This document shows, piece by piece, positions 1 through 64,000 of a DNA stretch of 64,000 nt (position 1 is its first letter; each line of letters opens with the position of its first letter). The position numbers and the translations under genes are program-made. Origin of the DNA: Agrobacterium sp. AGB01 (GTDB lineage: Bacteria > Pseudomonadota > Alphaproteobacteria > Rhizobiales > Rhizobiaceae); NCBI RefSeq assembly GCF_014851585.1, contig NZ_JACVAB010000007.1, positions 62,001-126,000 of the forward strand, read 5' to 3'. Under the pieces are notes generated by a model. That model searched no databases. It saw only the letters and a program-made list of their open reading frames with translations, and had not been told where the DNA came from.

Positions 1-781
1 GCGCGCCGCGTGCGTGCTTCAGTGACGGCAAGCCCAACAGTGGATTGGAGATTGCTTCGGCCGCTGCGAGCGACGCACGGTTTTCCCCACGCGCTTCGGC
101 GGTTCCGATCAGCGCACGGCCGCCGCCCTTCATGACGTAGACCACGTCTGCAAAGTCGAGATTGACCAAGCCGTCACGGAGAATGAGATCCGTTATCGAC
201 TTCACGCCCAAGGCCAAAACCTTGTCGGCAATTTTCAACGCACTGTCGAATGTCGTGCCGGGATTGGCGATTCTCAGCAGGTTCTGGTTCGGAATAACGA
301 TCACGATATCTGCTGCAGCGAGCAGACCATCGACACCCTGCTGTGCCGCCTTGAGGCGTTTGGTGCCTTCAAAGCTAAACGGCAGCGTGACGACGCCCAC
401 TGTCAGGATGCCTTTTTCTTTGCATGCCTGAGCAATGACCGGCGCTCCACCGGTACCGGTTCCACCGCCCATGCCAGCAGTGATAAAACACATATCGTAA
501 CCGGCAAGATGATCCATGATTTCGTCCATGGTATCGATCGTCGCCTGCCGTCCGATTGCAGGATCAGCGCCAGCACCAAGCCCACCCGTCAGTTCAGGAC
601 CAAGTTGAATAAAACGTTTGGCAGCGGTGTTTTTAAGCGCCTGCGCATCCGTGTTTGCTGCCATAAAATCAACACCATAGTCAGCCTCCGCAATCATGTT
701 GTTGATTGCGTTGCCGCCGCCACCGCCAACACCGATGACGGCAATTTTGGGAGCGGTAGGGGAGGTGTTCATATGCTGCAT
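1..781 (-). CDS. ftsZ: FtsZ paralogue (second-copy type), 3' end outside window
   Basis: Tubulin-like GTPase. The N-terminal 260 residues are visible and the C-terminus runs off the left edge. The GTP-binding glycine-rich segment VGGGGGNAINNM lies near residues 18-29, the tubulin signature GMGGGTGTG at about 103-111, and the T7-loop NLDFAD near residue 220. The ATG at 781 is preferred because GAGGA sits 7 bases upstream; an in-frame ATG at 772 is an alternative. Compared with the canonical cell-division FtsZ of Rhizobiales it is divergent after residue 130, with AADIVIVIPNQNLLRIANPGTTF where the main copy has a conserved LIVIPNQNLFRIAN context. No ftsA/ftsQ neighbours are present, which fits an extra copy outside the division cluster. 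Family assignment is firm; the claim that it is the accessory copy is inference. Confidence 0.88.
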   Translation of the reverse strand, partial: MQHMNTSPTAPKIAVIGVGGGGGNAINNMIAEADYGVDFMAANTDAQALKNTAAKRFIQLGPELTGGLGAGADPAIGRQATIDTMDEIMDHLAGYDMCFITAGMGGGTGTGGAPVIAQACKEKGILTVGVVTLPFSFEGTKRLKAAQQGVDGLLAAADIVIVIPNQNLLRIANPGTTFDSALKIADKVLALGVKSITDLILRDGLVNLDFADVVYVMKGGGRALIGTAEARGENRASLAAAEAISNPLLGLPSLKHARGA

Positions 782-818
782 TTTATTCCTCGTTAACTAA
801 CTTTTGCGGACATCACCT

Positions 819-839
819 ATCAGATTTGCATCTGATGCA
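819..839. promoter_or_regulatory. Inverted repeat upstream of ftsZ paralogue
   Basis: ATCAGAT-TTGC-ATCTGAT at 819-836 is a perfect 7-bp inverted repeat. It overlaps the odd-centred palindrome TGCATC-T-GATGCA at 827-839. It lies about 40 bases upstream of the ftsZ-paralogue start, a promoter-proximal position. The same heptamers recur in opposite order at 1045-1066. No regulator is assigned. Confidence 0.45.
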
Positions 840-1044
840 CTATGTCATTTGAACTGCATTTGTTTTCGGAGCCGTTGTCCTACGCCTCTCGTCCCAAGCA
901 CGATCATTGATTTACCATGAGGCGCACAGTGACCGTGAGGCTGAACCCCTTGCAATAGACGGGGAATTTCTAGTTTCTCAGCCACAGGCCTTTTACTATT
1001 CTGGTTTACGGAAAGCTTGAATATGGGGTTTTGAAACCCTGACC

Positions 1045-1066
1045 ATCTGATCAAATCGCATCAGAT
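1045..1066. promoter_or_regulatory. Second ATCTGAT/ATCAGAT inverted repeat
   Basis: ATCTGAT at 1045-1051 and ATCAGAT at 1060-1066 form a perfect 7-bp inverted repeat with an 8-base spacer. The arms are the same as at 819-836, about 230 bases away. The shared arms suggest one DNA-binding protein contacting both. Confidence 0.35.
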
Positions 1067-1326
1067 TTACGCCGGCATCATATGTTCAATGTCGCTTCGT
1101 ATCGCTGATCGGCCGCCCGAATTTCTTTTTGCAGCGTTTGATTCGCTTGCGAACTTATTTGTCGAGCAGGGTGGAAAACCTGTTTATCGATTCATATATC
1201 AGCAGCGTATTTGCCGGCATGTTGCGTATTTCTCATTTTTTGTAGCAGGTTAAATTGGTCGGCGAAAATTCCAACGACATGAAATTTTGATTATTGCGCC
1301 GTCAATTTTTTTTGCTATTAGTGAAT

Positions 1327-1338
1327 ACGAACGTTCGT
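1327..1338. promoter_or_regulatory. 12-bp palindrome, candidate TetR operator
   Basis: ACGAACGTTCGT is a perfect 12-bp palindrome, 80 bases upstream of the TetR-family start at 1418. TetR repressors commonly bind such palindromes near their own promoters, so autoregulation is the simplest reading. Confidence 0.55.
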
Positions 1339-1417
1339 TCTTTTTAGCCAAATCCCTGACGTATGGGGCACCACGTGCCATCCCAAGAGCAGGTGACATC
1401 TGAAAACGAGAATCTTG

Positions 1418-2020
1418 ATGACGGAACTTAAAAGTGAAGTTCGATCCCGGCGAAAAGGGGCAATAACCCGCCAGATCATTCTCTTTGAAGCAGAGCGATC
1501 ATTCGCAAAAATGGGTTATCAGCAAACTTCGATCACGAGTATTGCTGAAACACTGAAAATGTCTGCGGCCAATATTCACAAGCATTTTCGCTCCAAGCTC
1601 GATCTTGCATACGCCGTTGTCGAACAGAGATTGCGCCCGGTGCAGGTTATTGCTGGTGTTACGCCAAAAGAAAGGCTGCGCGCTTTACCCCTGAACATTC
1701 TTGGCGATCTCTCGCATATGTCGCAGGACGAACCAGAACTGTTCTATATTTTGACAAATATTCTCTCGACCGAAAATGTATCTGACATCATGAGGAGCCG
1801 CATTCTCGACGCATGCCCGCAGGTGATAGAAGATATGGAACTGTCCGACGCTGAGAGATTTTCGGAAGCATTGGCGGATATCTTTTTGGCCGTATGCCAC
1901 CCGGCCATTGTGGCGACGACGGAATATCGCGTGCTTGTCTCCAGGGTCGACAATATTCTCAACCTGATGAAACAGGTCATGGACATAGGCGCTTCTGCCC
2001 CCTTGGCAAAAGCGTGCTGA
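1418..2020 (+). CDS. TetR/AcrR family transcriptional regulator
   Basis: 200-residue one-component regulator. The N-terminal helix-turn-helix is readable: a first helix after the basic stretch RSRRKGAITRQ, then TSITSIAETLKMSAANIHKHF (about residues 38-58), which matches the TetR recognition-helix pattern. The C-terminal ligand domain is not recognisable. A TTG at 1415 directly precedes the ATG at 1418; the ATG is chosen, with a GAG-containing weak ribosome site 8 bases upstream. The perfect palindrome at 1327-1338 is a likely operator. It converges on another TetR gene, and no obvious target gene is adjacent, so the effector is unknown. Confidence 0.85.
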   Translation: MTELKSEVRSRRKGAITRQIILFEAERSFAKMGYQQTSITSIAETLKMSAANIHKHFRSKLDLAYAVVEQRLRPVQVIAGVTPKERLRALPLNILGDLSHMSQDEPELFYILTNILSTENVSDIMRSRILDACPQVIEDMELSDAERFSEALADIFLAVCHPAIVATTEYRVLVSRVDNILNLMKQVMDIGASAPLAKAC

Positions 2021-2125
2021 AATAAATCCAACGGGTTCCCGATGTTATTTATCTTCGGTAACCAGGCTTATTCCCATCTGAATGACATTACGACATCGCG
2101 CGTGGCCATCTTTTACCGACAGAGC

Positions 2126-2680
2126 CTACTCGTCGGGAAATGTCTCATAAATCTTTCTGATATCACTGAGTAGCGCCTCGCGGTCTTCGTCTGACCATTT
2201 GTGAAAACCGAACAACTCCATGCAGGAAAATCCCGAAAGCGCCATGTAGGCAACAAGAGCAGCGCGTGGCTTAGGTCCAGCTTTAATCGCGTTAAGATCA
2301 TTTTGCTGCCATTGTCGCATAAGTTCTTGCAAACGGTCATCGCTTGAAAGCGAGGCGCTGACGGCCATGCAGACAGCACGTTCGGCCTCTTCCCAGCCTG
2401 TTGCAGCTGCTTTTATCCGACCAAAAAGTTCAGGGTGCTGTGTCTTAGAGCAAGACGCGACAGACTCTTTGACAAAATCGCCATCTCTTTGAAGTTGCCG
2501 ATCCACCAAGGCTTCGAGAAGACCACTTTTTGTTTTATGATCGTAGACGACCTGAGATTTGCTAATGCCTGCTTCTTTAGCGACGGCATCGATCGAAAGC
2601 CCAGACGAGCCGGATTTTAGAACCACCCGTTCTGCTGCATCTAGGACATCATTGGGGCAAATGCGTCTGTTTCTACTCAT
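2126..2680 (-). CDS. TetR/AcrR family transcriptional regulator
   Basis: 184-residue regulator, convergent with the previous TetR gene. The N-terminal DNA-binding domain contains LSIDAVAKEAGISKSQVVYD at about residues 28-47, a standard TetR helix-turn-helix, followed by the usual K-x-GLLEAL. The C-terminal half (about 60-184) has a pattern seen in TetR proteins with a tetracyclin-repressor-like C-domain, but the inducer cannot be inferred. A perfect inverted repeat TGACC-G-GGTCA lies 54 bases upstream of its start, consistent with autorepression. No transporter gene adjoins it, so its regulon may lie elsewhere. Confidence 0.85.
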   Translation of the reverse strand: MSRNRRICPNDVLDAAERVVLKSGSSGLSIDAVAKEAGISKSQVVYDHKTKSGLLEALVDRQLQRDGDFVKESVASCSKTQHPELFGRIKAAATGWEEAERAVCMAVSASLSSDDRLQELMRQWQQNDLNAIKAGPKPRAALVAYMALSGFSCMELFGFHKWSDEDREALLSDIRKIYETFPDE

Positions 2681-2733
2681 TGATTTTTATTTGTTTCCCT
2701 GTCACCCTCATCCTGTTTCTTATCAAAAATTTG

Positions 2734-2744
2734 TGACCGGGTCA
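2734..2744. promoter_or_regulatory. Perfect inverted repeat, candidate TetR operator
   Basis: TGACC-G-GGTCA is a perfect 5-bp inverted repeat with a single central base, 54 bases upstream of the leftward TetR gene. Its placement fits an autoregulatory operator. Confidence 0.5.
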
Positions 2745-3275
2745 TCCGCTTCATAAAGTCAGAATGTGTGTTTGTGACGTTAAACGCATAAAATCTGCTG
2801 GTTGCAGGGAGCACAATCATACAGCTTGGCAGGATGTGCCTGATTTGGTGCAGACGCAGATCGGTCAGCGCGGCTTTTTTCACCTGTTTGACACATCGAA
2901 GAATGGATTCGTTTCCGTGGAAACAAATCAACAGCAACCGAATCGGTCTGCTGCCGGTTTCTTATCGCCCGAGCATTCTCGCAAGCAGGTTTCATTTCTG
3001 AGTTGGTTTTCGTGACGCATGACTTCGGTCAATCGAATGATATCGCTGCGCCAATGAACCGGAGATCGTCGGCGCTCTGATTCTATTTTGATTTTTCAAC
3101 GCTAAGTGACAGATGCTGTTAGTCAGTGAAATTTTTTTCTATTTCATCCACAATTTTTTCGAATCCCTAGAGACAGCAAAATGAAACTAATATACAACTC
3201 ATGCTGGTTACTGCGTGGAGCTTTTCCAATCCACTGGCAACGCCCCCTCGAAAAGCGCATTGGCCTTTAGTCAAG

Positions 3276-3300
3276 GCTCCCCGATACTCCATCGGGGAGC
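3276..3300. other. Perfect 10-bp hairpin in the porin upstream region
   Basis: GCTCCCCGAT (3276-3285), loop ACTCC, ATCGGGGAGC (3291-3300). No T-run follows on either strand, so it is not a classical terminator for a known gene. It could end a small RNA or structure the porin leader. Confidence 0.6.
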
Positions 3301-3303
3301 AAC

Positions 3304-3379
3304 ATTAAGTGACTATTCAAATAATTCCTCACCAAATTTGCTTTATTATCAATTTCATATGCGATTAAGTGACGATTCA
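3304..3379. repeat. Two 16-bp direct repeats exactly 60 bp apart
   Basis: ATTAAGTGACTATTCA at 3304-3319 and ATTAAGTGACGATTCA at 3364-3379 differ at one base and are separated by exactly 60 bases. The core TAAGTGAC also occurs at 3103-3110. They lie 220-300 bases before the porin start and could be activator or repressor sites. Confidence 0.5.
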
Positions 3380-3600
3380 CACCAAGTCGTGACTTTTGTT
3401 TCTCTTTCGCCACACACCTCCATGAACCGGGTGAGGCAAAGGCCATTCCCGGAGGAACACAATTGCAACTATAGGTCATTTCAGTATTTTCAGACTCAGG
3501 AAGAGGGGCAACTCACTTCTCACATTTGCGGGTTTGGGTTCGGGAATATTTTTTCACAAATCGGGTCAAAACTCACCTTTTTCTTTGACTGGAGGTCAAT

Positions 3601-4641
3601 ATGAACATCAAGAGCCTTCTCATCGGCTCCGCTGCAGCTCTCGCAGCAGTTTCTGGCGCACAGGCCGCTGACGCTATCGTCGCTGCTGAGCCAGAGCCCC
3701 TGGAATATGTTCGCGTTTGCGACGCTTTCGGCGCTGGCTACTTCTACATCCCAGGCACTGAAACCTGCCTGCGCATCGGTGGTGAAGTTCGTTTCACCGT
3801 TGGTTTCGGTGAAGACGTTGGCAACAACAGCACTAGCGACTGGTACTCTGCTACTCGTGGCCGTATCTTCTTCGACACGAAGACCGACTCTGAACTCGGC
3901 ACCATCGGCACATACATCCGCCTGCAGGGCAACTACAGCTCCGAAGGTTCTGCTCCTTCTTCCAGCGCATCGCTTGAGCAGGGTTACATCACCATCGGTG
4001 GTTTGAAGGCTGGTAAGGCTCTCACATGGTGGGACGACATCGGCATCAACGGCGAGCTGGACGACTGGGATAACGCAACCAACTTCAACACCATCAGCTA
4101 CCTGTACGACGCTGGCTCGTTCCGCATCGGTCTCGGCATCGACGATATCTCCAACGTCCACAACTATGCTGCAGCCGCTGGTAACGAATTCGGTATCCAG
4201 GCTTACGGCCAGGTTGACTTCGGTGCAGCAAACCTTGCTGTACGCGGCGCATATGACGCTGAAAACGAAGAAGGCACTGTATACGTAACTCTCGTTGCTC
4301 CAGTTGGCCCAGGCGAACTGAACATCGGCGCTGCTTGGTCTTCCGGTGCTAACGCTTACGTTAGCGGCATCAGCGATGATCCATACCTCAAGGGCGACCA
4401 GGGTGCATACGAGTGGACTGTTTCCGGTTCGTACGCTCTGAAGGCTACTGAAAAGCTGACAGTCACTCCATCTGCTGCTTACTGGAGCACACAGGGCGGC
4501 GAAGACATCTGGGGCGTTGGCCTTCTGGCTGAATACCAGCTCGCAACTGGCCTCAAGGTTGGCGCAACGGTTGATTATACCGACGCCGACATCGAAGGTG
4601 ACAACACTTCCGGTTGGGTTCGTCTGACCCGTTCGTTCTAA
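3601..4641 (+). CDS. Outer-membrane porin, Omp2 (alphaproteobacterial porin) family
   Basis: 346-residue trimeric beta-barrel porin of the type that forms the main diffusion channel in Brucella and rhizobia. Residues 1-22 are a signal peptide ending ...GAQA|AD. The mature start matches the family: EPLEYVRVCDAFGAGYFYIPG, then TCLRIGGEVRF, the first barrel strand. The barrel ends with a C-terminal phenylalanine (VRLTRSF), the outer-membrane assembly signal. The start is fixed by GGAGG five bases upstream. Codon use is strongly biased, as expected of a highly expressed gene, and this bias creates a spurious 213-codon antisense frame. It is single-cistron, with an unusually long upstream region and a strong terminator. 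Confidence 0.95.
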   Translation: MNIKSLLIGSAAALAAVSGAQAADAIVAAEPEPLEYVRVCDAFGAGYFYIPGTETCLRIGGEVRFTVGFGEDVGNNSTSDWYSATRGRIFFDTKTDSELGTIGTYIRLQGNYSSEGSAPSSSASLEQGYITIGGLKAGKALTWWDDIGINGELDDWDNATNFNTISYLYDAGSFRIGLGIDDISNVHNYAAAAGNEFGIQAYGQVDFGAANLAVRGAYDAENEEGTVYVTLVAPVGPGELNIGAAWSSGANAYVSGISDDPYLKGDQGAYEWTVSGSYALKATEKLTVTPSAAYWSTQGGEDIWGVGLLAEYQLATGLKVGATVDYTDADIEGDNTSGWVRLTRSF

Positions 4642-4663
4642 TCTGACCTCAAGTCGATTAGTG

Positions 4664-4689
4664 AAAGCCCGGCAGCAATGCCGGGCTTT
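4664..4689 (+). terminator. Rho-independent terminator of the porin gene
   Basis: AAAGCCCGGCA (4664-4674), tetraloop GCAA, TGCCGGGCTTT (4679-4689): an 11-bp perfect stem with a T-rich end, 22 bases after the porin stop. Confidence 0.92.
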
Positions 4690-4849
4690 TATGTTTTTTG
4701 TAATTCAGAAGTGGGACGGACACTCGATGGTTGGACATCAGTCCCTGACTGATAACCTGATGCGTGCTTGCGAAGTTTGAGCATCCCGTCGCCGGTTATG
4801 CAACCAACCACTCTGTCTTGGCGGCATACATCTTATAGCCCGGGCGTTT

Positions 4850-5578
4850 TCAGGACCAAGGGGCAGACTGGTCGGCGATCACCGAATTGAAATCACTGAT
4901 CGAGGCGTAACGCGCCGCCCTGACCTTGCCGAACTTGCTGCTATCGACCACGAGGTGCTTTTGGACTGAGCGCTGCATGACCATCTGCTTGATCGGCACT
5001 TCATGGAAATGCGAGCAGGTCACCCCGTGTTGCTCATCGAGACCACCAGCAGACAAAAATGCCTTGTTGATATTGATGCGCCGCAGCACGTCGATGCCTT
5101 CGTCGCCTGAGAACGAAGCCGCTTCCGCGTGGTAAACCCCACCGAGCATAATCAGGCGTACATCATTGCGCCGTGCCAGTTCCTCGGCAACGTTGAGCGA
5201 GTAACAGATAACCGTTAGATGCGCATTGGCTGGAATCTGCCGCGCCAGATGTGGGGTTGTCGTACCGCAATCGATAAACACCGTATCGTAGGGTTCAATC
5301 AGCGCCGCTGCTGCGGTACAGGCTCGCGCTTTGGCGACAGCGTGGCTATCCTTTTCCTGATCGAGCACATAATCGCTGCCGACGGCACCATCTTGGAAAG
5401 GAAGGATATAACCACCGAGGCAACTGAGCTGGTCGCCATCGGTGGCAATGTCACGGCGGATGGTTATTTCGGACACGCCAAGCCGTGACGCTGCGTCCCG
5501 AAGCCGTAACACACCCGTTTCCTGAACAAGAAGAGCCAGCGCATCCAGCCTGGCATTGCGTGCACTTACTCTGCTCAC
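4850..5578 (-). CDS. deoR: DeoR-family repressor of the deoxyribose locus
   Basis: 242-residue DeoR-type regulator. The N-terminal winged helix contains LRLRDAASRLGVSEITIRRD (about 24-43), the DeoR family signature. The C-terminal part is the DeoR sensor fold related to ribose-5-phosphate isomerase, with FIDCGTTTPHLA, the phosphosugar-binding DxGTT motif, and later KAFLSAGG. It is divergent from an eight-gene run encoding sugar import, a ribokinase-family kinase and DeoC, so it is inferred to repress that run and respond to a phosphorylated deoxyribose. The regulatory region between them carries paired repeats (5673-5715). Confidence 0.9.
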   Translation of the reverse strand: MSRVSARNARLDALALLVQETGVLRLRDAASRLGVSEITIRRDIATDGDQLSCLGGYILPFQDGAVGSDYVLDQEKDSHAVAKARACTAAAALIEPYDTVFIDCGTTTPHLARQIPANAHLTVICYSLNVAEELARRNDVRLIMLGGVYHAEAASFSGDEGIDVLRRININKAFLSAGGLDEQHGVTCSHFHEVPIKQMVMQRSVQKHLVVDSSKFGKVRAARYASISDFNSVIADQSAPWS

Positions 5579-5919
5579 CGTATCTCCGTTGTGGTTTGTC
5601 CCAACTGCGCTTCATATTGTGATGTTACTTTCTTAGCAATTGCCCTTCCCTGAGCTTGACAAGAGAACATCAAACATGAAACGATCGAAACATAATGATC
5701 GGATTGTAACATTATAATTCGCATTATGGGAGAGGAAAACAATAGGTTTCTGGGTCAAACATTGATCCATCGGTATTTGGGGCATGGGAAGCCTCTCCGG
5801 GAGAGTGAGGAGGCGTCAGGCGCGCGACAAGCGATTGCCGACGTTAGAGATCGAACATTATCGGGTGATACTGCCGTAAAAGGCGTGACCCATTGTGGTT
5901 TCATAGGGAGGAGTTGTCA
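5579..5919. promoter_or_regulatory. Divergent control region of the deoxyribose locus
   Basis: 341 bases between deoR and the importer. GAAACGATCGAAAC at 5678-5691 holds two GAAAC direct repeats, themselves framed by two AAACAT hexamers (5673 and 5689). ATAATG (5692-5697) pairs with CATTAT (5710-5715), and CATTAT recurs at 5722. A TATAAT hexamer occurs at 5713-5718. These are the best candidates for DeoR sites and an AT-rich promoter. No gene is seen in the stretch. Confidence 0.5.
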
Positions 5920-6966
5920 GTGAAAAAAATCTTCGCAACCATCGCGCTTGCTGCGTCGCTTTCAGCGTCGGCTGTTTTCGCGCAGAGCGCCGTTGATACA
6001 TCGAAGGTCAACAAGGAGTTGATCACTTCGGCAAGCGGCAAGAAATACACCATCGCAACCGTCGTCAAAGTGGACGGTATCGCTTGGTTCGACCGCATGC
6101 GCGAAGGAGTCGAGCAGTTCAAGGGCGACACTGAAAATGACGTCTGGATGGTTGGTCCAAGCCAGGCCGACGCCGCTGCACAGGTTCAAATCATCGAAAA
6201 CCTGATCGCACAGGGCGTTGACGCCATCGCTGTCGTGCCATTCTCGGTGGAAGCCGTTGAGCCAGTGCTGAAAAAGGCGCGTGATCGTGGCATTGTTGTC
6301 ATCAGCCACGAAGCATCCAACATCAAGAATGTCGATTTCGATATCGAGGCTTTTGACAACAAGGCTTACGGCGCAAACCTGATGAAGGAACTCGGCAAGT
6401 CGATGGGCGGCAAGGGCAAATATGTTGCCACCGTCGGCGGTCTGACGTCAAAGTCGCAGATGGAATGGGTTGATGGTGCCATCGAGTACCAGAAGGCCAA
6501 CTTCCCTGAGATGTCGCTGGTGACTGAGCGTCTGGAAACCTACGACGACGCCAACACCGACTACAACAAACTCAAGGAAGCAATGACCACCTATCCGGAT
6601 ATCACCGGTATTCTCGGCGCGCCAATGCCAACCTCCGCAGGTGCTGGCCGTCTGATCGCCGAAGGTGGTCTGTCGGGCAAGGTGTTCTTTGCAGGTACGG
6701 GTCTGGTTTCCGTTGCTGGCGAATATCTCAAGAACGACAACATTCAGTACATCCAGTTCTGGGATCCGGCCGTTGCTGGTTATGCCATGAACATGCTGGC
6801 TGTCGCGGTTCTTGAAAAGAAGAACGACCAGATCAAGGCCGGTCTCAATCTCGGTCTGCCAGGTTACGAAAGCCTGCTGGTTCCTGATGCCGCCAATCCA
6901 CACCTGCTTTATGGCGCAGGCTGGGTCGGCGTGACCAAGGACAACATGGATCAGTACGACTTCTGA
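5920..6966 (+). CDS. Sugar ABC transporter substrate-binding protein (deoxyribose importer)
   Basis: 348-residue periplasmic binding protein of the ribose/LsrB-like (Peripla_BP_4) class. A signal peptide occupies the first 21-22 residues (...ASAVFAQ). The mature protein opens with KKYTIATVVKVDGIAWFDRM and carries VDAIAVVPFSVEAVEPVLKKA, the standard hinge region of this family. The GTG at 5920 is chosen over an upstream ATG at 5893 because GGGAGGAG lies 6 bases before it and the signal peptide then begins correctly (VKKIFATIALAAS). Similar proteins are often auto-annotated as autoinducer-2 binding; the surrounding deoK/deoC genes point to 2-deoxyribose or a deoxynucleoside-derived sugar. Confidence 0.88.
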   Translation: MKKIFATIALAASLSASAVFAQSAVDTSKVNKELITSASGKKYTIATVVKVDGIAWFDRMREGVEQFKGDTENDVWMVGPSQADAAAQVQIIENLIAQGVDAIAVVPFSVEAVEPVLKKARDRGIVVISHEASNIKNVDFDIEAFDNKAYGANLMKELGKSMGGKGKYVATVGGLTSKSQMEWVDGAIEYQKANFPEMSLVTERLETYDDANTDYNKLKEAMTTYPDITGILGAPMPTSAGAGRLIAEGGLSGKVFFAGTGLVSVAGEYLKNDNIQYIQFWDPAVAGYAMNMLAVAVLEKKNDQIKAGLNLGLPGYESLLVPDAANPHLLYGAGWVGVTKDNMDQYDF

Positions 6967-6974
6967 TCTTAATC

Positions 6975-7002
6975 AAGGAGGGAGGGGTAACCCTCTCTCC
7001 TT
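6975..7002 (+). promoter_or_regulatory. Intercistronic hairpin after the binding-protein gene
   Basis: AAGGAGGGAGGG, loop GTAA, CCCTCTCTCCTT: a 12-bp stem with one G-T pair. Hairpins at this position commonly stabilise the upstream binding-protein mRNA or partly terminate transcription, raising binding protein over membrane components. Confidence 0.7.
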
Positions 7003-7039
7003 ATACATCCGCGTTCCCTTAGCCTTTTACGAGGCCCTT

Positions 7040-8539
7040 ATGACTGAAAATCTGATCGAACTGCGCCATATCGGCAAGCGGTTTGGCGGCGTGAAAGCGC
7101 TTGACGACGTGTCGCTAAGCATCCGCCCGGGCGAAATACATTGCCTTGCCGGCGAAAACGGCTCCGGTAAATCCACCGTCATCAAAATCATGTCGGGGGT
7201 TTACACACCCGAGGACGGAGAAATCCTGATCGATGGAAAGCCGGTCGGCAAACTTGATCCGGTCAAGTCCGTTCATCACGGCATCCAGGTGATCTACCAG
7301 GATTTCTCGCTGTTCGGAAACCTGACAGTCGCCGAGAACCTGTCGATCAACACCTTCCTGATGGAGGGACGTAAAACGGTTGACTGGCGGCGTGTGCGCG
7401 AAATGGCACAACAAGCTCTCGACCGCCTTGGCGTGACGATTGATCTTGATGCTGACGTGGAAAGCCTGCCGACATCCGGCAAACAGATCGTGGCAATTGC
7501 CCGCGCGCTTATGGCCGATGCCCGTTTGATCATCATGGACGAACCGACAACAGCGCTGACACGCCATGAAGTCGATGCCTTGTTCAAGATCGTCCGCGAT
7601 ATCCAGGCGCAGGGCATTGCCGTCCTGTTCGTCAGCCACAAGATGCGCGAAATGCTTGAAATCAGCGAACGTCTGACCGTTTTCCGTAACGGCAAGAAGG
7701 TGGCTGAAGGCCCAATCACCGAGTTCGACGAGCCGGCCATTACCCGTGCGATGACCGGGCAGGACATTGCCGCCCACAGTTACCAATTTGTACCGGTCGA
7801 GGGCGCTGATGCGCCAGCACTTGAAGTGCGAAATCTGACCGTTCCGGGATCAGTTGAAAATGCCGATCTGACACTGCGGCGCGGTGAAATCGTCGGCATC
7901 TCCGGCCTGATCGGCTCAGGTCGTACAGAACTTGCACTGGCGCTGTTTGGCATGCGCCCTGACTTTACCGGGTCCATGCGTGTGGAGGGCCGCGATGTTC
8001 ATCCAAAGACCGTGCAGGACGGCATTGCCTGTGGCATCGCCTATGTGCCGGAAGACCGCCTGACCGAAGGCCTGTTCCTCACACAGTCGATCGAGCGCAA
8101 CATCATTGTGACGTCGATCGAGAAATTTGTTCGCGGGTTTTTCATCAACCGCAAGAAGGCCGACGACACGACCCGTGAAATGTTCTCGGCTATGCAAATC
8201 GTTGCACCTGGGCCCCATACGCCGGTCAACCATCTGTCCGGCGGTAACGCACAACGTGTGGTTCTCGCCCGTTGGCTGCTGACAGGTGCCAAGGTTCTGA
8301 TCCTCAACGGGCCGACAGTCGGTGTCGATGTAGGCTCCAAGGCGCAGATCCATAACATCATCCGTAAGCTCGCCGAAAAGGAAGGTCTGGCCGTGCTGAT
8401 GATTTCCGACGACGTGCCGGAACTGGTTCAGAACTGCAACCGCGTGCTGGTTATGCACCGGGGTCGTTTCGTCGGCGAATTGTCGGGAGACACCATGACC
8501 GAGGATGCCGTGAATGACCGGCTCAAGACGTTGAATTGA
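7040..8539 (+). CDS. Sugar ABC transporter ATPase, two fused nucleotide-binding domains
   Basis: 499-residue RbsA/MglA-type cytoplasmic ATPase. Domain 1 (about 1-240) has Walker A GENGSGKST, an unusual signature region LPTSGKQ and Walker B LIIMDEPTTALT. Domain 2 (about 250-499) has ISGLIGSGRTE in place of a standard Walker A, signature LSGGNAQ, and LILNGPTVGVDVGS where most paralogues have LILDEPTRGVDVG. The second Walker B therefore lacks both the Asp and the catalytic Glu, so only the first site should hydrolyse ATP efficiently. It is the second gene of the importer, 73 bases after the binding protein. Confidence 0.92.
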   Translation: MTENLIELRHIGKRFGGVKALDDVSLSIRPGEIHCLAGENGSGKSTVIKIMSGVYTPEDGEILIDGKPVGKLDPVKSVHHGIQVIYQDFSLFGNLTVAENLSINTFLMEGRKTVDWRRVREMAQQALDRLGVTIDLDADVESLPTSGKQIVAIARALMADARLIIMDEPTTALTRHEVDALFKIVRDIQAQGIAVLFVSHKMREMLEISERLTVFRNGKKVAEGPITEFDEPAITRAMTGQDIAAHSYQFVPVEGADAPALEVRNLTVPGSVENADLTLRRGEIVGISGLIGSGRTELALALFGMRPDFTGSMRVEGRDVHPKTVQDGIACGIAYVPEDRLTEGLFLTQSIERNIIVTSIEKFVRGFFINRKKADDTTREMFSAMQIVAPGPHTPVNHLSGGNAQRVVLARWLLTGAKVLILNGPTVGVDVGSKAQIHNIIRKLAEKEGLAVLMISDDVPELVQNCNRVLVMHRGRFVGELSGDTMTEDAVNDRLKTLN

Positions 8540-8552
8540 GGGGCCGAAGAAC

Positions 8553-9530
8553 ATGAAATTCGTCAAAAGCACAGAATTCATTATCGCCTGCGTCCTGCTT
8601 GCAGCGATGATCATCATCGGCCTTATCAACCCGGCTTTCTGGTCGCTCGATAACATCTTCGGCCTGTTACGGTCCAATGTCGTCATCGGCATCATGGCGC
8701 TTGGCGTACTGCTGGTGATGATTTCCGGCGGCATCGACGTCTCGTTTACCGCCTTTGCCATTGCCGCAATGTATTTGACCGTGCGTGCCATGGTTTACCT
8801 CGGTTACGACGGCGTTCTCATTCCCTTTATCGCTGCGACATTGATCGGTCTGGCGCTCGGTGCATTCAACGGTTTCATCATTCACCGCTTCAAGATGATC
8901 CCGCTGATCGTAACATTGGGCACCGGTTCGATTGTGCGTGGTCTGGTTCTCGGTCTCGTTGGCACCAGTATCGTCAACATCAACAAGATGCCGAAGGAAC
9001 TGATCGGATTTGGCAAGACCGACGTGATCTCACTGACCTCGGCCACTGGCTCGACCTTTGGCCTGACGGCGATGTTTCTTGTCTATCTTGGGCTGGCATT
9101 GGTCATTCACCTGATCCTCAACTACACCATGATGGGGCGCAGCGTTTATGCCTATGGCGGTTCGCCGGAAGCGGCCAAGCGGGTTGGTTTCAATACAGGC
9201 GCCACGATTTTCTTTGTCTATTGCGTTGCAGGTGCGCTCGCCGGTTTTTCCGGATTGCTGCATTCCTCAATGATCTGGCTTGCCAACCCGCGTGATTTCG
9301 TCGGTCTCGAGCTCGATGTGATTGCGGCCGTGGTTCTTGGTGGCGCATCGATCTTCGGTGGGCGCGGCACTGTGCTCGGTACCTTGATGGGCGTCTTCAT
9401 GCTGGTGATGGTCAAGAACTCACTGATCATCATGAAGGTGGACACCACCTGGCAGAAGGTCGTCGTCGGCCTGATCATCATCGTCGCCACCGCCATCACC
9501 GCATGGCGTGATCGTAAAAGCATAGCTTGA
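8553..9530 (+). CDS. Sugar ABC transporter permease 1
   Basis: 325-residue inner-membrane permease of the RbsC/BPD_transp_2 family. Multiple hydrophobic helices are visible from FIIACVLLAAMIIIGLI at the N-terminus. The family segment GVLLVMISGGIDVSFTAFA (about 50-68) and the late cytoplasmic loop VVLGGASIFGGRGTVLGTL (about 260-278) are both present. It forms one half of the membrane channel with the next gene. It starts 13 bases after the ATPase stop and is part of the same transcript. Confidence 0.92.
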   Translation: MKFVKSTEFIIACVLLAAMIIIGLINPAFWSLDNIFGLLRSNVVIGIMALGVLLVMISGGIDVSFTAFAIAAMYLTVRAMVYLGYDGVLIPFIAATLIGLALGAFNGFIIHRFKMIPLIVTLGTGSIVRGLVLGLVGTSIVNINKMPKELIGFGKTDVISLTSATGSTFGLTAMFLVYLGLALVIHLILNYTMMGRSVYAYGGSPEAAKRVGFNTGATIFFVYCVAGALAGFSGLLHSSMIWLANPRDFVGLELDVIAAVVLGGASIFGGRGTVLGTLMGVFMLVMVKNSLIIMKVDTTWQKVVVGLIIIVATAITAWRDRKSIA

Positions 9531-9544
9531 GGGGAGAGCGCATC

Positions 9545-10543
9545 ATGAAAAATTCGTTCGACATGCGACGGCTTCTCGGCAACGACAACAACATCCTGCA
9601 GCTGCTTGTCATCACGGTCATCGTTTTTGCGCTGATGACCTGGATGAATCCCAGCAAGTTCCTGAACTACTACAACTTTGAATCCATCAGCTACATCATG
9701 CCGGAACTGGGGATCCTCTCCATCGCCATGATGATTGCCATGCTGACGGGCGGCATTGACCTGTCCGTGGTTGGCATTGCCAATCTCGCAGGCATCATTG
9801 CCGGTGTCTATTTCCACTCCACCATGGTTCAGGCGGGGCAATCTTCCACCTCGGGCATGATATTCTACACCGGCCTTGGCATTCTGATTGCCATGGCGGT
9901 TGGTCTGATGGCCGGTCTGGTCAATGGCCTGCTGGTTGCCAAACTGCGTATCACCCCGATCCTGGCCACACTGGGCACCGGCCAGGTGTTGATGGGACTG
10001 GCATTGGTCATGACTGGCGGCCCGGCCATTGTCGGTTTTCCCGACGCATGGAACTGGATCGGCAATGGCAAGATCCTTGGTATCGCCACGCCCTTCATCC
10101 TGTTCATTGCGGTCTGCCTGATTGTCGCTGTGCTGCTGACGCGCTCGACGCTTGGTATCAATCTCATGCTGATCGGCACCAATCCGCGTGCGGCCGTATT
10201 TGCCGGCATCCGCAAAGACCGGATGATGCTCTATTCCTACATGCTAACAGGTGTGCTGGCATCGTTGGCGGGTATCATTCTGTCTGGGCGCACCAATGCT
10301 GCCAAATCTGATTACGGTGCATCCTATCTCCTACAGGCCGTGTTGATCGCCGTTCTTGGCGGCACCAATCCGGCTGGCGGCAAAGGCCGTGTTCTCGGCA
10401 TCGCCATTGCGCTCGTTGCCCTCATGTTGCTCTCCTCAGGCTTCCAGATGATGCGGTTCTCCAACCACCTCATCGATTTCATCTGGGGCGGTTTCCTTAT
10501 TCTCGTCATCGCCATCAATGCATGGCGCAACCCCGGCAGGTGA
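9545..10543 (+). CDS. Sugar ABC transporter permease 2
   Basis: 332-residue permease of the same RbsC-like family. It has MLTGGIDLSVVGIANLAGI (about 65-83) and LIAVLGGTNPAGGKGRVLGI (about 266-285), the equivalents of the conserved loops in the preceding permease. The ATG at 9545 is chosen over a TTG at 9527 because GGGGAGAG lies 7 bases upstream of it. Together with permease 1 it would make a heterodimeric channel. The next gene begins 4 bases after its stop. Confidence 0.92.
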   Translation: MKNSFDMRRLLGNDNNILQLLVITVIVFALMTWMNPSKFLNYYNFESISYIMPELGILSIAMMIAMLTGGIDLSVVGIANLAGIIAGVYFHSTMVQAGQSSTSGMIFYTGLGILIAMAVGLMAGLVNGLLVAKLRITPILATLGTGQVLMGLALVMTGGPAIVGFPDAWNWIGNGKILGIATPFILFIAVCLIVAVLLTRSTLGINLMLIGTNPRAAVFAGIRKDRMMLYSYMLTGVLASLAGIILSGRTNAAKSDYGASYLLQAVLIAVLGGTNPAGGKGRVLGIAIALVALMLLSSGFQMMRFSNHLIDFIWGGFLILVIAINAWRNPGR

Positions 10544-10547
10544 TCCC

Positions 10548-11630
10548 ATGCAGGAGACAGAATTTAATCTTCGCAGACAGGACTTCACCGAGGTTCGCCA
10601 TGTTCTGGCCAAAGCCGAGGGGCTCAACGTCACGACATTCCGGCACGCCACCGGCATCGAGGCGTTACAGATCGAAAATCGTCGCGGCCGCATCGTCATA
10701 CTGCCCTTCATGGGACAGATGATCTGGAGTGTCGAATTTGATGGCGTCGATCTGACCATGGGAAGCCGTTTTGCCATGCCGCGGCCAGCTGGTTCGATCG
10801 TTGAGACCTATGGTTGCTTTGCATTTCACAGCGGCATGTTGCGCAACGGCTGCCCATCACCAGAGGACAATCACGCTCTGCACGGAGAAATGGCCTGCGC
10901 ATCCATGGACAAGGCCGGTTTCGTCATCGGTCACGATGAACGCGGCGCGTTCATCCGTGTCACCGGTGAGATCGAATATGTCATGGGCTTCGGGGCCAAT
11001 TATCTGGCGCGGCCAAGTGTAAAACTGCATGCAGAGGATACGCTGTTCGATATCGTCATGGATATCGAAAACCTGTCATCGGCACCCATGGATCTGATGT
11101 ATATGTGCCATGTGAACTTTGCGTACGCCAAGGGCGCTCGCATCGTTCAGCCGGTGGCTTATACGCCGGACCAGGTGAGGGTGCGCACAGCCGTGCCCGG
11201 CCATGTCACACCCAACCCCGATTATCTGTCACTTCTGGACACGTTGGCAAAAAAACCATCCGCCATGGAAGTGCTGGATGAACCACAGCGCTATGATCCC
11301 GAACAGGTGTTCTACATCAATGGCCTGCCGCAAGATGGTGATGGAAAGACGCATCTGATGATGCAGCGAAACGAGGGCGATGGCTTCGGCATCTCCTATC
11401 CACTGGCCGCCTTCCCCAAAACAGTGCGCTGGATATTGGTGAACGGAGATTCGCAAGTCGCCGCTTTTGCCTTGCCCTCGACCTGCGAACCCGAGGGTTA
11501 TCTGGCGGAAAAAGCCAAAAACAACGTGCAGATCCTTTCGCCGGGCGAACGCAAGATCTTCCCGGTGCGGCTCGGTTATCTCGACCGTGCCGCCGCCAAG
11601 CAGTTCGGCGCCAGGATCGGCACTCTTTGA
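10548..11630 (+). CDS. DUF4432 family protein, aldose-1-epimerase-like
   Basis: 360-residue protein with the galactose-mutarotase-like beta-sandwich pattern: GRIVILPFMGQMIWSVEFDG near residues 45-64, FHSGMLRNGCPSPEDNHALH near 95-114, and a late FPKTVRWILVNGDSQVAAFA. The conserved His residues (FHSG, ALHGE) are typical of mutarotase-fold active sites. The start is set at ATG 10548, just after the permease. Members are often found in sugar operons; here it may interconvert deoxyribose anomers before phosphorylation. That function is inferred from context only. Confidence 0.8.
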   Translation: MQETEFNLRRQDFTEVRHVLAKAEGLNVTTFRHATGIEALQIENRRGRIVILPFMGQMIWSVEFDGVDLTMGSRFAMPRPAGSIVETYGCFAFHSGMLRNGCPSPEDNHALHGEMACASMDKAGFVIGHDERGAFIRVTGEIEYVMGFGANYLARPSVKLHAEDTLFDIVMDIENLSSAPMDLMYMCHVNFAYAKGARIVQPVAYTPDQVRVRTAVPGHVTPNPDYLSLLDTLAKKPSAMEVLDEPQRYDPEQVFYINGLPQDGDGKTHLMMQRNEGDGFGISYPLAAFPKTVRWILVNGDSQVAAFALPSTCEPEGYLAEKAKNNVQILSPGERKIFPVRLGYLDRAAAKQFGARIGTL

Positions 11631-11655
11631 AACAGCATATTCAGGGAAGTTCATC

Positions 11656-12594
11656 ATGAGCAAGAAAATCGGGGTCGTTGGCTCCAACATGGTCGACCTC
11701 ATCACTTATGTGGACCGCATGCCGGGACCGGGTGAAACGTTAGAAGCACCAACATTCGAAATGGGTTGCGGCGGCAAAGGTGCCAACCAGGCCGTTGCAG
11801 CGGCTCGCCTCGGTGCCGATGTGATGATGGTGACCCGTGTCGGCGACGATGTGTTTGCCGACAACACCATTCGCAATCTGAAAAGTTTTGGCGTTGATAC
11901 CCGCCATGTGGAAAAGATTGCTGGCCGCTCCAGCGGCGTTGCACCGATTTTTGTCGAGCAATCGGGAGAGAACTCGATCCTTATCGTCAAGGGTGCCAAT
12001 GCGGATCTTCTGCCTGCGGAAGTCGACAAGGCAGCGGCCGATCTGAAACAATGCGGCCTCATTCTGATGCAGATGGAAGTGCCTGTTGAGACGGTCTATC
12101 ACACGATCGAGCTCGCAGCCAAAAACGGTATTGAGACTATTCTCAACCCGGCACCGGCGGCGGCCGACCTCGATCCGGAACGCATCCGTCAGGTTACCTT
12201 CCTTGTCCCGAACGAAAGTGAACTGGCGCTGCTGTCGGGACTGCCAACCGGTACCGATGATGACATTGTCACGGCTGCCCGTTCACTGATCGTACGCGGC
12301 ATTCGTACTGTCATCGTGACGCTGGGTGGACGTGGCGCACGCATGATTACCGCAACCGAAATCGTCAATATTGAACCGGTTAAAGTCACGCCAAAAGATA
12401 CCACGGGAGCAGGCGATGCCTTTATCGGTTCTTTTGCCCGGTTTTACGCAGAAACTGGCGACGTCGTTTCTTCCTTAAAAAAGGCGTCGCTTTACGCGGC
12501 CCATTCCATCACCCGTCCCGGAACACAGAAGGCCTACGCCAGCGTCGAAGAGTTCGAAGCATTTTGCCGCGAACATGCTGCCGTTAGCACCTGA
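11656..12594 (+). CDS. deoK: Ribokinase-family sugar kinase, probable deoxyribokinase
   Basis: 312-residue PfkB/ribokinase-family kinase. The N-terminal signature GCGGKGANQAVAAARLGADV (about 38-57) and the C-terminal motif DTTGAGDAFIGSF (about 252-264, with the catalytic Asp) are intact. An upstream in-frame extension to 11467 overlaps the previous gene and is rejected in favour of ATG 11656, which has AGGGAAG before it. Being next to deoC, the likely reaction is ATP-dependent phosphorylation of 2-deoxy-D-ribose to the 5-phosphate. Ribokinase itself remains the alternative. Confidence 0.85.
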   Translation: MSKKIGVVGSNMVDLITYVDRMPGPGETLEAPTFEMGCGGKGANQAVAAARLGADVMMVTRVGDDVFADNTIRNLKSFGVDTRHVEKIAGRSSGVAPIFVEQSGENSILIVKGANADLLPAEVDKAAADLKQCGLILMQMEVPVETVYHTIELAAKNGIETILNPAPAAADLDPERIRQVTFLVPNESELALLSGLPTGTDDDIVTAARSLIVRGIRTVIVTLGGRGARMITATEIVNIEPVKVTPKDTTGAGDAFIGSFARFYAETGDVVSSLKKASLYAAHSITRPGTQKAYASVEEFEAFCREHAAVST

Positions 12595-12613
12595 TCTTAA
12601 GAATGGACAGAAA

Positions 12614-13573
12614 ATGAGCGAAAACTTCCCACGAAACAATGGCACACCCCTCAAACCGGAATGGTTTGAGGATGTGACTGTCAATCGCAGTGCCTCCGAG
12701 CGGCGGGCATCGACAATCACCGCGCGGCGCTCGATCAAAAAGGAATATCAGGTCGCATGGCAGATCAAGGCCATCACCTGCATCGACCTGACAACTTTGT
12801 CGGGCGATGACACTGCCGGGCGCGTCCGCCGCCTTTGCGCCAAGGCGCGCCGCCCGGTCCGCGACGACATTCTGGAGGCACTTGGCCTCGCCGATGCCGG
12901 CATCACCACCGGCGCGGTATGCGTCTACCCGACAATGGTCGCGCACGCCGTTAAGGCCCTGGAAGGAACGAAAATTCCGGTTGCGTCTGTCGCAACAGGT
13001 TTTCCATCTGGTTTGACGCCACTTCCCCAGAGACTGGCGGAAATTCGTTATGCCGTCGACCAGGGCGCGAAAGAGATCGATATCGTTATTACTCGTGAAT
13101 TCGTTCTGACGCAGAACTGGACTGGACTTTATGACGAGATCGCCGCGATGCGCGAAGCCTGCGGGGATGCCCATATGAAGGCCATTCTGGCAACGGGTGA
13201 CCTCAACACGCTGACCAATGTTTATCGTGCCTCGATGGTAGCGATGCAGGCGGGTTCCGACTTCATCAAAACTTCGACCGGCAAAGAGGAAGTGAATGCT
13301 ACGCTGCCGGTTAGCCTGACCATGGTGCGTGCACTGCGCGACTACGGCGAACTGACAGGCCAGATGGTTGGCTTCAAACCGGCCGGCGGCTTGAAAACTG
13401 CAAAGGACGCGCTGTCCTGGCTCACCTTGATGAAAGAAGAATTGGGCAATCGCTGGCTGGAACCTGATCTGTTCCGCATCGGTGCCAGCTCGATGCTTGG
13501 CGACATCGAGCGGCAGCTCGAACATTTCGTAACCGGCCGCTACTCCAGCGCTCATCACCACGCTGCCGCATAA
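12614..13573 (+). CDS. deoC: Deoxyribose-phosphate aldolase
   Basis: 319-residue class I aldolase that cleaves 2-deoxyribose-5-phosphate to glyceraldehyde-3-phosphate and acetaldehyde. The Schiff-base lysine sits in FIKTSTGKEEVNAT and the second active-site lysine in MVGFKPAGGLKT. The N-terminal helix KAITCIDLTTLSGDD holds the conserved Asp. An N-terminal extension of about 50 residues before the barrel (including PEWFEDVTVNRSASERR) makes it longer than E. coli DeoC (about 259) and resembles the longer DeoC subgroup. The start is ATG 12614, with GGA upstream. It lies directly before the aldehyde dehydrogenase that would consume acetaldehyde. Confidence 0.95.
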   Translation: MSENFPRNNGTPLKPEWFEDVTVNRSASERRASTITARRSIKKEYQVAWQIKAITCIDLTTLSGDDTAGRVRRLCAKARRPVRDDILEALGLADAGITTGAVCVYPTMVAHAVKALEGTKIPVASVATGFPSGLTPLPQRLAEIRYAVDQGAKEIDIVITREFVLTQNWTGLYDEIAAMREACGDAHMKAILATGDLNTLTNVYRASMVAMQAGSDFIKTSTGKEEVNATLPVSLTMVRALRDYGELTGQMVGFKPAGGLKTAKDALSWLTLMKEELGNRWLEPDLFRIGASSMLGDIERQLEHFVTGRYSSAHHHAAA

Positions 13574-13584
13574 GGACTGAAAAA

Positions 13585-15981
13585 ATGGTATCCATTAAGG
13601 ACATTTTGCAAACCATGGAATATGGACCTTCCCCCGAGGCGAATGGCGATGTGAAGCAGTGGCTCGATAAACACGGACGCTCATTCGGTCACTACATCAA
13701 CGGCCGTTTCGTAACTCCGGAAGGCCGCAAAACCATTGCCGTATCAAACCCCGCGAACGGCGAAAGCCTGGCGCAAATCGTTTGCGGCAATGAGGATGAC
13801 GTCGATCTGGCGGTCAAGGCAGCCCGTGCCGCCTTCGGAAAATGGTCGAAACTATCCGGCCATGAACGTGCCCGTTATCTCTATGCCATTGCGCGTCACG
13901 TCCAGAAGCGTGAGCGTTTCCTGTCGGTTCTCGAAACCATGGACAACGGCAAGCCGGTTCGCGAAACCCGCGATATCGATATTCCTCTCGTTGCCCGTCA
14001 TTTCTACCACCATGCCGGTTGGGCTGAGATGGTGGAAGACGAGTTCCGTGGCTTCTCGCCCGTTGGCGTTTGCGGTCAAGTCATTCCGTGGAATTTCCCG
14101 CTGTTGATGCTGGCATGGAAGATCGCACCAGCACTGGCCGCCGGTAATACCGTGGTGTTGAAGCCCGCTGATCTCACTCCGCTGACAGCCATTGCTTTTG
14201 CAGAAATCTGCCATGAGGTTGGTCTGCCGGCAGGTGTCGTCAACATCATCCAGGGTGATGGCTCGACCGGTGCAGCCGTCTGCGGCCATGACGGCATCGA
14301 CAAGGTTGCGTTTACCGGTTCAACGCAGGTTGGTCGGGTCATCAGGGAGCAGATTGCCGGCTCGGGCAAGAAACTCTCGCTGGAACTGGGTGGTAAATCA
14401 CCGTTCATCGTCTTCGAAGATGCTGATCTGGATGCTGCCGTTGAAGGTGTGGTTGATGCCATCTGGTTCAACCAGGGTGAGGTGTGCTGCGCGGGTTCCC
14501 GCCTGCTGGTGCAGGAAGGTATTGCCGAGACGTTTTACGCTCGCCTGAAAAAGCGGTTGGAAACACTGCGCGTTGGTGATCCGCTCGACAAGTCGACCGA
14601 TGTCGGCGCGATTGTTTCCGCTACGCAGGTAAAGCGCATCACCGATCTGGTTCGCAAAGGCGTGGATGAAGGTGGCGAACTCTGGCAAAGCAAGAACCCG
14701 CTGCCAGCAAAGGGCAATTATATTGCCCCCGGCTTCTTCACCGAAGTTGATCAGGCCTCTACCGTCTGCCAGGTGGAAATCTTTGGTCCGATTGCTGCTG
14801 CCTTCACGTTCCGCACGCCGGATGAAGCCGCAGCACTGGCCAACAACACCCGCTACGGCCTGGCCGCGTCGATCTGGTCGGAAAATATCAATGTAGCGCT
14901 TGATCTGGCGGCACGCGTCAAGGCTGGTGTGGTGTGGATCAACTGCACCAACATGCTTGATGCCGGTGCCGGTTTCGGCGGTTACCGTGAAAGCGGTTTT
15001 GGCCGCGAAGGTGCGCGCGAAGGCCTTTATGAATATCTGGCTGCCGACTGGGAAAAGAGCCTTCCGGTCGCCAAGGCCCTTGAAACCTTCACCCCGTCGG
15101 CCTTGCCGTCAGGAGACAGCAAGATGGCGGTCGATGGTCTCGACCGGACAATGAAAAACTATATCGGCGGTAAACAGGCGCGTCCCGACGGTGGCTACAG
15201 CTACTCTGTGACAGGCAAGGGCAACGCAGTAATCGGCATGGCCGGCATTGGCAACCGCAAGGATATCCGCAATGCCGTGGAAGCAGCGTCCAAGGCAACA
15301 AGCTGGAGCTCCGCAACAGCCCATAACCGTGCACAGGTGCTTTATTATCTCGCCGAAAACCTCGATGCACGGCGCGACGAATTCGTCGCGCGTATCATCG
15401 AAAGCACCGGCGTGAGCGAGAAGAAGGCAACGGAGGAGTTCGATGCATCGCTGCGTCGTATCTCCTATTACGCAGCACAGGCCGACAAGTTTGATGGCGC
15501 GGTGCATTCGACCAAAACTCGCCATGTCACGCTTGCCATGAATGAATCATGGGGCATTGTCGGCGTCATTTGCCCGGATGAAGCACCGCTTCTGTCTTTG
15601 GTGTCGCTGGTCCTGCCGGCGATAGCCATGGGCAACCGCGTTGTTGTCATCCCGTCATCACGACATCCACTGATTGCCGGTGACTTTTATCAGGTGCTGG
15701 ACACATCCGATGTGCCGGGTGGCGTTATCAACATCGTGACCGGTGAGCGTGATGTGCTCGCCAAGACATTGGCTGAACATGATGAAGTGGCTGCTGTCTG
15801 GTACTTCGGTTCGGACAAGGGAAGCGCGATGGTTGAAAAGGCATCTGCCGGAAACCTGAAAGCAACCTGGGTCAATAACGGCCGCCAGCCCGACTGGCTG
15901 AACCGTTCCGAGGCGCAGGGGCGCGATTATCTGCGCAGGGCCATTCAGGTGAAAAACATCTGGGTGCCTTACGGCGCGTGA
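13585..15981 (+). CDS. Double-domain aldehyde dehydrogenase, ALDH16-like
   Basis: 798 residues, about 1.6 times a normal ALDH. Domain 1 (about 30-490) is a complete NAD-dependent ALDH: VIPWNFPLLMLAWK, the cofactor segment FTGSTQVGR, the general base in LELGGKSPFIVF, and the catalytic Cys in GEVCCAGSRLL. Domain 2 (about 510-798) is ALDH-like (NESWGIVGVICPDEAPLL) but has WVNNGRQ where the catalytic Cys loop should be, so it looks catalytically dead. This active-plus-inactive tandem architecture is that of ALDH16. Position after deoC suggests oxidation of acetaldehyde to acetate. It is the last gene of the locus and is followed by a strong hairpin. Confidence 0.88.
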   Translation: MVSIKDILQTMEYGPSPEANGDVKQWLDKHGRSFGHYINGRFVTPEGRKTIAVSNPANGESLAQIVCGNEDDVDLAVKAARAAFGKWSKLSGHERARYLYAIARHVQKRERFLSVLETMDNGKPVRETRDIDIPLVARHFYHHAGWAEMVEDEFRGFSPVGVCGQVIPWNFPLLMLAWKIAPALAAGNTVVLKPADLTPLTAIAFAEICHEVGLPAGVVNIIQGDGSTGAAVCGHDGIDKVAFTGSTQVGRVIREQIAGSGKKLSLELGGKSPFIVFEDADLDAAVEGVVDAIWFNQGEVCCAGSRLLVQEGIAETFYARLKKRLETLRVGDPLDKSTDVGAIVSATQVKRITDLVRKGVDEGGELWQSKNPLPAKGNYIAPGFFTEVDQASTVCQVEIFGPIAAAFTFRTPDEAAALANNTRYGLAASIWSENINVALDLAARVKAGVVWINCTNMLDAGAGFGGYRESGFGREGAREGLYEYLAADWEKSLPVAKALETFTPSALPSGDSKMAVDGLDRTMKNYIGGKQARPDGGYSYSVTGKGNAVIGMAGIGNRKDIRNAVEAASKATSWSSATAHNRAQVLYYLAENLDARRDEFVARIIESTGVSEKKATEEFDASLRRISYYAAQADKFDGAVHSTKTRHVTLAMNESWGIVGVICPDEAPLLSLVSLVLPAIAMGNRVVVIPSSRHPLIAGDFYQVLDTSDVPGGVINIVTGERDVLAKTLAEHDEVAAVWYFGSDKGSAMVEKASAGNLKATWVNNGRQPDWLNRSEAQGRDYLRRAIQVKNIWVPYGA

Positions 15982-16017
15982 TGTAAATCAGCCGCCAAAA
16001 CAGCGGCGATGAGATCA

Positions 16018-16044
16018 GTCACGGGGTTTACCGAACCCCGTGAC
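16018..16044 (+). terminator. Hairpin terminator ending the deoxyribose operon
   Basis: GTCACGGGGTT, loop TACCG, AACCCCGTGAC: an 11-bp perfect stem, 37 bases after the ALDH stop and followed by ATCTTT. It could act for the convergent gene as well. Confidence 0.85.
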
Positions 16045-16086
16045 ATCTTTGACCAAAGCAACCTCGCCAGACACGGCAGGATCGTA

Positions 16087-16662
16087 TCAACGGTCTCTGA
16101 TCAAGAAGCGCAACAGATTGGCGTAACCATGTGCGTCATCTATTGCACGATGGGTATGCTCGACCGACCCGAGCCATTCAGCCGGATATTTTTTGACATC
16201 GCAGTTCCAGTGCTCACGTCCGGTTTTTCCGGTAACCATCGACATGATGCAAAGTGGTGCATAGCGAAATAACCGGTCCTCCACCCAAGGCCCTTCCAAC
16301 AATGGCCTGCCGGTAAACCGTTTCAGATAATAGTCAAACCACGGCCCATCGAGAGAAACCGGATGCGCTGCAAAGATCGGACGGTGTCCAAGCGACCTGA
16401 TCCAATTGACGAAGCCTTTAATGACGACATCCGGTGGCTGCGCATTTTCTGTGGCCGCCGCATATGCCTCAGGAAACCGCTTCCAGAAATCCATTACAGC
16501 CGGGTCACTTCCGGCGCCATCAAGGCGTTGCAGAACACCTTCAAATTCGCCAAGAATCTCACCAGTTTCGGAAACCCCGACAGACCCGAAAGAAAGCATC
16601 GAATTCATTCCCGGTATGGGACCGTCAAATTCGCAATCCGTCACGATGTAAATGTAAGCCAC
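16087..16662 (-). CDS. DEDD-type 3'-5' exonuclease-like protein
   Basis: 191 residues. The N-terminus IYIVTDCEFDGP carries the D-x-E of exonuclease motif I. HPVSLDGPWFDYYLKRF (about 110-126) supplies a motif II-like region, and HTHRAIDDAHGYANLLRFL (about 169-187) has the H-x4-D pattern of motif III. This points to the DnaQ/RNase T-like superfamily, substrate unknown. The start is GTG at 16662, chosen because AAGGAG lies 6 bases upstream. It is convergent with the ALDH gene and stands alone. Confidence 0.7.
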   Translation of the reverse strand: MAYIYIVTDCEFDGPIPGMNSMLSFGSVGVSETGEILGEFEGVLQRLDGAGSDPAVMDFWKRFPEAYAAATENAQPPDVVIKGFVNWIRSLGHRPIFAAHPVSLDGPWFDYYLKRFTGRPLLEGPWVEDRLFRYAPLCIMSMVTGKTGREHWNCDVKKYPAEWLGSVEHTHRAIDDAHGYANLLRFLIRDR

Positions 16663-16931
16663 AGCAAGCTCCTTGTGCCGTAACGACGACGTCGCCTAAG
16701 CGATCTAAGCATGTGAAAATTCAACTGTCATGATGGATTCTCGGCGCCGAGAGCCGATGATTTTGCACAAAGAAGAACACTCTAACGTCTCGCATATTGC
16801 GCAGGACATGCAAAATCCCTGACATAGCCATCTACCACACGGTTCATCTAATGTTAAAACAACTCAGGTCTCGACAAACTACCCAGTGGCGGGCTGGCCA
16901 GATTACAAGTCTCTGAACGGATAATCGCACA

Positions 16932-17624
16932 ATGAAACTTATCGGTATTTTGGGCGGCATGTCAGCCGCATCCACGCAAACCTACTACCGCAAACTCTGC
17001 GAAATCACGAGGCAGCGCCTTGGCGGTCTTCATTCTCCTGAACTTTTGATCCGCTCGCTTGATTTCGCAAAAATCGAAACATTGCAAAGCGCTGGCAAGT
17101 GGGAAGCAGCCGGGGAGATTTTGAATGCCGAGGCCAAGGCACTGCAACGTGGCGGCGCAGATTTCATCATTCTCGCGACAAACACCATGCATAAACTTGC
17201 CGATCAGATGATGAGCGGCGTCGGAATTCCCTTGCTGCATATTGCAGATGCCACCGCCCGCCGCATTGCCGAAGCAGGTCTCCATAGACCCGGCCTCATG
17301 GCAACGGCATTCACCATGGAGCAAAGCTTCTATACGGGGCGGTTGATCGAAGCCGGGCTCGATCCAGTTCTACCTGATGCTAATGACCGCGCAGTTGTTC
17401 ATCACATCATCTATGATGAACTGTGCAAGGACATCACCACGGATGAAAGCCGTGCCACATACGAGCAGATCGCCCAGCGTGTTGTCGAAACTGGGGCCGA
17501 CTGCGTGATACTAGGCTGCACCGAAATCGGCATGTTGCTTAATCAGGATAATGTCTCCGTGCCGGTTTTCGACACCACATTGATCCATTGCGAAGCGGCA
17601 ATTGATTTGGCCCTGGCAGAATAG
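16932..17624 (+). CDS. Aspartate/glutamate racemase family protein, YgeA-like
   Basis: 230-residue cofactor-independent amino-acid racemase. It has GILGGMSAASTQTYY at the N-terminus, TNTMHKLAD near residues 83-91, and GCTEIGMLL near 198-206. In classical aspartate racemases both catalytic positions are Cys (C-N-T and G-C-T-E). Here the first is Thr (ATNTMH) and the second is Cys, the Thr/Cys pair described for E. coli YgeA, a broad-specificity racemase. It is therefore more likely to act on several amino acids than strictly on aspartate. No operon partner is present. Confidence 0.85.
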   Translation: MKLIGILGGMSAASTQTYYRKLCEITRQRLGGLHSPELLIRSLDFAKIETLQSAGKWEAAGEILNAEAKALQRGGADFIILATNTMHKLADQMMSGVGIPLLHIADATARRIAEAGLHRPGLMATAFTMEQSFYTGRLIEAGLDPVLPDANDRAVVHHIIYDELCKDITTDESRATYEQIAQRVVETGADCVILGCTEIGMLLNQDNVSVPVFDTTLIHCEAAIDLALAE

Positions 17625-17724
17625 GTATTCCTGTAATCATTGGCCGGACGACATTTAGTAAGAGCCCGCACGCCAGCGTAGCGCAAATGGCAAGGCTTGC
17701 GAACTTCCAAGCTTCATCTCTGTC

Positions 17725-17749
17725 ACGACGCAATTTAGTTTTGCGTCGT
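17725..17749. terminator. Bidirectional hairpin terminator
   Basis: ACGACGCAA (17725-17733), loop TTTAGTT, TTGCGTCGT (17741-17749): a 9-bp perfect stem between the convergent racemase and methyltransferase genes. Confidence 0.7.
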
Positions 17750-17795
17750 TGCTATTTCGGGAGTTACAGGCCGAATGGCCGTAGCCCAATGATCC

Positions 17796-18935
17796 TCAGG
17801 ACCGTTTTTTGATTGTGCTGTAGATGATGTTTCGGTTGGCGCCGAACCACACTTTGCTGTCTACGGTGTTTGGGTCGGCACTGGCATTGGTAACGCGCCA
17901 CATATCAGCTTCCGAACGCTGGAGAAGCTCCCAGTTCATATAGGATTCCATGTAACCGTCATCGGCCATTTCATCGGAGAAATTGGCGTAGAGGAACATG
18001 CCGCCCGGCTTCAGCATGTCCATGCAAACCTGGGTGAGGCGGATCGCAACCTTGTCGGTCAGGTAATCGTACAAGCCTGCGGCATAGATGAAATCAAACG
18101 TGCCGATCTTGTGTTTTTTGGCAAGCAGGCCACGGACAGAGCCATCGATTGGTTCAATGCACGTGCCATGGAACTGGCTTGAAATCGATGCGATGCTGAG
18201 CGGGTCCTGATCAAGGGCAACCCAACGCTTCATGCCACCGTTCTTAAGCGCCTGAGAATTTTCTGCTTCACGAAGATGGCCTGCTGCAACGGTCAGAATT
18301 TCCGTCTCCGGTCCCTTCTCGGCTGCAACCATATCAACATATTCGGTCAGAATGTCGCGGCGCTCGCGAACGGCAACCGGTCCCGGCGCATTGCGGGTAT
18401 ATTCAAAGATGTTAAGGCCGAGAGGCGTGGATTTTGCCACCTCATGTGCCACTGCCTCATGACCATAGATGAAATCGATAAGGCTGGCATCGCCAGAGTA
18501 TCCGCGTGGTTTTTCAAAAGACCAACGGGTGAATGGGCACTGCTGCATGATTTTTGCGGAAGGGTGCGCTTGAATGATCGGAATAAGTCCCTGCCATACG
18601 GCCGGACCATATTTCCACCGCAAATCATGCATCTGGGCAATCAGCCATTCTGTCGCTTCGGCGAGGTCGTTACCGGCGCTGAAGCGCTGGTTTGCGAGGC
18701 TCATGATCAGCACGAACTCCGCCTCTGCCGTTGCCAGAAGATCGGCCTCGGCGGTTTTGTCAGACGGGTGGCGATGGTTAGTGACCGACTGGGGAGTGAT
18801 AAGACTTTCACCGTCAAGGGAGAACAAAGGCTGAGCCACGCGAACCTCACTGCTGAATAAAGGGTTAAAGAAAAAGATAAAATCTTCAGCATTTTCCGTG
18901 CACGTCAAGTTCGCGGAGGTCATGTTTTTCAACAA
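17796..18935 (-). CDS. Class I SAM-dependent methyltransferase-like protein
   Basis: Up to 379 residues. A Rossmann methyltransferase core is visible in the C-terminal half: EILTVAAGHLREAE (about 211-224, motif I-like), RWVALDQDPLSIASI (about 237-251), FDFIYAAGLYDYLTD (motif IV region) and LKPGGMFLYANFS (motif V). The N-terminal 150 residues are helical and unassigned. The start is ambiguous: two consecutive TTG codons (18935, 18932) follow a GGTGGGGG stretch, and the first ATG is at 18923. It is divergent from the GGDEF-EAL gene, suggesting a link to cyclic-di-GMP signalling. Some relatives are annotated as hydroxypalmitate methyl-ester biosynthesis proteins, which the sequence alone cannot confirm. 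Confidence 0.72.
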   Translation of the reverse strand: MLKNMTSANLTCTENAEDFIFFFNPLFSSEVRVAQPLFSLDGESLITPQSVTNHRHPSDKTAEADLLATAEAEFVLIMSLANQRFSAGNDLAEATEWLIAQMHDLRWKYGPAVWQGLIPIIQAHPSAKIMQQCPFTRWSFEKPRGYSGDASLIDFIYGHEAVAHEVAKSTPLGLNIFEYTRNAPGPVAVRERRDILTEYVDMVAAEKGPETEILTVAAGHLREAENSQALKNGGMKRWVALDQDPLSIASISSQFHGTCIEPIDGSVRGLLAKKHKIGTFDFIYAAGLYDYLTDKVAIRLTQVCMDMLKPGGMFLYANFSDEMADDGYMESYMNWELLQRSEADMWRVTNASADPNTVDSKVWFGANRNIIYSTIKKRS

Positions 18936-18991
18936 CCCCCACCTTTCCCGTTTGTGAGAAGTTTAGAAAAAGTTAATAACCTCAGGATATA

Positions 18992-19020
18992 TGAGAGTTG
19001 GTGCACTCTCGGTTGAGAGT
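18992..19020. promoter_or_regulatory. Repeat cluster between methyltransferase and GGDEF-EAL genes
   Basis: TGAGAGT occurs at 18992-18998 and 19014-19020, exactly 22 bp apart, with the complement ACTCTC at 19005-19010 between them. GAGAGT-TGGTGC-ACTCTC is a perfect inverted repeat. The location suits a regulator of one or both divergent genes. Confidence 0.4.
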
Positions 19021-19115
19021 GGCATGGGAGCTTGCGCAGGGTGAATCATCGTTGACTTCCGGCTCTGGCCGGATGGCGGCTAGAATCAATGCGCTGGATG
19101 TTGGGTGAATAGGGC

Positions 19116-21107
19116 ATGATGCACTTGTTAGCCGAGACCACCGTGCCCGCGATGCGGCCGGCGCTTTCCCCTGAGCAGATGCGTAGCCTCTATCAGCAGG
19201 AAAGTGAACTCAACAGAAAAGACGTGACGCGTCACGGTCTTTGGATCGCTGTTGCCGCATATATCGCTTACTCTGCGACCGATTACCTGTTCCTGCGCGA
19301 TGTCGCGCTCTACACCATTGCGGGCCGCGTTGCCGTGGGCATCGTTGCATTGTGCGTTCTCGAATTTCTGCTGCACTTCAAGGCACGTGCCGATATCATC
19401 GATCTTGTTGCCGCAGTCTCCGTGCTTTCAGGTTATGTTGTGTGGCTCGCTACGGCACAAATGACCAGCCATGCGAATGCCTTTTCCTATTACATGGTGT
19501 TTGGCGCCATCTTCATGATGAGCTTCAACCTGTTTTTCAGCTTCCGGTTTCCACTGGCATTCGCGGCTTCGGCGACGAACCTGACAATCTTCGTCGGTTT
19601 TCTCTACGCCTTTGAGCCGATGGGATTGCTTTACAAGCTGATCCTCGGTGCATTCTGTATTTCCTGCTTCATTTTTACATCCTACGTGAACCTGCAGCTC
19701 AACAGAGAGCGTTACAAGGTTTTCCTCAACGCCTATGAGGCGCGGCTGCAGCAATCAGCAGCCGACGAACGGGGCAAGGCTTTGCTGCACTTGTCCATCA
19801 CCGATTCGCTGACCGGCCTTGAAAATCGCCGCGCGATCGACCAGCGACTGCGTGACTACTGGAACAATTGGCGAGAGCACGGCAAGAGTTTTGCTGTCCT
19901 GCTCATCGATGTCGACTTCTTCAAACGTTACAATGACTGCTACGGTCACCAGGAAGGTGACCGTTGCCTGATTGCGGTGTCGCAGCGACTGAAAACCGTT
20001 GCATCACTGCATGGCGCCATCATTGGCCGATATGGCGGTGAGGAGTTCATTGTCATTGCACCGACCGACACACCCAAACGCGCCGCCGATCTGGCGGAAG
20101 CGATTTGTATCGCCGTCCGTGTCATGGCGTATCCGCATGAAGCAAGACGCGACGGAACACCCTTCGTCACCGTCAGCGTGGGTGTGTCGCACACACGCGG
20201 TAATGCAATCCAAGTAGACAGGGTCATTCACGAGGCCGACCGTGCGCTCTATGCCGCAAAGGCAAGTGGCCGCAACTGCGTCAAACTATTCGACACCAAG
20301 GACCCATGGGCGAGCGATGACAGTGAAAACATTGCAGCGATCCTTAAAATCGCCGTTCAACAGCGCCTCGTCACTCTGGTTTATCAACCGATCCGCGACG
20401 TCAAGACAGGCGAATTGAGTGGGGCTGAAGCCTTGATGAGATTAAGGATGCTGGACGGAACACCCGTTCTGCCAAGCACCTTCATTCCGATAGCCGAGCG
20501 AACAGGGGCGATTGTCGATCTCGGTCGCTGGGCGATCCGAACGGTTTGCAGCGATCTGTTGGCGACCAATCTTGTGCCCGTTGCCAGTGTTAACGTCTCG
20601 CCAATCGAATTAAAAATGCCCGGTTTTGCGACCTATGTCGCAGCCACACTGTCAGAGTTTGGCCTGATGGGTGCGCGGCTTGCCTTCGAAATCACCGAAG
20701 GCGTTGAGCTGGAAATGGATCAGGAGGTGGTTCGCTGCATCAGTGATCTGAGAAAACTTGGCGCTCAAATCTGGCTTGATGATTTCGGCACCGGTTTTGC
20801 CGGTTTGTCCTGGCTTCGCCTGATCGAATTCGACACGGTGAAGATCGACCGCTCCTTCCTGCATGATTGCGACACCGAGCGCGGTCGCATGATGCTGCGT
20901 GATATCATCAGCCTGCTGCGCAACCGTGGCCTGCGAATTCTTGTCGAGGGTGCAGAAACCGAAGCCCATGAGCAGTTGATGCGGCAATACGGAATAGACC
21001 AGATCCAGGGTTTCCACGTTGGACGCCCCGTGCCCGTCACCCAATTCGAGACCTATGAGGTCGTGCGTCGGTCAACGCCTGCGGGAAACTCCCTGATTCA
21101 GGGATAA
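19116..21107 (+). CDS. Membrane-bound GGDEF-EAL protein (cyclic-di-GMP turnover)
   Basis: 663 residues. The N-terminal region (about 45-195) has several hydrophobic helices, so it is an integral membrane sensor. The GGDEF domain (about 225-385) has the active-site motif GRYGGEEF, with no RxxD inhibitory site five residues before it. The EAL domain (about 405-655) has GAEALMRLR, EITEGVEL, and LDDFGTGFAGL followed by VKIDRSFL, all intact. Both synthesis and hydrolysis are therefore possible. The start at ATG 19116 is followed at once by a second ATG. It is divergent from the methyltransferase. Confidence 0.93.
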   Translation: MMHLLAETTVPAMRPALSPEQMRSLYQQESELNRKDVTRHGLWIAVAAYIAYSATDYLFLRDVALYTIAGRVAVGIVALCVLEFLLHFKARADIIDLVAAVSVLSGYVVWLATAQMTSHANAFSYYMVFGAIFMMSFNLFFSFRFPLAFAASATNLTIFVGFLYAFEPMGLLYKLILGAFCISCFIFTSYVNLQLNRERYKVFLNAYEARLQQSAADERGKALLHLSITDSLTGLENRRAIDQRLRDYWNNWREHGKSFAVLLIDVDFFKRYNDCYGHQEGDRCLIAVSQRLKTVASLHGAIIGRYGGEEFIVIAPTDTPKRAADLAEAICIAVRVMAYPHEARRDGTPFVTVSVGVSHTRGNAIQVDRVIHEADRALYAAKASGRNCVKLFDTKDPWASDDSENIAAILKIAVQQRLVTLVYQPIRDVKTGELSGAEALMRLRMLDGTPVLPSTFIPIAERTGAIVDLGRWAIRTVCSDLLATNLVPVASVNVSPIELKMPGFATYVAATLSEFGLMGARLAFEITEGVELEMDQEVVRCISDLRKLGAQIWLDDFGTGFAGLSWLRLIEFDTVKIDRSFLHDCDTERGRMMLRDIISLLRNRGLRILVEGAETEAHEQLMRQYGIDQIQGFHVGRPVPVTQFETYEVVRRSTPAGNSLIQG

Positions 21108-21189
21108 GAGCACTCAACTCTCGCGCGCCATAGATTTCCCAATCGGCGTCATGAACCGGACGCCCAACATCCTGTCAAAGGCGTTTTAG

Positions 21190-22437
21190 TTACCAGCGCG
21201 GCACGCGTCTTTCGTAACAGGGATCGAACAACTGCATATAGGCAGTGTCGTTGCGTTCCTTCATCTCAGTCTGTTCGTAGAGCGCAGCAAGCTCGGCGAG
21301 TTTCTGGTGGTCAAGTGACACACCAAGACCCGGGCCTTGTGGCACATTCAGCTTGCCATCACGGAACGTGAAGGGTGAACCTTCAATCACATCGACGCCA
21401 GTCCATGGAAAATGTGTATCGCAGTCATAACTGAGATTGGGTGTCGCTGCGGCAACATGTGTCATTGCAGCAAGCGTGATACCGAGATGCGAGTTCGAGT
21501 GCATGGATACACCGAGCCCCAATGTCTCACAGATCTTGCCAAGATGTGTCGAGGAACGCAGACCGCCCCAATAGTGATGGTCGGACAAGACGATCTGGAC
21601 AGCATTTTTGCGGAAGGCTTCGGCGATCTGGTCAAACTCAAGAACGATCATGTTGGTGGCCAGCGGAAGTGACGTTGCCGCTGCGACCTCCGCCATCTGG
21701 TCCATACCGATGACAGGATCTTCAAGATACTCCAGAACACCTTCCAGTTTGCGGGCGATATAGATGGCTGTGTCGACGGTCCAGCCGCCATTGGGATCAA
21801 TCCGCAAGGGATGATTTGGAAAGGCTTCGCGAAGCTTCAGCATCGTCTCGATTTCGAGATCGGGGTGTAACACGCCCCCTTTGAGCTTCAGGGACTGAAA
21901 GCCGTATTTATCCACCATCCGGCGGGCTTCCCCGACCATCTGGTCTGGCGTCAGCACTTCCCCCCATTCGTCCGGTTCTTGACCGATATGGGCGGCAAAC
22001 TTGAAAAACAGATAGGCGCTGAAGGGAACGGTGTCACGAACCGCCCCTCCAAGCAGGTCACAAACCGGCCGTCCAAGCAGCTTGCCCTGAATATCAAGAC
22101 ATGGAACTTCAAATGCCGAGGCAACAACGTCCGTCAGCTTGTGATCGGCAACTGCCGTTTTTGCGTTGATGCCTCCACCACCGGGCAAAGCAGCAATCAC
22201 TTTTGCCTTCAACTCGTGGAGGTGAAACGGATCAAGGCCGATCAATGACGGAGCCGCCCGTCTTAAACCGTCCAGGGCTTTGATACTGCCATAGCTTTCT
22301 CCCAAACCAACCGTGCCGTCATCACAGAGGACTTCGATGATGGTTCTCAACGCATGGGGCTGGTGAACACCCTTGCAGTTCAGCAATGGTTTGTCGGGGA
22401 TGGCAACCGGCGTTAATTTGATGTCAGCGATACGCAT
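21190..22437 (-). CDS. Enolase-superfamily dehydratase, glucarate dehydratase-like
   Basis: 415 residues. It carries the glucarate-dehydratase pattern: the K-x-K base in QSLKLKGGVLHPDLE (near 190-204), a metal ligand in RIDPNGGWTVDTA, LEDPVIGMDQMA, the LSDHHYWGG segment, and the opposite-face His in MHSNSHLGITLA. The expected reaction is dehydration of an aldarate (glucarate or similar) to a keto-deoxy product. The ATG at 22437 is favoured, with AGGAG 5 bases upstream. It is the last gene of the leftward alginate/uronate run, 8 bases after the TIM-barrel gene, hinting that uronate is partly oxidised to an aldarate. Confidence 0.85.
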   Translation of the reverse strand: MRIADIKLTPVAIPDKPLLNCKGVHQPHALRTIIEVLCDDGTVGLGESYGSIKALDGLRRAAPSLIGLDPFHLHELKAKVIAALPGGGGINAKTAVADHKLTDVVASAFEVPCLDIQGKLLGRPVCDLLGGAVRDTVPFSAYLFFKFAAHIGQEPDEWGEVLTPDQMVGEARRMVDKYGFQSLKLKGGVLHPDLEIETMLKLREAFPNHPLRIDPNGGWTVDTAIYIARKLEGVLEYLEDPVIGMDQMAEVAAATSLPLATNMIVLEFDQIAEAFRKNAVQIVLSDHHYWGGLRSSTHLGKICETLGLGVSMHSNSHLGITLAAMTHVAAATPNLSYDCDTHFPWTGVDVIEGSPFTFRDGKLNVPQGPGLGVSLDHQKLAELAALYEQTEMKERNDTAYMQLFDPCYERRVPRW

Positions 22438-22445
22438 AAGAACTC

Positions 22446-23231
22446 CTATCGCCACCAGGTGCGCGCTGCCGTCAACGCGTCATCCAGAGGTGGCAGTTCG
22501 GGATGCCAGTGGCGCTCCCATTCGAGACTGAGAGGGACGTGTCGATTACTCGACCTGACAAGCGACATGAGATCCGCCATGGGGAAATCACCGTGGCCGG
22601 GAAGCACGTAATGGCGAAGGCCATCGCTTCCCATCTTGCTGTCCTTGACATGCAAATGGACGACATTGTCGGCGATATCAGGCCACAGGCTGTTGAGAGC
22701 AGAACCCTTGGCCCAGGTGTGATGGGTGTCCCATAATATCAAGGCGTTTGGCACGTGTTTGACGAAGGTCTTCAGTTGCGCAGCATCTGCCAGAGCATCA
22801 TGGGTTTCGATCATCAGATCGACATTCAGCCCGCGCGATTGCCGGTCGGCTTGCCATTGATCAAGCAGTGCAGTTGCGCGCCTCAGTTCGTCGACAGCTA
22901 ACTGTTTGCCGCCGTCAAAGATCCTCAGATGTGCCACGCCTGCCGCTTCCGCCCATGCAATAAAGGGTTCGACGGCCGACAGGTCACGACTTTCAAGCAG
23001 TCGGATCGACGTGTTGAGGGCAACGACCTTGAGGTCGCCCTGTTGAAGAAAGGCCGCAAACTGCGACGGTCTGCCAAACTCCGAATTCAATGCAGCAATC
23101 ACGTCAACCGCGCCGGAAAGCGCACGTAATTCCACGGAAGATATACCATGCCGTCTCGCCAGGTCAGCGGTTTCATGCAGGCTGAGTTCAGAACATCCAA
23201 GCGTCGAAAAACAGTAATCAACAGCGCTCAT
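22446..23231 (-). CDS. Sugar phosphate isomerase/epimerase-like TIM-barrel protein
   Basis: 261-residue member of the xylose-isomerase-like/AP endonuclease 2 superfamily. Metal-binding positions are visible in VDLMIETHDALADA (Glu), NALILWDTHHTW (Asp, His), VVHLHVKDSK (His, Asp) and PLSLEWERHWHPE (Glu). Substrate cannot be read from sequence. It overlaps the upstream 2-hydroxyacid dehydrogenase gene by 4 bases (ATGA) and precedes the dehydratase by 8, so all three are translated as a unit. Confidence 0.82.
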   Translation of the reverse strand: MSAVDYCFSTLGCSELSLHETADLARRHGISSVELRALSGAVDVIAALNSEFGRPSQFAAFLQQGDLKVVALNTSIRLLESRDLSAVEPFIAWAEAAGVAHLRIFDGGKQLAVDELRRATALLDQWQADRQSRGLNVDLMIETHDALADAAQLKTFVKHVPNALILWDTHHTWAKGSALNSLWPDIADNVVHLHVKDSKMGSDGLRHYVLPGHGDFPMADLMSLVRSSNRHVPLSLEWERHWHPELPPLDDALTAARTWWR

Positions 23232-24262
23232 GCCATACGCTCCATGTCCTGTTTGCGGACGGGGTAAAGCGGTGGAAGGCCGGCAACAAATCGCTCGATT
23301 TCAGTAATTGCGACATCAGAAAGGGCGCGCAGTTCATTGCCAAGCGCACCGGCGATGTGTGGTGTCAGCACGACATTCGGCAAGTCGTAGAATGGGCTGT
23401 CCACCGGTAAGGGTTCCGGTTCCGGCGTGTCGATCAGAACACGCAAGCGGCCGGATTGTGCCTCCGATAACAATGCCGCGTGATCGACCAGCCAACCCCG
23501 TGCGGTATTGATGAACACCGCATGGTCGGCCATCAGCGCGAACTCTCGAGCGCCAATCATATGGTGGGTCTGCGGCAGGATCGGCGCATGTAGCGAAACA
23601 ATGTCGGACCATGCGAGAAGCGCGTGCAACTCCATTTTTGTCGCACCAAGTGCAACTGCCTCATCCTCAGACAAGAATGGATCATAGACGGCAATTTCAA
23701 AACTGCCTCGTGTCAGCATGTCGATGACCTGCCGCCCGATGCGAGACGCGCCAACAATGCCGACTTTGCGGGAATAGCTGCCAAGCCAGGGCAGGTTCAT
23801 GCCACGCCGGCTGCCAAAACCACCAGTCCCGCGCTCAGCCCGGTGTTCATCCCGCAGGCGAAACACATCCTTGCCGCACATGATAATAGCCGCGTAGGTA
23901 AACTCGGCCACCGGTGTGGCCATCACGGATGCGGCTGTTGTCACCAGAATATCTGAGTTGTCCCAAAACTCGGCAGGCGCGACCACGCGCACCGATGATG
24001 CCGCATAAGCCAGCATCTTGAGGTGCGGTGCCCTGGCAAGGCGTTCTTTTGTCAACGACGGTGTACCCCAGGCCGCCAGCAGAATGTCGGCATCAGCCAG
24101 AGCTTCGCGACCCTTACCCGTGTCAAAGTCCGTATAGGGAAATCCATCAATGATATCTGTCACCGCATTCAGTCGCGCCCATTCGTGCGTGCTGAAAAAT
24201 CCTTCGGGAAGCTCGCTGCGCATGGCTATCAACAGCTTCGGCTTCTTATCATGTCTGGTCAT
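23228..24262 (-). CDS. D-isomer-specific 2-hydroxyacid dehydrogenase
   Basis: 344-residue NAD(P)-dependent oxidoreductase. The Rossmann motif is VGIVGASRIGRQVID (about 165-179). The catalytic triad of the family is present: Arg in FINTARGWLVD, Glu in DTPEPEPLP, and His in LTPHIAGALG. Substrates of such enzymes include glyoxylate, hydroxypyruvate and phosphoglycerate; the context suggests reduction of a keto acid from uronate breakdown. It overlaps the SGNH hydrolase gene and the next gene by 4 bases each, showing tight operon organisation. Confidence 0.88.
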   Translation of the reverse strand: MTRHDKKPKLLIAMRSELPEGFFSTHEWARLNAVTDIIDGFPYTDFDTGKGREALADADILLAAWGTPSLTKERLARAPHLKMLAYAASSVRVVAPAEFWDNSDILVTTAASVMATPVAEFTYAAIIMCGKDVFRLRDEHRAERGTGGFGSRRGMNLPWLGSYSRKVGIVGASRIGRQVIDMLTRGSFEIAVYDPFLSEDEAVALGATKMELHALLAWSDIVSLHAPILPQTHHMIGAREFALMADHAVFINTARGWLVDHAALLSEAQSGRLRVLIDTPEPEPLPVDSPFYDLPNVVLTPHIAGALGNELRALSDVAITEIERFVAGLPPLYPVRKQDMERMA

Positions 24263-25428
24263 GCGCGCACCGGACTTGAAACAGGCCGCACGTCAATGCG
24301 CGCAATATCGATGTTGATCGACTTTGAACCACCCTGCATCAGAACATCGAGATAAAGCTCGGGCGGTGCGTTACCCGGCCGGAGTTTTAATGGCGGCGTC
24401 CGCAATGCACCTTTCCAATGGGTATCGGGGAAAGGGAAAACTGTACCGTCTTCTGCGCGAAAGGGTTTTAACGCACTGGCCTGTTGCCCGTCTTCGGCAA
24501 CATCCTTCAAGCGTAGTGTTACTCCGAGAATGCCGGGATGAGCTGGCACCTCGATATCGCAGATCGCCTCGATCCAGTTACCGGTTCCCGGATGTTCAAT
24601 CGGCCCGGCAAGACGGTGGCTTTGGTCACCTTTATCAGTGAGTATCTTCGCGGATAGTTCGGTTACCAGATTGCCAGTTGGATTGTCGACAGCATCGAAG
24701 CGATCATCTTTCGGCAGAAGGCGGTCCGGCGCACGCGGCAACATGGCTTCGAGATACCCTGCCAGCAGCTTACCCACGGCAAAGGCACCCCGGACTGAAA
24801 AATGCGTTCCATCGTCAGAATAACCGGAATAGGGCTCTCCGAGTTCATTATCCGGATCAACCCAAGCCGCGTTCCAGTCAAACACATGGCAATTGGCGTG
24901 GTTGGCGGCGAATTCAGCACTCTGGCGATTCATCCAGTGCGCCTTGGCCCTTTCGGAACCATGGGCTGGCCACTTGCCCACACCACGCGCCAGAATGGGC
25001 AGCAGAATGACCGTCTTGCCCGCCGCAAGCAGAGCAGAGGCAATACGTGCCCTGGTGTCCGCAATCGTCTGGCGTGTTTCCACCATCATGTCGTTGGTGC
25101 CGGCATCGACAAGGATCAGGTCGAAATCCGATCGCAGCAATAACGACAGCCGCCGTTCGATCTCGATCGCCTTCTGCCCTGACACCCCGAAATTGAGCCC
25201 GCTAAAAAATCGGCTGATGCCAGGTCGATTGCTCGGTTCCCAACCGGGCGGCACCGATGGATCGTGATGGACAGGACAACGAAGCCTGCCGTGAGACAAA
25301 ACCTCCGCCCAACTCATCCAGCCGCGTGCCGATGTCGCGAGCATCCCGGCATCGCCAATGTGGTTTTGCTGGACGAGCGACGTGCCAAGAATGGCAACGC
25401 GGCTCGCCCTTGGTAACGATACAGACAT
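24259..25428 (-). CDS. SGNH/GDSL-family hydrolase
   Basis: 389 residues with an SGNH hydrolase core in the first 240: block I is VAILGTSLVQQN (nucleophile Ser in a GTS variant of GDS), block III is VDAGTNDMM, and block V is SDDGTHFSVRG with the Asp/His pair. The C-terminal 140 residues look beta-rich and are unassigned. The ATG at 25428 is chosen because longer frames overlap the SDR gene. There is no signal peptide, so it should act in the cytoplasm. Inside an alginate locus it may remove O-acetyl groups from imported acetylated oligoalginate; that is inference. Confidence 0.78.
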   Translation of the reverse strand: MSVSLPRASRVAILGTSLVQQNHIGDAGMLATSARGWMSWAEVLSHGRLRCPVHHDPSVPPGWEPSNRPGISRFFSGLNFGVSGQKAIEIERRLSLLLRSDFDLILVDAGTNDMMVETRQTIADTRARIASALLAAGKTVILLPILARGVGKWPAHGSERAKAHWMNRQSAEFAANHANCHVFDWNAAWVDPDNELGEPYSGYSDDGTHFSVRGAFAVGKLLAGYLEAMLPRAPDRLLPKDDRFDAVDNPTGNLVTELSAKILTDKGDQSHRLAGPIEHPGTGNWIEAICDIEVPAHPGILGVTLRLKDVAEDGQQASALKPFRAEDGTVFPFPDTHWKGALRTPPLKLRPGNAPPELYLDVLMQGGSKSINIDIARIDVRPVSSPVRA

Positions 25429-25444
25429 TGGTTTTACCAGGATA

Positions 25445-26194
25445 TCAGGAGAACAGGACGCCGCCATTGATGTCGTAGCAAGCGCCGGTGATGTAGGCAG
25501 CATCGTCAGACGCAAGGAAGGCTACCAGACCGGCAACATCCTCACTCGAGCCTTCGCGCTTCAACGACGTGGCACCGGCCACCCGCTCACGCACTTCCGG
25601 TTTGGTGAAGGTGTCATGGAAGGTGGTCGAAATCATGCCCGGGCAAACTGCATTGACGCGAATATTGGGGCCAACTTCCTTGGCAAGGCCACGCGTGAAG
25701 GTCATCACGGCACCCTTGGATGTCGCGTAGGCCAGCGCGCCGGGACCGCCGCCATCACGGCCGGCTTGCGACGAGAAGGTAACGATGGCGCCGCCTTTTG
25801 CCATCTTCGGCACCGCGGCCTTGGCAATGAGGAAAAGCGACGTCAGATTAACGTCAAGAACCTGATGCCAGAAGGCCTCGTCCATATCGGCCAGAGACTT
25901 CCGGGCAATCAGGCCGCCTGCCACGTGTACCAGACCATGGATCTCCCCAAACTTGTCGGCTGCGGCAGAGATTGCAGCTTCGACATCTGCGGCCTTGGTA
26001 AGATCGGCCTTGACGGCCAGCGCCTTGCCGCCGAGCTTTTCGATCTCGGAAACGGCTGATGCTGCGCCTTCCGCCGCGCCGTTATAGGTCAGCACCACAT
26101 TGGCACCTTCCTGAGCAAACCGGATAGCGCATGCGCGACCAATATCGCGACCTGCACCGGCGACGACGACAGTTTTGTTTTTGAAACGTTGCAT
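25445..26194 (-). CDS. SDR oxidoreductase, probable DEH reductase
   Basis: 249-residue classical short-chain dehydrogenase. The cofactor motif [14 protein letters not shown] is at residues 13-26, the catalytic Ser in [10 protein letters not shown], and the Y-x3-K in [12 protein letters not shown]. In Agrobacterium the gene adjacent to the PL15 alginate lyase encodes an SDR that reduces 4-deoxy-L-erythro-5-hexoseulose uronate (DEH) to 2-keto-3-deoxygluconate. This gene sits in the same place, 18 bases after the lyase, so the same role is inferred. Cofactor preference is not clear. Confidence 0.85.
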
Positions 26195-26212
26195 TTGAAA
26201 ACCTCGTATTGA

Positions 26213-28543
26213 TTAGAACTGCTTGGGAAGAGAGAGTTTGAAGCGCTCGTCATCGACATCGCTGAAGTAGATGTCCGTCGAGAAACCCTGATCATCGATG
26301 AAATTGAAAATGCGCTTCGGTTCGCTCAGGCTGTAAGGCACCAGAAGAGTGACCAGACGGTGCCGTGTTGCGGCCGGTACGGTCGCGCTGACGTGGTGAT
26401 GGATTTCGAGCCCTTCGAATTCCCTCGGATCGATACCCGGAAACCCTTCAACAGCGGAAATCTGCGGCATGCCAGCCGATGAATAGACAAACTGGCCGTA
26501 AAAACCGGCTTTCTTGCCGGTGTAACGGAAACTGGAACGACCGGTCTGCGGCGCGCCGATCGTGTGGCAAAGCCATTGCAACTCCTGCGGCTCGGCGCAC
26601 TCCACCTCATCGACAAACACGAAATAGCTGTCGTTGACGAAGTGGATTTCACGCTCTGCCTTGCGAACCAGCGGATTTGCCACCTGATAGGCCGCCGTTG
26701 CGTCACCGACGATCTTGATATGGCCAGGTTGCTCATCGACGGACACGATACGCCCGGCGGCACGCCGTGCCAGTGCCTTGTCCTTTTCGGCATATTGGCC
26801 TTTGCCGCCAATAAGCACCGCATTTTTCGAGCGGGTCTGGCGGCGCCAGTTCACATGCATTTGTGAATTAAAGGCGACGTAATAACCGGACTGGATCGCC
26901 AGATCTTCGCCATAGGCATAGAGCACAAAAGCGTTCTGATCGCCGTGGCTGTGGCTCAGCGAACCGTACGGGCTGGATTTGAACACGAATTGCAGATGCC
27001 GGTCCGGATCTTCCATATGTTTCTGGATGGTGACCCAGCCAATGTCATTGAACACGGACAGTGCTGGCAGATCACTTGGCGCAACAGCCTCCACCTGCTG
27101 GTAGTCGTGACGGTAAACAAGATCGTCAAAATTCAGATCCCACCAGCCGTAATTATAAAAGGCCATTTCAGTACCAGCCGCATCCTGTTTGATGCGATCG
27201 AAATACCATTGGTAATGGCCATTGCCGGTCACACCGGCAAACTGGCGCACATTGTAACCGACCTTCAGACCCGGCAGATCCCCCATGGTGGAATCGTCAC
27301 CAAAATTGGCGCGGCGCGTTCCCGGTGCCTTGGTGTAGAGCGGAAACCGTCCGGTGTTCTGGAAGAATGGGCGCTGATAGAGGTCGTAACCAATGTAAGA
27401 GCGGATCAGGTTGGCGGCTTCGATCAGATACGCCATGCCGGTCATCCAGTAGTGCGGACCTTCGGCCCAGCCACCATCGGTGCCCGCCCACGGGGAATAG
27501 AGGGTCGACAGGAACTCGACCGTATAGTCGAGCCATTCACCACCTTCTTCGCTTTCACCCAGCAACGAAATGCAGGCAGGCGTCAGAACGGCAGACAAAG
27601 AGCGTACTGCGTGACTGTCATAGGGGAAGACGTGGATGCGAGCATGGGAGATCACATGGTCAGCAACCTCTCGCGTACGGCGCAGCAGAACGGTTTTGAC
27701 TGTCTCGCGCTCTTCCTCGCTCAAATGGTCGTAAAGCCAGTCATATCCCCAGGCTAATGCAACGACGACACGAAAGCCGGCTTCGTCATTGTAGGCGCGG
27801 GAGGTTGCGCCAGTCGTATCCCAGGCGGCAACAGCCATCAACCAGTCCCGCGACCTGTCGAGCAGGTCTTCCCGCCCCAGAACACGTCCCGCAATCGCCA
27901 GGTGGCGAATGGCGTAAATTACTTCCTGGCAATCAATATACATCTGCCGCCACAAGGTCGCGACGCGGACATTGTTGGGATAGGGTTTCGGTTCCGGCAT
28001 GATCGGCCGGTCCAACCAGGGTTTGACCGACTTTTCAAAAAAGTCGGACCATCCGCAATGATCGGCATCCTTTGCCACAGCGGCTGAGAAGGATTTTAGC
28101 TGATCGCCATTCAGCCAAAGCCGTGGATGGCTGGTGTGGGCGGCGGCATGACGGGCTGCCCGGCCTGGTAACGGTGTTTTTGGCAGGGCAGCGGTGATTT
28201 CGAATTCGCGCACCTTGCTCCAGTTGGAAAGAGGTTGTCCTGCATTCTGATCCCAGAGCGCGTAGCTCCAGTGATAATGGCCATCCACAAACACCTTGTC
28301 CGGGGTAAAGAAATTCCAGGCAAGATCTTCATAGACAGTTGTTTTCGCATCGGAAAATTCGGGATCAGTCGAGATGCGCAGCACATAGCGCGCACCGTCA
28401 TCAATATCGGGAAGCCAGGAAAAACGCGGTGGATTTTCTGTAGGCGGTAATTGCTCACTCGGCATGTAGCCAATGGTCAGGGAACCCGGGCGCGGTTCAT
28501 CGAGATGAGCTTGTCTGGCGATCGCCGAGGCAGAGGGACGCAT
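26213..28543 (-). CDS. Exo-type alginate lyase, polysaccharide lyase family 15
   Basis: 776 residues, the same length as Agrobacterium Atu3025, with recognisably the same N-terminus (DEPRPGSLTIGY, NPPRFSWLPDIDDGARYVLR) and C-terminus (FKLSLPKQF). An alpha/alpha barrel spans roughly 130-450 (with TLWRQMYIDCQEVIYAIRHL and NDEAGFRVVVALAWGYDWLY) and an antiparallel beta-sheet domain of the heparinase II/III type follows (SSPYGSLSHSHGDQNAFVLY, holding candidate active-site His residues). There is no signal peptide, as expected for a cytoplasmic exolyase that trims imported oligoalginate to unsaturated monouronate. It lies between the importer and the DEH-reductase-like gene. Confidence 0.93.
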   Translation of the reverse strand: MRPSASAIARQAHLDEPRPGSLTIGYMPSEQLPPTENPPRFSWLPDIDDGARYVLRISTDPEFSDAKTTVYEDLAWNFFTPDKVFVDGHYHWSYALWDQNAGQPLSNWSKVREFEITAALPKTPLPGRAARHAAAHTSHPRLWLNGDQLKSFSAAVAKDADHCGWSDFFEKSVKPWLDRPIMPEPKPYPNNVRVATLWRQMYIDCQEVIYAIRHLAIAGRVLGREDLLDRSRDWLMAVAAWDTTGATSRAYNDEAGFRVVVALAWGYDWLYDHLSEEERETVKTVLLRRTREVADHVISHARIHVFPYDSHAVRSLSAVLTPACISLLGESEEGGEWLDYTVEFLSTLYSPWAGTDGGWAEGPHYWMTGMAYLIEAANLIRSYIGYDLYQRPFFQNTGRFPLYTKAPGTRRANFGDDSTMGDLPGLKVGYNVRQFAGVTGNGHYQWYFDRIKQDAAGTEMAFYNYGWWDLNFDDLVYRHDYQQVEAVAPSDLPALSVFNDIGWVTIQKHMEDPDRHLQFVFKSSPYGSLSHSHGDQNAFVLYAYGEDLAIQSGYYVAFNSQMHVNWRRQTRSKNAVLIGGKGQYAEKDKALARRAAGRIVSVDEQPGHIKIVGDATAAYQVANPLVRKAEREIHFVNDSYFVFVDEVECAEPQELQWLCHTIGAPQTGRSSFRYTGKKAGFYGQFVYSSAGMPQISAVEGFPGIDPREFEGLEIHHHVSATVPAATRHRLVTLLVPYSLSEPKRIFNFIDDQGFSTDIYFSDVDDERFKLSLPKQF

Positions 28544-28560
28544 TGCGCTCTAACTCCTGT

Positions 28561-28600
28561 AAAAACAAAAAAAGGGGATGGCGGCGACAGGGCCGCCATC
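28561..28600 (-). terminator. Intrinsic terminator/attenuator between binding protein and lyase
   Basis: Read on the minus strand: GATGGCGGC, loop of 6, GCCGCCATC (28600-28577), then CCCC and a T-rich run covering 28573-28561 with one interrupting G. It lies 13 bases after the binding-protein stop, inside the apparent operon. It may separate importer from catabolic genes or act as a partial terminator. Confidence 0.85.
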
Positions 28601-28613
28601 GCGATAGACTGAT

Positions 28614-30182
28614 TTATTGGGCCGATTTGTACTGACGGTCGTAGGCCGACTGCATCATCTTGATGACCTCATCGTAACCCAGTGCGGTCAGCCGTTTCTT
28701 GTAGGCATCCCAACCGGCATCGACGTCCTGTGCACCCAGGATCCAGGTTTGCTGCATCTCGGTCATGTAGGTAAGAAGGCTCGGCCAGTAGCGGTCGAAG
28801 ATTGCCTTTTCCTCCGCGTTCAGAGACACGCCCATGAACTCGTCCTTGAGGCAATTGCACTTGTCGTACATATCGATGCCTTCAAGCGCGATCTTGTTGG
28901 TCCACTGGCGTTCATATTCATAGTCCATCCAATAACCGCGCGGCACCTGTGCACCGACGGCCCACAGCTGGGCATTGACCGGATCCTTGTTTTCAAGAAC
29001 TTCCCTTTTGAACTGCGGCTTGCCATCGACCATCTCATAGGTCAGGCCTTCGACACCGAAGTTCGACAGGATGCGGCCCTGCTGGGAGAACCAGAAATCG
29101 AAGTACTTGATCGTTTCGACTGGATGTTCATTGGTGGCGGAAATTGCCCATCCAACCGGCTGAACACGCAGTCTGCGGGCATCTTCGAAACGTTCTCCAG
29201 ACGCTGACTTTGGTGGCAGCATCGGTTTCAGCGCAAAACCTTCGATTTTTGGCGCCAAAGCATCATTGTAGGTCGAAGTGCTCGCAAACCAATCGTGGGT
29301 CATGCCGCCAAGATCGTTACCCAGCAGGTATTCTCGCGAGCGAGCACCACGGGTGAAAACTTCCTTGTCGATCAGCCCTTCCTTGTACCACTTGGCAACG
29401 TTTGAAATGCCAGTTTTATAGTTCTCTTCAGCCCACGGATGGCGCAGTTCGCCGTCATAGACTGCAAAGTCTCCATAACGCTCAGAACCTGACACGCGTG
29501 CATCCCAGAGATTGATGAGACGGATCGCATCAATCGGTTCACGGGCAAAGTAAGGCACCTCATCCTTCTTGCCGTTGCCATTCGGATCCTTGTCGCGGAA
29601 TGCCTTGAGCACCTCATAGACTTCCTCCGGCGTCTCCGGCTGTTTCAGCCCCAGCTTGTCCAGCCAATCCTGGCGGATGAACCAGCCACGGGAATATTTT
29701 CCATCCGGCACGTATGGAATGAAATAGAGCTTGCCGTCAGGGCCGGAAATCGCGTTGCGAATATCCTTGTGGCTATCAAAGAATGCCTTGAGATTGGGGG
29801 CATGTTCTTCGATCAGGTCATCAAGCGGAACGAATGCGCCTTCCAGCCCGTAGCGGATAAAGTCTTCCTTCAGGCCGCCGGAGGCATCGCCGCCGATGAT
29901 ATCTGGCAGATCACCCGATGCGATCAGCAGGTTAAAGGCATCTCGACTGCTGGTCGTTGCCAGTGACGCAACATTACGCACGTGGATGTTGGTGATCTCA
30001 GCGGCTTTCTGCTCCACCGGCCACTTTTCTGAGTAGACGTATTTATCGCGGAAGTGAAAATGGATCGTCAGTTCCAACGGGTCTTCTGATATCTTGCCAG
30101 TGTCTTGCGCGGCAACCGGCATTGCCATTGTCACGGCTGTCATTAACGCCAGAAGGGGCGTGCCTTTTCGTAGTTGTCTCAC
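28614..30182 (-). CDS. algQ: AlgQ-type alginate oligosaccharide-binding protein
   Basis: 522-residue family 1 extracellular solute-binding protein, longer than typical sugar-binding proteins but right for AlgQ1/AlgQ2. A signal peptide occupies about 25 residues (...MPVAAQ). RDKDPNGNGKKDEVPY (about 196-211) is an EF-hand-like calcium loop as found in AlgQ proteins. The start is GTG at 30182, with GGGAGGAGAA upstream. In the periplasm it would hand oligoalginate to the two permeases encoded just before it. Substrate is inferred from the neighbouring PL15 lyase. Confidence 0.88.
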   Translation of the reverse strand: MRQLRKGTPLLALMTAVTMAMPVAAQDTGKISEDPLELTIHFHFRDKYVYSEKWPVEQKAAEITNIHVRNVASLATTSSRDAFNLLIASGDLPDIIGGDASGGLKEDFIRYGLEGAFVPLDDLIEEHAPNLKAFFDSHKDIRNAISGPDGKLYFIPYVPDGKYSRGWFIRQDWLDKLGLKQPETPEEVYEVLKAFRDKDPNGNGKKDEVPYFAREPIDAIRLINLWDARVSGSERYGDFAVYDGELRHPWAEENYKTGISNVAKWYKEGLIDKEVFTRGARSREYLLGNDLGGMTHDWFASTSTYNDALAPKIEGFALKPMLPPKSASGERFEDARRLRVQPVGWAISATNEHPVETIKYFDFWFSQQGRILSNFGVEGLTYEMVDGKPQFKREVLENKDPVNAQLWAVGAQVPRGYWMDYEYERQWTNKIALEGIDMYDKCNCLKDEFMGVSLNAEEKAIFDRYWPSLLTYMTEMQQTWILGAQDVDAGWDAYKKRLTALGYDEVIKMMQSAYDRQYKSAQ

Positions 30183-30203
30183 AGGTTCTCCTCCCTTGTG
30201 CTG

Positions 30204-31085
30204 CTACTCTTTGACTCCGCCCAGCAGAATTCCCTTTGTGAAATACTTCTGTGCGTAGGGGTAAATGATCAGGACGGGGATGATCGACGCGATCATGATC
30301 GCGGAGGTCACCGTTTCGAATGAATATTGGGCTGTCAGCAGGCTTGAAGCGAATTCATCATTCGAATTGAGATCGACGACGACGCGTTTCAGGTAGACCT
30401 GCAGCGGGATTTTTTCTTCACCGCGCAACAGGACCATGGCCCAGAAATACCCGTTCCAGCGCGACACGATGCAAAACAACGCAACGGTGACGATTGCGGG
30501 TTTGGACAGCGGGATAAAAACCTTCCACAACAGTTGCAACTCGCTCGCACCGTCCATCTTGGCGGCTTCTTCAAAGGATTTCGGCACGGCTTCGAAGAAA
30601 TTACGCAGCAGGATGACGTTGAAGGCGCTCGCCGCGAAGCCAATGATGATACCGAAACGACTGTCGAGCAGACCGAGGTCACGCATGTTGAGGAAGAACG
30701 GGATCATGCCTGCGTGGAACCACAGCGTGAAGGCAATCGCGATGTTGAAGAAGGTGCGACCACGCAACCTTTTACGCGACAAGGCGTAGGCGCCGGGGAT
30801 CATGATCAGCAGGCTCATGAACGTGCCGCCGAAGGTGTAGATGAAGGTGTTGCCGTAGGCGATCCAGAACATTCTGTCGGACAGGACATGTTCATAGGCG
30901 GCCAGCGTCACATCAACCGGCCACAAAGTCACGCGCCCGGCGGTCACCGCTGCACCCGACGATATCGAGACCGCCGCGACATAGATAAAAGGATAAAGGG
31001 TAGACAGAACAAACAGCCCCAACAGGATGGCGTTGGCCCAGCCAAAAATCCTGTCCCCACGGGAATACAAATTGAAACTTGCCAT
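30204..31085 (-). CDS. algM2: Carbohydrate ABC permease, AlgM2/LplC type
   Basis: 293-residue inner-membrane permease of the BPD_transp_1 family. Hydrophobic helices begin at ANAILLGLFVLSTLYPFIYV. The ATPase-contact loop is present as SFEEAAKMDGASELQLLWKVFIPLSKPAIV (Glu-Ala-Ala...Gly, about 190-219), and the C-terminus PYAQKYFTKGILLGGVKE is typical of the LplC/YtcP group. It pairs with the preceding permease. The binding-protein gene follows 21 bases downstream. Confidence 0.92.
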   Translation of the reverse strand: MASFNLYSRGDRIFGWANAILLGLFVLSTLYPFIYVAAVSISSGAAVTAGRVTLWPVDVTLAAYEHVLSDRMFWIAYGNTFIYTFGGTFMSLLIMIPGAYALSRKRLRGRTFFNIAIAFTLWFHAGMIPFFLNMRDLGLLDSRFGIIIGFAASAFNVILLRNFFEAVPKSFEEAAKMDGASELQLLWKVFIPLSKPAIVTVALFCIVSRWNGYFWAMVLLRGEEKIPLQVYLKRVVVDLNSNDEFASSLLTAQYSFETVTSAIMIASIIPVLIIYPYAQKYFTKGILLGGVKE

Positions 31086-31096
31086 TTTTCAGCTCC

Positions 31097-32026
31097 TCAC
31101 CACAGCGATGTCGACGAGACTCTTCGGCTGATACGGTTCGCCGAATAGACAAGAACGAAAGCAATAACCGCGTTGAACAGACCGGCAGCCGTGGCCAGAT
31201 CATACTGCGTGCCTTGCAGACCGGTGCGATAGATGAAGGTCGACACAACGTCGGCCGTTTCATAGGTGGATGGACGGTAAAGAAGGATGATGTATTCGAA
31301 ACCGACCTCGACCAAATTGCCGATGCGGATAATCAGCATGATGATGATCGTCGGCAGAATGCAGGGCAGGGTGATCCGCCACATCATTTGCCAGCGCGAC
31401 GCACCGTCAACACGTGCGGACTCGTAAAGTGTCGGACTGACACCGGCGATCGCGGCAAGATAGACGATCGATTCAAAGCCGGATTCTTTCCATACTGACG
31501 AACCAATGAACACCGGACGGAACCATTCGGGCTGCGTCAGGAAGTATATTGGCTCAAGGCCAATGCCTTTCAGGAAAAGGTTGACGATGCCGATGGAAGG
31601 CGACAGGAAGTTGATGACGATACCGGCAACAATTACCACGGAAATGAAGTGCGGCAGGTAGACGACAGTCTGCGCCCAGCGTTTGCCGATTTCGCTCTGG
31701 ACCTCATTGAACATCAAGGCCAGGATGATCGGCACTGGAAATGCAAAAATCAGTCCGAGGCCGCTGATCGTGATGGTGTTCCAGAAGGCACGTACGAACA
31801 TGTCATTCTGGAAAAGCTCGATGAAATTCGCAAATCCGACAAAGGGGCTTTTTTCGATGCCGCGGAAGATAGAAAAGTCCTGGAAGGCGATGATCAGGCC
31901 GTACATCGGCTTGTAAAGAAACAGCGCAAACCAGATGGCCATCGGTGCCAGCAGCAAATACAGCTGCCAATCGCGGCGCACATCGTGCCACACATCATAG
32001 AGTGATTGTTGGAAATGCTGTTTCAT
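31097..32026 (-). CDS. algM1: Carbohydrate ABC permease, AlgM1/LplB type
   Basis: 309-residue permease with LAPMAIWFALFLYKPMYGLIIA near residues 26-47, followed by AFQDFSIFRGIEKSPFVGF, the hallmark of LplB/AlgM1 proteins. The coupling loop is LYESARVDGASRWQMMWRITLP (about 214-235). It overlaps the ATPase stop by 4 bases (ATGA) and is followed 11 bases later by the second permease. Confidence 0.92.
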   Translation of the reverse strand: MKQHFQQSLYDVWHDVRRDWQLYLLLAPMAIWFALFLYKPMYGLIIAFQDFSIFRGIEKSPFVGFANFIELFQNDMFVRAFWNTITISGLGLIFAFPVPIILALMFNEVQSEIGKRWAQTVVYLPHFISVVIVAGIVINFLSPSIGIVNLFLKGIGLEPIYFLTQPEWFRPVFIGSSVWKESGFESIVYLAAIAGVSPTLYESARVDGASRWQMMWRITLPCILPTIIIMLIIRIGNLVEVGFEYIILLYRPSTYETADVVSTFIYRTGLQGTQYDLATAAGLFNAVIAFVLVYSANRISRRVSSTSLW

Positions 32027-33138
32027 GACCGCGTCTCGCTTGCGGTCTTGAGGGATCGACCTGTTTCGGAATCGAAAACATGGATGCGGGTCTTATCGAT
32101 ACCGAGTTCAGTCACACCATTGAGCGCGTGGTCCGCGTAAAGCGTTTCAGCCTTGGCGATAAAGGGCTGACCGTCGGCCTTACCATGCAACAGAGCCTCC
32201 GCTCCTAGCGGCTCGACAAGTTCGATGTTGCAGTGAAGAACCTCACGCCCTTCTTCCGTTTTTACCGACATGATTTCAGGCCGGATACCGAGCTTAACCG
32301 ACTGCCCCTGCGTTGCATTTTTTGCAAATGCATCGGGGATGGTCAGGCTCTGGCCAGAGCTGCCGGCAATCACGGCTTTGACGCGGCCGTCCTGTTTGTC
32401 GATTGTCGCGTCCAGCAGGTTCATCGGCGGTGACCCGATAAAACTTGCAACGAATGTATTTGCCGGCTCGAGAAACACTTCCATTGGTGACCCGACCTGC
32501 TCGATATTGCCGCGGTTCATGATGACGATGCGGTCGGCGAGCGTCATCGCCTCGACCTGGTCATGGGTCACGTAAACGCTGGTTGCCTGCATGCGCTTGT
32601 GAAGCTGCTTGATTTCAGCCCGCATATGGGTGCGCAGTTTGGCATCGAGATTGGAGAGCGGCTCGTCGAAAAGGAAAATCTTCGGGCGGCGCACGATAGC
32701 GCGACCCATGGCGACGCGCTGACGCTGGCCGCCCGAGAGGTCAGCTGGCTTGCGTGCCAGATATTCCGTCAGCCCCAGGATTTGTGCGGCTTCGGCAACG
32801 GCCTTGTCGACCACATCGCGTTTTTCGCCCCGTACACGCAGGCCAAAAGCAATGTTCTCAGCTACGTTCAGATGCGGATAAAGCGCGTAGTTCTGAAACA
32901 CCATCGCAACATCGCGGTCTTTCGGAGCGATCTTGTTGACGACGCGCCCGTCAATCGAGACGGTGCCGTCGGAGATATCTTCCAGGCCTGCGAGCATGCG
33001 CAGTGTGGTGGATTTTCCGCAGCCCGATGGCCCGACGAGCACAACGAATTCTTGCGGTTGAATGGAAAGGTTGATGCCATGTACGACTTCGAGAGCACCG
33101 TAGCGCTTGACGACATCGTTGATTTGAACTGCAGACAT
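32023..33138 (-). CDS. algS: Sugar ABC transporter ATPase, AlgS/MsmX/UgpC type
   Basis: 371 residues. The nucleotide-binding domain has Walker A GPSGCGKST (about 37-45), Q-loop VFQNYALYPHLNV, signature LSGGQRQRVAMGRAIVRRP and Walker B IFLFDEPLSNLDA, then the switch His in YVTHDQVEAM. The C-terminal 130 residues are an OB-fold (TOBE) regulatory domain (KLGIRPEIMSV). One gene serves both permeases as a homodimer. It lies 34 bases after the GntR gene and overlaps the first permease. Confidence 0.94.
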   Translation of the reverse strand: MSAVQINDVVKRYGALEVVHGINLSIQPQEFVVLVGPSGCGKSTTLRMLAGLEDISDGTVSIDGRVVNKIAPKDRDVAMVFQNYALYPHLNVAENIAFGLRVRGEKRDVVDKAVAEAAQILGLTEYLARKPADLSGGQRQRVAMGRAIVRRPKIFLFDEPLSNLDAKLRTHMRAEIKQLHKRMQATSVYVTHDQVEAMTLADRIVIMNRGNIEQVGSPMEVFLEPANTFVASFIGSPPMNLLDATIDKQDGRVKAVIAGSSGQSLTIPDAFAKNATQGQSVKLGIRPEIMSVKTEEGREVLHCNIELVEPLGAEALLHGKADGQPFIAKAETLYADHALNGVTELGIDKTRIHVFDSETGRSLKTASETRS

Positions 33139-33172
33139 GAAAGGCCCCTCCTCAAAAGCCTTGAATGTTCAG

Positions 33173-33961
33173 TCAGGCAGGGGCCTTGGCTCCTCTTGAC
33201 ACACGCTTTCTCGTGACGCGCGTATTGACCTGCTCGATGAAGGTCCAGATTTTGGGGTTCTTGGAGAGTTCTGCGATCTTGGATTCCAGCGATCCCAGAT
33301 GACACTGGACGGCGTCACGCGCCGCTTCAACGTTGCCAGACTCGATCGCATTCACGATCGCCTCGTGCTCTTCGATGACCTTTTCCGTGCGACGCACCGC
33401 AAATACCCTTTTCAGGTGGCGCATGCGGTCCATTTCACCCTTGGCCTGGTTTACAACACTCCAGGCACCGGGCAGACGAGCCGCCGCAAAAATCGTGCGG
33501 TGGAATTCCTCGTCCAACAGGAAAAAGTCGGTAAATTCTTCATCGGCCGCCGCCGTACGCTGCTGCGAAAGACAGGTCTTCAGGCGGGCAATATCTTCAA
33601 GTGAGTGCCGCTTGGCCGCCTCTATGACAGCACCTTCTTCGAGTTTGAAGCGGATGAAACACGCCTCCATATAACGCTGCACATCAATCGGCGAGATGTA
33701 GGTTCCGCCCTGCGGCACAACCGTCACGAAACCTTCCTCGGCCAGACGGATGATGGCCTCGCGCACCGGCGTCTTGCTGACATGCAACAACGCCGCAATT
33801 TCCTTCTCAGATAGCGCCCGTCCCGGAAGCAACTTCACCTCAACAATCAATTTGCGAAGCAAGGCGTGGATCCGGTTGGTCATGTTTCCATCGACCGGCA
33901 AGTCCTGTGGAGTGACAAGATCGGACAGAGGCAACGATGGAAATTCAACGGCTTTAGACAT
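33173..33961 (-). CDS. GntR/FadR-family regulator of the alginate locus
   Basis: 262 residues. The winged helix contains GRALSEKEIAALLHVSKTPVREAIIRLAEEG (about 47-77), a textbook GntR signature. The C-terminal all-helical FCD effector domain follows, with metal-ligand-type residues in FFLLDEEFHRTIF and HEAIVNAIESGN...HLGS. The ATG at 33961 is preferred over a TTG at 33973, though no strong ribosome site is visible. Three evenly spaced GA(C/G)ATATC boxes cover its start codon and upstream DNA. As first gene of the leftward run it probably controls itself and the importer and lyase genes. Confidence 0.9.
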   Translation of the reverse strand: MSKAVEFPSLPLSDLVTPQDLPVDGNMTNRIHALLRKLIVEVKLLPGRALSEKEIAALLHVSKTPVREAIIRLAEEGFVTVVPQGGTYISPIDVQRYMEACFIRFKLEEGAVIEAAKRHSLEDIARLKTCLSQQRTAAADEEFTDFFLLDEEFHRTIFAAARLPGAWSVVNQAKGEMDRMRHLKRVFAVRRTEKVIEEHEAIVNAIESGNVEAARDAVQCHLGSLESKIAELSKNPKIWTFIEQVNTRVTRKRVSRGAKAPA

Positions 33962-34004
33962 ATCAATAACCAAACTGAGATATCAGAATATAACTTGACA
34001 TATC
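33957..34004. promoter_or_regulatory. Three GA(C/G)ATATC boxes at exact 20-bp spacing
   Basis: GACATATC at 33957-33964, GAGATATC at 33977-33984 and GACATATC at 33997-34004 begin exactly 20 bp apart, about two helical turns, on one DNA face. The first box overlaps the GntR start codon (33959-33961). This is the best operator candidate for the GntR regulator. Confidence 0.65.
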
Positions 34005-34190
34005 TGTTGTTTTTTAGAGAGTCAAGCTCGTGATGACGATGGAGACGTCGCCCCGGCCAAAATTCATTCGGATTTTCTCGGAACTCGTCTTCATCCACAG
34101 GGTCAAATACCCTGATTACAAAGCCCTTTCAGCCGAATAGGCACAACAGACGGAAATGAAAATGAACCGTTCGAACAGCGAGAAATGACC

Positions 34191-34901
34191 ATGAACCCCG
34201 ATACCCGTGAGAAACTGATGGGCGTATCCGTTGCAACGCTTTGCTCGGCGCTCTACAAGCGCGGCTTAAAAAACCAAACTATCCAGGATGTGCGGCCGGT
34301 ACGGCCAAAGGGCCGCAACATGGTCGGCCCGGCATTTACGCTTCGCTATATGCCGGCGCGTGAAGATCGTAATCCGATGTCCGTGTTTCGCGACCCGAAA
34401 CATCCACAACGCCATGCCATCGAGACCTGCCCGGAAGGTTCGGTACTGGTCATGGATAGCCGCAAAGACCCGCGGGCGGCTTCGGCTGGTGATATTCTGA
34501 TCACAAGGTTGATGGTACGTGGCGGGGCAGGTGTCGTCACAGATGGCGGCTTTCGCGACGCAATGACGATTGGGGAACTGGACATTCCAGCCTATCATAA
34601 CCGTCCATCCAGCCCGACCAATCTGACGCTGCATGAGGCAATTGATATCAACGTGCCGATCGGCTGCGGTGATGTGGCCGTTTTTCCAGGGGATATCATG
34701 GTGGGTGATGACGACAGCGTTATCGTCATACCCAAGGAGATCGCCGATGAAATTGCTGATGAGGCCGTCGAGATGACGGCCTATGAGGATTTCGTCACGG
34801 AACGGGTCAAGGCAGGCCAGACGATTATCGGTCTTTATCCGGCAACGGATGAAAGCAACCTGGCCCTGTTTGCTGAATGGCGAAACCAGAACGGGCGGTA
34901 A
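34191..34901 (+). CDS. RraA-fold protein, aldolase/regulator family
   Basis: 236 residues of the RraA-like / 4-hydroxy-4-methyl-2-oxoglutarate aldolase superfamily. The signature GDILITRLMVRGGAGVVTDGGFRD (about 102-125) contains the glycine-rich loop and the Arg-Asp pair used for metal and oxoacid binding. PIGCGDVAVFPGDIMVGDDDSVIVIP follows. Such proteins are often named ribonuclease-activity regulator, but the divergent uronate locus makes a lyase or aldolase role on a keto acid more plausible. ATG 34191 is preferred (GAG 8 bases upstream) to ATG 34185. Confidence 0.8.
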   Translation: MNPDTREKLMGVSVATLCSALYKRGLKNQTIQDVRPVRPKGRNMVGPAFTLRYMPAREDRNPMSVFRDPKHPQRHAIETCPEGSVLVMDSRKDPRAASAGDILITRLMVRGGAGVVTDGGFRDAMTIGELDIPAYHNRPSSPTNLTLHEAIDINVPIGCGDVAVFPGDIMVGDDDSVIVIPKEIADEIADEAVEMTAYEDFVTERVKAGQTIIGLYPATDESNLALFAEWRNQNGR

Positions 34902-34910
34902 CCCGATCCG

Positions 34911-34930
34911 GGCGCGATTTTGATCGCGCC
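34911..34930 (+). terminator. Hairpin after the RraA-fold gene
   Basis: GGCGCGAT, loop TTTG, ATCGCGCC: an 8-bp perfect stem 9 bases after the stop codon, without a clear T-run. Probable weak terminator. Confidence 0.55.
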
Positions 34931-35109
34931 TACTTCAGCATTAGACGGAGTGGGCAATGCGCCCTTACCGGTCATTTTGTCAGCTGAAAACGCTACCCCA
35001 AAGGAAGCAGCTTTCGTGCGTGACTGATATGCCGGACCCGACACCATGAGATAGGAGGTCATGATGGCCTCGAGCCCGGGGGAGAGGCTGGCATTACCTG
35101 CCAGGCCGC

Positions 35110-35346
35110 TCAGCAGTGGCCGGCTCTAACGCCTGCCAATTGTGTAATTTCGTGTGTCGACAGGTCGGCTGTCAGCTCACTTTTCAATTCGCCCATCAAA
35201 GTCTTGCGGGCTGCGTCCAATTGAAAGGCTGCCGATTTCGAGGAAAGGCTTTCAGCGATCCCAACGGTATATTCGAGCATATTGATTAGCGCGAGGTATT
35301 CCTCATGGCGCTCGCTGAGCTGAATGCTGGCATTGATGTTCGTCAT
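35110..35346 (-). CDS. 78-aa small protein downstream of TfuA, unknown
   Basis: Unrecognised small protein. Mostly helical and polar, with heptad-like leucines in YLALINMLEYTVGIAESL and TLMGELKSELTADL, and ending in a lone cysteine (GVRAGHC). GAGGA lies 5 bases before its ATG. It begins 89 bases after the TfuA stop on the same strand and is the last reading frame of the YcaO/TfuA set. It could be a modification substrate, an immunity or carrier protein, or unrelated. The N-terminal helix with a short Gly/Cys tail resembles a leader-plus-core layout, but this is speculative. Confidence 0.5.
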   Translation of the reverse strand: MTNINASIQLSERHEEYLALINMLEYTVGIAESLSSKSAAFQLDAARKTLMGELKSELTADLSTHEITQLAGVRAGHC

Positions 35347-35435
35347 GCTATCCTCGATATGTTGCCGAGGTCATTGTTAAGCACGGAATTCGTTTGCGTG
35401 CGCGTTGCAAAAGCGTTGCACACGCGAAACGGGAT

Positions 35436-36143
35436 TTATCGTACTTGTTCCCCGTCTTCTGCGCGAAACAAACTACGCCACACGGAAATCTCGTTAAAAG
35501 TCCAAGTCTTGGCCGATGGGGCAGCAACTGGTCGCCGGATCAGCTCAAGCAGTGCAACGGCATCCAAGCGCTTTTGATCAACCCATGCTTGTTTTATTAT
35601 ATTGCGAAGCACAATCGCATCAAAGCCTGCAACTTCCGCGATCCGTGTCCAACTCCTTTCCTTGAAGAAGATGTCACGCGCTGCACGCGAAATATCAAGG
35701 CAATCGGCGGCCGTCAGCACACCGAGGTTTTCAGCACGCGCCAAAGTAGCATCAACATTGACTATCGGTATCGTCAGCGGCATGTAGGCCAACTCGGCTG
35801 GCCCATGCAGCAAGGCGACATCACCATCGTCATCGCGTCGACCGCCGGCATAATCGTCAAAGATCTTGCCAACACCGATCATGCCAAATGCTGCACATTC
35901 TGCGGCACGCAGCGCGCCCATGCTGGCAGCTCCGAATACCCCGATATTCTGGGAGAGAGCAAACAGAAGTTCCTTATGCCAGACGGGCGCCACAAATTCG
36001 AACTGACCATCGATAAGGCCAATCGCCGTTGCACCGTCCCGCATGGCGCGCATGACATCACCCTGGCAGGCAGGAGGCCTGATCTCGACATCCGACAGTT
36101 TGCCAATGTCTGGGAAGCTCGGACCGACGAAGACGACCTTCAT
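35436..36143 (-). CDS. tfuA: TfuA-like protein
   Basis: 235-residue TfuA-domain protein. The family core is unmistakable: VVFVGPSFPD at the start, EIRPPACQGDVMRAMRDG (about 20-37), AIGLIDGQFEFVAPVWHKELLFAL, and VFGAASMGALRAAECAAFGMIGVGKIF (about 69-95). TfuA was first linked to trifolitoxin production. In archaea and actinobacteria TfuA partners YcaO to install thioamides, probably by delivering sulfur. Its ATG overlaps the YcaO stop by 4 bases (ATGA), so the two are co-translated. No other sulfur-transfer gene is nearby. Confidence 0.93.
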   Translation of the reverse strand: MKVVFVGPSFPDIGKLSDVEIRPPACQGDVMRAMRDGATAIGLIDGQFEFVAPVWHKELLFALSQNIGVFGAASMGALRAAECAAFGMIGVGKIFDDYAGGRRDDDGDVALLHGPAELAYMPLTIPIVNVDATLARAENLGVLTAADCLDISRAARDIFFKERSWTRIAEVAGFDAIVLRNIIKQAWVDQKRLDAVALLELIRRPVAAPSAKTWTFNEISVWRSLFRAEDGEQVR

Positions 36144-37345
36144 TGCAAGGCTCGCGAAATCGCCCGGCCACCAAATCTCTGGCGACGCTCACCGTCGGGG
36201 TTTTCAAGCTGCGGCACAACAACCTTTACCACCGCGGCGGGCAACCAGTCGGGAGAGATATCAACCGCGTAGATGTCCGTGATACCTTTGGTTTGCAGGC
36301 GCTCCACAACCCTTTGCAAAGCCTGCTCAGCGCAGCTGGCATTAATGCGGGGCAAATCTTCGAGTTGCATGGCAACCGGCGCATCGAACGCGGCGAGGAT
36401 GGTCGGGTCGGCCGGTTGGCTAAAGGTCTTCGGCATGACGTCATCTCTTGCTCCGGCAATGAAGGTCATGCGTGACTGTACGGCTTCGGTAATCGCCCGC
36501 ATGACAGCGATCTCAGGAGAGATGGAACATCCTGCCCCAAGTGTGATGTCAACATGGCGAAAGCCCTCACCAGCTTGCAGTTGATGTCGCGGCGTCAGAA
36601 GCGCAACCACACAGGGGACCGCGAGGTCGCTGGTGATGTCGAAAACAGCGATTTCCATGTCTGCAGCCGAAATTCTGCCGAGCAAACCCTGCAAGTCGGG
36701 GTTTGCGATCTGGCTGGTGTCAATTCTTGGCTGATAGCGCCTCGCTGACGTTGTTACCTGCCACAGTGTCATGGCGTCGCGTTCAACACGCTCCAGCAAC
36801 CCATGCGATGTCGCTTCGATCAAACTATTGCCGGATGCAAGTCCATCCGACGATTGCCAGAAACGCGGCGCGATCAGAGTGCGGTCGAGTTGAATGGCTT
36901 CCACAGGCAGCCAGACTTTTTTTCCTGTCAGCAAATTGGTCGCACTTGCCCATGAAATCGTTTCGTCATCACGGATCGGCATTGCCTTTACAGCAAGCAG
37001 GCTATCCAGCGTGTTTACGACCTCGCCAGCCGAGCGTAGAGATGAAGGCGTATCAGATACTATCTGACAGGCCGGGCTGGCGGCAACGGCACGTTCAACG
37101 GCTTCCATGACAGCTGACGTTCGAGCCGAATCGTCGTCGATGCCCTTGCCTTGCGCAATAACAATCGCTTTGGCGTTTGGCGTATAGGCGCACCAGACCG
37201 GTACACCGATACGATCAAGGCTGGTTTGTTTGGCGACCCTGGTAATACCGAGCCGAGACAGAATAGGAGAGACCCGTTGAAAGGTCTCTCCCGCAGAACA
37301 TGAACGGAAATCGACAGTATCGATTTCTAACTGATCAGGATTCAT
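36140..37345 (-). CDS. YcaO-domain protein (TfuA-associated cyclodehydratase/thioamide synthetase)
   Basis: 401 residues. The YcaO ATP/Mg-binding motifs are present in order: SAVMEAVERAVA (about 77-88), SLIEATSHGLLERVERDA (about 178-195) and VMRAITEAVQSR (about 286-297). There is no N-terminal ocin-ThiF/E1-like domain, so leader recognition would need a partner. The C-terminus lacks the proline-rich tail of azoline cyclodehydratases, consistent with the TfuA-dependent subclass that makes backbone thioamides. ATG 37345 overlaps the upstream 73-aa frame by 11 bases, which argues for translational coupling to it. The substrate is unknown. Confidence 0.92.
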   Translation of the reverse strand: MNPDQLEIDTVDFRSCSAGETFQRVSPILSRLGITRVAKQTSLDRIGVPVWCAYTPNAKAIVIAQGKGIDDDSARTSAVMEAVERAVAASPACQIVSDTPSSLRSAGEVVNTLDSLLAVKAMPIRDDETISWASATNLLTGKKVWLPVEAIQLDRTLIAPRFWQSSDGLASGNSLIEATSHGLLERVERDAMTLWQVTTSARRYQPRIDTSQIANPDLQGLLGRISAADMEIAVFDITSDLAVPCVVALLTPRHQLQAGEGFRHVDITLGAGCSISPEIAVMRAITEAVQSRMTFIAGARDDVMPKTFSQPADPTILAAFDAPVAMQLEDLPRINASCAEQALQRVVERLQTKGITDIYAVDISPDWLPAAVVKVVVPQLENPDGERRQRFGGRAISRALQ

Positions 37346-37556
37346 GGTGTCCGGATGCGGCGACCTCAGCAGACGAAAATGCGACAGCAAAGTTTACACC
37401 CTTGACGATTGTCGAGCCCTGCTGGCGAAGCGTCTGAGCGTTGGCGAGGTCACTACCAGCGGGCGGCGCACTCAGTGGAGAAACGGTGCCTGATGTGAAA
37501 TCTACGAGCCAGAGCTGTTCATCTCCGGGAAGTCCAATAACTGCAACCTTAGACAC
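37335..37556 (-). CDS. 73-aa small protein preceding YcaO, candidate modification substrate
   Basis: Start GTG at 37556 with AAGGAG 7 bases upstream; a longer frame to 37649 overlaps the SARP gene and is rejected. The N-terminal third looks like beta strands (KVAVIGLPGDEQLWLVDF), then a Ser/Pro-rich linker (SGTVSPLSAPPAGSD), a helix-like TLRQQGSTIVKG, and a small-residue tail NFAVAFSSAEVAASGHHES. It has no Cys, so an azole-type product is limited to Ser/Thr, while backbone thioamidation needs none. Its stop overlaps the YcaO start by 11 bases. It is the best precursor or substrate candidate by position; no homologue is recognised. Confidence 0.65.
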   Translation of the reverse strand: MSKVAVIGLPGDEQLWLVDFTSGTVSPLSAPPAGSDLANAQTLRQQGSTIVKGVNFAVAFSSAEVAASGHHES

Positions 37557-37570
37557 GATGTTCTCCTTTG

Positions 37571-39400
37571 TTAAAAACCGGCCTTGATCAGGCCTTCCCG
37601 GTAAAGCTCTGTCTGCCAGGGCTCCTTGTGGGGCACCATCTTCAGCCAACGCTCGAGATCGAAATCAGGATTACTTTTCAGAACGCGCAACCTGCAGGCA
37701 CGTGCCTTTGCCATGTCGCCAAGCATACCCCAGCATGCCGCAGCAAGACGTGATGCCGGCGCGCTATCGCGCATCTGTCCGATGTAATCCAGAGCCTGAC
37801 GAAACTCGCCAAGGAAGTAACTGGCGCCAGCCGCAGTCCACAGGTAGGTGTCCGGAGACAACGGGTTGAGCGCAATGGCCGAACTGATCTTTTCAAGTGC
37901 AGCTTTGGGATCACTGGCGTGAACAAGGCTGTCTGCGTGACTGTAGAGCACGTCGGCATAAGTCGGGTTGAATGTTTCGGCCTGGCCAAGCGCCGCCAGA
38001 CTGTCGTCAATTTTTCCGCCATAGAGTTGGCTGACGCCGAGTTCCTTGTACGCTCCGGCAAATTCGGCATTCTCGGCTACGGCTATCTTGGCCTGCTCTT
38101 CTGCATGCTGGAGAAGCTCGCTGTCGCCTCTCGCCGTCAACAGCCATTCCATGGTCAGTGTTCTGGAAATTCCAGCCCGCGCTGCAGAGAAGCTCTTGTC
38201 ACCATCAAGAGCCTGCCTGAAATACCGTCGCGCTTTTCTGATCGATGGCAGATCCAGTTTGGAAAGGCTCTGCAGGCCACGCAGATAGGCGTAATAGGCG
38301 TCCGGACGGCTGTGATAATCGGCCACATTGGACGTGCGACCACCGACCTTGTCGAAAATCGACTTTTGAATGACCTCGGCGATTTCGAGCTTCTGGATTG
38401 CAACCTCGTCGGGTTTCAACTGAAAACGGGTTGCCCACAACACCTCGTCACTCGGCATGAAGATCAATTGCACAAACAACTGATCATCAGACCGCTTCGT
38501 GTCGAGTGCATACATGACCGAATGTTTTTCGAGAATCCCGGCCTTGTCTTTCGAGGCGCGAATACGTTCGGCGGTGTAGGGGGCAACCACCGAGACCGAG
38601 CGGCTGGTGCAGAGGCCAATTGTCAAATCTTCAATCAGCGCGTTGGCCACGGAGCCATATTGCTGGGCACTGTGAAGTGTCTCAGGGGGCAGCAGCGCAA
38701 TTCGCGGCGGAACGGTAATGTCAAAGGCCGTTTTCACGTCCGATGATTGAAGATTGGCAGGCTGTGGCGGTAAAAAGCTGACGAGAGGACGGGCAACTGC
38801 AGCAGTTTGCTGTTCACCCAATTCCACAGGCGACGAAATCGTTCTTCTGACCTCCTCGTCGTCAGGATCGCATTCAAGCAGCAACACTGCAGCACGTCGA
38901 AGATCGGACCGGCTCTGGTCGGAGGCCGGTAGCGTTTGAAACTGCATGAATTCGGTACGCAACTGGCCGACCAAACGCGTGCGGACGTCACGAACCCAGG
39001 CATCCAGCGCACTTGATCCGTCGCCATGCAAGGGAAGAAACTTCAAAGCCACGGCATCTGTGGCTGCTTTGAGGCGTTCTGTGGGATCTGTCAGCGCAGA
39101 CATCGCTAGATCACAACGTATGGCCTGCGGGGCAAGGGACAAGGTCGTGCCGTCTGCTACAACTAGCGGGCCTGAGGGATCGGTTGCCATTGCCAGGCGC
39201 CGAAGCATGGAGCGCATATTGGTGGCTGCGGCCTCTCCACGGTCAGGCCATAAAAAGCTGGCCACTTGCCGCCGGGCGACCGGCCTATCCATGTCATGAA
39301 GATAGGCCAGAAACACCAGTGACAGGCCGGGCACAGATAAATTCTGCCCAGCGCCGTCGCGTAGACTGCTGTCACCAAGTGTCGTTAAAACAAAGCCCAT
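37571..39400 (-). CDS. SARP/TPR-type transcriptional regulator
   Basis: 609 residues. The first 100 resemble the winged helix of SARP-type activators (LSLVFLAYLHDMDRPVARRQVASFLWPD, then NMRSMLRRLA). A BTAD-like helical part follows. About 230-330 is a domain often found after such regulators (PPRIALLPPETL...IEDLTIGLCTSRSVSVVAP). From about 355 to 590 there are several TPR units (AYYAYLRGLQSLSKLD, AGAYKELGVSQLYGGKIDDSLAALGQAETFNP, ADVLYSHADSLVHASDPKAALEKISSAIALNP). It starts 6 bases after the XRE stop and ends 14 bases before the 73-aa gene, so it is probably the locus activator. Confidence 0.82.
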   Translation of the reverse strand: MGFVLTTLGDSSLRDGAGQNLSVPGLSLVFLAYLHDMDRPVARRQVASFLWPDRGEAAATNMRSMLRRLAMATDPSGPLVVADGTTLSLAPQAIRCDLAMSALTDPTERLKAATDAVALKFLPLHGDGSSALDAWVRDVRTRLVGQLRTEFMQFQTLPASDQSRSDLRRAAVLLLECDPDDEEVRRTISSPVELGEQQTAAVARPLVSFLPPQPANLQSSDVKTAFDITVPPRIALLPPETLHSAQQYGSVANALIEDLTIGLCTSRSVSVVAPYTAERIRASKDKAGILEKHSVMYALDTKRSDDQLFVQLIFMPSDEVLWATRFQLKPDEVAIQKLEIAEVIQKSIFDKVGGRTSNVADYHSRPDAYYAYLRGLQSLSKLDLPSIRKARRYFRQALDGDKSFSAARAGISRTLTMEWLLTARGDSELLQHAEEQAKIAVAENAEFAGAYKELGVSQLYGGKIDDSLAALGQAETFNPTYADVLYSHADSLVHASDPKAALEKISSAIALNPLSPDTYLWTAAGASYFLGEFRQALDYIGQMRDSAPASRLAAACWGMLGDMAKARACRLRVLKSNPDFDLERWLKMVPHKEPWQTELYREGLIKAGF

Positions 39401-39406
39401 ATGGTA

Positions 39407-39832
39407 TCAGATGGAGGCGTTATTATGATCTTCCTCACCCGCACTGGACGGGTCGGTTCTCAGCGTCCGGACGAGATTGAGAACGCTCTGACGCAAGCGT
39501 GGGCTCTTGATCGAGTTGAACGCGGTCACCAAGGCAATCGTCTCCTTGGAGCTCATCAATTCATTAAACTCGCCCATAGGGGAGCCGGCACTGTTGACCA
39601 GTGCGTTTGGGCCGTTTTCAAAGAAAAAGCTGATCGGGACCTCAAGTACTTCGGAAATGTGCTGTAGTCGGCTGGCGCTGACCCGGTTGATACCCTTTTC
39701 GTATTTCTGAACTTGCTGGAAGGTTAGGCCAAGTCCATCGGCGAGCTGTTCTTGCGACAGACCAGCAATCGATCGACGAAGGCGAATACGAGAACCAACA
39801 TGAACGTCAATAGGGTTGGGAAGTCTATTCAT
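39407..39832 (-). CDS. XRE-family helix-turn-helix regulator
   Basis: 141 residues. The N-terminal HTH_3 domain reads GSRIRLRRSIAGLSQEQLADGLGLTFQQVQKYEKGINRVSASRLQHIS (about 13-60), the standard XRE pattern seen in rhizobial regulators such as PraR. The C-terminal 60 residues are polar and unassigned. It is the first gene of the leftward YcaO/TfuA set. An inverted repeat AACG-TTT-CGTT sits 16 bases upstream of its start and may be its own operator. Confidence 0.88.
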   Translation of the reverse strand: MNRLPNPIDVHVGSRIRLRRSIAGLSQEQLADGLGLTFQQVQKYEKGINRVSASRLQHISEVLEVPISFFFENGPNALVNSAGSPMGEFNELMSSKETIALVTAFNSIKSPRLRQSVLNLVRTLRTDPSSAGEEDHNNASI

Positions 39833-39847
39833 TGCAGTGATCCCTAA

Positions 39848-39858
39848 AACGTTTCGTT
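39848..39858. promoter_or_regulatory. Inverted repeat upstream of XRE gene
   Basis: AACG-TTT-CGTT is a perfect 4-bp inverted repeat with a 3-base centre, 16 bases before the XRE start. Short symmetric sites near the start are usual for XRE autoregulators. Weak evidence given its length. Confidence 0.35.
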
Positions 39859-39959
39859 GCAGGAATCTATGCGTGAAAATTCCGGGTTGCGCAATCTACT
39901 TTTGCCAAAGATTTTCTACTCTCACGCGACCATTCGGCACCAACGCGCAGTTGATTGTA

Positions 39960-41210
39960 TCAGCTCTGATGGCTCGATAGCGCACTGCGAGATCCGGCGA
40001 TCAACGGCAGTGACGTTATAATGACCGGCAACAACAATACTGCCCAGGCGACGCCATAACCAAAATAGTCGGCCAGCAGTCCGAACAGGTAGGGTCCAGC
40101 CGCCATCACGGCCAGGCAGATCGTCGAGGCAAAGGCGATTGTAGAGGCAATCGAACTTTTCGGCGCACTCTCGGCAATTTGCAGCAGGTAAAGCGGAAAC
40201 CAGCCAATCCCAAAAAACCCAAGGACGAGCAAAATGGCTGCAATCGTTATCGTTGACGATCCGACCGGCAGGACAGCAAGAAGGACAGCCGACGCCGCAG
40301 CAATGAGTGAAACGGCACCAAAAGATCTGGCGCGCAGGCCCGGCCAAAACCGATCACTCAGCCACGGCAACAGGATACGTCCGGGTATGCCTGCAAGTTG
40401 GGTTGCCGCAAACAATGATGATGCTGCGATCAAACCGAGTTTCAACCCGTCTGCAATGAAGCCGATCATGTGGGCCGTGAACGTGAATTGAAATGCCGAC
40501 ATTGCGATGCCAAGGCGCAGTACTGGCCAGAATTGCGGATCCTGACCGACAATCCGTGCCAGCGACAACAGGCGCAGAGGTGCGCTCTTTGAAGACGTAA
40601 ACTCGCTGCCCTCGCGGTAAAGCCCGAAAAACAAAATCGCACCCAGCATAGAAATCGCAGCACCCAGCCAGGTTGCAGCCTGCCACCCGTAATGGATAGC
40701 CAAAAGCGGCAACAAAGCTGCGGCAATCATCGTGCCGAACGGAACGGCAGCCTGCCGAAAGCCGGTGGCAATTCCACGGTGCGATGGTGGGAACCACCGC
40801 ATGATCGCTCTGGTCCCACCGGGCTGCACCGCGGCATAGGTTCCACCGAGACATGCCATGCAGATCAAAAGGGCGACAAAACTGTTGGCGATCGTGGCGG
40901 CACACGCCATGGCAATTGCCATGCCGATCATAGCCAGGCCAACGATCCTCCGCTCGCCATAAAGATCGATTGCGCGACCGAGTGTAAACATCGTGGCGAT
41001 CTGCACCCCATTCATGACGGTGACGGCAAGCGACGCCGACGCTAGGGAAATACCAAATGCCTCCCGCCAGAACGGCACAAGGATATAGACGCCCTGGGAG
41101 ACAAAGGAACCTGCGGTCTGAGTGCCGACTGCGATCGCCAAGATGGCCCAGATATTGGGATCTGCACCGGCGGCAGATGGTGATGGTTCGGCGGGTAGGC
41201 GACGCAGCAT
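39960..41210 (-). CDS. MFS transporter
   Basis: 416-residue major facilitator with about 12 hydrophobic segments. LGRAIDLYGERRIVGLAMIG (about 77-96) is the MFS loop 2-3 signature, and PSHRGIATGFRQAAVPFGTMI follows in TM5. It resembles CynX/NarK-like or sugar/organic-anion MFS proteins, with substrate unknown. It is divergent from a LysR gene, suggesting control by that regulator. It lies 127 bases upstream of the XRE gene on the same strand, so co-transcription with the YcaO/TfuA set, possibly as an exporter, cannot be excluded. Confidence 0.88.
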   Translation of the reverse strand: MLRRLPAEPSPSAAGADPNIWAILAIAVGTQTAGSFVSQGVYILVPFWREAFGISLASASLAVTVMNGVQIATMFTLGRAIDLYGERRIVGLAMIGMAIAMACAATIANSFVALLICMACLGGTYAAVQPGGTRAIMRWFPPSHRGIATGFRQAAVPFGTMIAAALLPLLAIHYGWQAATWLGAAISMLGAILFFGLYREGSEFTSSKSAPLRLLSLARIVGQDPQFWPVLRLGIAMSAFQFTFTAHMIGFIADGLKLGLIAASSLFAATQLAGIPGRILLPWLSDRFWPGLRARSFGAVSLIAAASAVLLAVLPVGSSTITIAAILLVLGFFGIGWFPLYLLQIAESAPKSSIASTIAFASTICLAVMAAGPYLFGLLADYFGYGVAWAVLLLPVIITSLPLIAGSRSALSSHQS

Positions 41211-41290
41211 AAGAGGGCTCCAGACAGGCAGATCACACCTGCATAGCCATCCGCACCCATATTTGAAATTAGGGCTTGCGCATTACAGCG

Positions 41291-41305
41291 ATAACGGTTT
41301 GTTAT
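41291..41305. promoter_or_regulatory. LysR-type box (T-N11-A) before the LysR gene
   Basis: ATAAC-GGTTT-GTTAT is a perfect 5-bp inverted repeat containing T-N11-A (41292 to 41304), the LysR consensus. It lies 7 bases before the LysR start and about 80 bases upstream of the divergent MFS gene. Confidence 0.6.
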
Positions 41306-41312
41306 AGATGGC

Positions 41313-42167
41313 ATGCGCTCCCTTGACCCTGAAGCCGTCGAAGCCTTCCTCCTTGTTGCTGAACTGCAGTCCTTCACGCGCGCCGCAGGTGTCATGAACA
41401 CCACCCAGGCCGCGATATCCCTGCGTCTGCGCCGGCTGGAAGAACTGTTGGGCGTACGCCTTGTCGAGCGCACACCACGGCGCATTCGGCTGACCAGCGC
41501 GGGCGAGCGTTTTTTGGAACCGGCCCGAGACTATGTCAGCGCCGGTCGACGTGCCCTTGATGTGTTCGGCGCAGAGCCCATGCGCCTATCGGTTGGCGTA
41601 TCACATCATCTGATCGGCGCCGATCTTCCCCATTTGTTGCGACTGATCAGCGAACGGGAAACCGGCATTACCTTGCACTTAAGGACCGCTGGCACGAGAA
41701 ACCTGCTGGAACTTTATGACGCAGGCGAATTGGATGCGATCGTGGTGTTGCGCCACGACGATATCAGACGCGACGGCGAAGTGCTGTCGCAGGAAAATTT
41801 CGGATGGTTCTGCTCCCCGGGTTTCCAACTGCAACAGGATGCGCCCTTGCCACTTGCCCTGCAGCCGGAGCCATGCAACCTGCGTGCAATGGCATTGCGC
41901 ACTCTGGACGCGGCAAAACTGCCCTGGCGGGAAGTGTTTGTTGGCACCGGCGCAACGGCAGTCGGTGCAGCCGCAGAAGCAGGTATTGGCGTCGCCCTTA
42001 TGGCGCGCAGCGCGGCACCGTCAGGTGTGATCGAAGTGACTGACCGCACACTTCCGCAACTACCTCCACTGGACGTTTTGTTGGTCTCAAATGTCACCGG
42101 AGATCTTGCTCCGGCCGCATTGCGACGGATTGCCAAGGCGTTCCGTTCATCCGCCTCAGGGTCGTAA
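41313..42167 (+). CDS. LysR-family transcriptional regulator
   Basis: 284 residues. The N-terminal winged helix has AVEAFLLVAELQSFTRAAGVMNTTQAAISLRLRRLEELLG (about 8-47), a clean LysR motif. The C-terminal periplasmic-binding-protein-like effector domain runs from about 90 (MRLSVGVSHHLIGADLPHLL). It is divergent from the MFS transporter with a 102-base gap that contains a T-N11-A palindrome, so it most likely controls itself and that transporter. The effector is unknown. Confidence 0.9.
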   Translation: MRSLDPEAVEAFLLVAELQSFTRAAGVMNTTQAAISLRLRRLEELLGVRLVERTPRRIRLTSAGERFLEPARDYVSAGRRALDVFGAEPMRLSVGVSHHLIGADLPHLLRLISERETGITLHLRTAGTRNLLELYDAGELDAIVVLRHDDIRRDGEVLSQENFGWFCSPGFQLQQDAPLPLALQPEPCNLRAMALRTLDAAKLPWREVFVGTGATAVGAAAEAGIGVALMARSAAPSGVIEVTDRTLPQLPPLDVLLVSNVTGDLAPAALRRIAKAFRSSASGS

Positions 42168-42314
42168 TTTTCATGGAGCAATGGCAGAACTTGCCTCACA
42201 ATGGTCCATTTCATTCACACTCACGCGATATTGCTCGATAATCGATTGTCAAAAAGACATCTTTGTCCCACATCGCATTATAAAAATTGTCATCACAACC
42301 AGGATCACAGCTGA

Positions 42315-44393
42315 ATGCACATTAGATATGGTCTCATCGCCCTAATTCTCGCAATCGCTCCACCTGCTTATTCGCTTGAAGGTGCGGCACCGGTTCTGGC
42401 ACCAAAAGAGCAGCAGGCACAGGCCGCGCACCTGAGTTCGCTGTTTCTCGCCCGCAATGCCTACAAACCGGTCGCCCTGGACGACGCGCTGTCAGCCAAG
42501 GTCATGGACCAGTATGTCGACTCTCTCGACCCGGACCGGAATTTCTTCCTGCAGGCTGACATCGACAGCTTCATGGCCAACAGGACAAAGCTCGACGACG
42601 CTATAAACACCGAAAATCTCGACATCCCGTTTTCGATCTTCAACGTCTATTCGCAGCGCATGATCGACCGCATGAGCTATGCGCGGGAACTGTTGAAAAA
42701 GAACTTCGATTTCAGCGTACAGGAAAACTACTCTCTGTCAGAAGACAAAGGTCCCTGGCCACAGACACAGTCCGAGATCGACGACATCTGGCGCAAGCGC
42801 GTCAAGGCCGACTGGCTGCGTCTGAAACTTGCGGGCCAGTCCGACGCGGCGATCCGTGATACGCTGGATAAACGTTACAAAAACATTCTTGAGCGCGTTT
42901 ACACCTACAAGAGCGAAGACGTTTTCCAGTCATTCATGGCTGCATATACCGCATCGGTTGACCCGCATACCGACTATTTCGGCGCAGCTGCATCCTCTGC
43001 CTTCGACATTTCCATGAAGCTTTCGCTGGTCGGCATTGGTGCCGTTCTGCAGGAGCGTGACGGTTACACCACGGTGCGCGAACTCGTACCGGGTGGCCCA
43101 GCGCAATTGTCGGGACAGCTGGCTGTCGGCGACCGCATCGTCGGTGTCGGGCAGGGCGAAGAAGGTTCGATTGAGGAAGTCGTTGGAACGCGCCTTGATG
43201 CCGTCGTGCAGTTGATCCGCGGCGAGAAGGATTCTGTTGTCCGTCTGGACATCCTGCCTGCAGCCGCTGGCGACGCAGCCACACACCGGGTAATCCATCT
43301 GGTGCGTGACAAGGTCAACCTGGAAAAGCAGGCCGCTCAGAAGGCCGTTCTTCCAATCACCAGCGAAGGTGTAACACGCAAGATTGGCGTGATTACCCTG
43401 CCGACATTCTATGAAGACTTTGACGCTCGTCAGAATGGCGACAAGGACTATAGAAGCGCTAGCCGTGATGTCGCCAAACTTCTTGCCGAGCTAAAGCAGG
43501 AAAAGGTCGATGGTGTGCTGGTCGACCTGCGCGACAATGGCGGTGGCTCATTGTCCGAAGCAATCGAACTCACAGCATTGTTCACCGGTAAAGGCCCTGT
43601 GGTCCAGCAGCGTAACGCCGGTGGCAAAATCAAGATACAGGGTGACGATGTCTCCAAAGCGGCCTGGACAGGACCGGTTGGTGTGCTGATCAACCGTGCA
43701 TCAGCGTCAGCGTCAGAAATTTTTGCCGCCGCAATACAGGATTATGGCCGTGGTGTGATTATCGGTGAACAGAGCTTCGGCAAGGGTACCGTGCAGACAG
43801 TTGTCGACCTTGATCAGGTGGCGCGTAACAACGAACCAAGATTTGGCCAGCTGAAATTTACCGTCGCCCAGTTCTTCCGTGTCGATGGCGGAACAACGCA
43901 GTTGCGCGGCGTGACACCAGACATCATCCTGCCTGGCCTCTACGATCCGAAGAAACTCGGCGAAGCAAGCTATGACAACGCCTTGCCATGGGCGCAAATG
44001 AAGCCTGCGAAATACAAGGCTGACGCCAAAATTGCCAATGTGCTGCCGCAGCTGCAAAGTCGTCATGACACCAGAGTAAAAACAGATGCCGATTTCCAGC
44101 GCTTTGTGGAAGATGTCACCGAGCTGAAGGAACAGCGCGAAAAACGTACGGTTTCCCTCAACGAGAACGAGCGCCGCAAGGAACTGGCTGCTGCCGAAAA
44201 GCTCCGTAAGGCGCGTCAGGAAGAAGATGGCGGCCTGTTCAGCCGACAGGATGACGGCCTGCAGGCCGACGAGCGTGGCCTTCAGGCCGACATCGCACTG
44301 GAGAATGCCCGCAAAAACGCCAAGGATGTGCTGCGTAACGAAGCAGCTTCCATCGTTGCCGATCAGTCGGAACTGCTCGATACGATCCGGTAA
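42315..44393 (+). CDS. prc: Tail-specific C-terminal processing protease Prc
   Basis: 692-residue periplasmic S41 serine protease. A signal peptide of about 20 residues (...APPAYS) is followed by the Tsp N-terminal domain (DPDRNFFLQADIDSF, about 73-87) and a PDZ domain near 235-325 (LSLVGIGAVLQERDGYTTVRELVPGGPA). The protease core has DNGGGSLSEAIEL, the nucleophile Ser in INRASASASEIFAAA, and the Lys base in IIGEQSFGKGTVQ. A DUF3340 C-terminal tail follows. It degrades or trims proteins from the C-terminus in the periplasm. This long Prc/Tsp form differs from the shorter CtpA common in the class. A strong terminator follows. Confidence 0.94.
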   Translation: MHIRYGLIALILAIAPPAYSLEGAAPVLAPKEQQAQAAHLSSLFLARNAYKPVALDDALSAKVMDQYVDSLDPDRNFFLQADIDSFMANRTKLDDAINTENLDIPFSIFNVYSQRMIDRMSYARELLKKNFDFSVQENYSLSEDKGPWPQTQSEIDDIWRKRVKADWLRLKLAGQSDAAIRDTLDKRYKNILERVYTYKSEDVFQSFMAAYTASVDPHTDYFGAAASSAFDISMKLSLVGIGAVLQERDGYTTVRELVPGGPAQLSGQLAVGDRIVGVGQGEEGSIEEVVGTRLDAVVQLIRGEKDSVVRLDILPAAAGDAATHRVIHLVRDKVNLEKQAAQKAVLPITSEGVTRKIGVITLPTFYEDFDARQNGDKDYRSASRDVAKLLAELKQEKVDGVLVDLRDNGGGSLSEAIELTALFTGKGPVVQQRNAGGKIKIQGDDVSKAAWTGPVGVLINRASASASEIFAAAIQDYGRGVIIGEQSFGKGTVQTVVDLDQVARNNEPRFGQLKFTVAQFFRVDGGTTQLRGVTPDIILPGLYDPKKLGEASYDNALPWAQMKPAKYKADAKIANVLPQLQSRHDTRVKTDADFQRFVEDVTELKEQREKRTVSLNENERRKELAAAEKLRKARQEEDGGLFSRQDDGLQADERGLQADIALENARKNAKDVLRNEAASIVADQSELLDTIR

Positions 44394-44419
44394 GCTCGGC
44401 TGAAACCAAACAAAAACTG

Positions 44420-44448
44420 TTGGCAGGCATTTTACCAATGCCTGCCAA
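44420..44448. terminator. Terminator after prc
   Basis: TTGGCAGGCATT (44420-44431), loop TTACC, AATGCCTGCCAA (44437-44448), then TTTC: a 12-bp perfect stem between the convergent prc and tspO genes, usable in both directions. Confidence 0.88.
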
Positions 44449-44476
44449 TTTCATATCAGAGACTGCCTTACCGGCC

Positions 44477-44938
44477 TCAGTTGAGGATAAAGATCGCAGC
44501 GTTCAGAGATGTCGCGTAACACAACCACAGCGCATAAGGGCCAAAACACCAGCGGGCCGTCTGATCCCTGACCTTTCGCATAAAGGCGATGACGCTGATC
44601 AACAGGCAAAGGATGATAACAAGTCCAAGGCCGACTTTGTGAAACCCGAAGAACACCGGCGTCCACGCCCAGTTCAATAGCATTTGCGTCATCCAAAGAC
44701 GAAAGGCTGCAGAGTTAAACCCTTCGGATATTGCCACCCGCCAACCTGCAACCGCAATCAGAATGTAGACCAATGTCCATGCGGGTCCAAACAGCCAGTT
44801 CGGTGGGGTAAACCACGGCTTGTCCAAGGCCTCATACCATTCACCCGGCTGGATCGTCAGGCCTATGGTAAAGCCAACACCCAATACAACAACAAGGAAG
44901 GCTATTAGAGAGGTGTAGTTGGTGCGTGATGCTGTCAA
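44477..44938 (-). CDS. tspO: TspO/MBR family membrane protein
   Basis: 153 residues with five hydrophobic helices. Family motifs are present: WYEALDKPWFTPPNWLFGPAWTLVYILIAVAGWRV (about 34-68) and LLNWAWTPVFFGFHKVGLGL (about 87-106). TspO proteins bind porphyrins and sterol-like ligands and modulate stress or photosynthesis-gene responses in alphaproteobacteria. It is a single gene convergent with prc. Confidence 0.93.
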   Translation of the reverse strand: MTASRTNYTSLIAFLVVVLGVGFTIGLTIQPGEWYEALDKPWFTPPNWLFGPAWTLVYILIAVAGWRVAISEGFNSAAFRLWMTQMLLNWAWTPVFFGFHKVGLGLVIILCLLISVIAFMRKVRDQTARWCFGPYALWLCYATSLNAAIFILN

Positions 44939-45001
44939 TGAACTGCCCTCTTACATGACACCGAGTATGGACGCCGACCGGAGCCGTCAGTCAGCGATCA
45001 G

Positions 45002-46270
45002 CTATCCATTCTGCTTGTTGCTCGAAACGGTCAAATCCGGTTCCGGTTCCCAACCGAACACGCTGCGACCGCCCCATTCGTGAGAATGGGCATATTCACC
45101 GGCAACGATCTCCTTGAGGTCGGGTCCGGTGACATAACGCTCCATCTCGCGGGCTTGGGCATCAAGCCGCTGCAGCGCCTGCAATTCTTCATCACGCCCC
45201 AGTCGCGCCTTGCTGACCGCGGACTTCATGACCCGGATGGTTTCGTCATAGACCTTCAAGGGTACCGGGAACGGATGACGATCCTTGCCGCCATGCGCCA
45301 GCGAAAAACGGGCTGGATCAGAAAAACGACAGGGCGTGCCATGCACGACCTCTGATACCATTGCCAAGGCGCGCACGGTTCTCGCTCCGACCCCCGGTGT
45401 TAGGATGAGGTCTTCAAAATCCTTGGGACCACGATCGGCTGCTGCCGCCAGCGCACCGTGTAGCCGTCGCATGTTGACGTCTTTTTCCCGGACATCATGG
45501 TGGTCAGGCATGATCAGATGCGGCAGCATCGGTTGTGCGACCGGTTCTTTTGCTTTCGCCGAAGGTTCCAGTACAGACAATTCCTGCAGGATACGATCGG
45601 GTCCGAGCGCCGACAGTAGATCGACCTGACCGATACGCGACGGTGCCGCTCTGCTATCAGCGAGATTAACGATGTTGCCCTGCTGTCTGCCTTCGATTGC
45701 CGAATGCGGAGAATCGACAAAACTGCTCATCCCCTCTGATAGCCAGTGGTAACGGCGCGCCTGACGTCGTTCGCCATTCATGCCTTGTTGAACAACCACC
45801 CATTTGCCGTCGTCCGTGACGATGAAACCATGCAGATAAAGATCAAATCCGTCCTGCACAGCGGCGCTATCGACCTTGGCGACCAGACGGCTGGTATTGG
45901 CCAATTCGTCGCCATTCAGACCGTTTCGGCTGGCGATGGCAATCAATTCATTGGGTGTTTTCCGCGAATGCTGGCCACGTCCTCCGCAGACATGAATGCC
46001 CAATTCGCCTGACATCGGCGTTAGTCCACGTTTCAGCGCACCGATCACGCTGGTGGTAATGCCTGAAGAGTGCCAGTCCATGCCCATGACACTGCCAAAC
46101 GACTGGAACCAGAATGGATGGGCGAGGCGCCGCAAAAGTTCATCCCGACCGTAATGGATCACGATTGCTTCGGAAATGATGACGCCAAGGCGTGTCATCC
46201 GGTCGCCAAGCCAACGCGGGACGTGTCCGCTATGAAGGGGAAGATCAGCACTGCCAGCTCGTTTGACCAT
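45002..46270 (-). CDS. DUF763 family protein
   Basis: 422 residues. The N-terminus matches the DUF763 pattern: GSADLPLHSGHVPRWLGDRMTRLG, then FWFQSFGSVMGMDWHSSGITTSV (about 53-75) and CGGRGQHSRKTPNEL. Near 285-310, DFEDLILTPGVGARTVRALAMVSEVVHG looks like a helix-hairpin-helix, the kind that contacts DNA backbone in repair proteins. Function is not established. It is 56 bases downstream of the sensor kinase on the same strand and may be cotranscribed. Confidence 0.82.
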   Translation of the reverse strand: MVKRAGSADLPLHSGHVPRWLGDRMTRLGVIISEAIVIHYGRDELLRRLAHPFWFQSFGSVMGMDWHSSGITTSVIGALKRGLTPMSGELGIHVCGGRGQHSRKTPNELIAIASRNGLNGDELANTSRLVAKVDSAAVQDGFDLYLHGFIVTDDGKWVVVQQGMNGERRQARRYHWLSEGMSSFVDSPHSAIEGRQQGNIVNLADSRAAPSRIGQVDLLSALGPDRILQELSVLEPSAKAKEPVAQPMLPHLIMPDHHDVREKDVNMRRLHGALAAAADRGPKDFEDLILTPGVGARTVRALAMVSEVVHGTPCRFSDPARFSLAHGGKDRHPFPVPLKVYDETIRVMKSAVSKARLGRDEELQALQRLDAQAREMERYVTGPDLKEIVAGEYAHSHEWGGRSVFGWEPEPDLTVSSNKQNG

Positions 46271-46326
46271 GGTCTTCTTATAGATCTCCGGCAGTCACGC
46301 TCACAAGTAAAATCATGTCACAGAAG

Positions 46327-47337
46327 TCAGGGTCGCGGCGCGGTGACCAAAAACACAGTCCCCTGATCACCAGTATCTTGCAGTGTAATATCTCCGCCAT
46401 GTGAGGCCAGCATGGTGCGGGCGATCTCAAGTCCCATGCCGGTGCCGCCATCTTGCCGCCGGGTGGAGAAAAACGGCTGGAATATGCGTTCGCGATTGGC
46501 CTGCAAAATACCATTGCCATTGTCGGCGACCAAAATCCGCACGATCTGCACATCGGCTTGCGCCTCAATATCCACACGCGTCGCACCATTCTGGAATGCA
46601 TTTTCGGCGAGATTGCCGAACACCACGGCCGCAGCTTCGATCGGCAGTGCAAACCGAATGCCCGGTTGGCCGGACACGCCAATTACATGGTGTGGAAACC
46701 GATCGCGCAGCATGTTGCAGACATCATCTGCCGTGCTTTGATCGGCGGGTATAGGTATTTCGGCATAGGCCAGTTCTCTTAATCTGGCCAGCAAAAGGTC
46801 CAGCCGTTTGGAATCGGCAATGATGTTGTCAAGAAAACGCTGGCGTTCCTCCTTGGTCATTGGCTGTTCGTCGTCGTCATCACGCATCAGTTCGGCAGCA
46901 CCGCGGATTGACGTCAGCGGCGATTTAAGCTCGTGCGATACATGCGCCGCAAACGAACGGACATATTCGTTGCGATCGACCAGCTTGCTGGCAAGATCGA
47001 GAAAACTTTGCGACAGGGTCGCAATCTCGTTTGTGCCGTAACTGTCAAGCGGCTGGATTGCCGCGCGTCCCCCGCGCGCGATTTCATCGGAACGCGAAAT
47101 CAGCGCGTTGATCGGCCCGGTAATGTTGCGGCTAAGCACATAGGCAACACCGAGCGTGACCAGAAGCACGCCCAACAACGCACCCGCCTCCGTTGTGGTC
47201 GTCAGGGACGCCGTGCTGTCGATGGTGCGAAACCAGATGATGCTGATAATCGGCAGTGCCATGATCGACAGCAGCACCGAGTAAACGATCAGGGCCAGTC
47301 GTGGTCGCCATTTTGACTTTACCTGCGGTGCCGGCAT
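46327..47337 (-). CDS. Sensor histidine kinase
   Basis: 336 residues. Two transmembrane helices (about 15-35 and 50-70) enclose a very short periplasmic segment, so sensing is probably in the membrane or through a partner protein. A HAMP linker (SRNITGPINALISRSDEIARGG) is followed by the H-box FAAHVSHELKSPLTSIRG and the ATPase motifs NLAENAFQNGA, VADNGNGI and GGTGMGLEIARTML. The ATG at 47337 lies 1 base after the response-regulator stop. The arrangement recalls CreC-type kinases. The input may be the DUF4173 membrane protein encoded upstream. Confidence 0.92.
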   Translation of the reverse strand: MPAPQVKSKWRPRLALIVYSVLLSIMALPIISIIWFRTIDSTASLTTTTEAGALLGVLLVTLGVAYVLSRNITGPINALISRSDEIARGGRAAIQPLDSYGTNEIATLSQSFLDLASKLVDRNEYVRSFAAHVSHELKSPLTSIRGAAELMRDDDDEQPMTKEERQRFLDNIIADSKRLDLLLARLRELAYAEIPIPADQSTADDVCNMLRDRFPHHVIGVSGQPGIRFALPIEAAAVVFGNLAENAFQNGATRVDIEAQADVQIVRILVADNGNGILQANRERIFQPFFSTRRQDGGTGMGLEIARTMLASHGGDITLQDTGDQGTVFLVTAPRP

Positions 47338-47338
47338 G

Positions 47339-48043
47339 TCAGTGACCCCGCTCAGTATCGACGCGCAGCTTGAAACCGACACCGTGTACTGTCGTGATCA
47401 CGTTATCATTCCCGACAGCTGCAAGTTTCGCCCTGATATTACGGATGTGGCTGTCTATGGTGCGGTCGGCGACATAAATTCCCGGGCCGTATGCCGCCAC
47501 CATCAATTGCTCACGGCTGAACACCATGCCCGGGCGCGCCATCAGTGTTTCGAGAATGGCAAATTCCAGCGTGGTTGGGAGAACGGCATTGCCCGCAAAG
47601 GTCACAGTCCTGCCAGCACTTTCCAGCCGCAGTTCCCCAACGGTTAAATCCTGTTCGTTTCGACCTGCTGTGCTTGTCGTGCCAGTTCGTTTGAGAATGG
47701 TTTTGACCCGCGCGACCAGTTCGCGTGGGCTAAACGGTTTGGTGACATAGTCATCACCACCAATCTCGAGACCCAGGATCCGGTCGATTTCCTCGTCCCG
47801 CGCCGAAAGAAACAAGATGGGAACAGAGGATGTTTTGCGGATTTGCCGGCAGACTTCCAGGCCGTCCATGTCAGTCATACCGATATCAAGAACGATAAGA
47901 TCGATTTTGCTCGCACGAAACGTTGCCATCGCCTGTGTGCCGGTTCCGGCCGTAGCAGTCGCCATGCCAGCGCGTTCAAGTGCAAAACAGATCACCTCAC
48001 GGATGTTCGGCTCGTCATCGACGACAAGAATGCGCGGCACCAT
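47339..48043 (-). CDS. OmpR-family response regulator
   Basis: 234 residues. The receiver domain has acidic pocket VVDDEP, phospho-acceptor Asp in LIVLDIGMTDMDG (about Asp53), and the Lys in YVTKPFSPREL. A C-terminal winged helix (about 135-230) has FAILETLMARPGMVFSREQLM and VADRTIDSHIRNIRAKL. It pairs with the kinase encoded one base downstream. It is 42 bases after the DUF4173 gene. Confidence 0.94.
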   Translation of the reverse strand: MVPRILVVDDEPNIREVICFALERAGMATATAGTGTQAMATFRASKIDLIVLDIGMTDMDGLEVCRQIRKTSSVPILFLSARDEEIDRILGLEIGGDDYVTKPFSPRELVARVKTILKRTGTTSTAGRNEQDLTVGELRLESAGRTVTFAGNAVLPTTLEFAILETLMARPGMVFSREQLMVAAYGPGIYVADRTIDSHIRNIRAKLAAVGNDNVITTVHGVGFKLRVDTERGH

Positions 48044-48085
48044 AAGGTCTCCTGATAATTCCGATGTGTCGGTGATATCGCTGTT

Positions 48086-49579
48086 TCATTGTTCGATCAA
48101 AGCGGTAGACCGAATATAGTTTGCAATTCTGTGATCCCGGTAGTTCCAGCTTCGCCAATCCAATGAGCGCATCGCAAACCTGGTAGCAAGACGATCCCTC
48201 ATGCGCTTCGCCATCTCGTGCCTCCAGTCATGTCCTGGCACTTTTGCAACATAGATATCGATAGCCGGGATTGCCGATGGTCCAAGTGAGTTGAGGTAAT
48301 ACAAGTCGAGTGGTGTGCCCAACTGACTGACTTCCGCACTGTTGTCCGCATTAAAGCGGGCAATAAAGCCCGAGAAATCGAAGAATGCACAGAGGTAAAG
48401 CACTGTCAGAAGCGTCGCGACATTCATGGAAATCAGCCATTCATTGGACCGGCGCAATGCAATGCGTAGCAAGATGAAGACCAGACCGACTGCCACCAGG
48501 CCTATCCAGATGCCGGCTGCCATGCGCAGACCTGTAAGCGAATAGGTCTGCACGTAAAGATCGAGTCTGAGAATGGACGACAGGCAGAGCAGGACATTCT
48601 GCAAAATCCAGGCAATCACCAGCACCCGGATCAGACGGCTGCTGTCTCCCGGCCCGCCACGGCGCATGGCAATCAGCACGAAGGCTGCCGCAAGCAGGGC
48701 GGTTGCCACCAGCGGATAGGCACCACGATGGGCATATTCTGCGTGGCTCATACCGGCGGGCAGTTCCGCACCTCCCCACAGATACAGCACGTCCAGCGTC
48801 GTCTGCATGGCAAACAGCAGATTGAAGACCCACAGACACCGGAGGAGGGCGGTGTGATCGAGAAAGCCTGTCGATTGACGGCTGACCTGCGGGGTTTCCG
48901 TAATGTGATGTCTTATTTTGCGTATCAGGCGCGGACGCAGTATCGCCGAGATACCGATTGCTGCAAGTAACCAGAATCCGATGCGCGTGATATCAAAGAG
49001 GTCTATCAGAAGGCTAAGATCGATATTGTGCAGCCCCATCGCGATCAATGGATTGGCCACCGTGAACAACAGCAGGAACACCAGTCCCATGCCGAGCGGC
49101 AACAGCCAGCCGGCAAACGACGTCAACGTCGTTCCAAAAATTGGTTTTCCCGAATGCGAGACGACATAGCGGCGGCAAAGGTGCGGCAAACGCAACGGCA
49201 CCAGCGGAATGAACCGCAGCAGCGTCAGGGGTACGGCCATTGGTGTTTTCGGCAATAGATTTGTACAAAAAAGCGCGATGGAAACAACAGCCGTCATCGC
49301 AAAGATAACACCTGTTACGCTTGGCGTTTCCAATAAGGGTGCTGCGGCTAACGCAGAAATACCCAGGCAGGTGGCTGCCTTGATGCCGCTCGGTGGTCGG
49401 CGTGCTGTCATGAGAATGGCTGATGTCAGCGATAGAGAAAACAGGAAAAGGTTAAGGCCCGGCGCCTGCTGAAAAATCAGATAATCGGCGACTGCAATCG
49501 TCGCAATGAACACCAGCAGCAGTTTTTTGTCGGCAAGGGTATGGAATGGGGCAACCGTTTGCGTGTGTGTCAGTTGCAT
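48086..49579 (-). CDS. DUF4173 family multi-spanning membrane protein
   Basis: 497 residues with about a dozen hydrophobic segments, ending in a polar tail (KRMRDRLATRFAMRSLDWRSWNYRDHRIANYI). The central segment PAGMSHAEYAHRGAYPLVATALLAAAFVL matches the DUF4173 core. Function is unknown. It lies immediately upstream of the two-component genes on the same strand, so it may be an accessory sensor or a target of the kinase. The ATG at 49579 overlaps the end of a possible 60-codon upstream frame. Confidence 0.82.
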   Translation of the reverse strand: MQLTHTQTVAPFHTLADKKLLLVFIATIAVADYLIFQQAPGLNLFLFSLSLTSAILMTARRPPSGIKAATCLGISALAAAPLLETPSVTGVIFAMTAVVSIALFCTNLLPKTPMAVPLTLLRFIPLVPLRLPHLCRRYVVSHSGKPIFGTTLTSFAGWLLPLGMGLVFLLLFTVANPLIAMGLHNIDLSLLIDLFDITRIGFWLLAAIGISAILRPRLIRKIRHHITETPQVSRQSTGFLDHTALLRCLWVFNLLFAMQTTLDVLYLWGGAELPAGMSHAEYAHRGAYPLVATALLAAAFVLIAMRRGGPGDSSRLIRVLVIAWILQNVLLCLSSILRLDLYVQTYSLTGLRMAAGIWIGLVAVGLVFILLRIALRRSNEWLISMNVATLLTVLYLCAFFDFSGFIARFNADNSAEVSQLGTPLDLYYLNSLGPSAIPAIDIYVAKVPGHDWRHEMAKRMRDRLATRFAMRSLDWRSWNYRDHRIANYIRSTALIEQ

Positions 49580-49752
49580 GTCGACACCTCACGCTTTCGC
49601 GACTGAAGGTGTCGAACCCTGCCTTGGCTTATAGGCGATGGCGGAATGCGGTTTTCAATGTTGGGATTGTCTTCCAACCACCAGTTCTCCTGAAGGAGAC
49701 GGTAAGGTAGGCGGGGAAGGGTAGCTTGATCAGGGATGAGGTGCTTTTTCAT
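49570..49752 (-). CDS. Possible 60-aa leader ORF before DUF4173
   Basis: Begins MKKHLIPDQATLPRLPYRLL and contains QENWWLEDNPNIENRIPP. Its stop overlaps the DUF4173 start codon region by 10 bases, a translational-coupling layout. No clear ribosome site precedes the ATG and no family is recognised. It may be a real small protein or chance. Confidence 0.3.
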   Translation of the reverse strand: MKKHLIPDQATLPRLPYRLLQENWWLEDNPNIENRIPPSPISQGRVRHLQSRKREVSTCN

Positions 49753-49861
49753 ATGAACAGGCTAGACCCGGCGTTTGCAGATTTTGTGCAGACGATGAGC
49801 AGCTATTCAGGAATTTATACGGCGTGCGCCTTTGATGCCTCCGAAATAAACGCGTCGGGTG

Positions 49862-50470
49862 TCAGGCATTGCGCTTTGCGGCGGCACCTGCGGCAATCAT
49901 CGTGATGATCTCATCAAGCTCATGTCCGAGCCGTTCCGGCGGCAAGCCGACAAACCGCGCTTCCAGCGTGATGCTGATGATGCCGTGGACGGCACCAAAC
50001 AGCGTGCGGGCACGCACAGCGCGATCCTCCGCACTCATATCCGGCTGCAATTCCGCCAGAGGCTCGGCAATGATGCTGAGCAGAAATAGATGCTCATCGA
50101 GATGCCACTGGGGGGCGGGTGACTCTTCAGGCGGATAATGTTCGAACAGCGCTTTCCAGAGATTGCGATTGGCCATCGCAAACTTCAGATAACCTTGCCC
50201 GAGATTGCGCAACTTGTCGGTTGGTGACTTGTCCTTGACCTCAGCCAGCGCCAATGACTGCTCGAGTGCCTTTAATGTCGTCGAATTCACGTGGATGATC
50301 AGGTCATTGAGGTCAGTGTAGGCACTATAGAGACCACCCAGCGCACAGCCGGCATCCTGCGTGACATCACGTGCCCGCAAATTTGCCAAGCCGTCACGCT
50401 CTATGCGGTCACGCGCCGCGTCCAGCAATCGGGCCTTGAGATCTTCCCGTTTTTCTTCCCGTCGACCCAT
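49862..50470 (-). CDS. TetR/AcrR regulator of the adjacent lipid genes
   Basis: 202 residues. The HTH is LKARLLDAARDRIERDGLANLRARDVTQDAGCALGGLYSAYTDLNDLI (about 10-57). The C-terminal ligand domain (about 85-190) has the shape of the TetR_C_33/WHG type (LWKALFEHYPPEE, RARTLFGAVHGIISITLEARF). The ATG at 50470 is chosen, with GAGGTGGC upstream, over a longer frame to 50521 that would run through the operators. Three 13-bp palindromes fill the region between it and the divergent YiaA and acyltransferase genes, which are its probable targets. An acyl-CoA or fatty-acid effector is plausible from context. Confidence 0.88.
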   Translation of the reverse strand: MGRREEKREDLKARLLDAARDRIERDGLANLRARDVTQDAGCALGGLYSAYTDLNDLIIHVNSTTLKALEQSLALAEVKDKSPTDKLRNLGQGYLKFAMANRNLWKALFEHYPPEESPAPQWHLDEHLFLLSIIAEPLAELQPDMSAEDRAVRARTLFGAVHGIISITLEARFVGLPPERLGHELDEIITMIAAGAAAKRNA

Positions 50471-50492
50471 GCCAGCCACCTCGTAAAATTTC

Positions 50493-50563
50493 TGAACAAC
50501 GTTCAAATACATATTGAACACCGTTCATTTTTATGCGAAACACAAATTCATGAACAACGTTCA
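50493..50563. promoter_or_regulatory. Three TetR operators, TGAACA(A/C)CGTTCA
   Basis: TGAACAACGTTCA at 50493-50505, TGAACACCGTTCA at 50515-50527 and TGAACAACGTTCA at 50551-50563. Arms TGAAC/GTTCA are perfect in all three with a 3-base centre. Starts are 22 and 36 bp apart. They fill the gap between the leftward TetR gene and the rightward lipid genes. Confidence 0.88.
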
Positions 50564-50666
50564 TAAACGGGAGAGGCCCAATGTTCAACCGGATCACAAC
50601 AGTTTTACGTGGCCGCCTCGCCACCGCAGCCTGAACCTCATTTCAACACATCAAGGGATTAAAACC

Positions 50667-50912
50667 GTGAACGACAGGTTTCAGAAACATTCCTCCACCT
50701 GGGTCAGCTTTTCCTACATCTCCTTCGGTGCTGCCGCTTTCATGCTGGTGCTTGGCATCTGGATGATGCCACTTGATCTCTGGGGCAAGGGATATCTCGC
50801 CATGGGCATTCTCATGCTCGTTCAGACCACGGTCAACATGACCAAGACCCTGCGTGACAATGTTGAATCGGAAAAACTGATCGTAAAGTTCAATCGCGAT
50901 AGCGACAACTAA
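50667..50912 (+). CDS. YiaA/YiaB-type two-helix inner-membrane protein
   Basis: 81 residues from GTG 50667 (AGGGA upstream); an extended frame to 50514 would run through the operator array and is rejected. Two membrane helices are separated by a tight turn: SFSYISFGAAAFMLVLGIWMM and KGYLAMGILMLVQTTVNMT. This matches the YiaA/B two-helix domain. Function is unknown. It precedes the acyltransferase-ligase fusion by 93 bases and shares the TetR operator region, which links it to membrane-lipid homeostasis. Confidence 0.75.
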   Translation: MNDRFQKHSSTWVSFSYISFGAAAFMLVLGIWMMPLDLWGKGYLAMGILMLVQTTVNMTKTLRDNVESEKLIVKFNRDSDN

Positions 50913-51005
50913 ACACTATTAACCACACCCTGGAGTTGTTTTAGCTGTCAATAATTACCTAACGACTCCATGGTTTTCCTGTCGCGATCGAAAAGGAAAG
51001 CGCCA

Positions 51006-54000
51006 ATGCAAGACAGTCTGATTAAAACGAGGAAATTCGCGCCGCTGTTCTGGACGCAATTTCTGTCCGCGTTCAACGATAACTTCCTCAAACAGACATT
51101 GATCTTCCTCATTCTGGCGAAGATGGCTGCCGAAGGTGCCGCCCTCGTGACCCTGGCAGGCGGCATCTTCATTGTGCCTTTCCTGGCTTTGTCAGCACTT
51201 GGCGGTGAACTTGCCGACAAACATGACAAGGCACAGATGGCGGAAAGGCTGAAGTTCGCCGAAATCGGCATCGCTGCCATCTCGGTTATTGGCATCGCCT
51301 TTTCATCGATCACTGTGCTGATGGTTGCGCTGTTCGGTTTCGGTGTCATCTCGGCACTGTTCGGACCGATCAAATACGGCATCCTGCCGGACCTTCTCGA
51401 AACAAAAGAACTGCCAAAAGCCAATGCCTGGATTGAGGGCGGCACCTTTATCGCCATCCTTACCGGTACGATCGTTGCCGCCTATGCCTTCGCCGAAGGT
51501 GACAGCGTCTGGATCTTTGGCCCGATGATGATGGCGCTGTCGCTTCTATGCTGGTTGTCGGCCCGCATGATCCCGCGTACCGGCGCACGAGCACCGTCGC
51601 TGGTCATCGACAAAAACGTGCTGCGCTCCAGCATGACACTGGTGAAGGAACTGCGTGAGGATAGTCGCGTCTGGCGTTCAGCACTGATGAATTGCTGGTT
51701 CTGGTTTGTCGGCGCCTTTGTCATGTCGATGTTGCCGATCATGGTCACCGAAATCCTTGGTGGCTCCGAACTGATCGTTCCCGCCTATCTCGCAACCTTC
51801 GCAATCTCGATTGCCGTTGGCTCTGCGATCGCCGGCTGGATGTCGGCCGGTCGTGTCGTTCTTCTGCCCGCACCTGTCGGCATCGCCATCGTTGCCCTGT
51901 TCGGTATCGATCTTGCGTGGAATCTATGGGGTCTGCAGTCGTCAGCACATGCCGATACCATGGCAGCCTTCTTTGCCGGTCAGAACACCATTCGTGTGGC
52001 GTTCGATCTCGCTGGCATGGCCATCGGTGGTGCATTCCTCGCCGTCCCGACCTTTGCTGCCATGCAGACTTGGGCCGATGAGACCCGCCGTGCCCGCGTT
52101 ATTGGCGGCGCCAATGTTCTTTCAGCCCTGTTCATCACCAGTGGCCTAGCATTGGTTGCCATTCTACAGGCGATTGGCGTGTCGGTGCCAATGATCATTC
52201 TTGGCCTGTCTCTCATCAATCTCGCTGTAGCTTGGCTGATGCTGAAGTTTCTGCCAACCAACCCGTTCCGCGATTTCATCTCGATCCTGTTCCGCGCATT
52301 CATGCGACTGGAAGTTGAGGGTCTGGAGAACATTCGCAAGGCAGGTCGCGCACCGATTATCGCTCTCAACCACGTCAGTTTCCTCGATGGCGCGCTGGCG
52401 TTGGCCATAACCGAAGAAGAGCCGGTCTTTGCCGTTGACTACAAGATCGCGCAGGCCTGGTGGGTGCGCCCATTCCTGAAGATGTGCAAATTCCTGCCGC
52501 TCGACCCGACCAAGCCAATGGCGACCCGTTCGCTGATCAAAGTGGTGCAGGACGGCAATGCCATCGGCATTTTCCCCGAGGGTCGTCTAACGGTGACCGG
52601 CACTCTGATGAAGGTTTACGACGGCGCTGCCATGGTGGCCGACAAGACCGGCTCGATGGTTGTGCCTGTCCGTATCGACGGTTTGGAAAAGAGCTATTTT
52701 TCACGCCTTTCCGGCGGCCAGGTTCGTCGTCGCCTGTTCCCCAAGGTCAAAGTCACAATACTAGAGCCGGTTCGTCTTGATGTTCCAGACGAACTGAAAG
52801 GACGCAAGCGTCGCATTGCAGCCGGTGCGGCACTCTACAAGATCATGTCAATGTTGCTGTTCAGGACGACAGATACCAACCTCACGGTTCTCGAACGCAT
52901 CATCAAGACAGCGAAGGAGAAGGGTGGCAGCAAACTTGCCGTCGAAGATCCAATCAGCGGTCCGCTATCCTATGGCAAGTTGCTGACCGGTGCTGCCGTA
53001 CTCGGCGCAAAATTCAAGACCCTGTTCCCGCATGAAAAGAACCTCGGTGTCATGTTGCCGAACGCCAATGGCACAGCCGCCACCGTTCTTGGTGTCATGT
53101 CAGCAGGCAAGGTTCCGGCTATGTTGAACTTCACGGCTGGTGCCGCCAATATCCTGTCAGCCTGCAAGGCGGCGCAGGTGAAACATGTGTTGTGCTCGCG
53201 TGCCTTCGTCACACAGGGCAAGCTTGCTCCGATCATATCAGAACTGGAAAAGGACGTGACCTTTGTCTGGCTGGATGATCTGCGTGAGACCATCACCACT
53301 TTTGACAAGATCAAGGGCCTGATCCGTCGTTACAAACCGCTGGTGAAACAGACAGCGGAAGACACCGCCGTGATCCTGTTTACGTCGGGTTCGGAAGGTG
53401 CACCAAAGGGTGTGGTGCTGACTCACAGCAACATCCTGTCAAATGCAGCCCAGGCAGCATCGCGTATTGACTTCCACTCGGGCGACAAGGTGTTCAATAT
53501 TCTGCCAGTCTTCCATTCTTTCGGCCTGACGGCGGGAACCGTCCTGCCGCTGGTCGCCGGTGTCCCGGTCTATTTCTATCCGTCGCCGCTGCATTACCGC
53601 ATCGTGCCGGAGCTGATCTACACGTCCAATGCCACCATCATTTTTGGCACCGACACTTTCCTCAACGGTTACGCGCGCACCGCACATCCCTATGACTTCC
53701 GTTCAATTCGCTACATCTTTTCCGGTGCTGAACCGGTCAAGGCATCGACCCGCGAAACCTATATGGAAAAATTCGGTCTGCGCATTCTGGAAGGTTACGG
53801 CGTCACTGAAACGGCGCCAGTCATTTCGCTCAACACACCAATGTTCAATCGTTCCGGCACCGTCGGCAAGATCATGCCGGGCATGGAATGGAAACTGGAA
53901 CAGGTGCCCGGCATTGATGAAGGTGGTCGTCTGTTCATCCGTGGCGCCAATGTCATGGCCGGTTATCTGAGGGCCGAAAACCCCGGTGTGATCGAACCGC

Positions 54001-54401
54001 TGGTAGACGGCTGGCACGATACGGGCGATATCGTCACCATTGATGAGGACGGTTTTGTCACCATTCGCGGCCGTGCCAAGCGCTTTGCCAAGATAGGGGG
54101 TGAGATGGTGTCGCAGGCAGCGGTGGAAGCACTGGCAGGCCAGTTGTGGCCGGGCAGTCTTTCGGTCGTCTCATCCGTGCCGGACGCCAAAAAGGGTGAG
54201 CGTCTCATCCTGCTGACGGATGCCCCCAGTGCGACGCGTGCAGCCTTTGCAAGCTTTGCGAAGTCGAAGGGCGCTATGGATATGATGGTACCCGCCGAAG
54301 TGACTATTGGCGCCGTGCCGGTCCTTGGTTCGGGCAAGGTCGACTTTGTTGCAGCGAGAAAACTTGCTTTGTCGTCGCAGCCGGGTAGCAACGCGGCCTA
54401 A
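51006..54401 (+). CDS. LplT-PlsC-acyl-ACP ligase fusion (lysophospholipid salvage)
   Basis: 1131 residues, three proteins in one. Residues about 1-415 are an MFS lysophospholipid flippase like LplT (FWTQFLSAFNDNFLKQTLI, ALGGELADKHDKAQ). About 425-620 is a PlsC acyltransferase with the H-x4-D motif in LNHVSFLDGA and FPEGRLTVTG. About 640-1125 is an AMP-forming acyl ligase with LFTSGSEGAPKGVVLTHSN, GYGVTETAP and GWHDTGDIVTIDEDGFVTIRGR. The E. coli equivalents are LplT and Aas. It would import lysophospholipid and re-acylate it. ATG 51006 is chosen (AAAGGA upstream). Probably repressed by the TetR protein. Confidence 0.92.
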   Translation: MQDSLIKTRKFAPLFWTQFLSAFNDNFLKQTLIFLILAKMAAEGAALVTLAGGIFIVPFLALSALGGELADKHDKAQMAERLKFAEIGIAAISVIGIAFSSITVLMVALFGFGVISALFGPIKYGILPDLLETKELPKANAWIEGGTFIAILTGTIVAAYAFAEGDSVWIFGPMMMALSLLCWLSARMIPRTGARAPSLVIDKNVLRSSMTLVKELREDSRVWRSALMNCWFWFVGAFVMSMLPIMVTEILGGSELIVPAYLATFAISIAVGSAIAGWMSAGRVVLLPAPVGIAIVALFGIDLAWNLWGLQSSAHADTMAAFFAGQNTIRVAFDLAGMAIGGAFLAVPTFAAMQTWADETRRARVIGGANVLSALFITSGLALVAILQAIGVSVPMIILGLSLINLAVAWLMLKFLPTNPFRDFISILFRAFMRLEVEGLENIRKAGRAPIIALNHVSFLDGALALAITEEEPVFAVDYKIAQAWWVRPFLKMCKFLPLDPTKPMATRSLIKVVQDGNAIGIFPEGRLTVTGTLMKVYDGAAMVADKTGSMVVPVRIDGLEKSYFSRLSGGQVRRRLFPKVKVTILEPVRLDVPDELKGRKRRIAAGAALYKIMSMLLFRTTDTNLTVLERIIKTAKEKGGSKLAVEDPISGPLSYGKLLTGAAVLGAKFKTLFPHEKNLGVMLPNANGTAATVLGVMSAGKVPAMLNFTAGAANILSACKAAQVKHVLCSRAFVTQGKLAPIISELEKDVTFVWLDDLRETITTFDKIKGLIRRYKPLVKQTAEDTAVILFTSGSEGAPKGVVLTHSNILSNAAQAASRIDFHSGDKVFNILPVFHSFGLTAGTVLPLVAGVPVYFYPSPLHYRIVPELIYTSNATIIFGTDTFLNGYARTAHPYDFRSIRYIFSGAEPVKASTRETYMEKFGLRILEGYGVTETAPVISLNTPMFNRSGTVGKIMPGMEWKLEQVPGIDEGGRLFIRGANVMAGYLRAENPGVIEPLVDGWHDTGDIVTIDEDGFVTIRGRAKRFAKIGGEMVSQAAVEALAGQLWPGSLSVVSSVPDAKKGERLILLTDAPSATRAAFASFAKSKGAMDMMVPAEVTIGAVPVLGSGKVDFVAARKLALSSQPGSNAA

Positions 54402-54470
54402 TGTTTCAAACCCTGCGGACGGCAAGCAATATTTGGCCGTCCGTATCCATGTCTCATCGCACATGAAGGG

Positions 54471-54509
54471 GGAAGTGGGCGCTCGCTTAAAGCGTGCTCG
54501 GCCACTTCC
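54471..54509. terminator. Hairpin after the acyltransferase-ligase gene
   Basis: GGAAGTGG (54471-54478) pairs with CCACTTCC (54502-54509), with a further CGCTT/AAGCG stem in the loop. It is the nearest structure to the stop at 54401. Confidence 0.5.
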
Positions 54510-54540
54510 GCGATGAATGCATCAAACACCGGCCGATTTA

Positions 54541-54568
54541 ATGCCGCCGTCTCTTACCGCGGCGGCAT
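54541..54568. terminator. GC-rich hairpin between convergent genes
   Basis: ATGCCGCCG (54541-54549), loop of 10, CGGCGGCAT (54560-54568): a 9-bp perfect stem, 23 bases beyond the GMC oxidoreductase stop. Probably its terminator, though a T-run is lacking. Confidence 0.55.
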
Positions 54569-54590
54569 CCTGAAACATCTGACGACGCGA

Positions 54591-56225
54591 TCAGATTTCC
54601 TTGATTAGCTGCTCGGCAATCCGCACGCTGAGTGCTGCGCCTGTCAGCGTCGGGTTCATGCACGATGCAGATGGCATGACGCTTGTCCCGGCAATGAACA
54701 TGTTTGGATGGTCGTGTGTACGACAGTCACGATCAACAACGGAATCTGTCGGGTCATCACCCATGCGGGTCGTGCCCATGACGTGCTGGCGGTTCTGCCA
54801 TTTCACATCAGTGGACAGCACTTCGGCATCCAGCAGTTCGGCTATCTTGTTGAGATCCTGCAATCCGCGATCACGACCCGCATTCCAGTAGTCGGTCACG
54901 CTGTAATAGAGGACCGGGACAGGAATGCCGAGTGCATCGAACTTTGTTTTCGATGGCGTGACGCGGTTTTCGGCCAGCGGCAGCGGTTCGAAATCAATCG
55001 CCCAGTTCAAGGAACGTGCCGAATATTTGCGGATCTGTTCATCCAGCTTGGAGCCGAGAATACCCTTTTTGATAAAACCTTCAGTCATCTGCGCGGTCGG
55101 AACAGTGTTGCGCACCTTGATCTTGTAACTGGGGTAGTCCTTGCGGAATTCGCCATCACGCTGGTTGAGATACACCAGCAGTTCGGTTGGGCCTTCACCC
55201 GGCCACATATCTTCCTTGGTCAGCATGTTCATGCTGATACCGGTATGGTCCATCAGGTTGCGACCAACCTGATCCGAGGAGTTGGCGATACCGTTTGGAT
55301 ATTTTTCTGATGTCGAAATCAGCAACAGCTTGGCGGATTCAATGCCATAGGCAGCCAGCACGAAATATTTTGCCGTCAGACGATGCTCGGAATTGTCGGG
55401 CTTCTTGTACCAGATGGCGGTGATCTTGCCGTCGTCACCCGCTTCGATCTTGTAGACCGGCGAGTTGTCGAGCAATTTGGCGCCGTGACGTTCCGCCTCG
55501 TCGATATGCATCGAACCATCGTATTTTGCGCCGATCGGACAGACCGGATTGCAATTGTTGTTGCCGGCGCATATCGGACGATTGCCGTAAGGACGCGAAG
55601 CGCGACCATGGGGCTCCAGAACCGGGTTGAAGCCACCGACCAGCAGCTTTTCCGCCAACGTGTCGAACATATAAGTGGAGTTCAACTGCTTCATCGGGAA
55701 CGGCATGGAGCGTGGTGGCATAGGGCCACCGCCCTGACCGCTTTCGTCCTGTCCGTCGGTGCCGGTGACGCCCAGTTCCAGTTCGGCCTTGTTGTAATAT
55801 TGTTCTAGATCGTCGTAGGCAATCGGCCAGTCACGACCGCGGCCGTAAAGGCTCTGGATCTTGAAGTCGTTGGGTATCATGCGCCACAGCGCCGAGCCGA
55901 AATGCCAGGTCGTGCCACCGACCACACGCAGATAGGAGGTGTTGTATTTGACCGGCCCCTCATACTGCAGATAGTCACCATAGGTGGATGGCGCCCATGG
56001 CATACTTGGAAAGGGAGAGCCCGCACCTTGCAGCTTGGCGTTGGCGAGCGACAGTTTGACCGGTGCATTACGGTAGGTCTCGACGATTTCGCGGCGGTTG
56101 ACGCGGGGACCAGCCTCCAGCACGATCACCTTCTTGCCTGCCTTGGCGAGATTGGCGGCGACAATGCCGCCCATTACGCCAGAGCCGATAACGATCAGGT
56201 CGGCATCATAAGATGTGTTTGCCAT
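54591..56225 (-). CDS. GMC oxidoreductase, membrane sugar/alcohol dehydrogenase flavoprotein
   Basis: 544 residues. The N-terminal FAD-binding motif is DLIVIGSGVMGGIVAANLAKAGKKVIVLEAG (about 9-39). YLRVVGGTTWHFGSALWRM follows, and near 225-240 CAGNNNCNPVCPIGAKYDG carries a Cys cluster typical of the gluconate-2-dehydrogenase/sorbitol dehydrogenase large subunit. The C-terminal active-site region QHVMGTTRMGDDPTDSVVD and MFIAGTSVMPSASCMNPTLT closes the fold. It forms a complex with the Tat small subunit and triheme cytochrome c encoded just upstream, passing electrons to the respiratory chain. The sugar or alcohol substrate is not readable. Confidence 0.92.
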   Translation of the reverse strand: MANTSYDADLIVIGSGVMGGIVAANLAKAGKKVIVLEAGPRVNRREIVETYRNAPVKLSLANAKLQGAGSPFPSMPWAPSTYGDYLQYEGPVKYNTSYLRVVGGTTWHFGSALWRMIPNDFKIQSLYGRGRDWPIAYDDLEQYYNKAELELGVTGTDGQDESGQGGGPMPPRSMPFPMKQLNSTYMFDTLAEKLLVGGFNPVLEPHGRASRPYGNRPICAGNNNCNPVCPIGAKYDGSMHIDEAERHGAKLLDNSPVYKIEAGDDGKITAIWYKKPDNSEHRLTAKYFVLAAYGIESAKLLLISTSEKYPNGIANSSDQVGRNLMDHTGISMNMLTKEDMWPGEGPTELLVYLNQRDGEFRKDYPSYKIKVRNTVPTAQMTEGFIKKGILGSKLDEQIRKYSARSLNWAIDFEPLPLAENRVTPSKTKFDALGIPVPVLYYSVTDYWNAGRDRGLQDLNKIAELLDAEVLSTDVKWQNRQHVMGTTRMGDDPTDSVVDRDCRTHDHPNMFIAGTSVMPSASCMNPTLTGAALSVRIAEQLIKEI

Positions 56226-56239
56226 TTCAAGTGTTCCTG

Positions 56240-56764
56240 TCAAATCTTGCTGCCGGGCTTAGGTCCCCAGGCATTGGGGCCTGGACCATAAGACGGAATG
56301 GTGAGAAGGCCCTTGGTCGGGCGGTACATCAGGGAATCGGCATATGTGATAAGCTCGGCATCTTCCGGCTCGCCAACCACACCGAGATACCAGGCGGAAA
56401 CGATCTTGGTTGCAGTCTTCATCAACGCGGGGTCGGTGCCGGAAAGGGCGAGAAAACCATCCATATTCGACACGCCGGATTGTTTGATGAGGTTTGACAA
56501 TGCCGCCATGCTTGCATCCAGCTCGGCATCACGTTTTTTCAGTGCGGCCAGAAAACGGCCGCCGATGACCGGATCGAGTGTGTAGCCGGTCAGGAACTCT
56601 GACAGCTGTGTAAAGGACGTGACAGCGTCATCTGTGGCAGCGGCCGAAAGTGGGCCAGTCAGGTCGGCAAATACCGCCAGACCGGCAATTGCGACAGTGG
56701 TACGCAGGAAGCCGCGACGCGAGACATGTCCTGTGGCAGACGGGGAAAAATTATCGAGAGGCAT
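56240..56764 (-). CDS. Dehydrogenase small subunit with Tat signal (gluconate 2-DH subunit 3 type)
   Basis: 174 residues. A twin-arginine signal SRRGFLRTTVAIAGLAVFAD (about 15-34) sends it, and probably the bound flavoprotein that lacks its own signal, to the periplasm. The mature part contains FLTGYTLDPVIGGRFLAALKKRDAEL and AWYLGVVGEPEDAELITYADSLMYR, the pattern of sugar dehydrogenase small subunits. It ends 14 bases before the flavoprotein start and follows the cytochrome c gene. Confidence 0.88.
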   Translation of the reverse strand: MPLDNFSPSATGHVSRRGFLRTTVAIAGLAVFADLTGPLSAAATDDAVTSFTQLSEFLTGYTLDPVIGGRFLAALKKRDAELDASMAALSNLIKQSGVSNMDGFLALSGTDPALMKTATKIVSAWYLGVVGEPEDAELITYADSLMYRPTKGLLTIPSYGPGPNAWGPKPGSKI

Positions 56765-56815
56765 CAGGATCTCCGAGGGAGCTGTAATGCAAAAAGGAAG
56801 GGAGGGTCTTAAGCC

Positions 56816-58240
56816 TTAAGAGGCAGGCGAACGACGACGTCGGATCAACAGCCAGGAGATCAACCCGACCACAAAGACACCACCGGCAATTGCTACCGGA
56901 GCAGCAAGCGGCGCGAGCCTGACAATCAACGGCTTTTCGCCCCCCTCACGAACAAGAGCGACATCTGCAGCACTGACCTTGATGGCGGGATTACCGTAAT
57001 TGGTCAGAACATAATTGCTGACATCGGCAATATCTTCGTCAGACAGACGATCCGTGTAGGAGGCATCAGGTCCAAAAGCCGGCATGAAGGCAACGTTGTC
57101 GCCAACTGTGCGATGGACGCCGTAAAGGACTGTTGCAATCAGATTGTCGGCTCGGTGCGCAGCAGTTGCGGTATTTTTAAACAGCGATGGGTAGTGCAGG
57201 TTACCCTGGCCTTCCGGCTGATGGCAGGAAGCGCAGCTGCCACTGAAAATATGGAAACCGTTTTCGTTCGGCTCCTGTCCAGGCAGTCCACGCAGCGATG
57301 CTTCGATTTCTGTCGACGGCTTGCCGAGATCGGCACGCGATTGTTCGTCGCCGGACGCACTGGCGGGCACATCCCTCAGATAGGTGACGATGGCCTTAAG
57401 GTCTTCGTCAGGCAGGTGCTGCAGGCTGTTCTCAACAGCTTCGGCCATAGGCCCGGCGGCCTGTGCCTTGCCGGGGACATTGCCGGTCTTGAGATACTGT
57501 AAAAGGTCGGCATCCGACCAGCCGCCAATGCCGGCCACCTTGTCAGAGGTGATGTTTGGCGCAAACCACGGACCGATCGCTCCGCCAGCCAAAGGCAGGC
57601 TGCCGTCTTCGGCCATAAAACCATTTCGCGGTGTATGGCAGGTTCCACAGTGCTCAAGTGCCTCGGCGAGATAGGCGCCGTGGTTCCATTCCGCTGACTT
57701 AGCCGGGTTAGGTTCAAACCGCGTCTTGTCGAGGAACAACATGTTCCACACGGCCATCGATGTGCGGATGGAGAACGGGAAGGGCAGTTCGGTCTGCTGC
57801 GGCCTATGGTCGTCCGCTTTCACCTCATTCATGAAATAAGCGTAGAGCGCCTTCATGTCTTCATCGGTGATCTTGGCATAGGCCGTATAGGGCATGGCCG
57901 GATAAAGATGGCTGCCATCCTTGGCGACACCGTCACGCACGGCGCGCGCGAATTCCTCCTCGCTGTAATTGCCGATGCCATCCGCTTTTGACGGTGTGAT
58001 ATTGGTCGAGAAAATCTTGCCAAGCGGTGTGTCGATGCCATAGCCACCGGCAAAAGGCGTTCCGCCATGCGGTCCGGTATGACAGGCAGCACAGTCGGCA
58101 GCAGTCGCCAGATAACGACCACGCGCAATGAGGTCGGAAGAGGCGCTGTTGGTGTCTTCCGCAAGCGCTAGACCGGACGTAGCGGCCAGCGCGGTCAGAC
58201 AGAGAAATATGGGTGACAAGGCGGGAAGAAGCTTGGGCAT
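56816..58240 (-). CDS. Triheme cytochrome c subunit of the dehydrogenase
   Basis: 474 residues from ATG 58240; a start at 58264 adds 8 residues and cannot be excluded. A signal peptide (about 28 residues, ...GLALAED) precedes three c-type heme motifs, CAACH (near 50), CGTCH (near 200) and CASCH (near 340), each with a downstream Met. A C-terminal transmembrane helix (PLAAPVAIAGGVFVVGLISWLLI) anchors it, followed by an Arg-rich tail. This is the standard electron-transfer subunit of gluconate/sorbitol/alcohol dehydrogenases. It is the first gene of the set and is divergent from a LysR regulator. Confidence 0.92.
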   Translation of the reverse strand: MPKLLPALSPIFLCLTALAATSGLALAEDTNSASSDLIARGRYLATAADCAACHTGPHGGTPFAGGYGIDTPLGKIFSTNITPSKADGIGNYSEEEFARAVRDGVAKDGSHLYPAMPYTAYAKITDEDMKALYAYFMNEVKADDHRPQQTELPFPFSIRTSMAVWNMLFLDKTRFEPNPAKSAEWNHGAYLAEALEHCGTCHTPRNGFMAEDGSLPLAGGAIGPWFAPNITSDKVAGIGGWSDADLLQYLKTGNVPGKAQAAGPMAEAVENSLQHLPDEDLKAIVTYLRDVPASASGDEQSRADLGKPSTEIEASLRGLPGQEPNENGFHIFSGSCASCHQPEGQGNLHYPSLFKNTATAAHRADNLIATVLYGVHRTVGDNVAFMPAFGPDASYTDRLSDEDIADVSNYVLTNYGNPAIKVSAADVALVREGGEKPLIVRLAPLAAPVAIAGGVFVVGLISWLLIRRRRSPAS

Positions 58241-58394
58241 AAACAACGTGCTTTCATCAAGCATGAACGATAAGTGCCAAACCGTGCTTCTCCTCCCACG
58301 AGCAAGGCCGATACGTGTCGCCGCGGCCCAGATAGCAACATCGCGGAAAACACCAGTCTTTCCGAAGCAATTCTTGCGCGAAAACGCTTAATTG

Positions 58395-58416
58395 GATAAT
58401 TCCTTACGGAAATATC
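58395..58416. promoter_or_regulatory. Imperfect inverted repeat between cytochrome c and LysR genes
   Basis: GATAATTCC (58395-58403), spacer TTAC, GGAAATATC (58408-58416): 8 of 9 positions pair. It is located between the divergent dehydrogenase and LysR genes and contains T-N11-A spacings, so it is a candidate LysR site. Confidence 0.45.
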
Positions 58417-58532
58417 AGCGTGTCGATGTGTCGCGGGTACGACTTGACGAGTGTCATAACGCCGCCCTCGCCATCTTGACTAGGCAGTTTTTTCTATAAT
58501 CAGATTTCACAATACGTGAAAGGTTGGATGCG

Positions 58533-59435
58533 ATGAAATTTGATCTGACGGACCTTCGTATCTTCCTGTCAGCAGTTGAAGGCGGTAGCCTGACAGCTGC
58601 GGCAGCGAAGAACAATATTGTTGTGGCAGCGGTGAGTGCCCGGCTAAAAAAGCTGGAAGAATCATTCGACCTGCCCCTGTTAGAACGCACGGGAAGAGGT
58701 ATTCGCCCGACACTTGCCGGAGACATGCTGACGCGGCATGCCCGACAGGTTTTAAGCAGCGCACAGCGCATCGAAATCGAACTGAGCAATTTCTCGCACG
58801 GGCGCAGCGGTAATATCCGTTTTCTCTCCAACACAAATATGCTGGCAGAACATCTGCCAGCAGTCATGGGGCGATTTCTGGCCGAACATCCTGACATCAG
58901 CATCTCAGTTGCCGATAAACCAAGCCTCGAAGTGGTGGCGCTGCTGAGAAACGGTGAGGCTGATATTGGCATCGTTGCGGCATCTGCCGACATGAGCGGT
59001 TTGGAGCGATGGCGTTTTGTGCCCGACAGACTGGTGCTGGTTGTGCCAAAGGATCACGCGCTGCTGGACGCCACCGATTTTTCACGCGTACTCAGCGAGC
59101 GTATGATTACCCTGCAACAGAAGGTCGCCTTGTCACAGTTCCTGCGAAGGCGAGCCGTCGAGCTTGGACGAGATGTCGATATTCGCATGCGCATGGATGG
59201 GTTTGAGGGCGTCTGCGCCATGGTCGCGCAAGGGGCAGGCGTTGCAATCGTGCCGGAAAGCGCTGCCCTCCGTTATGGTCGCTTCATGGATTTTCGCATG
59301 GTGCAAATCCTCGACGATTGGTCCGACCGCGAACTTTATCTATGCGTTCGAAGGGAAGAACATCTTCCCCACCATGGAAAGAAGTTTCTTGCCCATTTGC
59401 TGTCTTATGTCAGCGAAGCATCCGCAACTGCTTGA
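58533..59435 (+). CDS. LysR-family transcriptional regulator
   Basis: 300 residues. The N-terminal winged helix includes LTDLRIFLSAVEGGSLTAAAAKNNIVVAAVSARLKKLEESF (about 5-45). The C-terminal effector domain (about 90-295) has NGEADIGIVAASADMSGL and AMVAQGAGVAIVPESAAL. The ATG at 58533 is preferred because AAAGG lies 9 bases upstream; a TTG at 58524 is the alternative. It is divergent from the GMC dehydrogenase operon and probably controls it. Confidence 0.9.
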   Translation: MKFDLTDLRIFLSAVEGGSLTAAAAKNNIVVAAVSARLKKLEESFDLPLLERTGRGIRPTLAGDMLTRHARQVLSSAQRIEIELSNFSHGRSGNIRFLSNTNMLAEHLPAVMGRFLAEHPDISISVADKPSLEVVALLRNGEADIGIVAASADMSGLERWRFVPDRLVLVVPKDHALLDATDFSRVLSERMITLQQKVALSQFLRRRAVELGRDVDIRMRMDGFEGVCAMVAQGAGVAIVPESAALRYGRFMDFRMVQILDDWSDRELYLCVRREEHLPHHGKKFLAHLLSYVSEASATA

Positions 59436-59598
59436 ACAGTGCCCTGTCCTGATCTGATGTAAATAGACGAGGTTCCAGCCATATGAGTGGCACAATCATA
59501 TACCGCAGTTAGGTAGCGCAGTAGTTGAGCTTTTCAGCATGCACGCGTAAAAATCTCTACATCCGTGTTATACAGAATCGCGCATAGGAAGAACAGCG

Positions 59599-60087
59599 AT
59601 GACCGAGATTTCTCCATTGCCCGTGAGCACCTTGCGTCTTGTGCTTGCCTATCTGGCAGCCTTCGTCGGCGCGACGGTCCTGTTTTACATCATCATCGTG
59701 GTAATGGCAGAGCTGTTCAATATTGAGTTTCAAAAAAGTGCAATGGGCTTCATTGTCGCCTTTGTCTCGGCAAATTATGTCGGCCAGTTCTGGTATTCGC
59801 GTGAGGCAAACCTGCCTGTTAAAGCCCGAATCTGGAAGATCACATTGCTTTGCGCATTGATCACCCTTGCCCTGTCAGGATTGATATTCTGGGGTGTCTA
59901 TCACCTGATAGGCCTCGATAGTCAGGGAAGCCCTTTCTCGTTGAGTGGCGATGACGCAACGATCATCGGCGGGTTTGTCGTAGGGCTGGTTCTGCTGCAG
60001 GTACTTGTTATTCGTTTCGGCATTGGTATGGGGCTGAAACAGGCTGCCAAACCGCAGGCGCAGAAACTTGCCAAAAGCGGGTCCTGA
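59599..60087 (+). CDS. Small membrane protein, ABZJ_00895-like
   Basis: 162 residues with four hydrophobic helices: LVLAYLAAFVGATVLFYIIIVVMAEL, AMGFIVAFVSANYVGQF, ITLLCALITLALSGLIFWGVYHLIGL, and IIGGFVVGLVLLQVLVIRFGIGMGL. The layout and the central Y-x-G-x-x-W segment resemble the uncharacterised ABZJ_00895 family. The C-terminus is basic. It is monocistronic, and no function can be given. Confidence 0.65.
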   Translation: MTEISPLPVSTLRLVLAYLAAFVGATVLFYIIIVVMAELFNIEFQKSAMGFIVAFVSANYVGQFWYSREANLPVKARIWKITLLCALITLALSGLIFWGVYHLIGLDSQGSPFSLSGDDATIIGGFVVGLVLLQVLVIRFGIGMGLKQAAKPQAQKLAKSGS

Positions 60088-60115
60088 CAGCCTCATAAGG
60101 AACTCGGCTGTCAGG
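60083..60115. terminator. Hairpin overlapping the stop of the membrane-protein gene
   Basis: CCTGACAGC (60083-60091) and GCTGTCAGG (60107-60115) make a 9-bp perfect stem that includes the stop codon at 60085-60087. It lies between convergent genes, with no T-run. Confidence 0.5.
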
Positions 60116-60130
60116 CGTTGATAATGCCTA

Positions 60131-60535
60131 TCAGTTATAGACCGCCGTGATACGGGCGCTTTCAATGCTGTTGGCGTGAACCATAAATCCGGTCAACGCA
60201 TTGCTTGTATTCTCCGGCAGATCAAGCTTGTAGACCGACAGGGCGTGGACCGTGAAAATGTAGCGGTGCACTTCACCCGGTGGCGGGCAAGCGCCGCCGA
60301 AACCGGCAACGCCGTAATCATTGCTGATCTGCGTGGCACCCGCTGGCATCTTGCCGTTCGCGCTGGCATTGAGCTCAAGGGAAGTTGCCGTGGCCACGAC
60401 ATTCCAGTGCCACCAGCCTGAGCCGGTTGGCGCATCCGGATCATAAGCCGTGATCGCAAAGCTTTTTGTACCTTGGGGTTTGTCGTAACTGCAATGACAG
60501 CGGGACAGACCGTGTCTGGCGTCATCCAAAGACAA
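60131..60535 (-). pseudogene. 5'-truncated YbhB/YbcL (PEBP, Raf-kinase-inhibitor-like) gene
   Basis: The readable frame from GTKSFAITAYDPDAPTGSGWWHW to the C-terminus is a good YbcL-type PEBP with GFGGACPPPGEVHRYIF. Full-length members have about 40-60 more N-terminal residues, including the S-P-x-L-x-W strand and, in YbcL, a signal peptide. Here the 20 residues before GTKSF (DARHGLSRCHCSYDKPQ) do not match the family, and upstream lies the end of the HAD gene, whose stop is at 60522. No ribosome site is seen. It is probably a truncated remnant; an internally started short protein is the alternative. Confidence 0.7.
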
Positions 60536-61364
60536 AGCGTTGCATTAAGAAATCTGGCCGGGCGGAGTGTTTTTCCGAGATCGCATTCAATTCAGGTTCG
60601 GTACTGCGCTCCAATATGCCGGTTCGTACAAGGCAGGAACTCAGGCCTGCGCCGGTAGCACCTGCAATGTCATGCTCGATACTGTCGCCAATACAGATGA
60701 TGCGATCTGAGGCGACACCGCCCAACAGAGATTGCGCCTTCTGGTAGATTGCCGGATAGGGTTTTCCAAACCAGCGCACGACACCGCCAAGCTCCTGATA
60801 GGTTAGCGCAATACTGCCAGCACCGGGTGCCGTAACACCGCCCTTGGCAAGCTTGTGCCGGTCAGGATTGGTGCAATAGCAAGGGACACCTCGGCGGGCT
60901 GCCGGTTCCAGCTGCAGGCGGTAAGTGGACAGGGGGATTTTTTCCGCCTCGCTACCGGAGATGATCACCACATCGGCCAGCGCCGCATCGTCAACGCTTC
61001 TAAAACCGAGGGAATCAGCCAGATTGCGATCGTCGCCGCTCGATATCGTCAGGCAACGCGTCGTGCTTTTCCCTGCCGTTTCGTCTGCCAGAATATCATG
61101 GGCAACATCGCCTGATGTCAGAAAGCGATCGAAACCGGAACGGTTAAAGCCGAGCTTTACAAGGCGGTCGGCATTGTAGTCACCGCTTCGGCCAGAGTTG
61201 GAGAGGATAATGATGGATTTTCCCAAAGCCTTCAGTCGCACCAACGCGTCATTGGCGCCAGGGTAAGCCCGCTCGTCATCCCGTAACACACCGAACTGGT
61301 CGACGAGAAAGGCGTCATATCGTTCAGCCAGATCAGCCAGCGTCGTCCATGTAGGAAGGCTCAT
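60522..61364 (-). CDS. HAD-superfamily class IIA phosphatase
   Basis: 280 residues. The family motifs are present: nucleophile Asp in FLVDQFGVLRDDE (motif I, about 17-29), Ser in IIILSNSGR (motif II), Lys in RWFGKPYPAIYQKA (motif III), and the acidic pair in IICIGDSIEHDIAGA (motif IV). It fits the NagD/phosphoglycolate phosphatase-like group. The ATG at 61364 overlaps the kinase stop (ATGA), and ATG 61370 is possible. With the kinase and aldolase it may recycle a sugar phosphate. The C-terminus abuts the truncated PEBP gene. Confidence 0.85.
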   Translation of the reverse strand: MSLPTWTTLADLAERYDAFLVDQFGVLRDDERAYPGANDALVRLKALGKSIIILSNSGRSGDYNADRLVKLGFNRSGFDRFLTSGDVAHDILADETAGKSTTRCLTISSGDDRNLADSLGFRSVDDAALADVVIISGSEAEKIPLSTYRLQLEPAARRGVPCYCTNPDRHKLAKGGVTAPGAGSIALTYQELGGVVRWFGKPYPAIYQKAQSLLGGVASDRIICIGDSIEHDIAGATGAGLSSCLVRTGILERSTEPELNAISEKHSARPDFLMQRFVFG

Positions 61365-62638
61365 AACCATCGTGCCTTTCCGGCCAGCGCCAAGGAGGCA
61401 GTGCCGACAGCCGCCTCGGCTGACCGCGCGGCAAGCAAAGGCACACCGAGCGTCTTTTGGCGCATGTTTGTCCAAGCGGGATTGGCAGCTCCGCCGCCGA
61501 CACTGCGCACAGATTGAAGTTTCGGACCGCCAAGTTCGACCAAACGGTCGTACCCCGATTTTTCGATGGAGGTGATACCTTCCAGAATTGCCTGGAAAAA
61601 CACCATATCATCGGCCGGGCGAGGTTCCAGACGCGGCGGATAGGACGGATCATTGATGGGAAAACGTTCGCCGGGCTTGTTCAACGGGTAATAATTAAGG
61701 CCGGTCGGCTTATCTGGCTGCAGAAGGGGCGTCATGAACTTTAACTGTTGGGCATCAAAGAAGCTGCCGATAACCGCCCCTCCGGAATTCGAGGCTCCGC
61801 CGGCGAGCCAAAAGTCCAGAATGCGGTGCGAATAAATGCCATAATCAGCAGCATCGATCGGATTGGCTGAGGCCAACTTGACAACCAGTGTCGAACCAAG
61901 AGCGGTAACACCGTCTCCAATTGCCGATGCGCCGGTTGCGAGAAATGACGCGCAGCCATCCGTCGTTCCGGCATGATAACGGCAAGTCGCGGGAATGCCG
62001 AACAAGCGAGTTGCGGCACCGATTTCCGAAATAGGAGCGCCAGCACGTTTGACCTCGGGCAGCAATGCGATATCCATGCCACAGGCATCCAGCCAATCCG
62101 GCCAACGCTCGTTGACGAGATCATATCCGGTTTTCAGCGCATTGTTTTCGTCACTGGTTGCTGCCGACACGCCAAGCTTAAGCAAAATCCAGTCGGCCTG
62201 ATGCACGACTTTGCTTACACCGGGTTGGCGCGACAGATGAATAGCACGGGCCAGTGCGGAGGTTGCACCCCGAGCGGGGCTGTTGGTTGGGGCTTCTGAC
62301 GCGATCTTCTCGACAATCCCAAGGTCGGGGCAGGGGTCGTTATACATCAACGCATCGCCAACCGGCTCACCGCTGGCATCCAGCGCCACCACAGTACCTG
62401 AGGTGCCATCAACCGCTACGCCTTCAATTTCCTTGAACGGCAGGCGAGCGGAAAGTTCTGCCAGACAGGATTGTACCCCGGCCCACCACACGGAGGGCAA
62501 ACGCCCCGCTGCTGCATTTGGAAATGAAAATGCAGCCATATCCAAAAGAGTGCCATCGTCCGCAAGCGCCGCAGCACGAACCCCTGAGGTGCCGAGATCA
62601 ATGCCCAGCGCTTTGGCTGGTTTTGCCGTCGCAGTCAT
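61361..62638 (-). CDS. FGGY-family carbohydrate kinase
   Basis: 425 residues. The N-terminal domain begins ALGIDLGTSGVRAAALADDG (about 10-29) with the phosphate-1 loop. IEGVAVDGTSGTVVALDASG (about 72-91) holds the catalytic-base region. The C-terminal ATP domain shows LGSTLVVKL and SVGGGAANPAWTNMRQKTLG. The substrate may be a ketopentose or related sugar. The ATG at 62638 overlaps the class II aldolase stop (ATGA). A kinase next to a class II aldolase suggests phosphorylation followed by retro-aldol cleavage. Confidence 0.88.
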   Translation of the reverse strand: MTATAKPAKALGIDLGTSGVRAAALADDGTLLDMAAFSFPNAAAGRLPSVWWAGVQSCLAELSARLPFKEIEGVAVDGTSGTVVALDASGEPVGDALMYNDPCPDLGIVEKIASEAPTNSPARGATSALARAIHLSRQPGVSKVVHQADWILLKLGVSAATSDENNALKTGYDLVNERWPDWLDACGMDIALLPEVKRAGAPISEIGAATRLFGIPATCRYHAGTTDGCASFLATGASAIGDGVTALGSTLVVKLASANPIDAADYGIYSHRILDFWLAGGASNSGGAVIGSFFDAQQLKFMTPLLQPDKPTGLNYYPLNKPGERFPINDPSYPPRLEPRPADDMVFFQAILEGITSIEKSGYDRLVELGGPKLQSVRSVGGGAANPAWTNMRQKTLGVPLLAARSAEAAVGTASLALAGKARWL

Positions 62639-63717
62639 GTGCGCTGACTCGCCTTGCGATCCAGAGCCTGACGGTATTGTTCGGCTTCCCAATGGGTCAG
62701 TTCATATTCCTGATCCGGCCCGAGATAGACAACGGGTGCATCTTCGGGAATGCGAGCAACCACTTCAGCAAGGCAACGCGCCATGACGCGACCACCATCC
62801 GTCAACTCATTTGCCAGGAGGACACCGACATCTGGAGCGAGAAGCATTTTCGGTACTGTCCGATTTTGCGCCAAACGTGCTTCACAATAGGCGTTTACCG
62901 TCTGCCCCTTGGCAAGGACACCAATTTCCGTACCCAGGAAAATGACGTGATCCGGATAAAGAGACCCACTGGTCGCCAGCTTGATGCTCGAGGGATCAAG
63001 GGCAGTCTTGTGGCTGCCGCGATCTTCCGCAGCATGGAAATTCGAACCCGCCGCTCGCGCTGTCAAAGCTGCGACATCGACCTCTGCGACAGGGCGTTCC
63101 AGCATCGTCAAGGCCTCCGTGACGCGGGTTATGCGATCGCGCACCTGTTCCACGGTCTCACCCGTAACGATAATGCCGTGATTGTAGAGGATGAGAACGT
63201 CCGGCCGGTTTGCGGCAACCAATTCGATTTCCCGGGCAAGCGGTGTGCCGGGGCGACGATAGGGAATGGTTGTCCAGGTCAAATCCGTCAGCTTTTCCAT
63301 GCGCTCAGCGATCCGTTTTTCACGATTTTCCAAGACGGACAGCGCGATTGCATTGACGCAGTGATAATGCGCCACCACCGTTTGCGGCAATGCCGCATGA
63401 AAGCTCGCCTCGATTGAGGGGCGCAGCCCCGACGCATTCAGGTCGGAGATGATGAAATCAGTTGCTTTTTCGGCGCTGGGATCCCGTGCCCTGAGCGCGT
63501 CCACCAGCGGAGCGACCTCAAGAGGCACCATGATTTCGCGTGCTCCGGCATGGGCAAGCCATGTGCCCGACGCCTTAACCCACATCATGCCGTCGTGCTT
63601 GATGGACGTGTTGCCGCCGGCGCCCTGTGTTTTCAGCACATCACTGCCGATCTGCCGCGAAAGATCGAGAAATGCCTCGAAGCCTGGAATGTCCTGCGTC
63701 CGATTGCCCGAAGTCAT
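62635..63717 (-). CDS. Class II aldolase/adducin family protein
   Basis: 360 residues, longer than L-fuculose-phosphate aldolase (about 215). TQGAGGNTSIKHDGMMWVKASGTWLA (about 30-55) is the phosphate-binding segment of the family. Zinc-ligand His residues are in VVAHYHCVNAIA (about 113-124) and LYNHGIIVTGE. The C-terminal 130 residues are an extension not seen in the short enzymes. The start is supported by GGAGGAGGCC just upstream. It is first in a three-gene leftward set (aldolase, kinase, HAD) and divergent from a DeoR regulator. Confidence 0.87.
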   Translation of the reverse strand: MTSGNRTQDIPGFEAFLDLSRQIGSDVLKTQGAGGNTSIKHDGMMWVKASGTWLAHAGAREIMVPLEVAPLVDALRARDPSAEKATDFIISDLNASGLRPSIEASFHAALPQTVVAHYHCVNAIALSVLENREKRIAERMEKLTDLTWTTIPYRRPGTPLAREIELVAANRPDVLILYNHGIIVTGETVEQVRDRITRVTEALTMLERPVAEVDVAALTARAAGSNFHAAEDRGSHKTALDPSSIKLATSGSLYPDHVIFLGTEIGVLAKGQTVNAYCEARLAQNRTVPKMLLAPDVGVLLANELTDGGRVMARCLAEVVARIPEDAPVVYLGPDQEYELTHWEAEQYRQALDRKASQRT

Positions 63718-63815
63718 ACCGGCCTCCTCCTATGCCGTAGCGTCGCATCATCGTCGTTTAACGACAATTATGAGCGAACTTTTCTGCAAAAGGTATTTTC
63801 ATGATTACAAAACGT

Positions 63816-63846
63816 CAATAGTGAATAATTTTCGTCACAACTATTG
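63816..63846. promoter_or_regulatory. Inverted repeat in the aldolase-DeoR control region
   Basis: CAATAGT (63816-63822) and ACTATTG (63840-63846) form a perfect 7-bp inverted repeat with a 17-base spacer in the AT-rich divergent promoter region. Candidate site for the adjacent DeoR regulator. Confidence 0.45.
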
Positions 63847-63910
63847 ATTAGGCAGATTGATTATGATTATCTTCATTCATCGGCGAGGGAGACGCCGGGA
63901 GGAAACGTCT

Positions 63911-64000
63911 TGAACGACACCGAACGCCATAAAGCCATTACTGACCTTTTGCGCGAGACACCGTTCGCTTCGGTACGGGATCTGCAGGAGCAACTCGGCG
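63911..64000 (+). CDS. DeoR-family regulator, N-terminal fragment (runs off window)
   Basis: Thirty codons are visible from TTG 63911, with GGGAGGAAA 5 bases upstream. The peptide ERHKAITDLLRETPFASVRDLQEQLG matches the first helices of a DeoR winged helix (arginine/histidine-rich start, then the helix before the recognition helix). It is divergent from the aldolase-kinase-HAD genes and probably their repressor. The rest lies outside the window. Confidence 0.8.

Follow-up and report, generated by a model that had tools for sequence, protein, structure and literature searches.

A compact YcaO–TfuA operon of rhizobia with a RiPP-type precursor, probably of the thioamidated class

The 64,000-nucleotide stretch of Agrobacterium sp. 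AGB01 DNA analysed here (the window) carries six minus-strand genes in the order XRE, SARP-like/TPR, 73 aa, YcaO, TfuA, and 78 aa. These very probably form a compact biosynthetic operon of the thioamidated-RiPP type, in which the 73-aa precursor is modified by the YcaO–TfuA pair. The precursor anatomy, the linkage of precursor and enzymes, and the conservation of the six-gene unit rest on comparison of homologues; the thioamide chemistry, its site, the sulfur route, product release, and regulation are argued from knowledge of the protein families. The parts of the locus are:

39407..39832, minus strand: HTH regulator of the XRE family, 141 aa, at the head of the operon (HTH_3, E=3.7e-12)
37571..39400, minus strand: TPR protein of 609 aa, SARP-like with marginal winged-helix/BTAD matches (TPR families below curated cut-offs)
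37335..37556, minus strand: RiPP-type precursor, 73 aa, GTG start (HMM family; predicted leader; repeats in homologues)
37338..37361, minus strand: putative precursor core, residues 66-73, ending S-G-H-H-E-S (limits inferred; equivalent segment repeated in homologues)
36140..37345, minus strand: YcaO, 401 aa, of the ATP-dependent peptide-backbone modifying enzyme family (PF02624, E=3.6e-67)
35436..36143, minus strand: TfuA, 235 aa, probable sulfur-delivery partner (PF07812, E=5.9e-40)
35110..35346, minus strand: helical-hairpin protein of 78 aa, encoded by a conserved accessory gene (HMM matches; AF2 model)

The XRE gene is separated by 6 bases from the SARP-like/TPR gene and the latter by 14 bases from the 73-aa gene, which overlaps ycaO by 11 bases; ycaO in turn overlaps tfuA by 4, and the 78-aa gene lies 89 bases downstream of tfuA. 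This packing of six same-strand frames, as described in the original prediction, is borne out by the coordinates and family matches. Consensus scans found 4 promoters against 3.1 expected and 11 terminators against 6.9 expected.

The closest solved structure to the window YcaO is MJ1094 (E=4.6e-32), a protein with a role in McrA modification, and the residues Ser77, Glu81, Glu84, Arg85, Glu185, Glu188, Glu287, and Gln290 are invariant in 26/26 sequences. TfuA matches the solved TfuA-domain protein 6xp8 (E=2.4e-26). The adjacent ycaO and tfuA genes, with PF02624 and PF07812 far above their cut-offs, place the locus among TfuA-related (candidate thioamidated) RiPP clusters, and a precursor gene with a leader and a variable core is present on comparative grounds. 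The window proteins stay below the McrA-thioamidation equivalogs TIGR03266 (207.6 of 365 bits) and NF033432 (163.2 of 235.2 bits), and YcaO stays below NF040716, the model of the E. coli-type S12 methylthiotransferase accessory protein (18.3 of 700 bits). Neither an E1-like/ocin-ThiF partner nor a dehydrogenase occurs among the six genes and the two flanking genes scanned, which sets the locus apart from azole RiPP (TOMM/LAP) clusters, as had been predicted. Family searches of the six proteins gave no leader-binding domain, and no ThiS-like carrier was matched within the operon; the genome has one ThiS gene, at another location.

Comparison with its homologues gives the 73-aa protein the anatomy of a RiPP precursor, with a conserved leader of ~60 aa and a short variable C-terminal core. 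The core, usually G-x-[aromatic/aliphatic/H]-[D/E], is present once in the window protein, and 20 of 117 distinct homologues carry 2-8 copies of it; examples are a precursor with 3x GLHE and one with 4x GGFFE. An exact 4-mer repeat after residue 50 occurs in 20 of these 117 precursors (shuffled mean 4.2), 15 of which contain the 4-mer at least three times, and G-x-[FHMLVYI]-[DE] occurs in 92 (shuffled mean 13.6), the precursors and genomes being related and the counts not independent. Gly69 is present in at least 90% of the precursor alignment A2, but the modification site may not be the conserved Gly, since 25/117 precursors do not contain the G-x-hydrophobic-acid motif. Within L032-L211, the precursor gene is present in two copies at six loci. 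The predicted structure consists of a β-β-β-α leader and a low-confidence end; Foldseek gave no match at E<=0.001, and the matches to RiPP recognition-element structures (5v1u, E 0.31, TM 0.31; 5why, E 0.73) were too weak to be retained. Profile searches of PDB sequences with the precursor and with the 78-aa protein gave nothing convincing.

In the proposed mechanism, the N-terminal leader of ~60 residues would be recognised by the YcaO–TfuA pair and the C-terminal segment (..AASGHHES) would serve as the core. YcaO would activate a core backbone amide with ATP, and TfuA would supply sulfide, the probable source being a thiocarboxylated carrier of the ThiS type that belongs to primary metabolism. 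The outcome would be a thioamide in the core, perhaps at the conserved Gly, and the product may be freed by host peptidases. Control of the operon would fall to the XRE and SARP-like/TPR proteins, with the helical 78-aa protein as a possible accessory or regulatory partner.

As judged from sequence comparison, the six-gene set is not a chance grouping and is conserved and common in rhizobia and their relatives. All six genes are held by 60 of the 80 named loci listed. The precursor-bearing YcaOs form one 46-row clade (support 98/96), 45 of whose loci have a precursor nearby; in the genome of the exception, a SARP-precursor module lies on a different contig. An order-level search placed the precursor in 19/297 genomes, of which 17 have YcaO and TfuA beside it, one is split, and one retains SARP and XRE at a locus truncated by the end of its contig. 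No adjacent precursor is found at 14 of the 80 named loci listed, all XRE-YcaO-(TfuA)-78-aa loci; the precursor is kept elsewhere in 14/14 of these genomes, each time directly behind a SARP-like gene, and gene splitting explains these loci only after the fact. TfuA is likewise kept in 13/13 genomes that have none beside YcaO, compared with 86/297 genomes of the family that have any TfuA, and is free of a YcaO of its own in 12; in the other (L187) the inspected copies have their own YcaO, and 11 of the 13 genomes have two or more TfuA matches.

The two small families appear to evolve under constraint, with median dN/dS of 0.24 for the 73-aa family (327 pairs; 72% below 0.5) and 0.19 for the 78-aa family (342 pairs; 81% below 0.5), from non-independent pairs with dS 0.1-1. 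In each family, the top three ratios listed are ~1 or above and come from very divergent pairs (19-35% identity). Because their position and sequence are conserved across genera and dN/dS is low, the small frames are more than chance. Neither the freely varying neighbours nor the unconserved small frames that the original prediction associated with a chance grouping were found, and its idea of a peptide-modification system around the YcaO–TfuA pair looks right. Other candidates were rejected: for viral spread, 71 viral-contig stretches matched a pattern and none encodes a YcaO relative; the upstream MFS gene, considered as an exporter, joined no gene group with other loci; and the loose gene group containing the window ABC ATPase (32023-33138; group c5) occurs at 25/101 loci in varying places.

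Azolines and amidines are also among the products of YcaO enzymes, and the chemistry differs among YcaO families, so the modification of the precursor may be one other than a thioamide. The 73-aa protein might instead be the precursor of an azoline, amidine, or macrocycle, with another role for TfuA; this is unlikely. Such chemistry would fit the Ser after residue 50 in 116/117 precursors and the unreached McrA equivalogs, as well as some methanogens that contain thioglycine and no TfuA (PMC5589413, in part), so that not all thioamidating YcaOs depend on TfuA. However, Cys after residue 50 occurs in only 4/117 precursors, no E1/ocin-ThiF-like protein is among the six genes, and TfuA is retained even where it lies away from YcaO; moreover, McrA thioamidation in M. 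acetivorans and thiovarsolin formation both need TfuA, according to the available parts of PMC5589413 and PMC6511847, respectively.

A housekeeping YcaO–TfuA pair acting on another cellular protein, with the small frames as unrelated neighbours, is highly improbable. Precedents are the pair that modifies McrA in methanogens (PMC5589413, in part) and the modification of uL16 by YcaO alone (PMC13063428, in part), and the loci without an adjacent precursor could be read in the same way, but in each of the 14 genomes concerned the precursor is encoded at another place, a single YcaO clade pairs with a single precursor family, and precursor cores are repeated. The pair is also unlike a housekeeping system because any TfuA is found in only 86/297 genomes of the family.

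The 78-aa protein is probably not a substrate, given its predicted helical hairpin without repeats (AF2 model, mean pLDDT 81, two long helices; no Foldseek match at E<=0.001). It is scarcely credible that this protein is modified with the 73-aa protein as adaptor: its gene is no less widespread than the 73-aa gene (HMM matches at 124/181 loci, including 18 that have no precursor next to them) and its C-terminus is Gly-His-Cys in the window group, but the hairpin model is confident, the C-terminus is not conserved family-wide, no repeats occur among the members listed, and the gene is undetected at 6 of 112 precursor loci (matched at 106) and lies beside XRE, not after TfuA, in L034, L061, and L066. 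The two small frames that the original prediction treated alike are thus not equivalent, and probably only the 73-aa one is a substrate. A tblastn suggestion that the 78-aa gene is clade-only was overturned by the HMM search.

The trifolitoxin system of Rhizobium, whose tfuA was reported by Breil in 1996, shares TfuA and a rhizobial host with this locus. The thiovarsolin clusters offer a parallel in the available text of PMC6511847: both systems have a core of precursor, YcaO, and TfuA, repeat number varies among homologous precursors, and the thiovarsolin cluster has no specific protease and a dispensable transporter gene; thiovarsolin B can be made with varA, varY, and varT alone. Those clusters, however, belong to a different, actinobacterial phylum, and they are marked by a VarA-like repeated precursor together with heme-oxygenase-like VarO, whereas no heme-oxygenase-like match occurs among the six genes here. 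The terms SARP, TPR, and Rhizobi- are absent from the main text of that paper (PMC6511847). In methanogen McrA, the residues after the thioamidated Gly465 are Phe-Asp, reminiscent of the core G-x-F-D, which is a weak lead (PMC5589413, in part); the McrA substrate is a large enzyme, and the window proteins do not reach the McrA equivalogs.

As of 2021, the known YcaO–TfuA RiPP products came from Actinobacteria and most candidate clusters were proteobacterial, according to the accessible text of PMC8120280. The same text counts TfuA-related Rhizobium and Agrobacterium clusters as candidate thioamidated RiPPs (>500 BGCs in Rhizobium), and its proteobacterial families, defined by adjacent YcaO and TfuA, probably include this locus type. 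Two genome papers also list, without further description in their available portions, an antiSMASH 'TfuA-related' cluster (PMC7356062, PMC7232506); in conference abstracts containing TfuA and SARP, SARP is an algorithm. New in this analysis are the precursor family with its repeats, the helical partner, and the six-gene unit; the accessible text of PMC8120280 does not mention this precursor or its repeats, the 78-aa partner, the regulators, or the splitting. The precursor family, repeated core, and full gene set make anonymous Rhizobium, Sinorhizobium, and Agrobacterium YcaO–TfuA matches testable by three-gene expression. A plant-associated role is genetically approachable because pSymB of a Sinorhizobium meliloti strain bears the genes for the SARP-like protein, the precursor, YcaO, and the 78-aa protein.

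The SARP label of the large regulator is likely but marginal on sequence grounds, because TPR matches are universal among 21 homologues (TPR_2 and TPR_19 in 21/21, E<=0.5) and matches to Trans_reg_C (4/21, best 0.084) and BTAD (1/21, 3.5e-5) are few. No NCBIfam regulator family was matched in the N-terminal part of the window protein, and the N-terminal profile found among PDB sequences only a response regulator (E=0.61) and an unrelated protein (E=0.48). An XRE homologue lies in the fetched stretch at 76 of the 80 named loci listed. A SARP-like homologue lies in the fetched stretch at 67/100 TfuA loci of the window's family (tblastn E<=1e-5, some at ~30% identity), which contradicts the earlier view of SARP/TPR plus XRE as an unusual control layer.

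A speculative reading, possible though improbable, takes the TPR regulator as receptor of the thioamidated peptide, which would be a protease-resistant ligand; the six genes would then make up a self-contained circuit of peptide signalling or feedback in rhizobia. It is compatible with the SARP-like gene lying immediately upstream of the precursor also in genomes where the two are located away from YcaO (14/14), with the concentration of invariant regulator columns in the TPR part (59/80 in residues 341-609, 8 in the N-terminal 230), and with the observation that neither the two flanking genes scanned nor the shared gene groups include an exporter or immunity gene in a constant position. Among 63 upstream regions, TTGC-N17-GCAA occurs in 5 (shuffled mean 0.3) and TTGC-N18-GCAA in 9 (shuffled mean 0.05), neither being found in the window itself; these sequences may be a candidate XRE operator or promoter element.

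The six minus-strand frames of the locus (XRE, SARP-like/TPR, 73-aa, YcaO, TfuA, and 78-aa; window 35110..39832) were re-found at the positions and distances originally given, and the YcaO and TfuA calls are both unambiguous by family match. The nearest solved structures are MJ1094 for YcaO and 6xp8 for TfuA. Acidic and arginine positions of catalytic type, a kind known to bind ATP and Mg, are invariant in all 26 aligned YcaOs. Of the SARP/TPR activator in the original prediction, the TPR part stands, as the large regulator is recognizable from its sequence as a TPR protein, while a SARP-type N-terminus is only marginally supported. An MFS transporter gene (window 39960-41210) lies ~130 bases upstream of XRE on the same strand; it is probably not part of the system because it joins no gene group shared with the other loci compared. 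Among 63 XRE upstream regions, a subset, including many in the group nearest the window, carries TTGC-N17/18-GCAA, a candidate promoter or XRE operator that is absent from the window's own XRE upstream region.

The 73-aa protein family combines a conserved leader (consensus MAKxVxIGIPGExGLWLADLxAGTVxPL...VKGVDxAVAVSS) with a variable tail, mostly one unit of the SGHHES-, SGLFD-, or SGHVDG-type. Past residue 50, G-x-[FHMLVYI]-[DE] occurs in 92 of 117 distinct precursors (shuffled mean 13.6) and is missing from 25, and an exact 4-mer is repeated in 20 of the 117 (shuffled mean 4.2). AlphaFold predicts a b-b-b-a leader and a low-confidence end for the 73-aa protein (mean pLDDT 76.6 for the best of five models, 60-69 for the other four). 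Several homologous loci carry multiplied tail units.

Repeated tail units (putative cores) in the precursor family, by locus
GLHE, three times: L040, L146, L149
SGKL, four times: L039
GYMD, three times: L057, L081
RMD, six times, five of them GRMD: L190
GGFFE or GGFLE, four times: L222, L223
LFERSE, six times: L224
Tyr-, His-, and Phe-rich units, five to eight times: L231-L233

Judged by sequence, leader and repeated tails together look like what is expected of a RiPP precursor with duplicated cores; such tails are hard to explain if the 73-aa protein were a regulator or adaptor. Two precursor-like genes per cluster are seen in L141, L125, L051, L077, L095, and L112.

TfuA is present in 86 of 297 sampled genomes of the window's taxonomic family. 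Of the roughly 110 TfuA loci listed for family genomes, 100 were compared. Among these, an HMM built out from the 73-aa protein detects a precursor in 45, a SARP-like homologue lies in the stretch around TfuA in 67, and in 39 that stretch holds XRE, the SARP-like gene, the precursor, YcaO, and the 78-aa gene together; another 29 have YcaO and lack XRE, SARP-like, precursor, and 78-aa genes. A separate search yielded named loci, the best 80 of 575 of which span Rhizobium, Agrobacterium, Sinorhizobium/Ensifer, Neorhizobium, Pararhizobium, Pseudorhizobium, and other genera. Among these 80, the precursor is present in 66 and all six genes in 60; the original prediction had proposed such a comparison around Rhizobiales YcaO-TfuA pairs. 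The two sets share genomes (e.g., those of L035 and L133, whose contigs are equally long) and are therefore not independent. Gene spacing in the homologues is tight, with median gaps of 20 bases from SARP to precursor (65 measured) and -4 bases from YcaO to TfuA (59 measured).

In a maximum-likelihood tree of 97 YcaOs, all 45 precursor-bearing rows fall inside one 46-row clade (support 98/96); the sole remaining row, L041, comes from a genome with a SARP-precursor module on another contig. In the set of 80 named loci, 14 have no adjacent precursor and 13 no adjacent TfuA. Whole-genome searches located a precursor in every one of the 14 genomes and a TfuA in every one of the 13; by gene content, the genes are thus dispersed into separate modules and the set is nevertheless retained. 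A SARP-like gene lies directly upstream of the precursor in all 14 split genomes, two of which (L187 and L192) also contain another precursor locus, this one with YcaO-TfuA. In 12 of the 13 genomes, TfuA occurs without YcaO within a ~3-kb stretch, either (i) divergent from a SARP-like gene with the precursor about 2-3 kb off (seven genomes) or (ii) downstream of XRE (five genomes); in the thirteenth, that of L187, the inspected TfuA copies each have their own YcaO. At least two TfuA matches occur in 11 of the 13. XRE-TfuA pairs with no YcaO in the stretch were seen for L045, L071, L110, L256, L259, L264, L266, and L268, and the Sinorhizobium/Ensifer genomes of L156, L162, L163, L177, and L197 have a SARP-precursor-YcaO-78aa module elsewhere.

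An order-level search (own family included) found the precursor in 19 of 297 genomes, three matches being weak (E 4e-5 to 4e-4); YcaO and TfuA adjoin it in 17, with one split and one at a contig end. A class-level sample returned 1 of 385 genomes, the window's own.

By analogy with known YcaO-TfuA pairs, thioamidation of the precursor core is most likely what the two proteins would perform. According to PMC5589413, McrA thioglycine needs TfuA in M. acetivorans and occurs without TfuA in some methanogens. The McrA thioglycine precedes Phe-Asp (same paper), a context that resembles the G-x-F-D of the precursor core and serves as a lead only. For thiovarsolin B, varA, varY, and varT are enough, and PMC6511847 describes a cluster with no specific protease and a transporter gene that is not needed. 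TfuA acts with a thiocarboxylated ThiS-type carrier, as cited in PMC13063428; the window's genome has one ThiS, away from the locus. The kind of cluster is already known, Rhizobium and Agrobacterium being named among the dominant proteobacterial families with TfuA-related candidate thioamidated RiPP clusters in PMC8120280. Our literature search found no description of this precursor family, and its leader string had no match in the full texts searched; an earlier listing in supplements or subscription papers is possible.

A profile detects the 78-aa protein in 124 of 181 loci; 106 of these are among the 112 precursor loci, and 18 have no adjacent precursor. Of 61 named loci measured, 60 have its gene <200 bases after TfuA, and for 38 of 43 matches in the TfuA-centered set it follows TfuA within 300 bases. 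The exceptions in the latter set are L034, L061, and L066 (beside XRE), L049 (at a distance of 7 kb), and L090 (with an inverted TfuA). A functional link to XRE is possible. The protein is predicted to be a helical hairpin (mean pLDDT 81), and a structure search with the model gave no significant match.

Other YcaO-TfuA architectures were also encountered. In group c6 (25 loci including L042), a ~1000-aa protein, guanylate cyclase/AAA/TPR by Pfam in L042, precedes YcaO-TfuA, and ~400-aa and ~160-aa proteins, neither with a Pfam match in L042, often follow. A related YcaO-TfuA-SARP type (L034, L061, L066; also L053, L076) has ~140-200-aa proteins before YcaO with an N-terminus like FYVIGK.GSGVLFIRT, which resemble precursors of a second family, one whose leader is longer. 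In a SARP-YcaO-TfuA type (L043, L065, L070, L086, L088, L104, L108), a 42-65-aa ORF before YcaO ends in ..NIVHAVRFR, ..NIVHALKFR, or ..NLTHALKFR and is perhaps a third, short precursor type.
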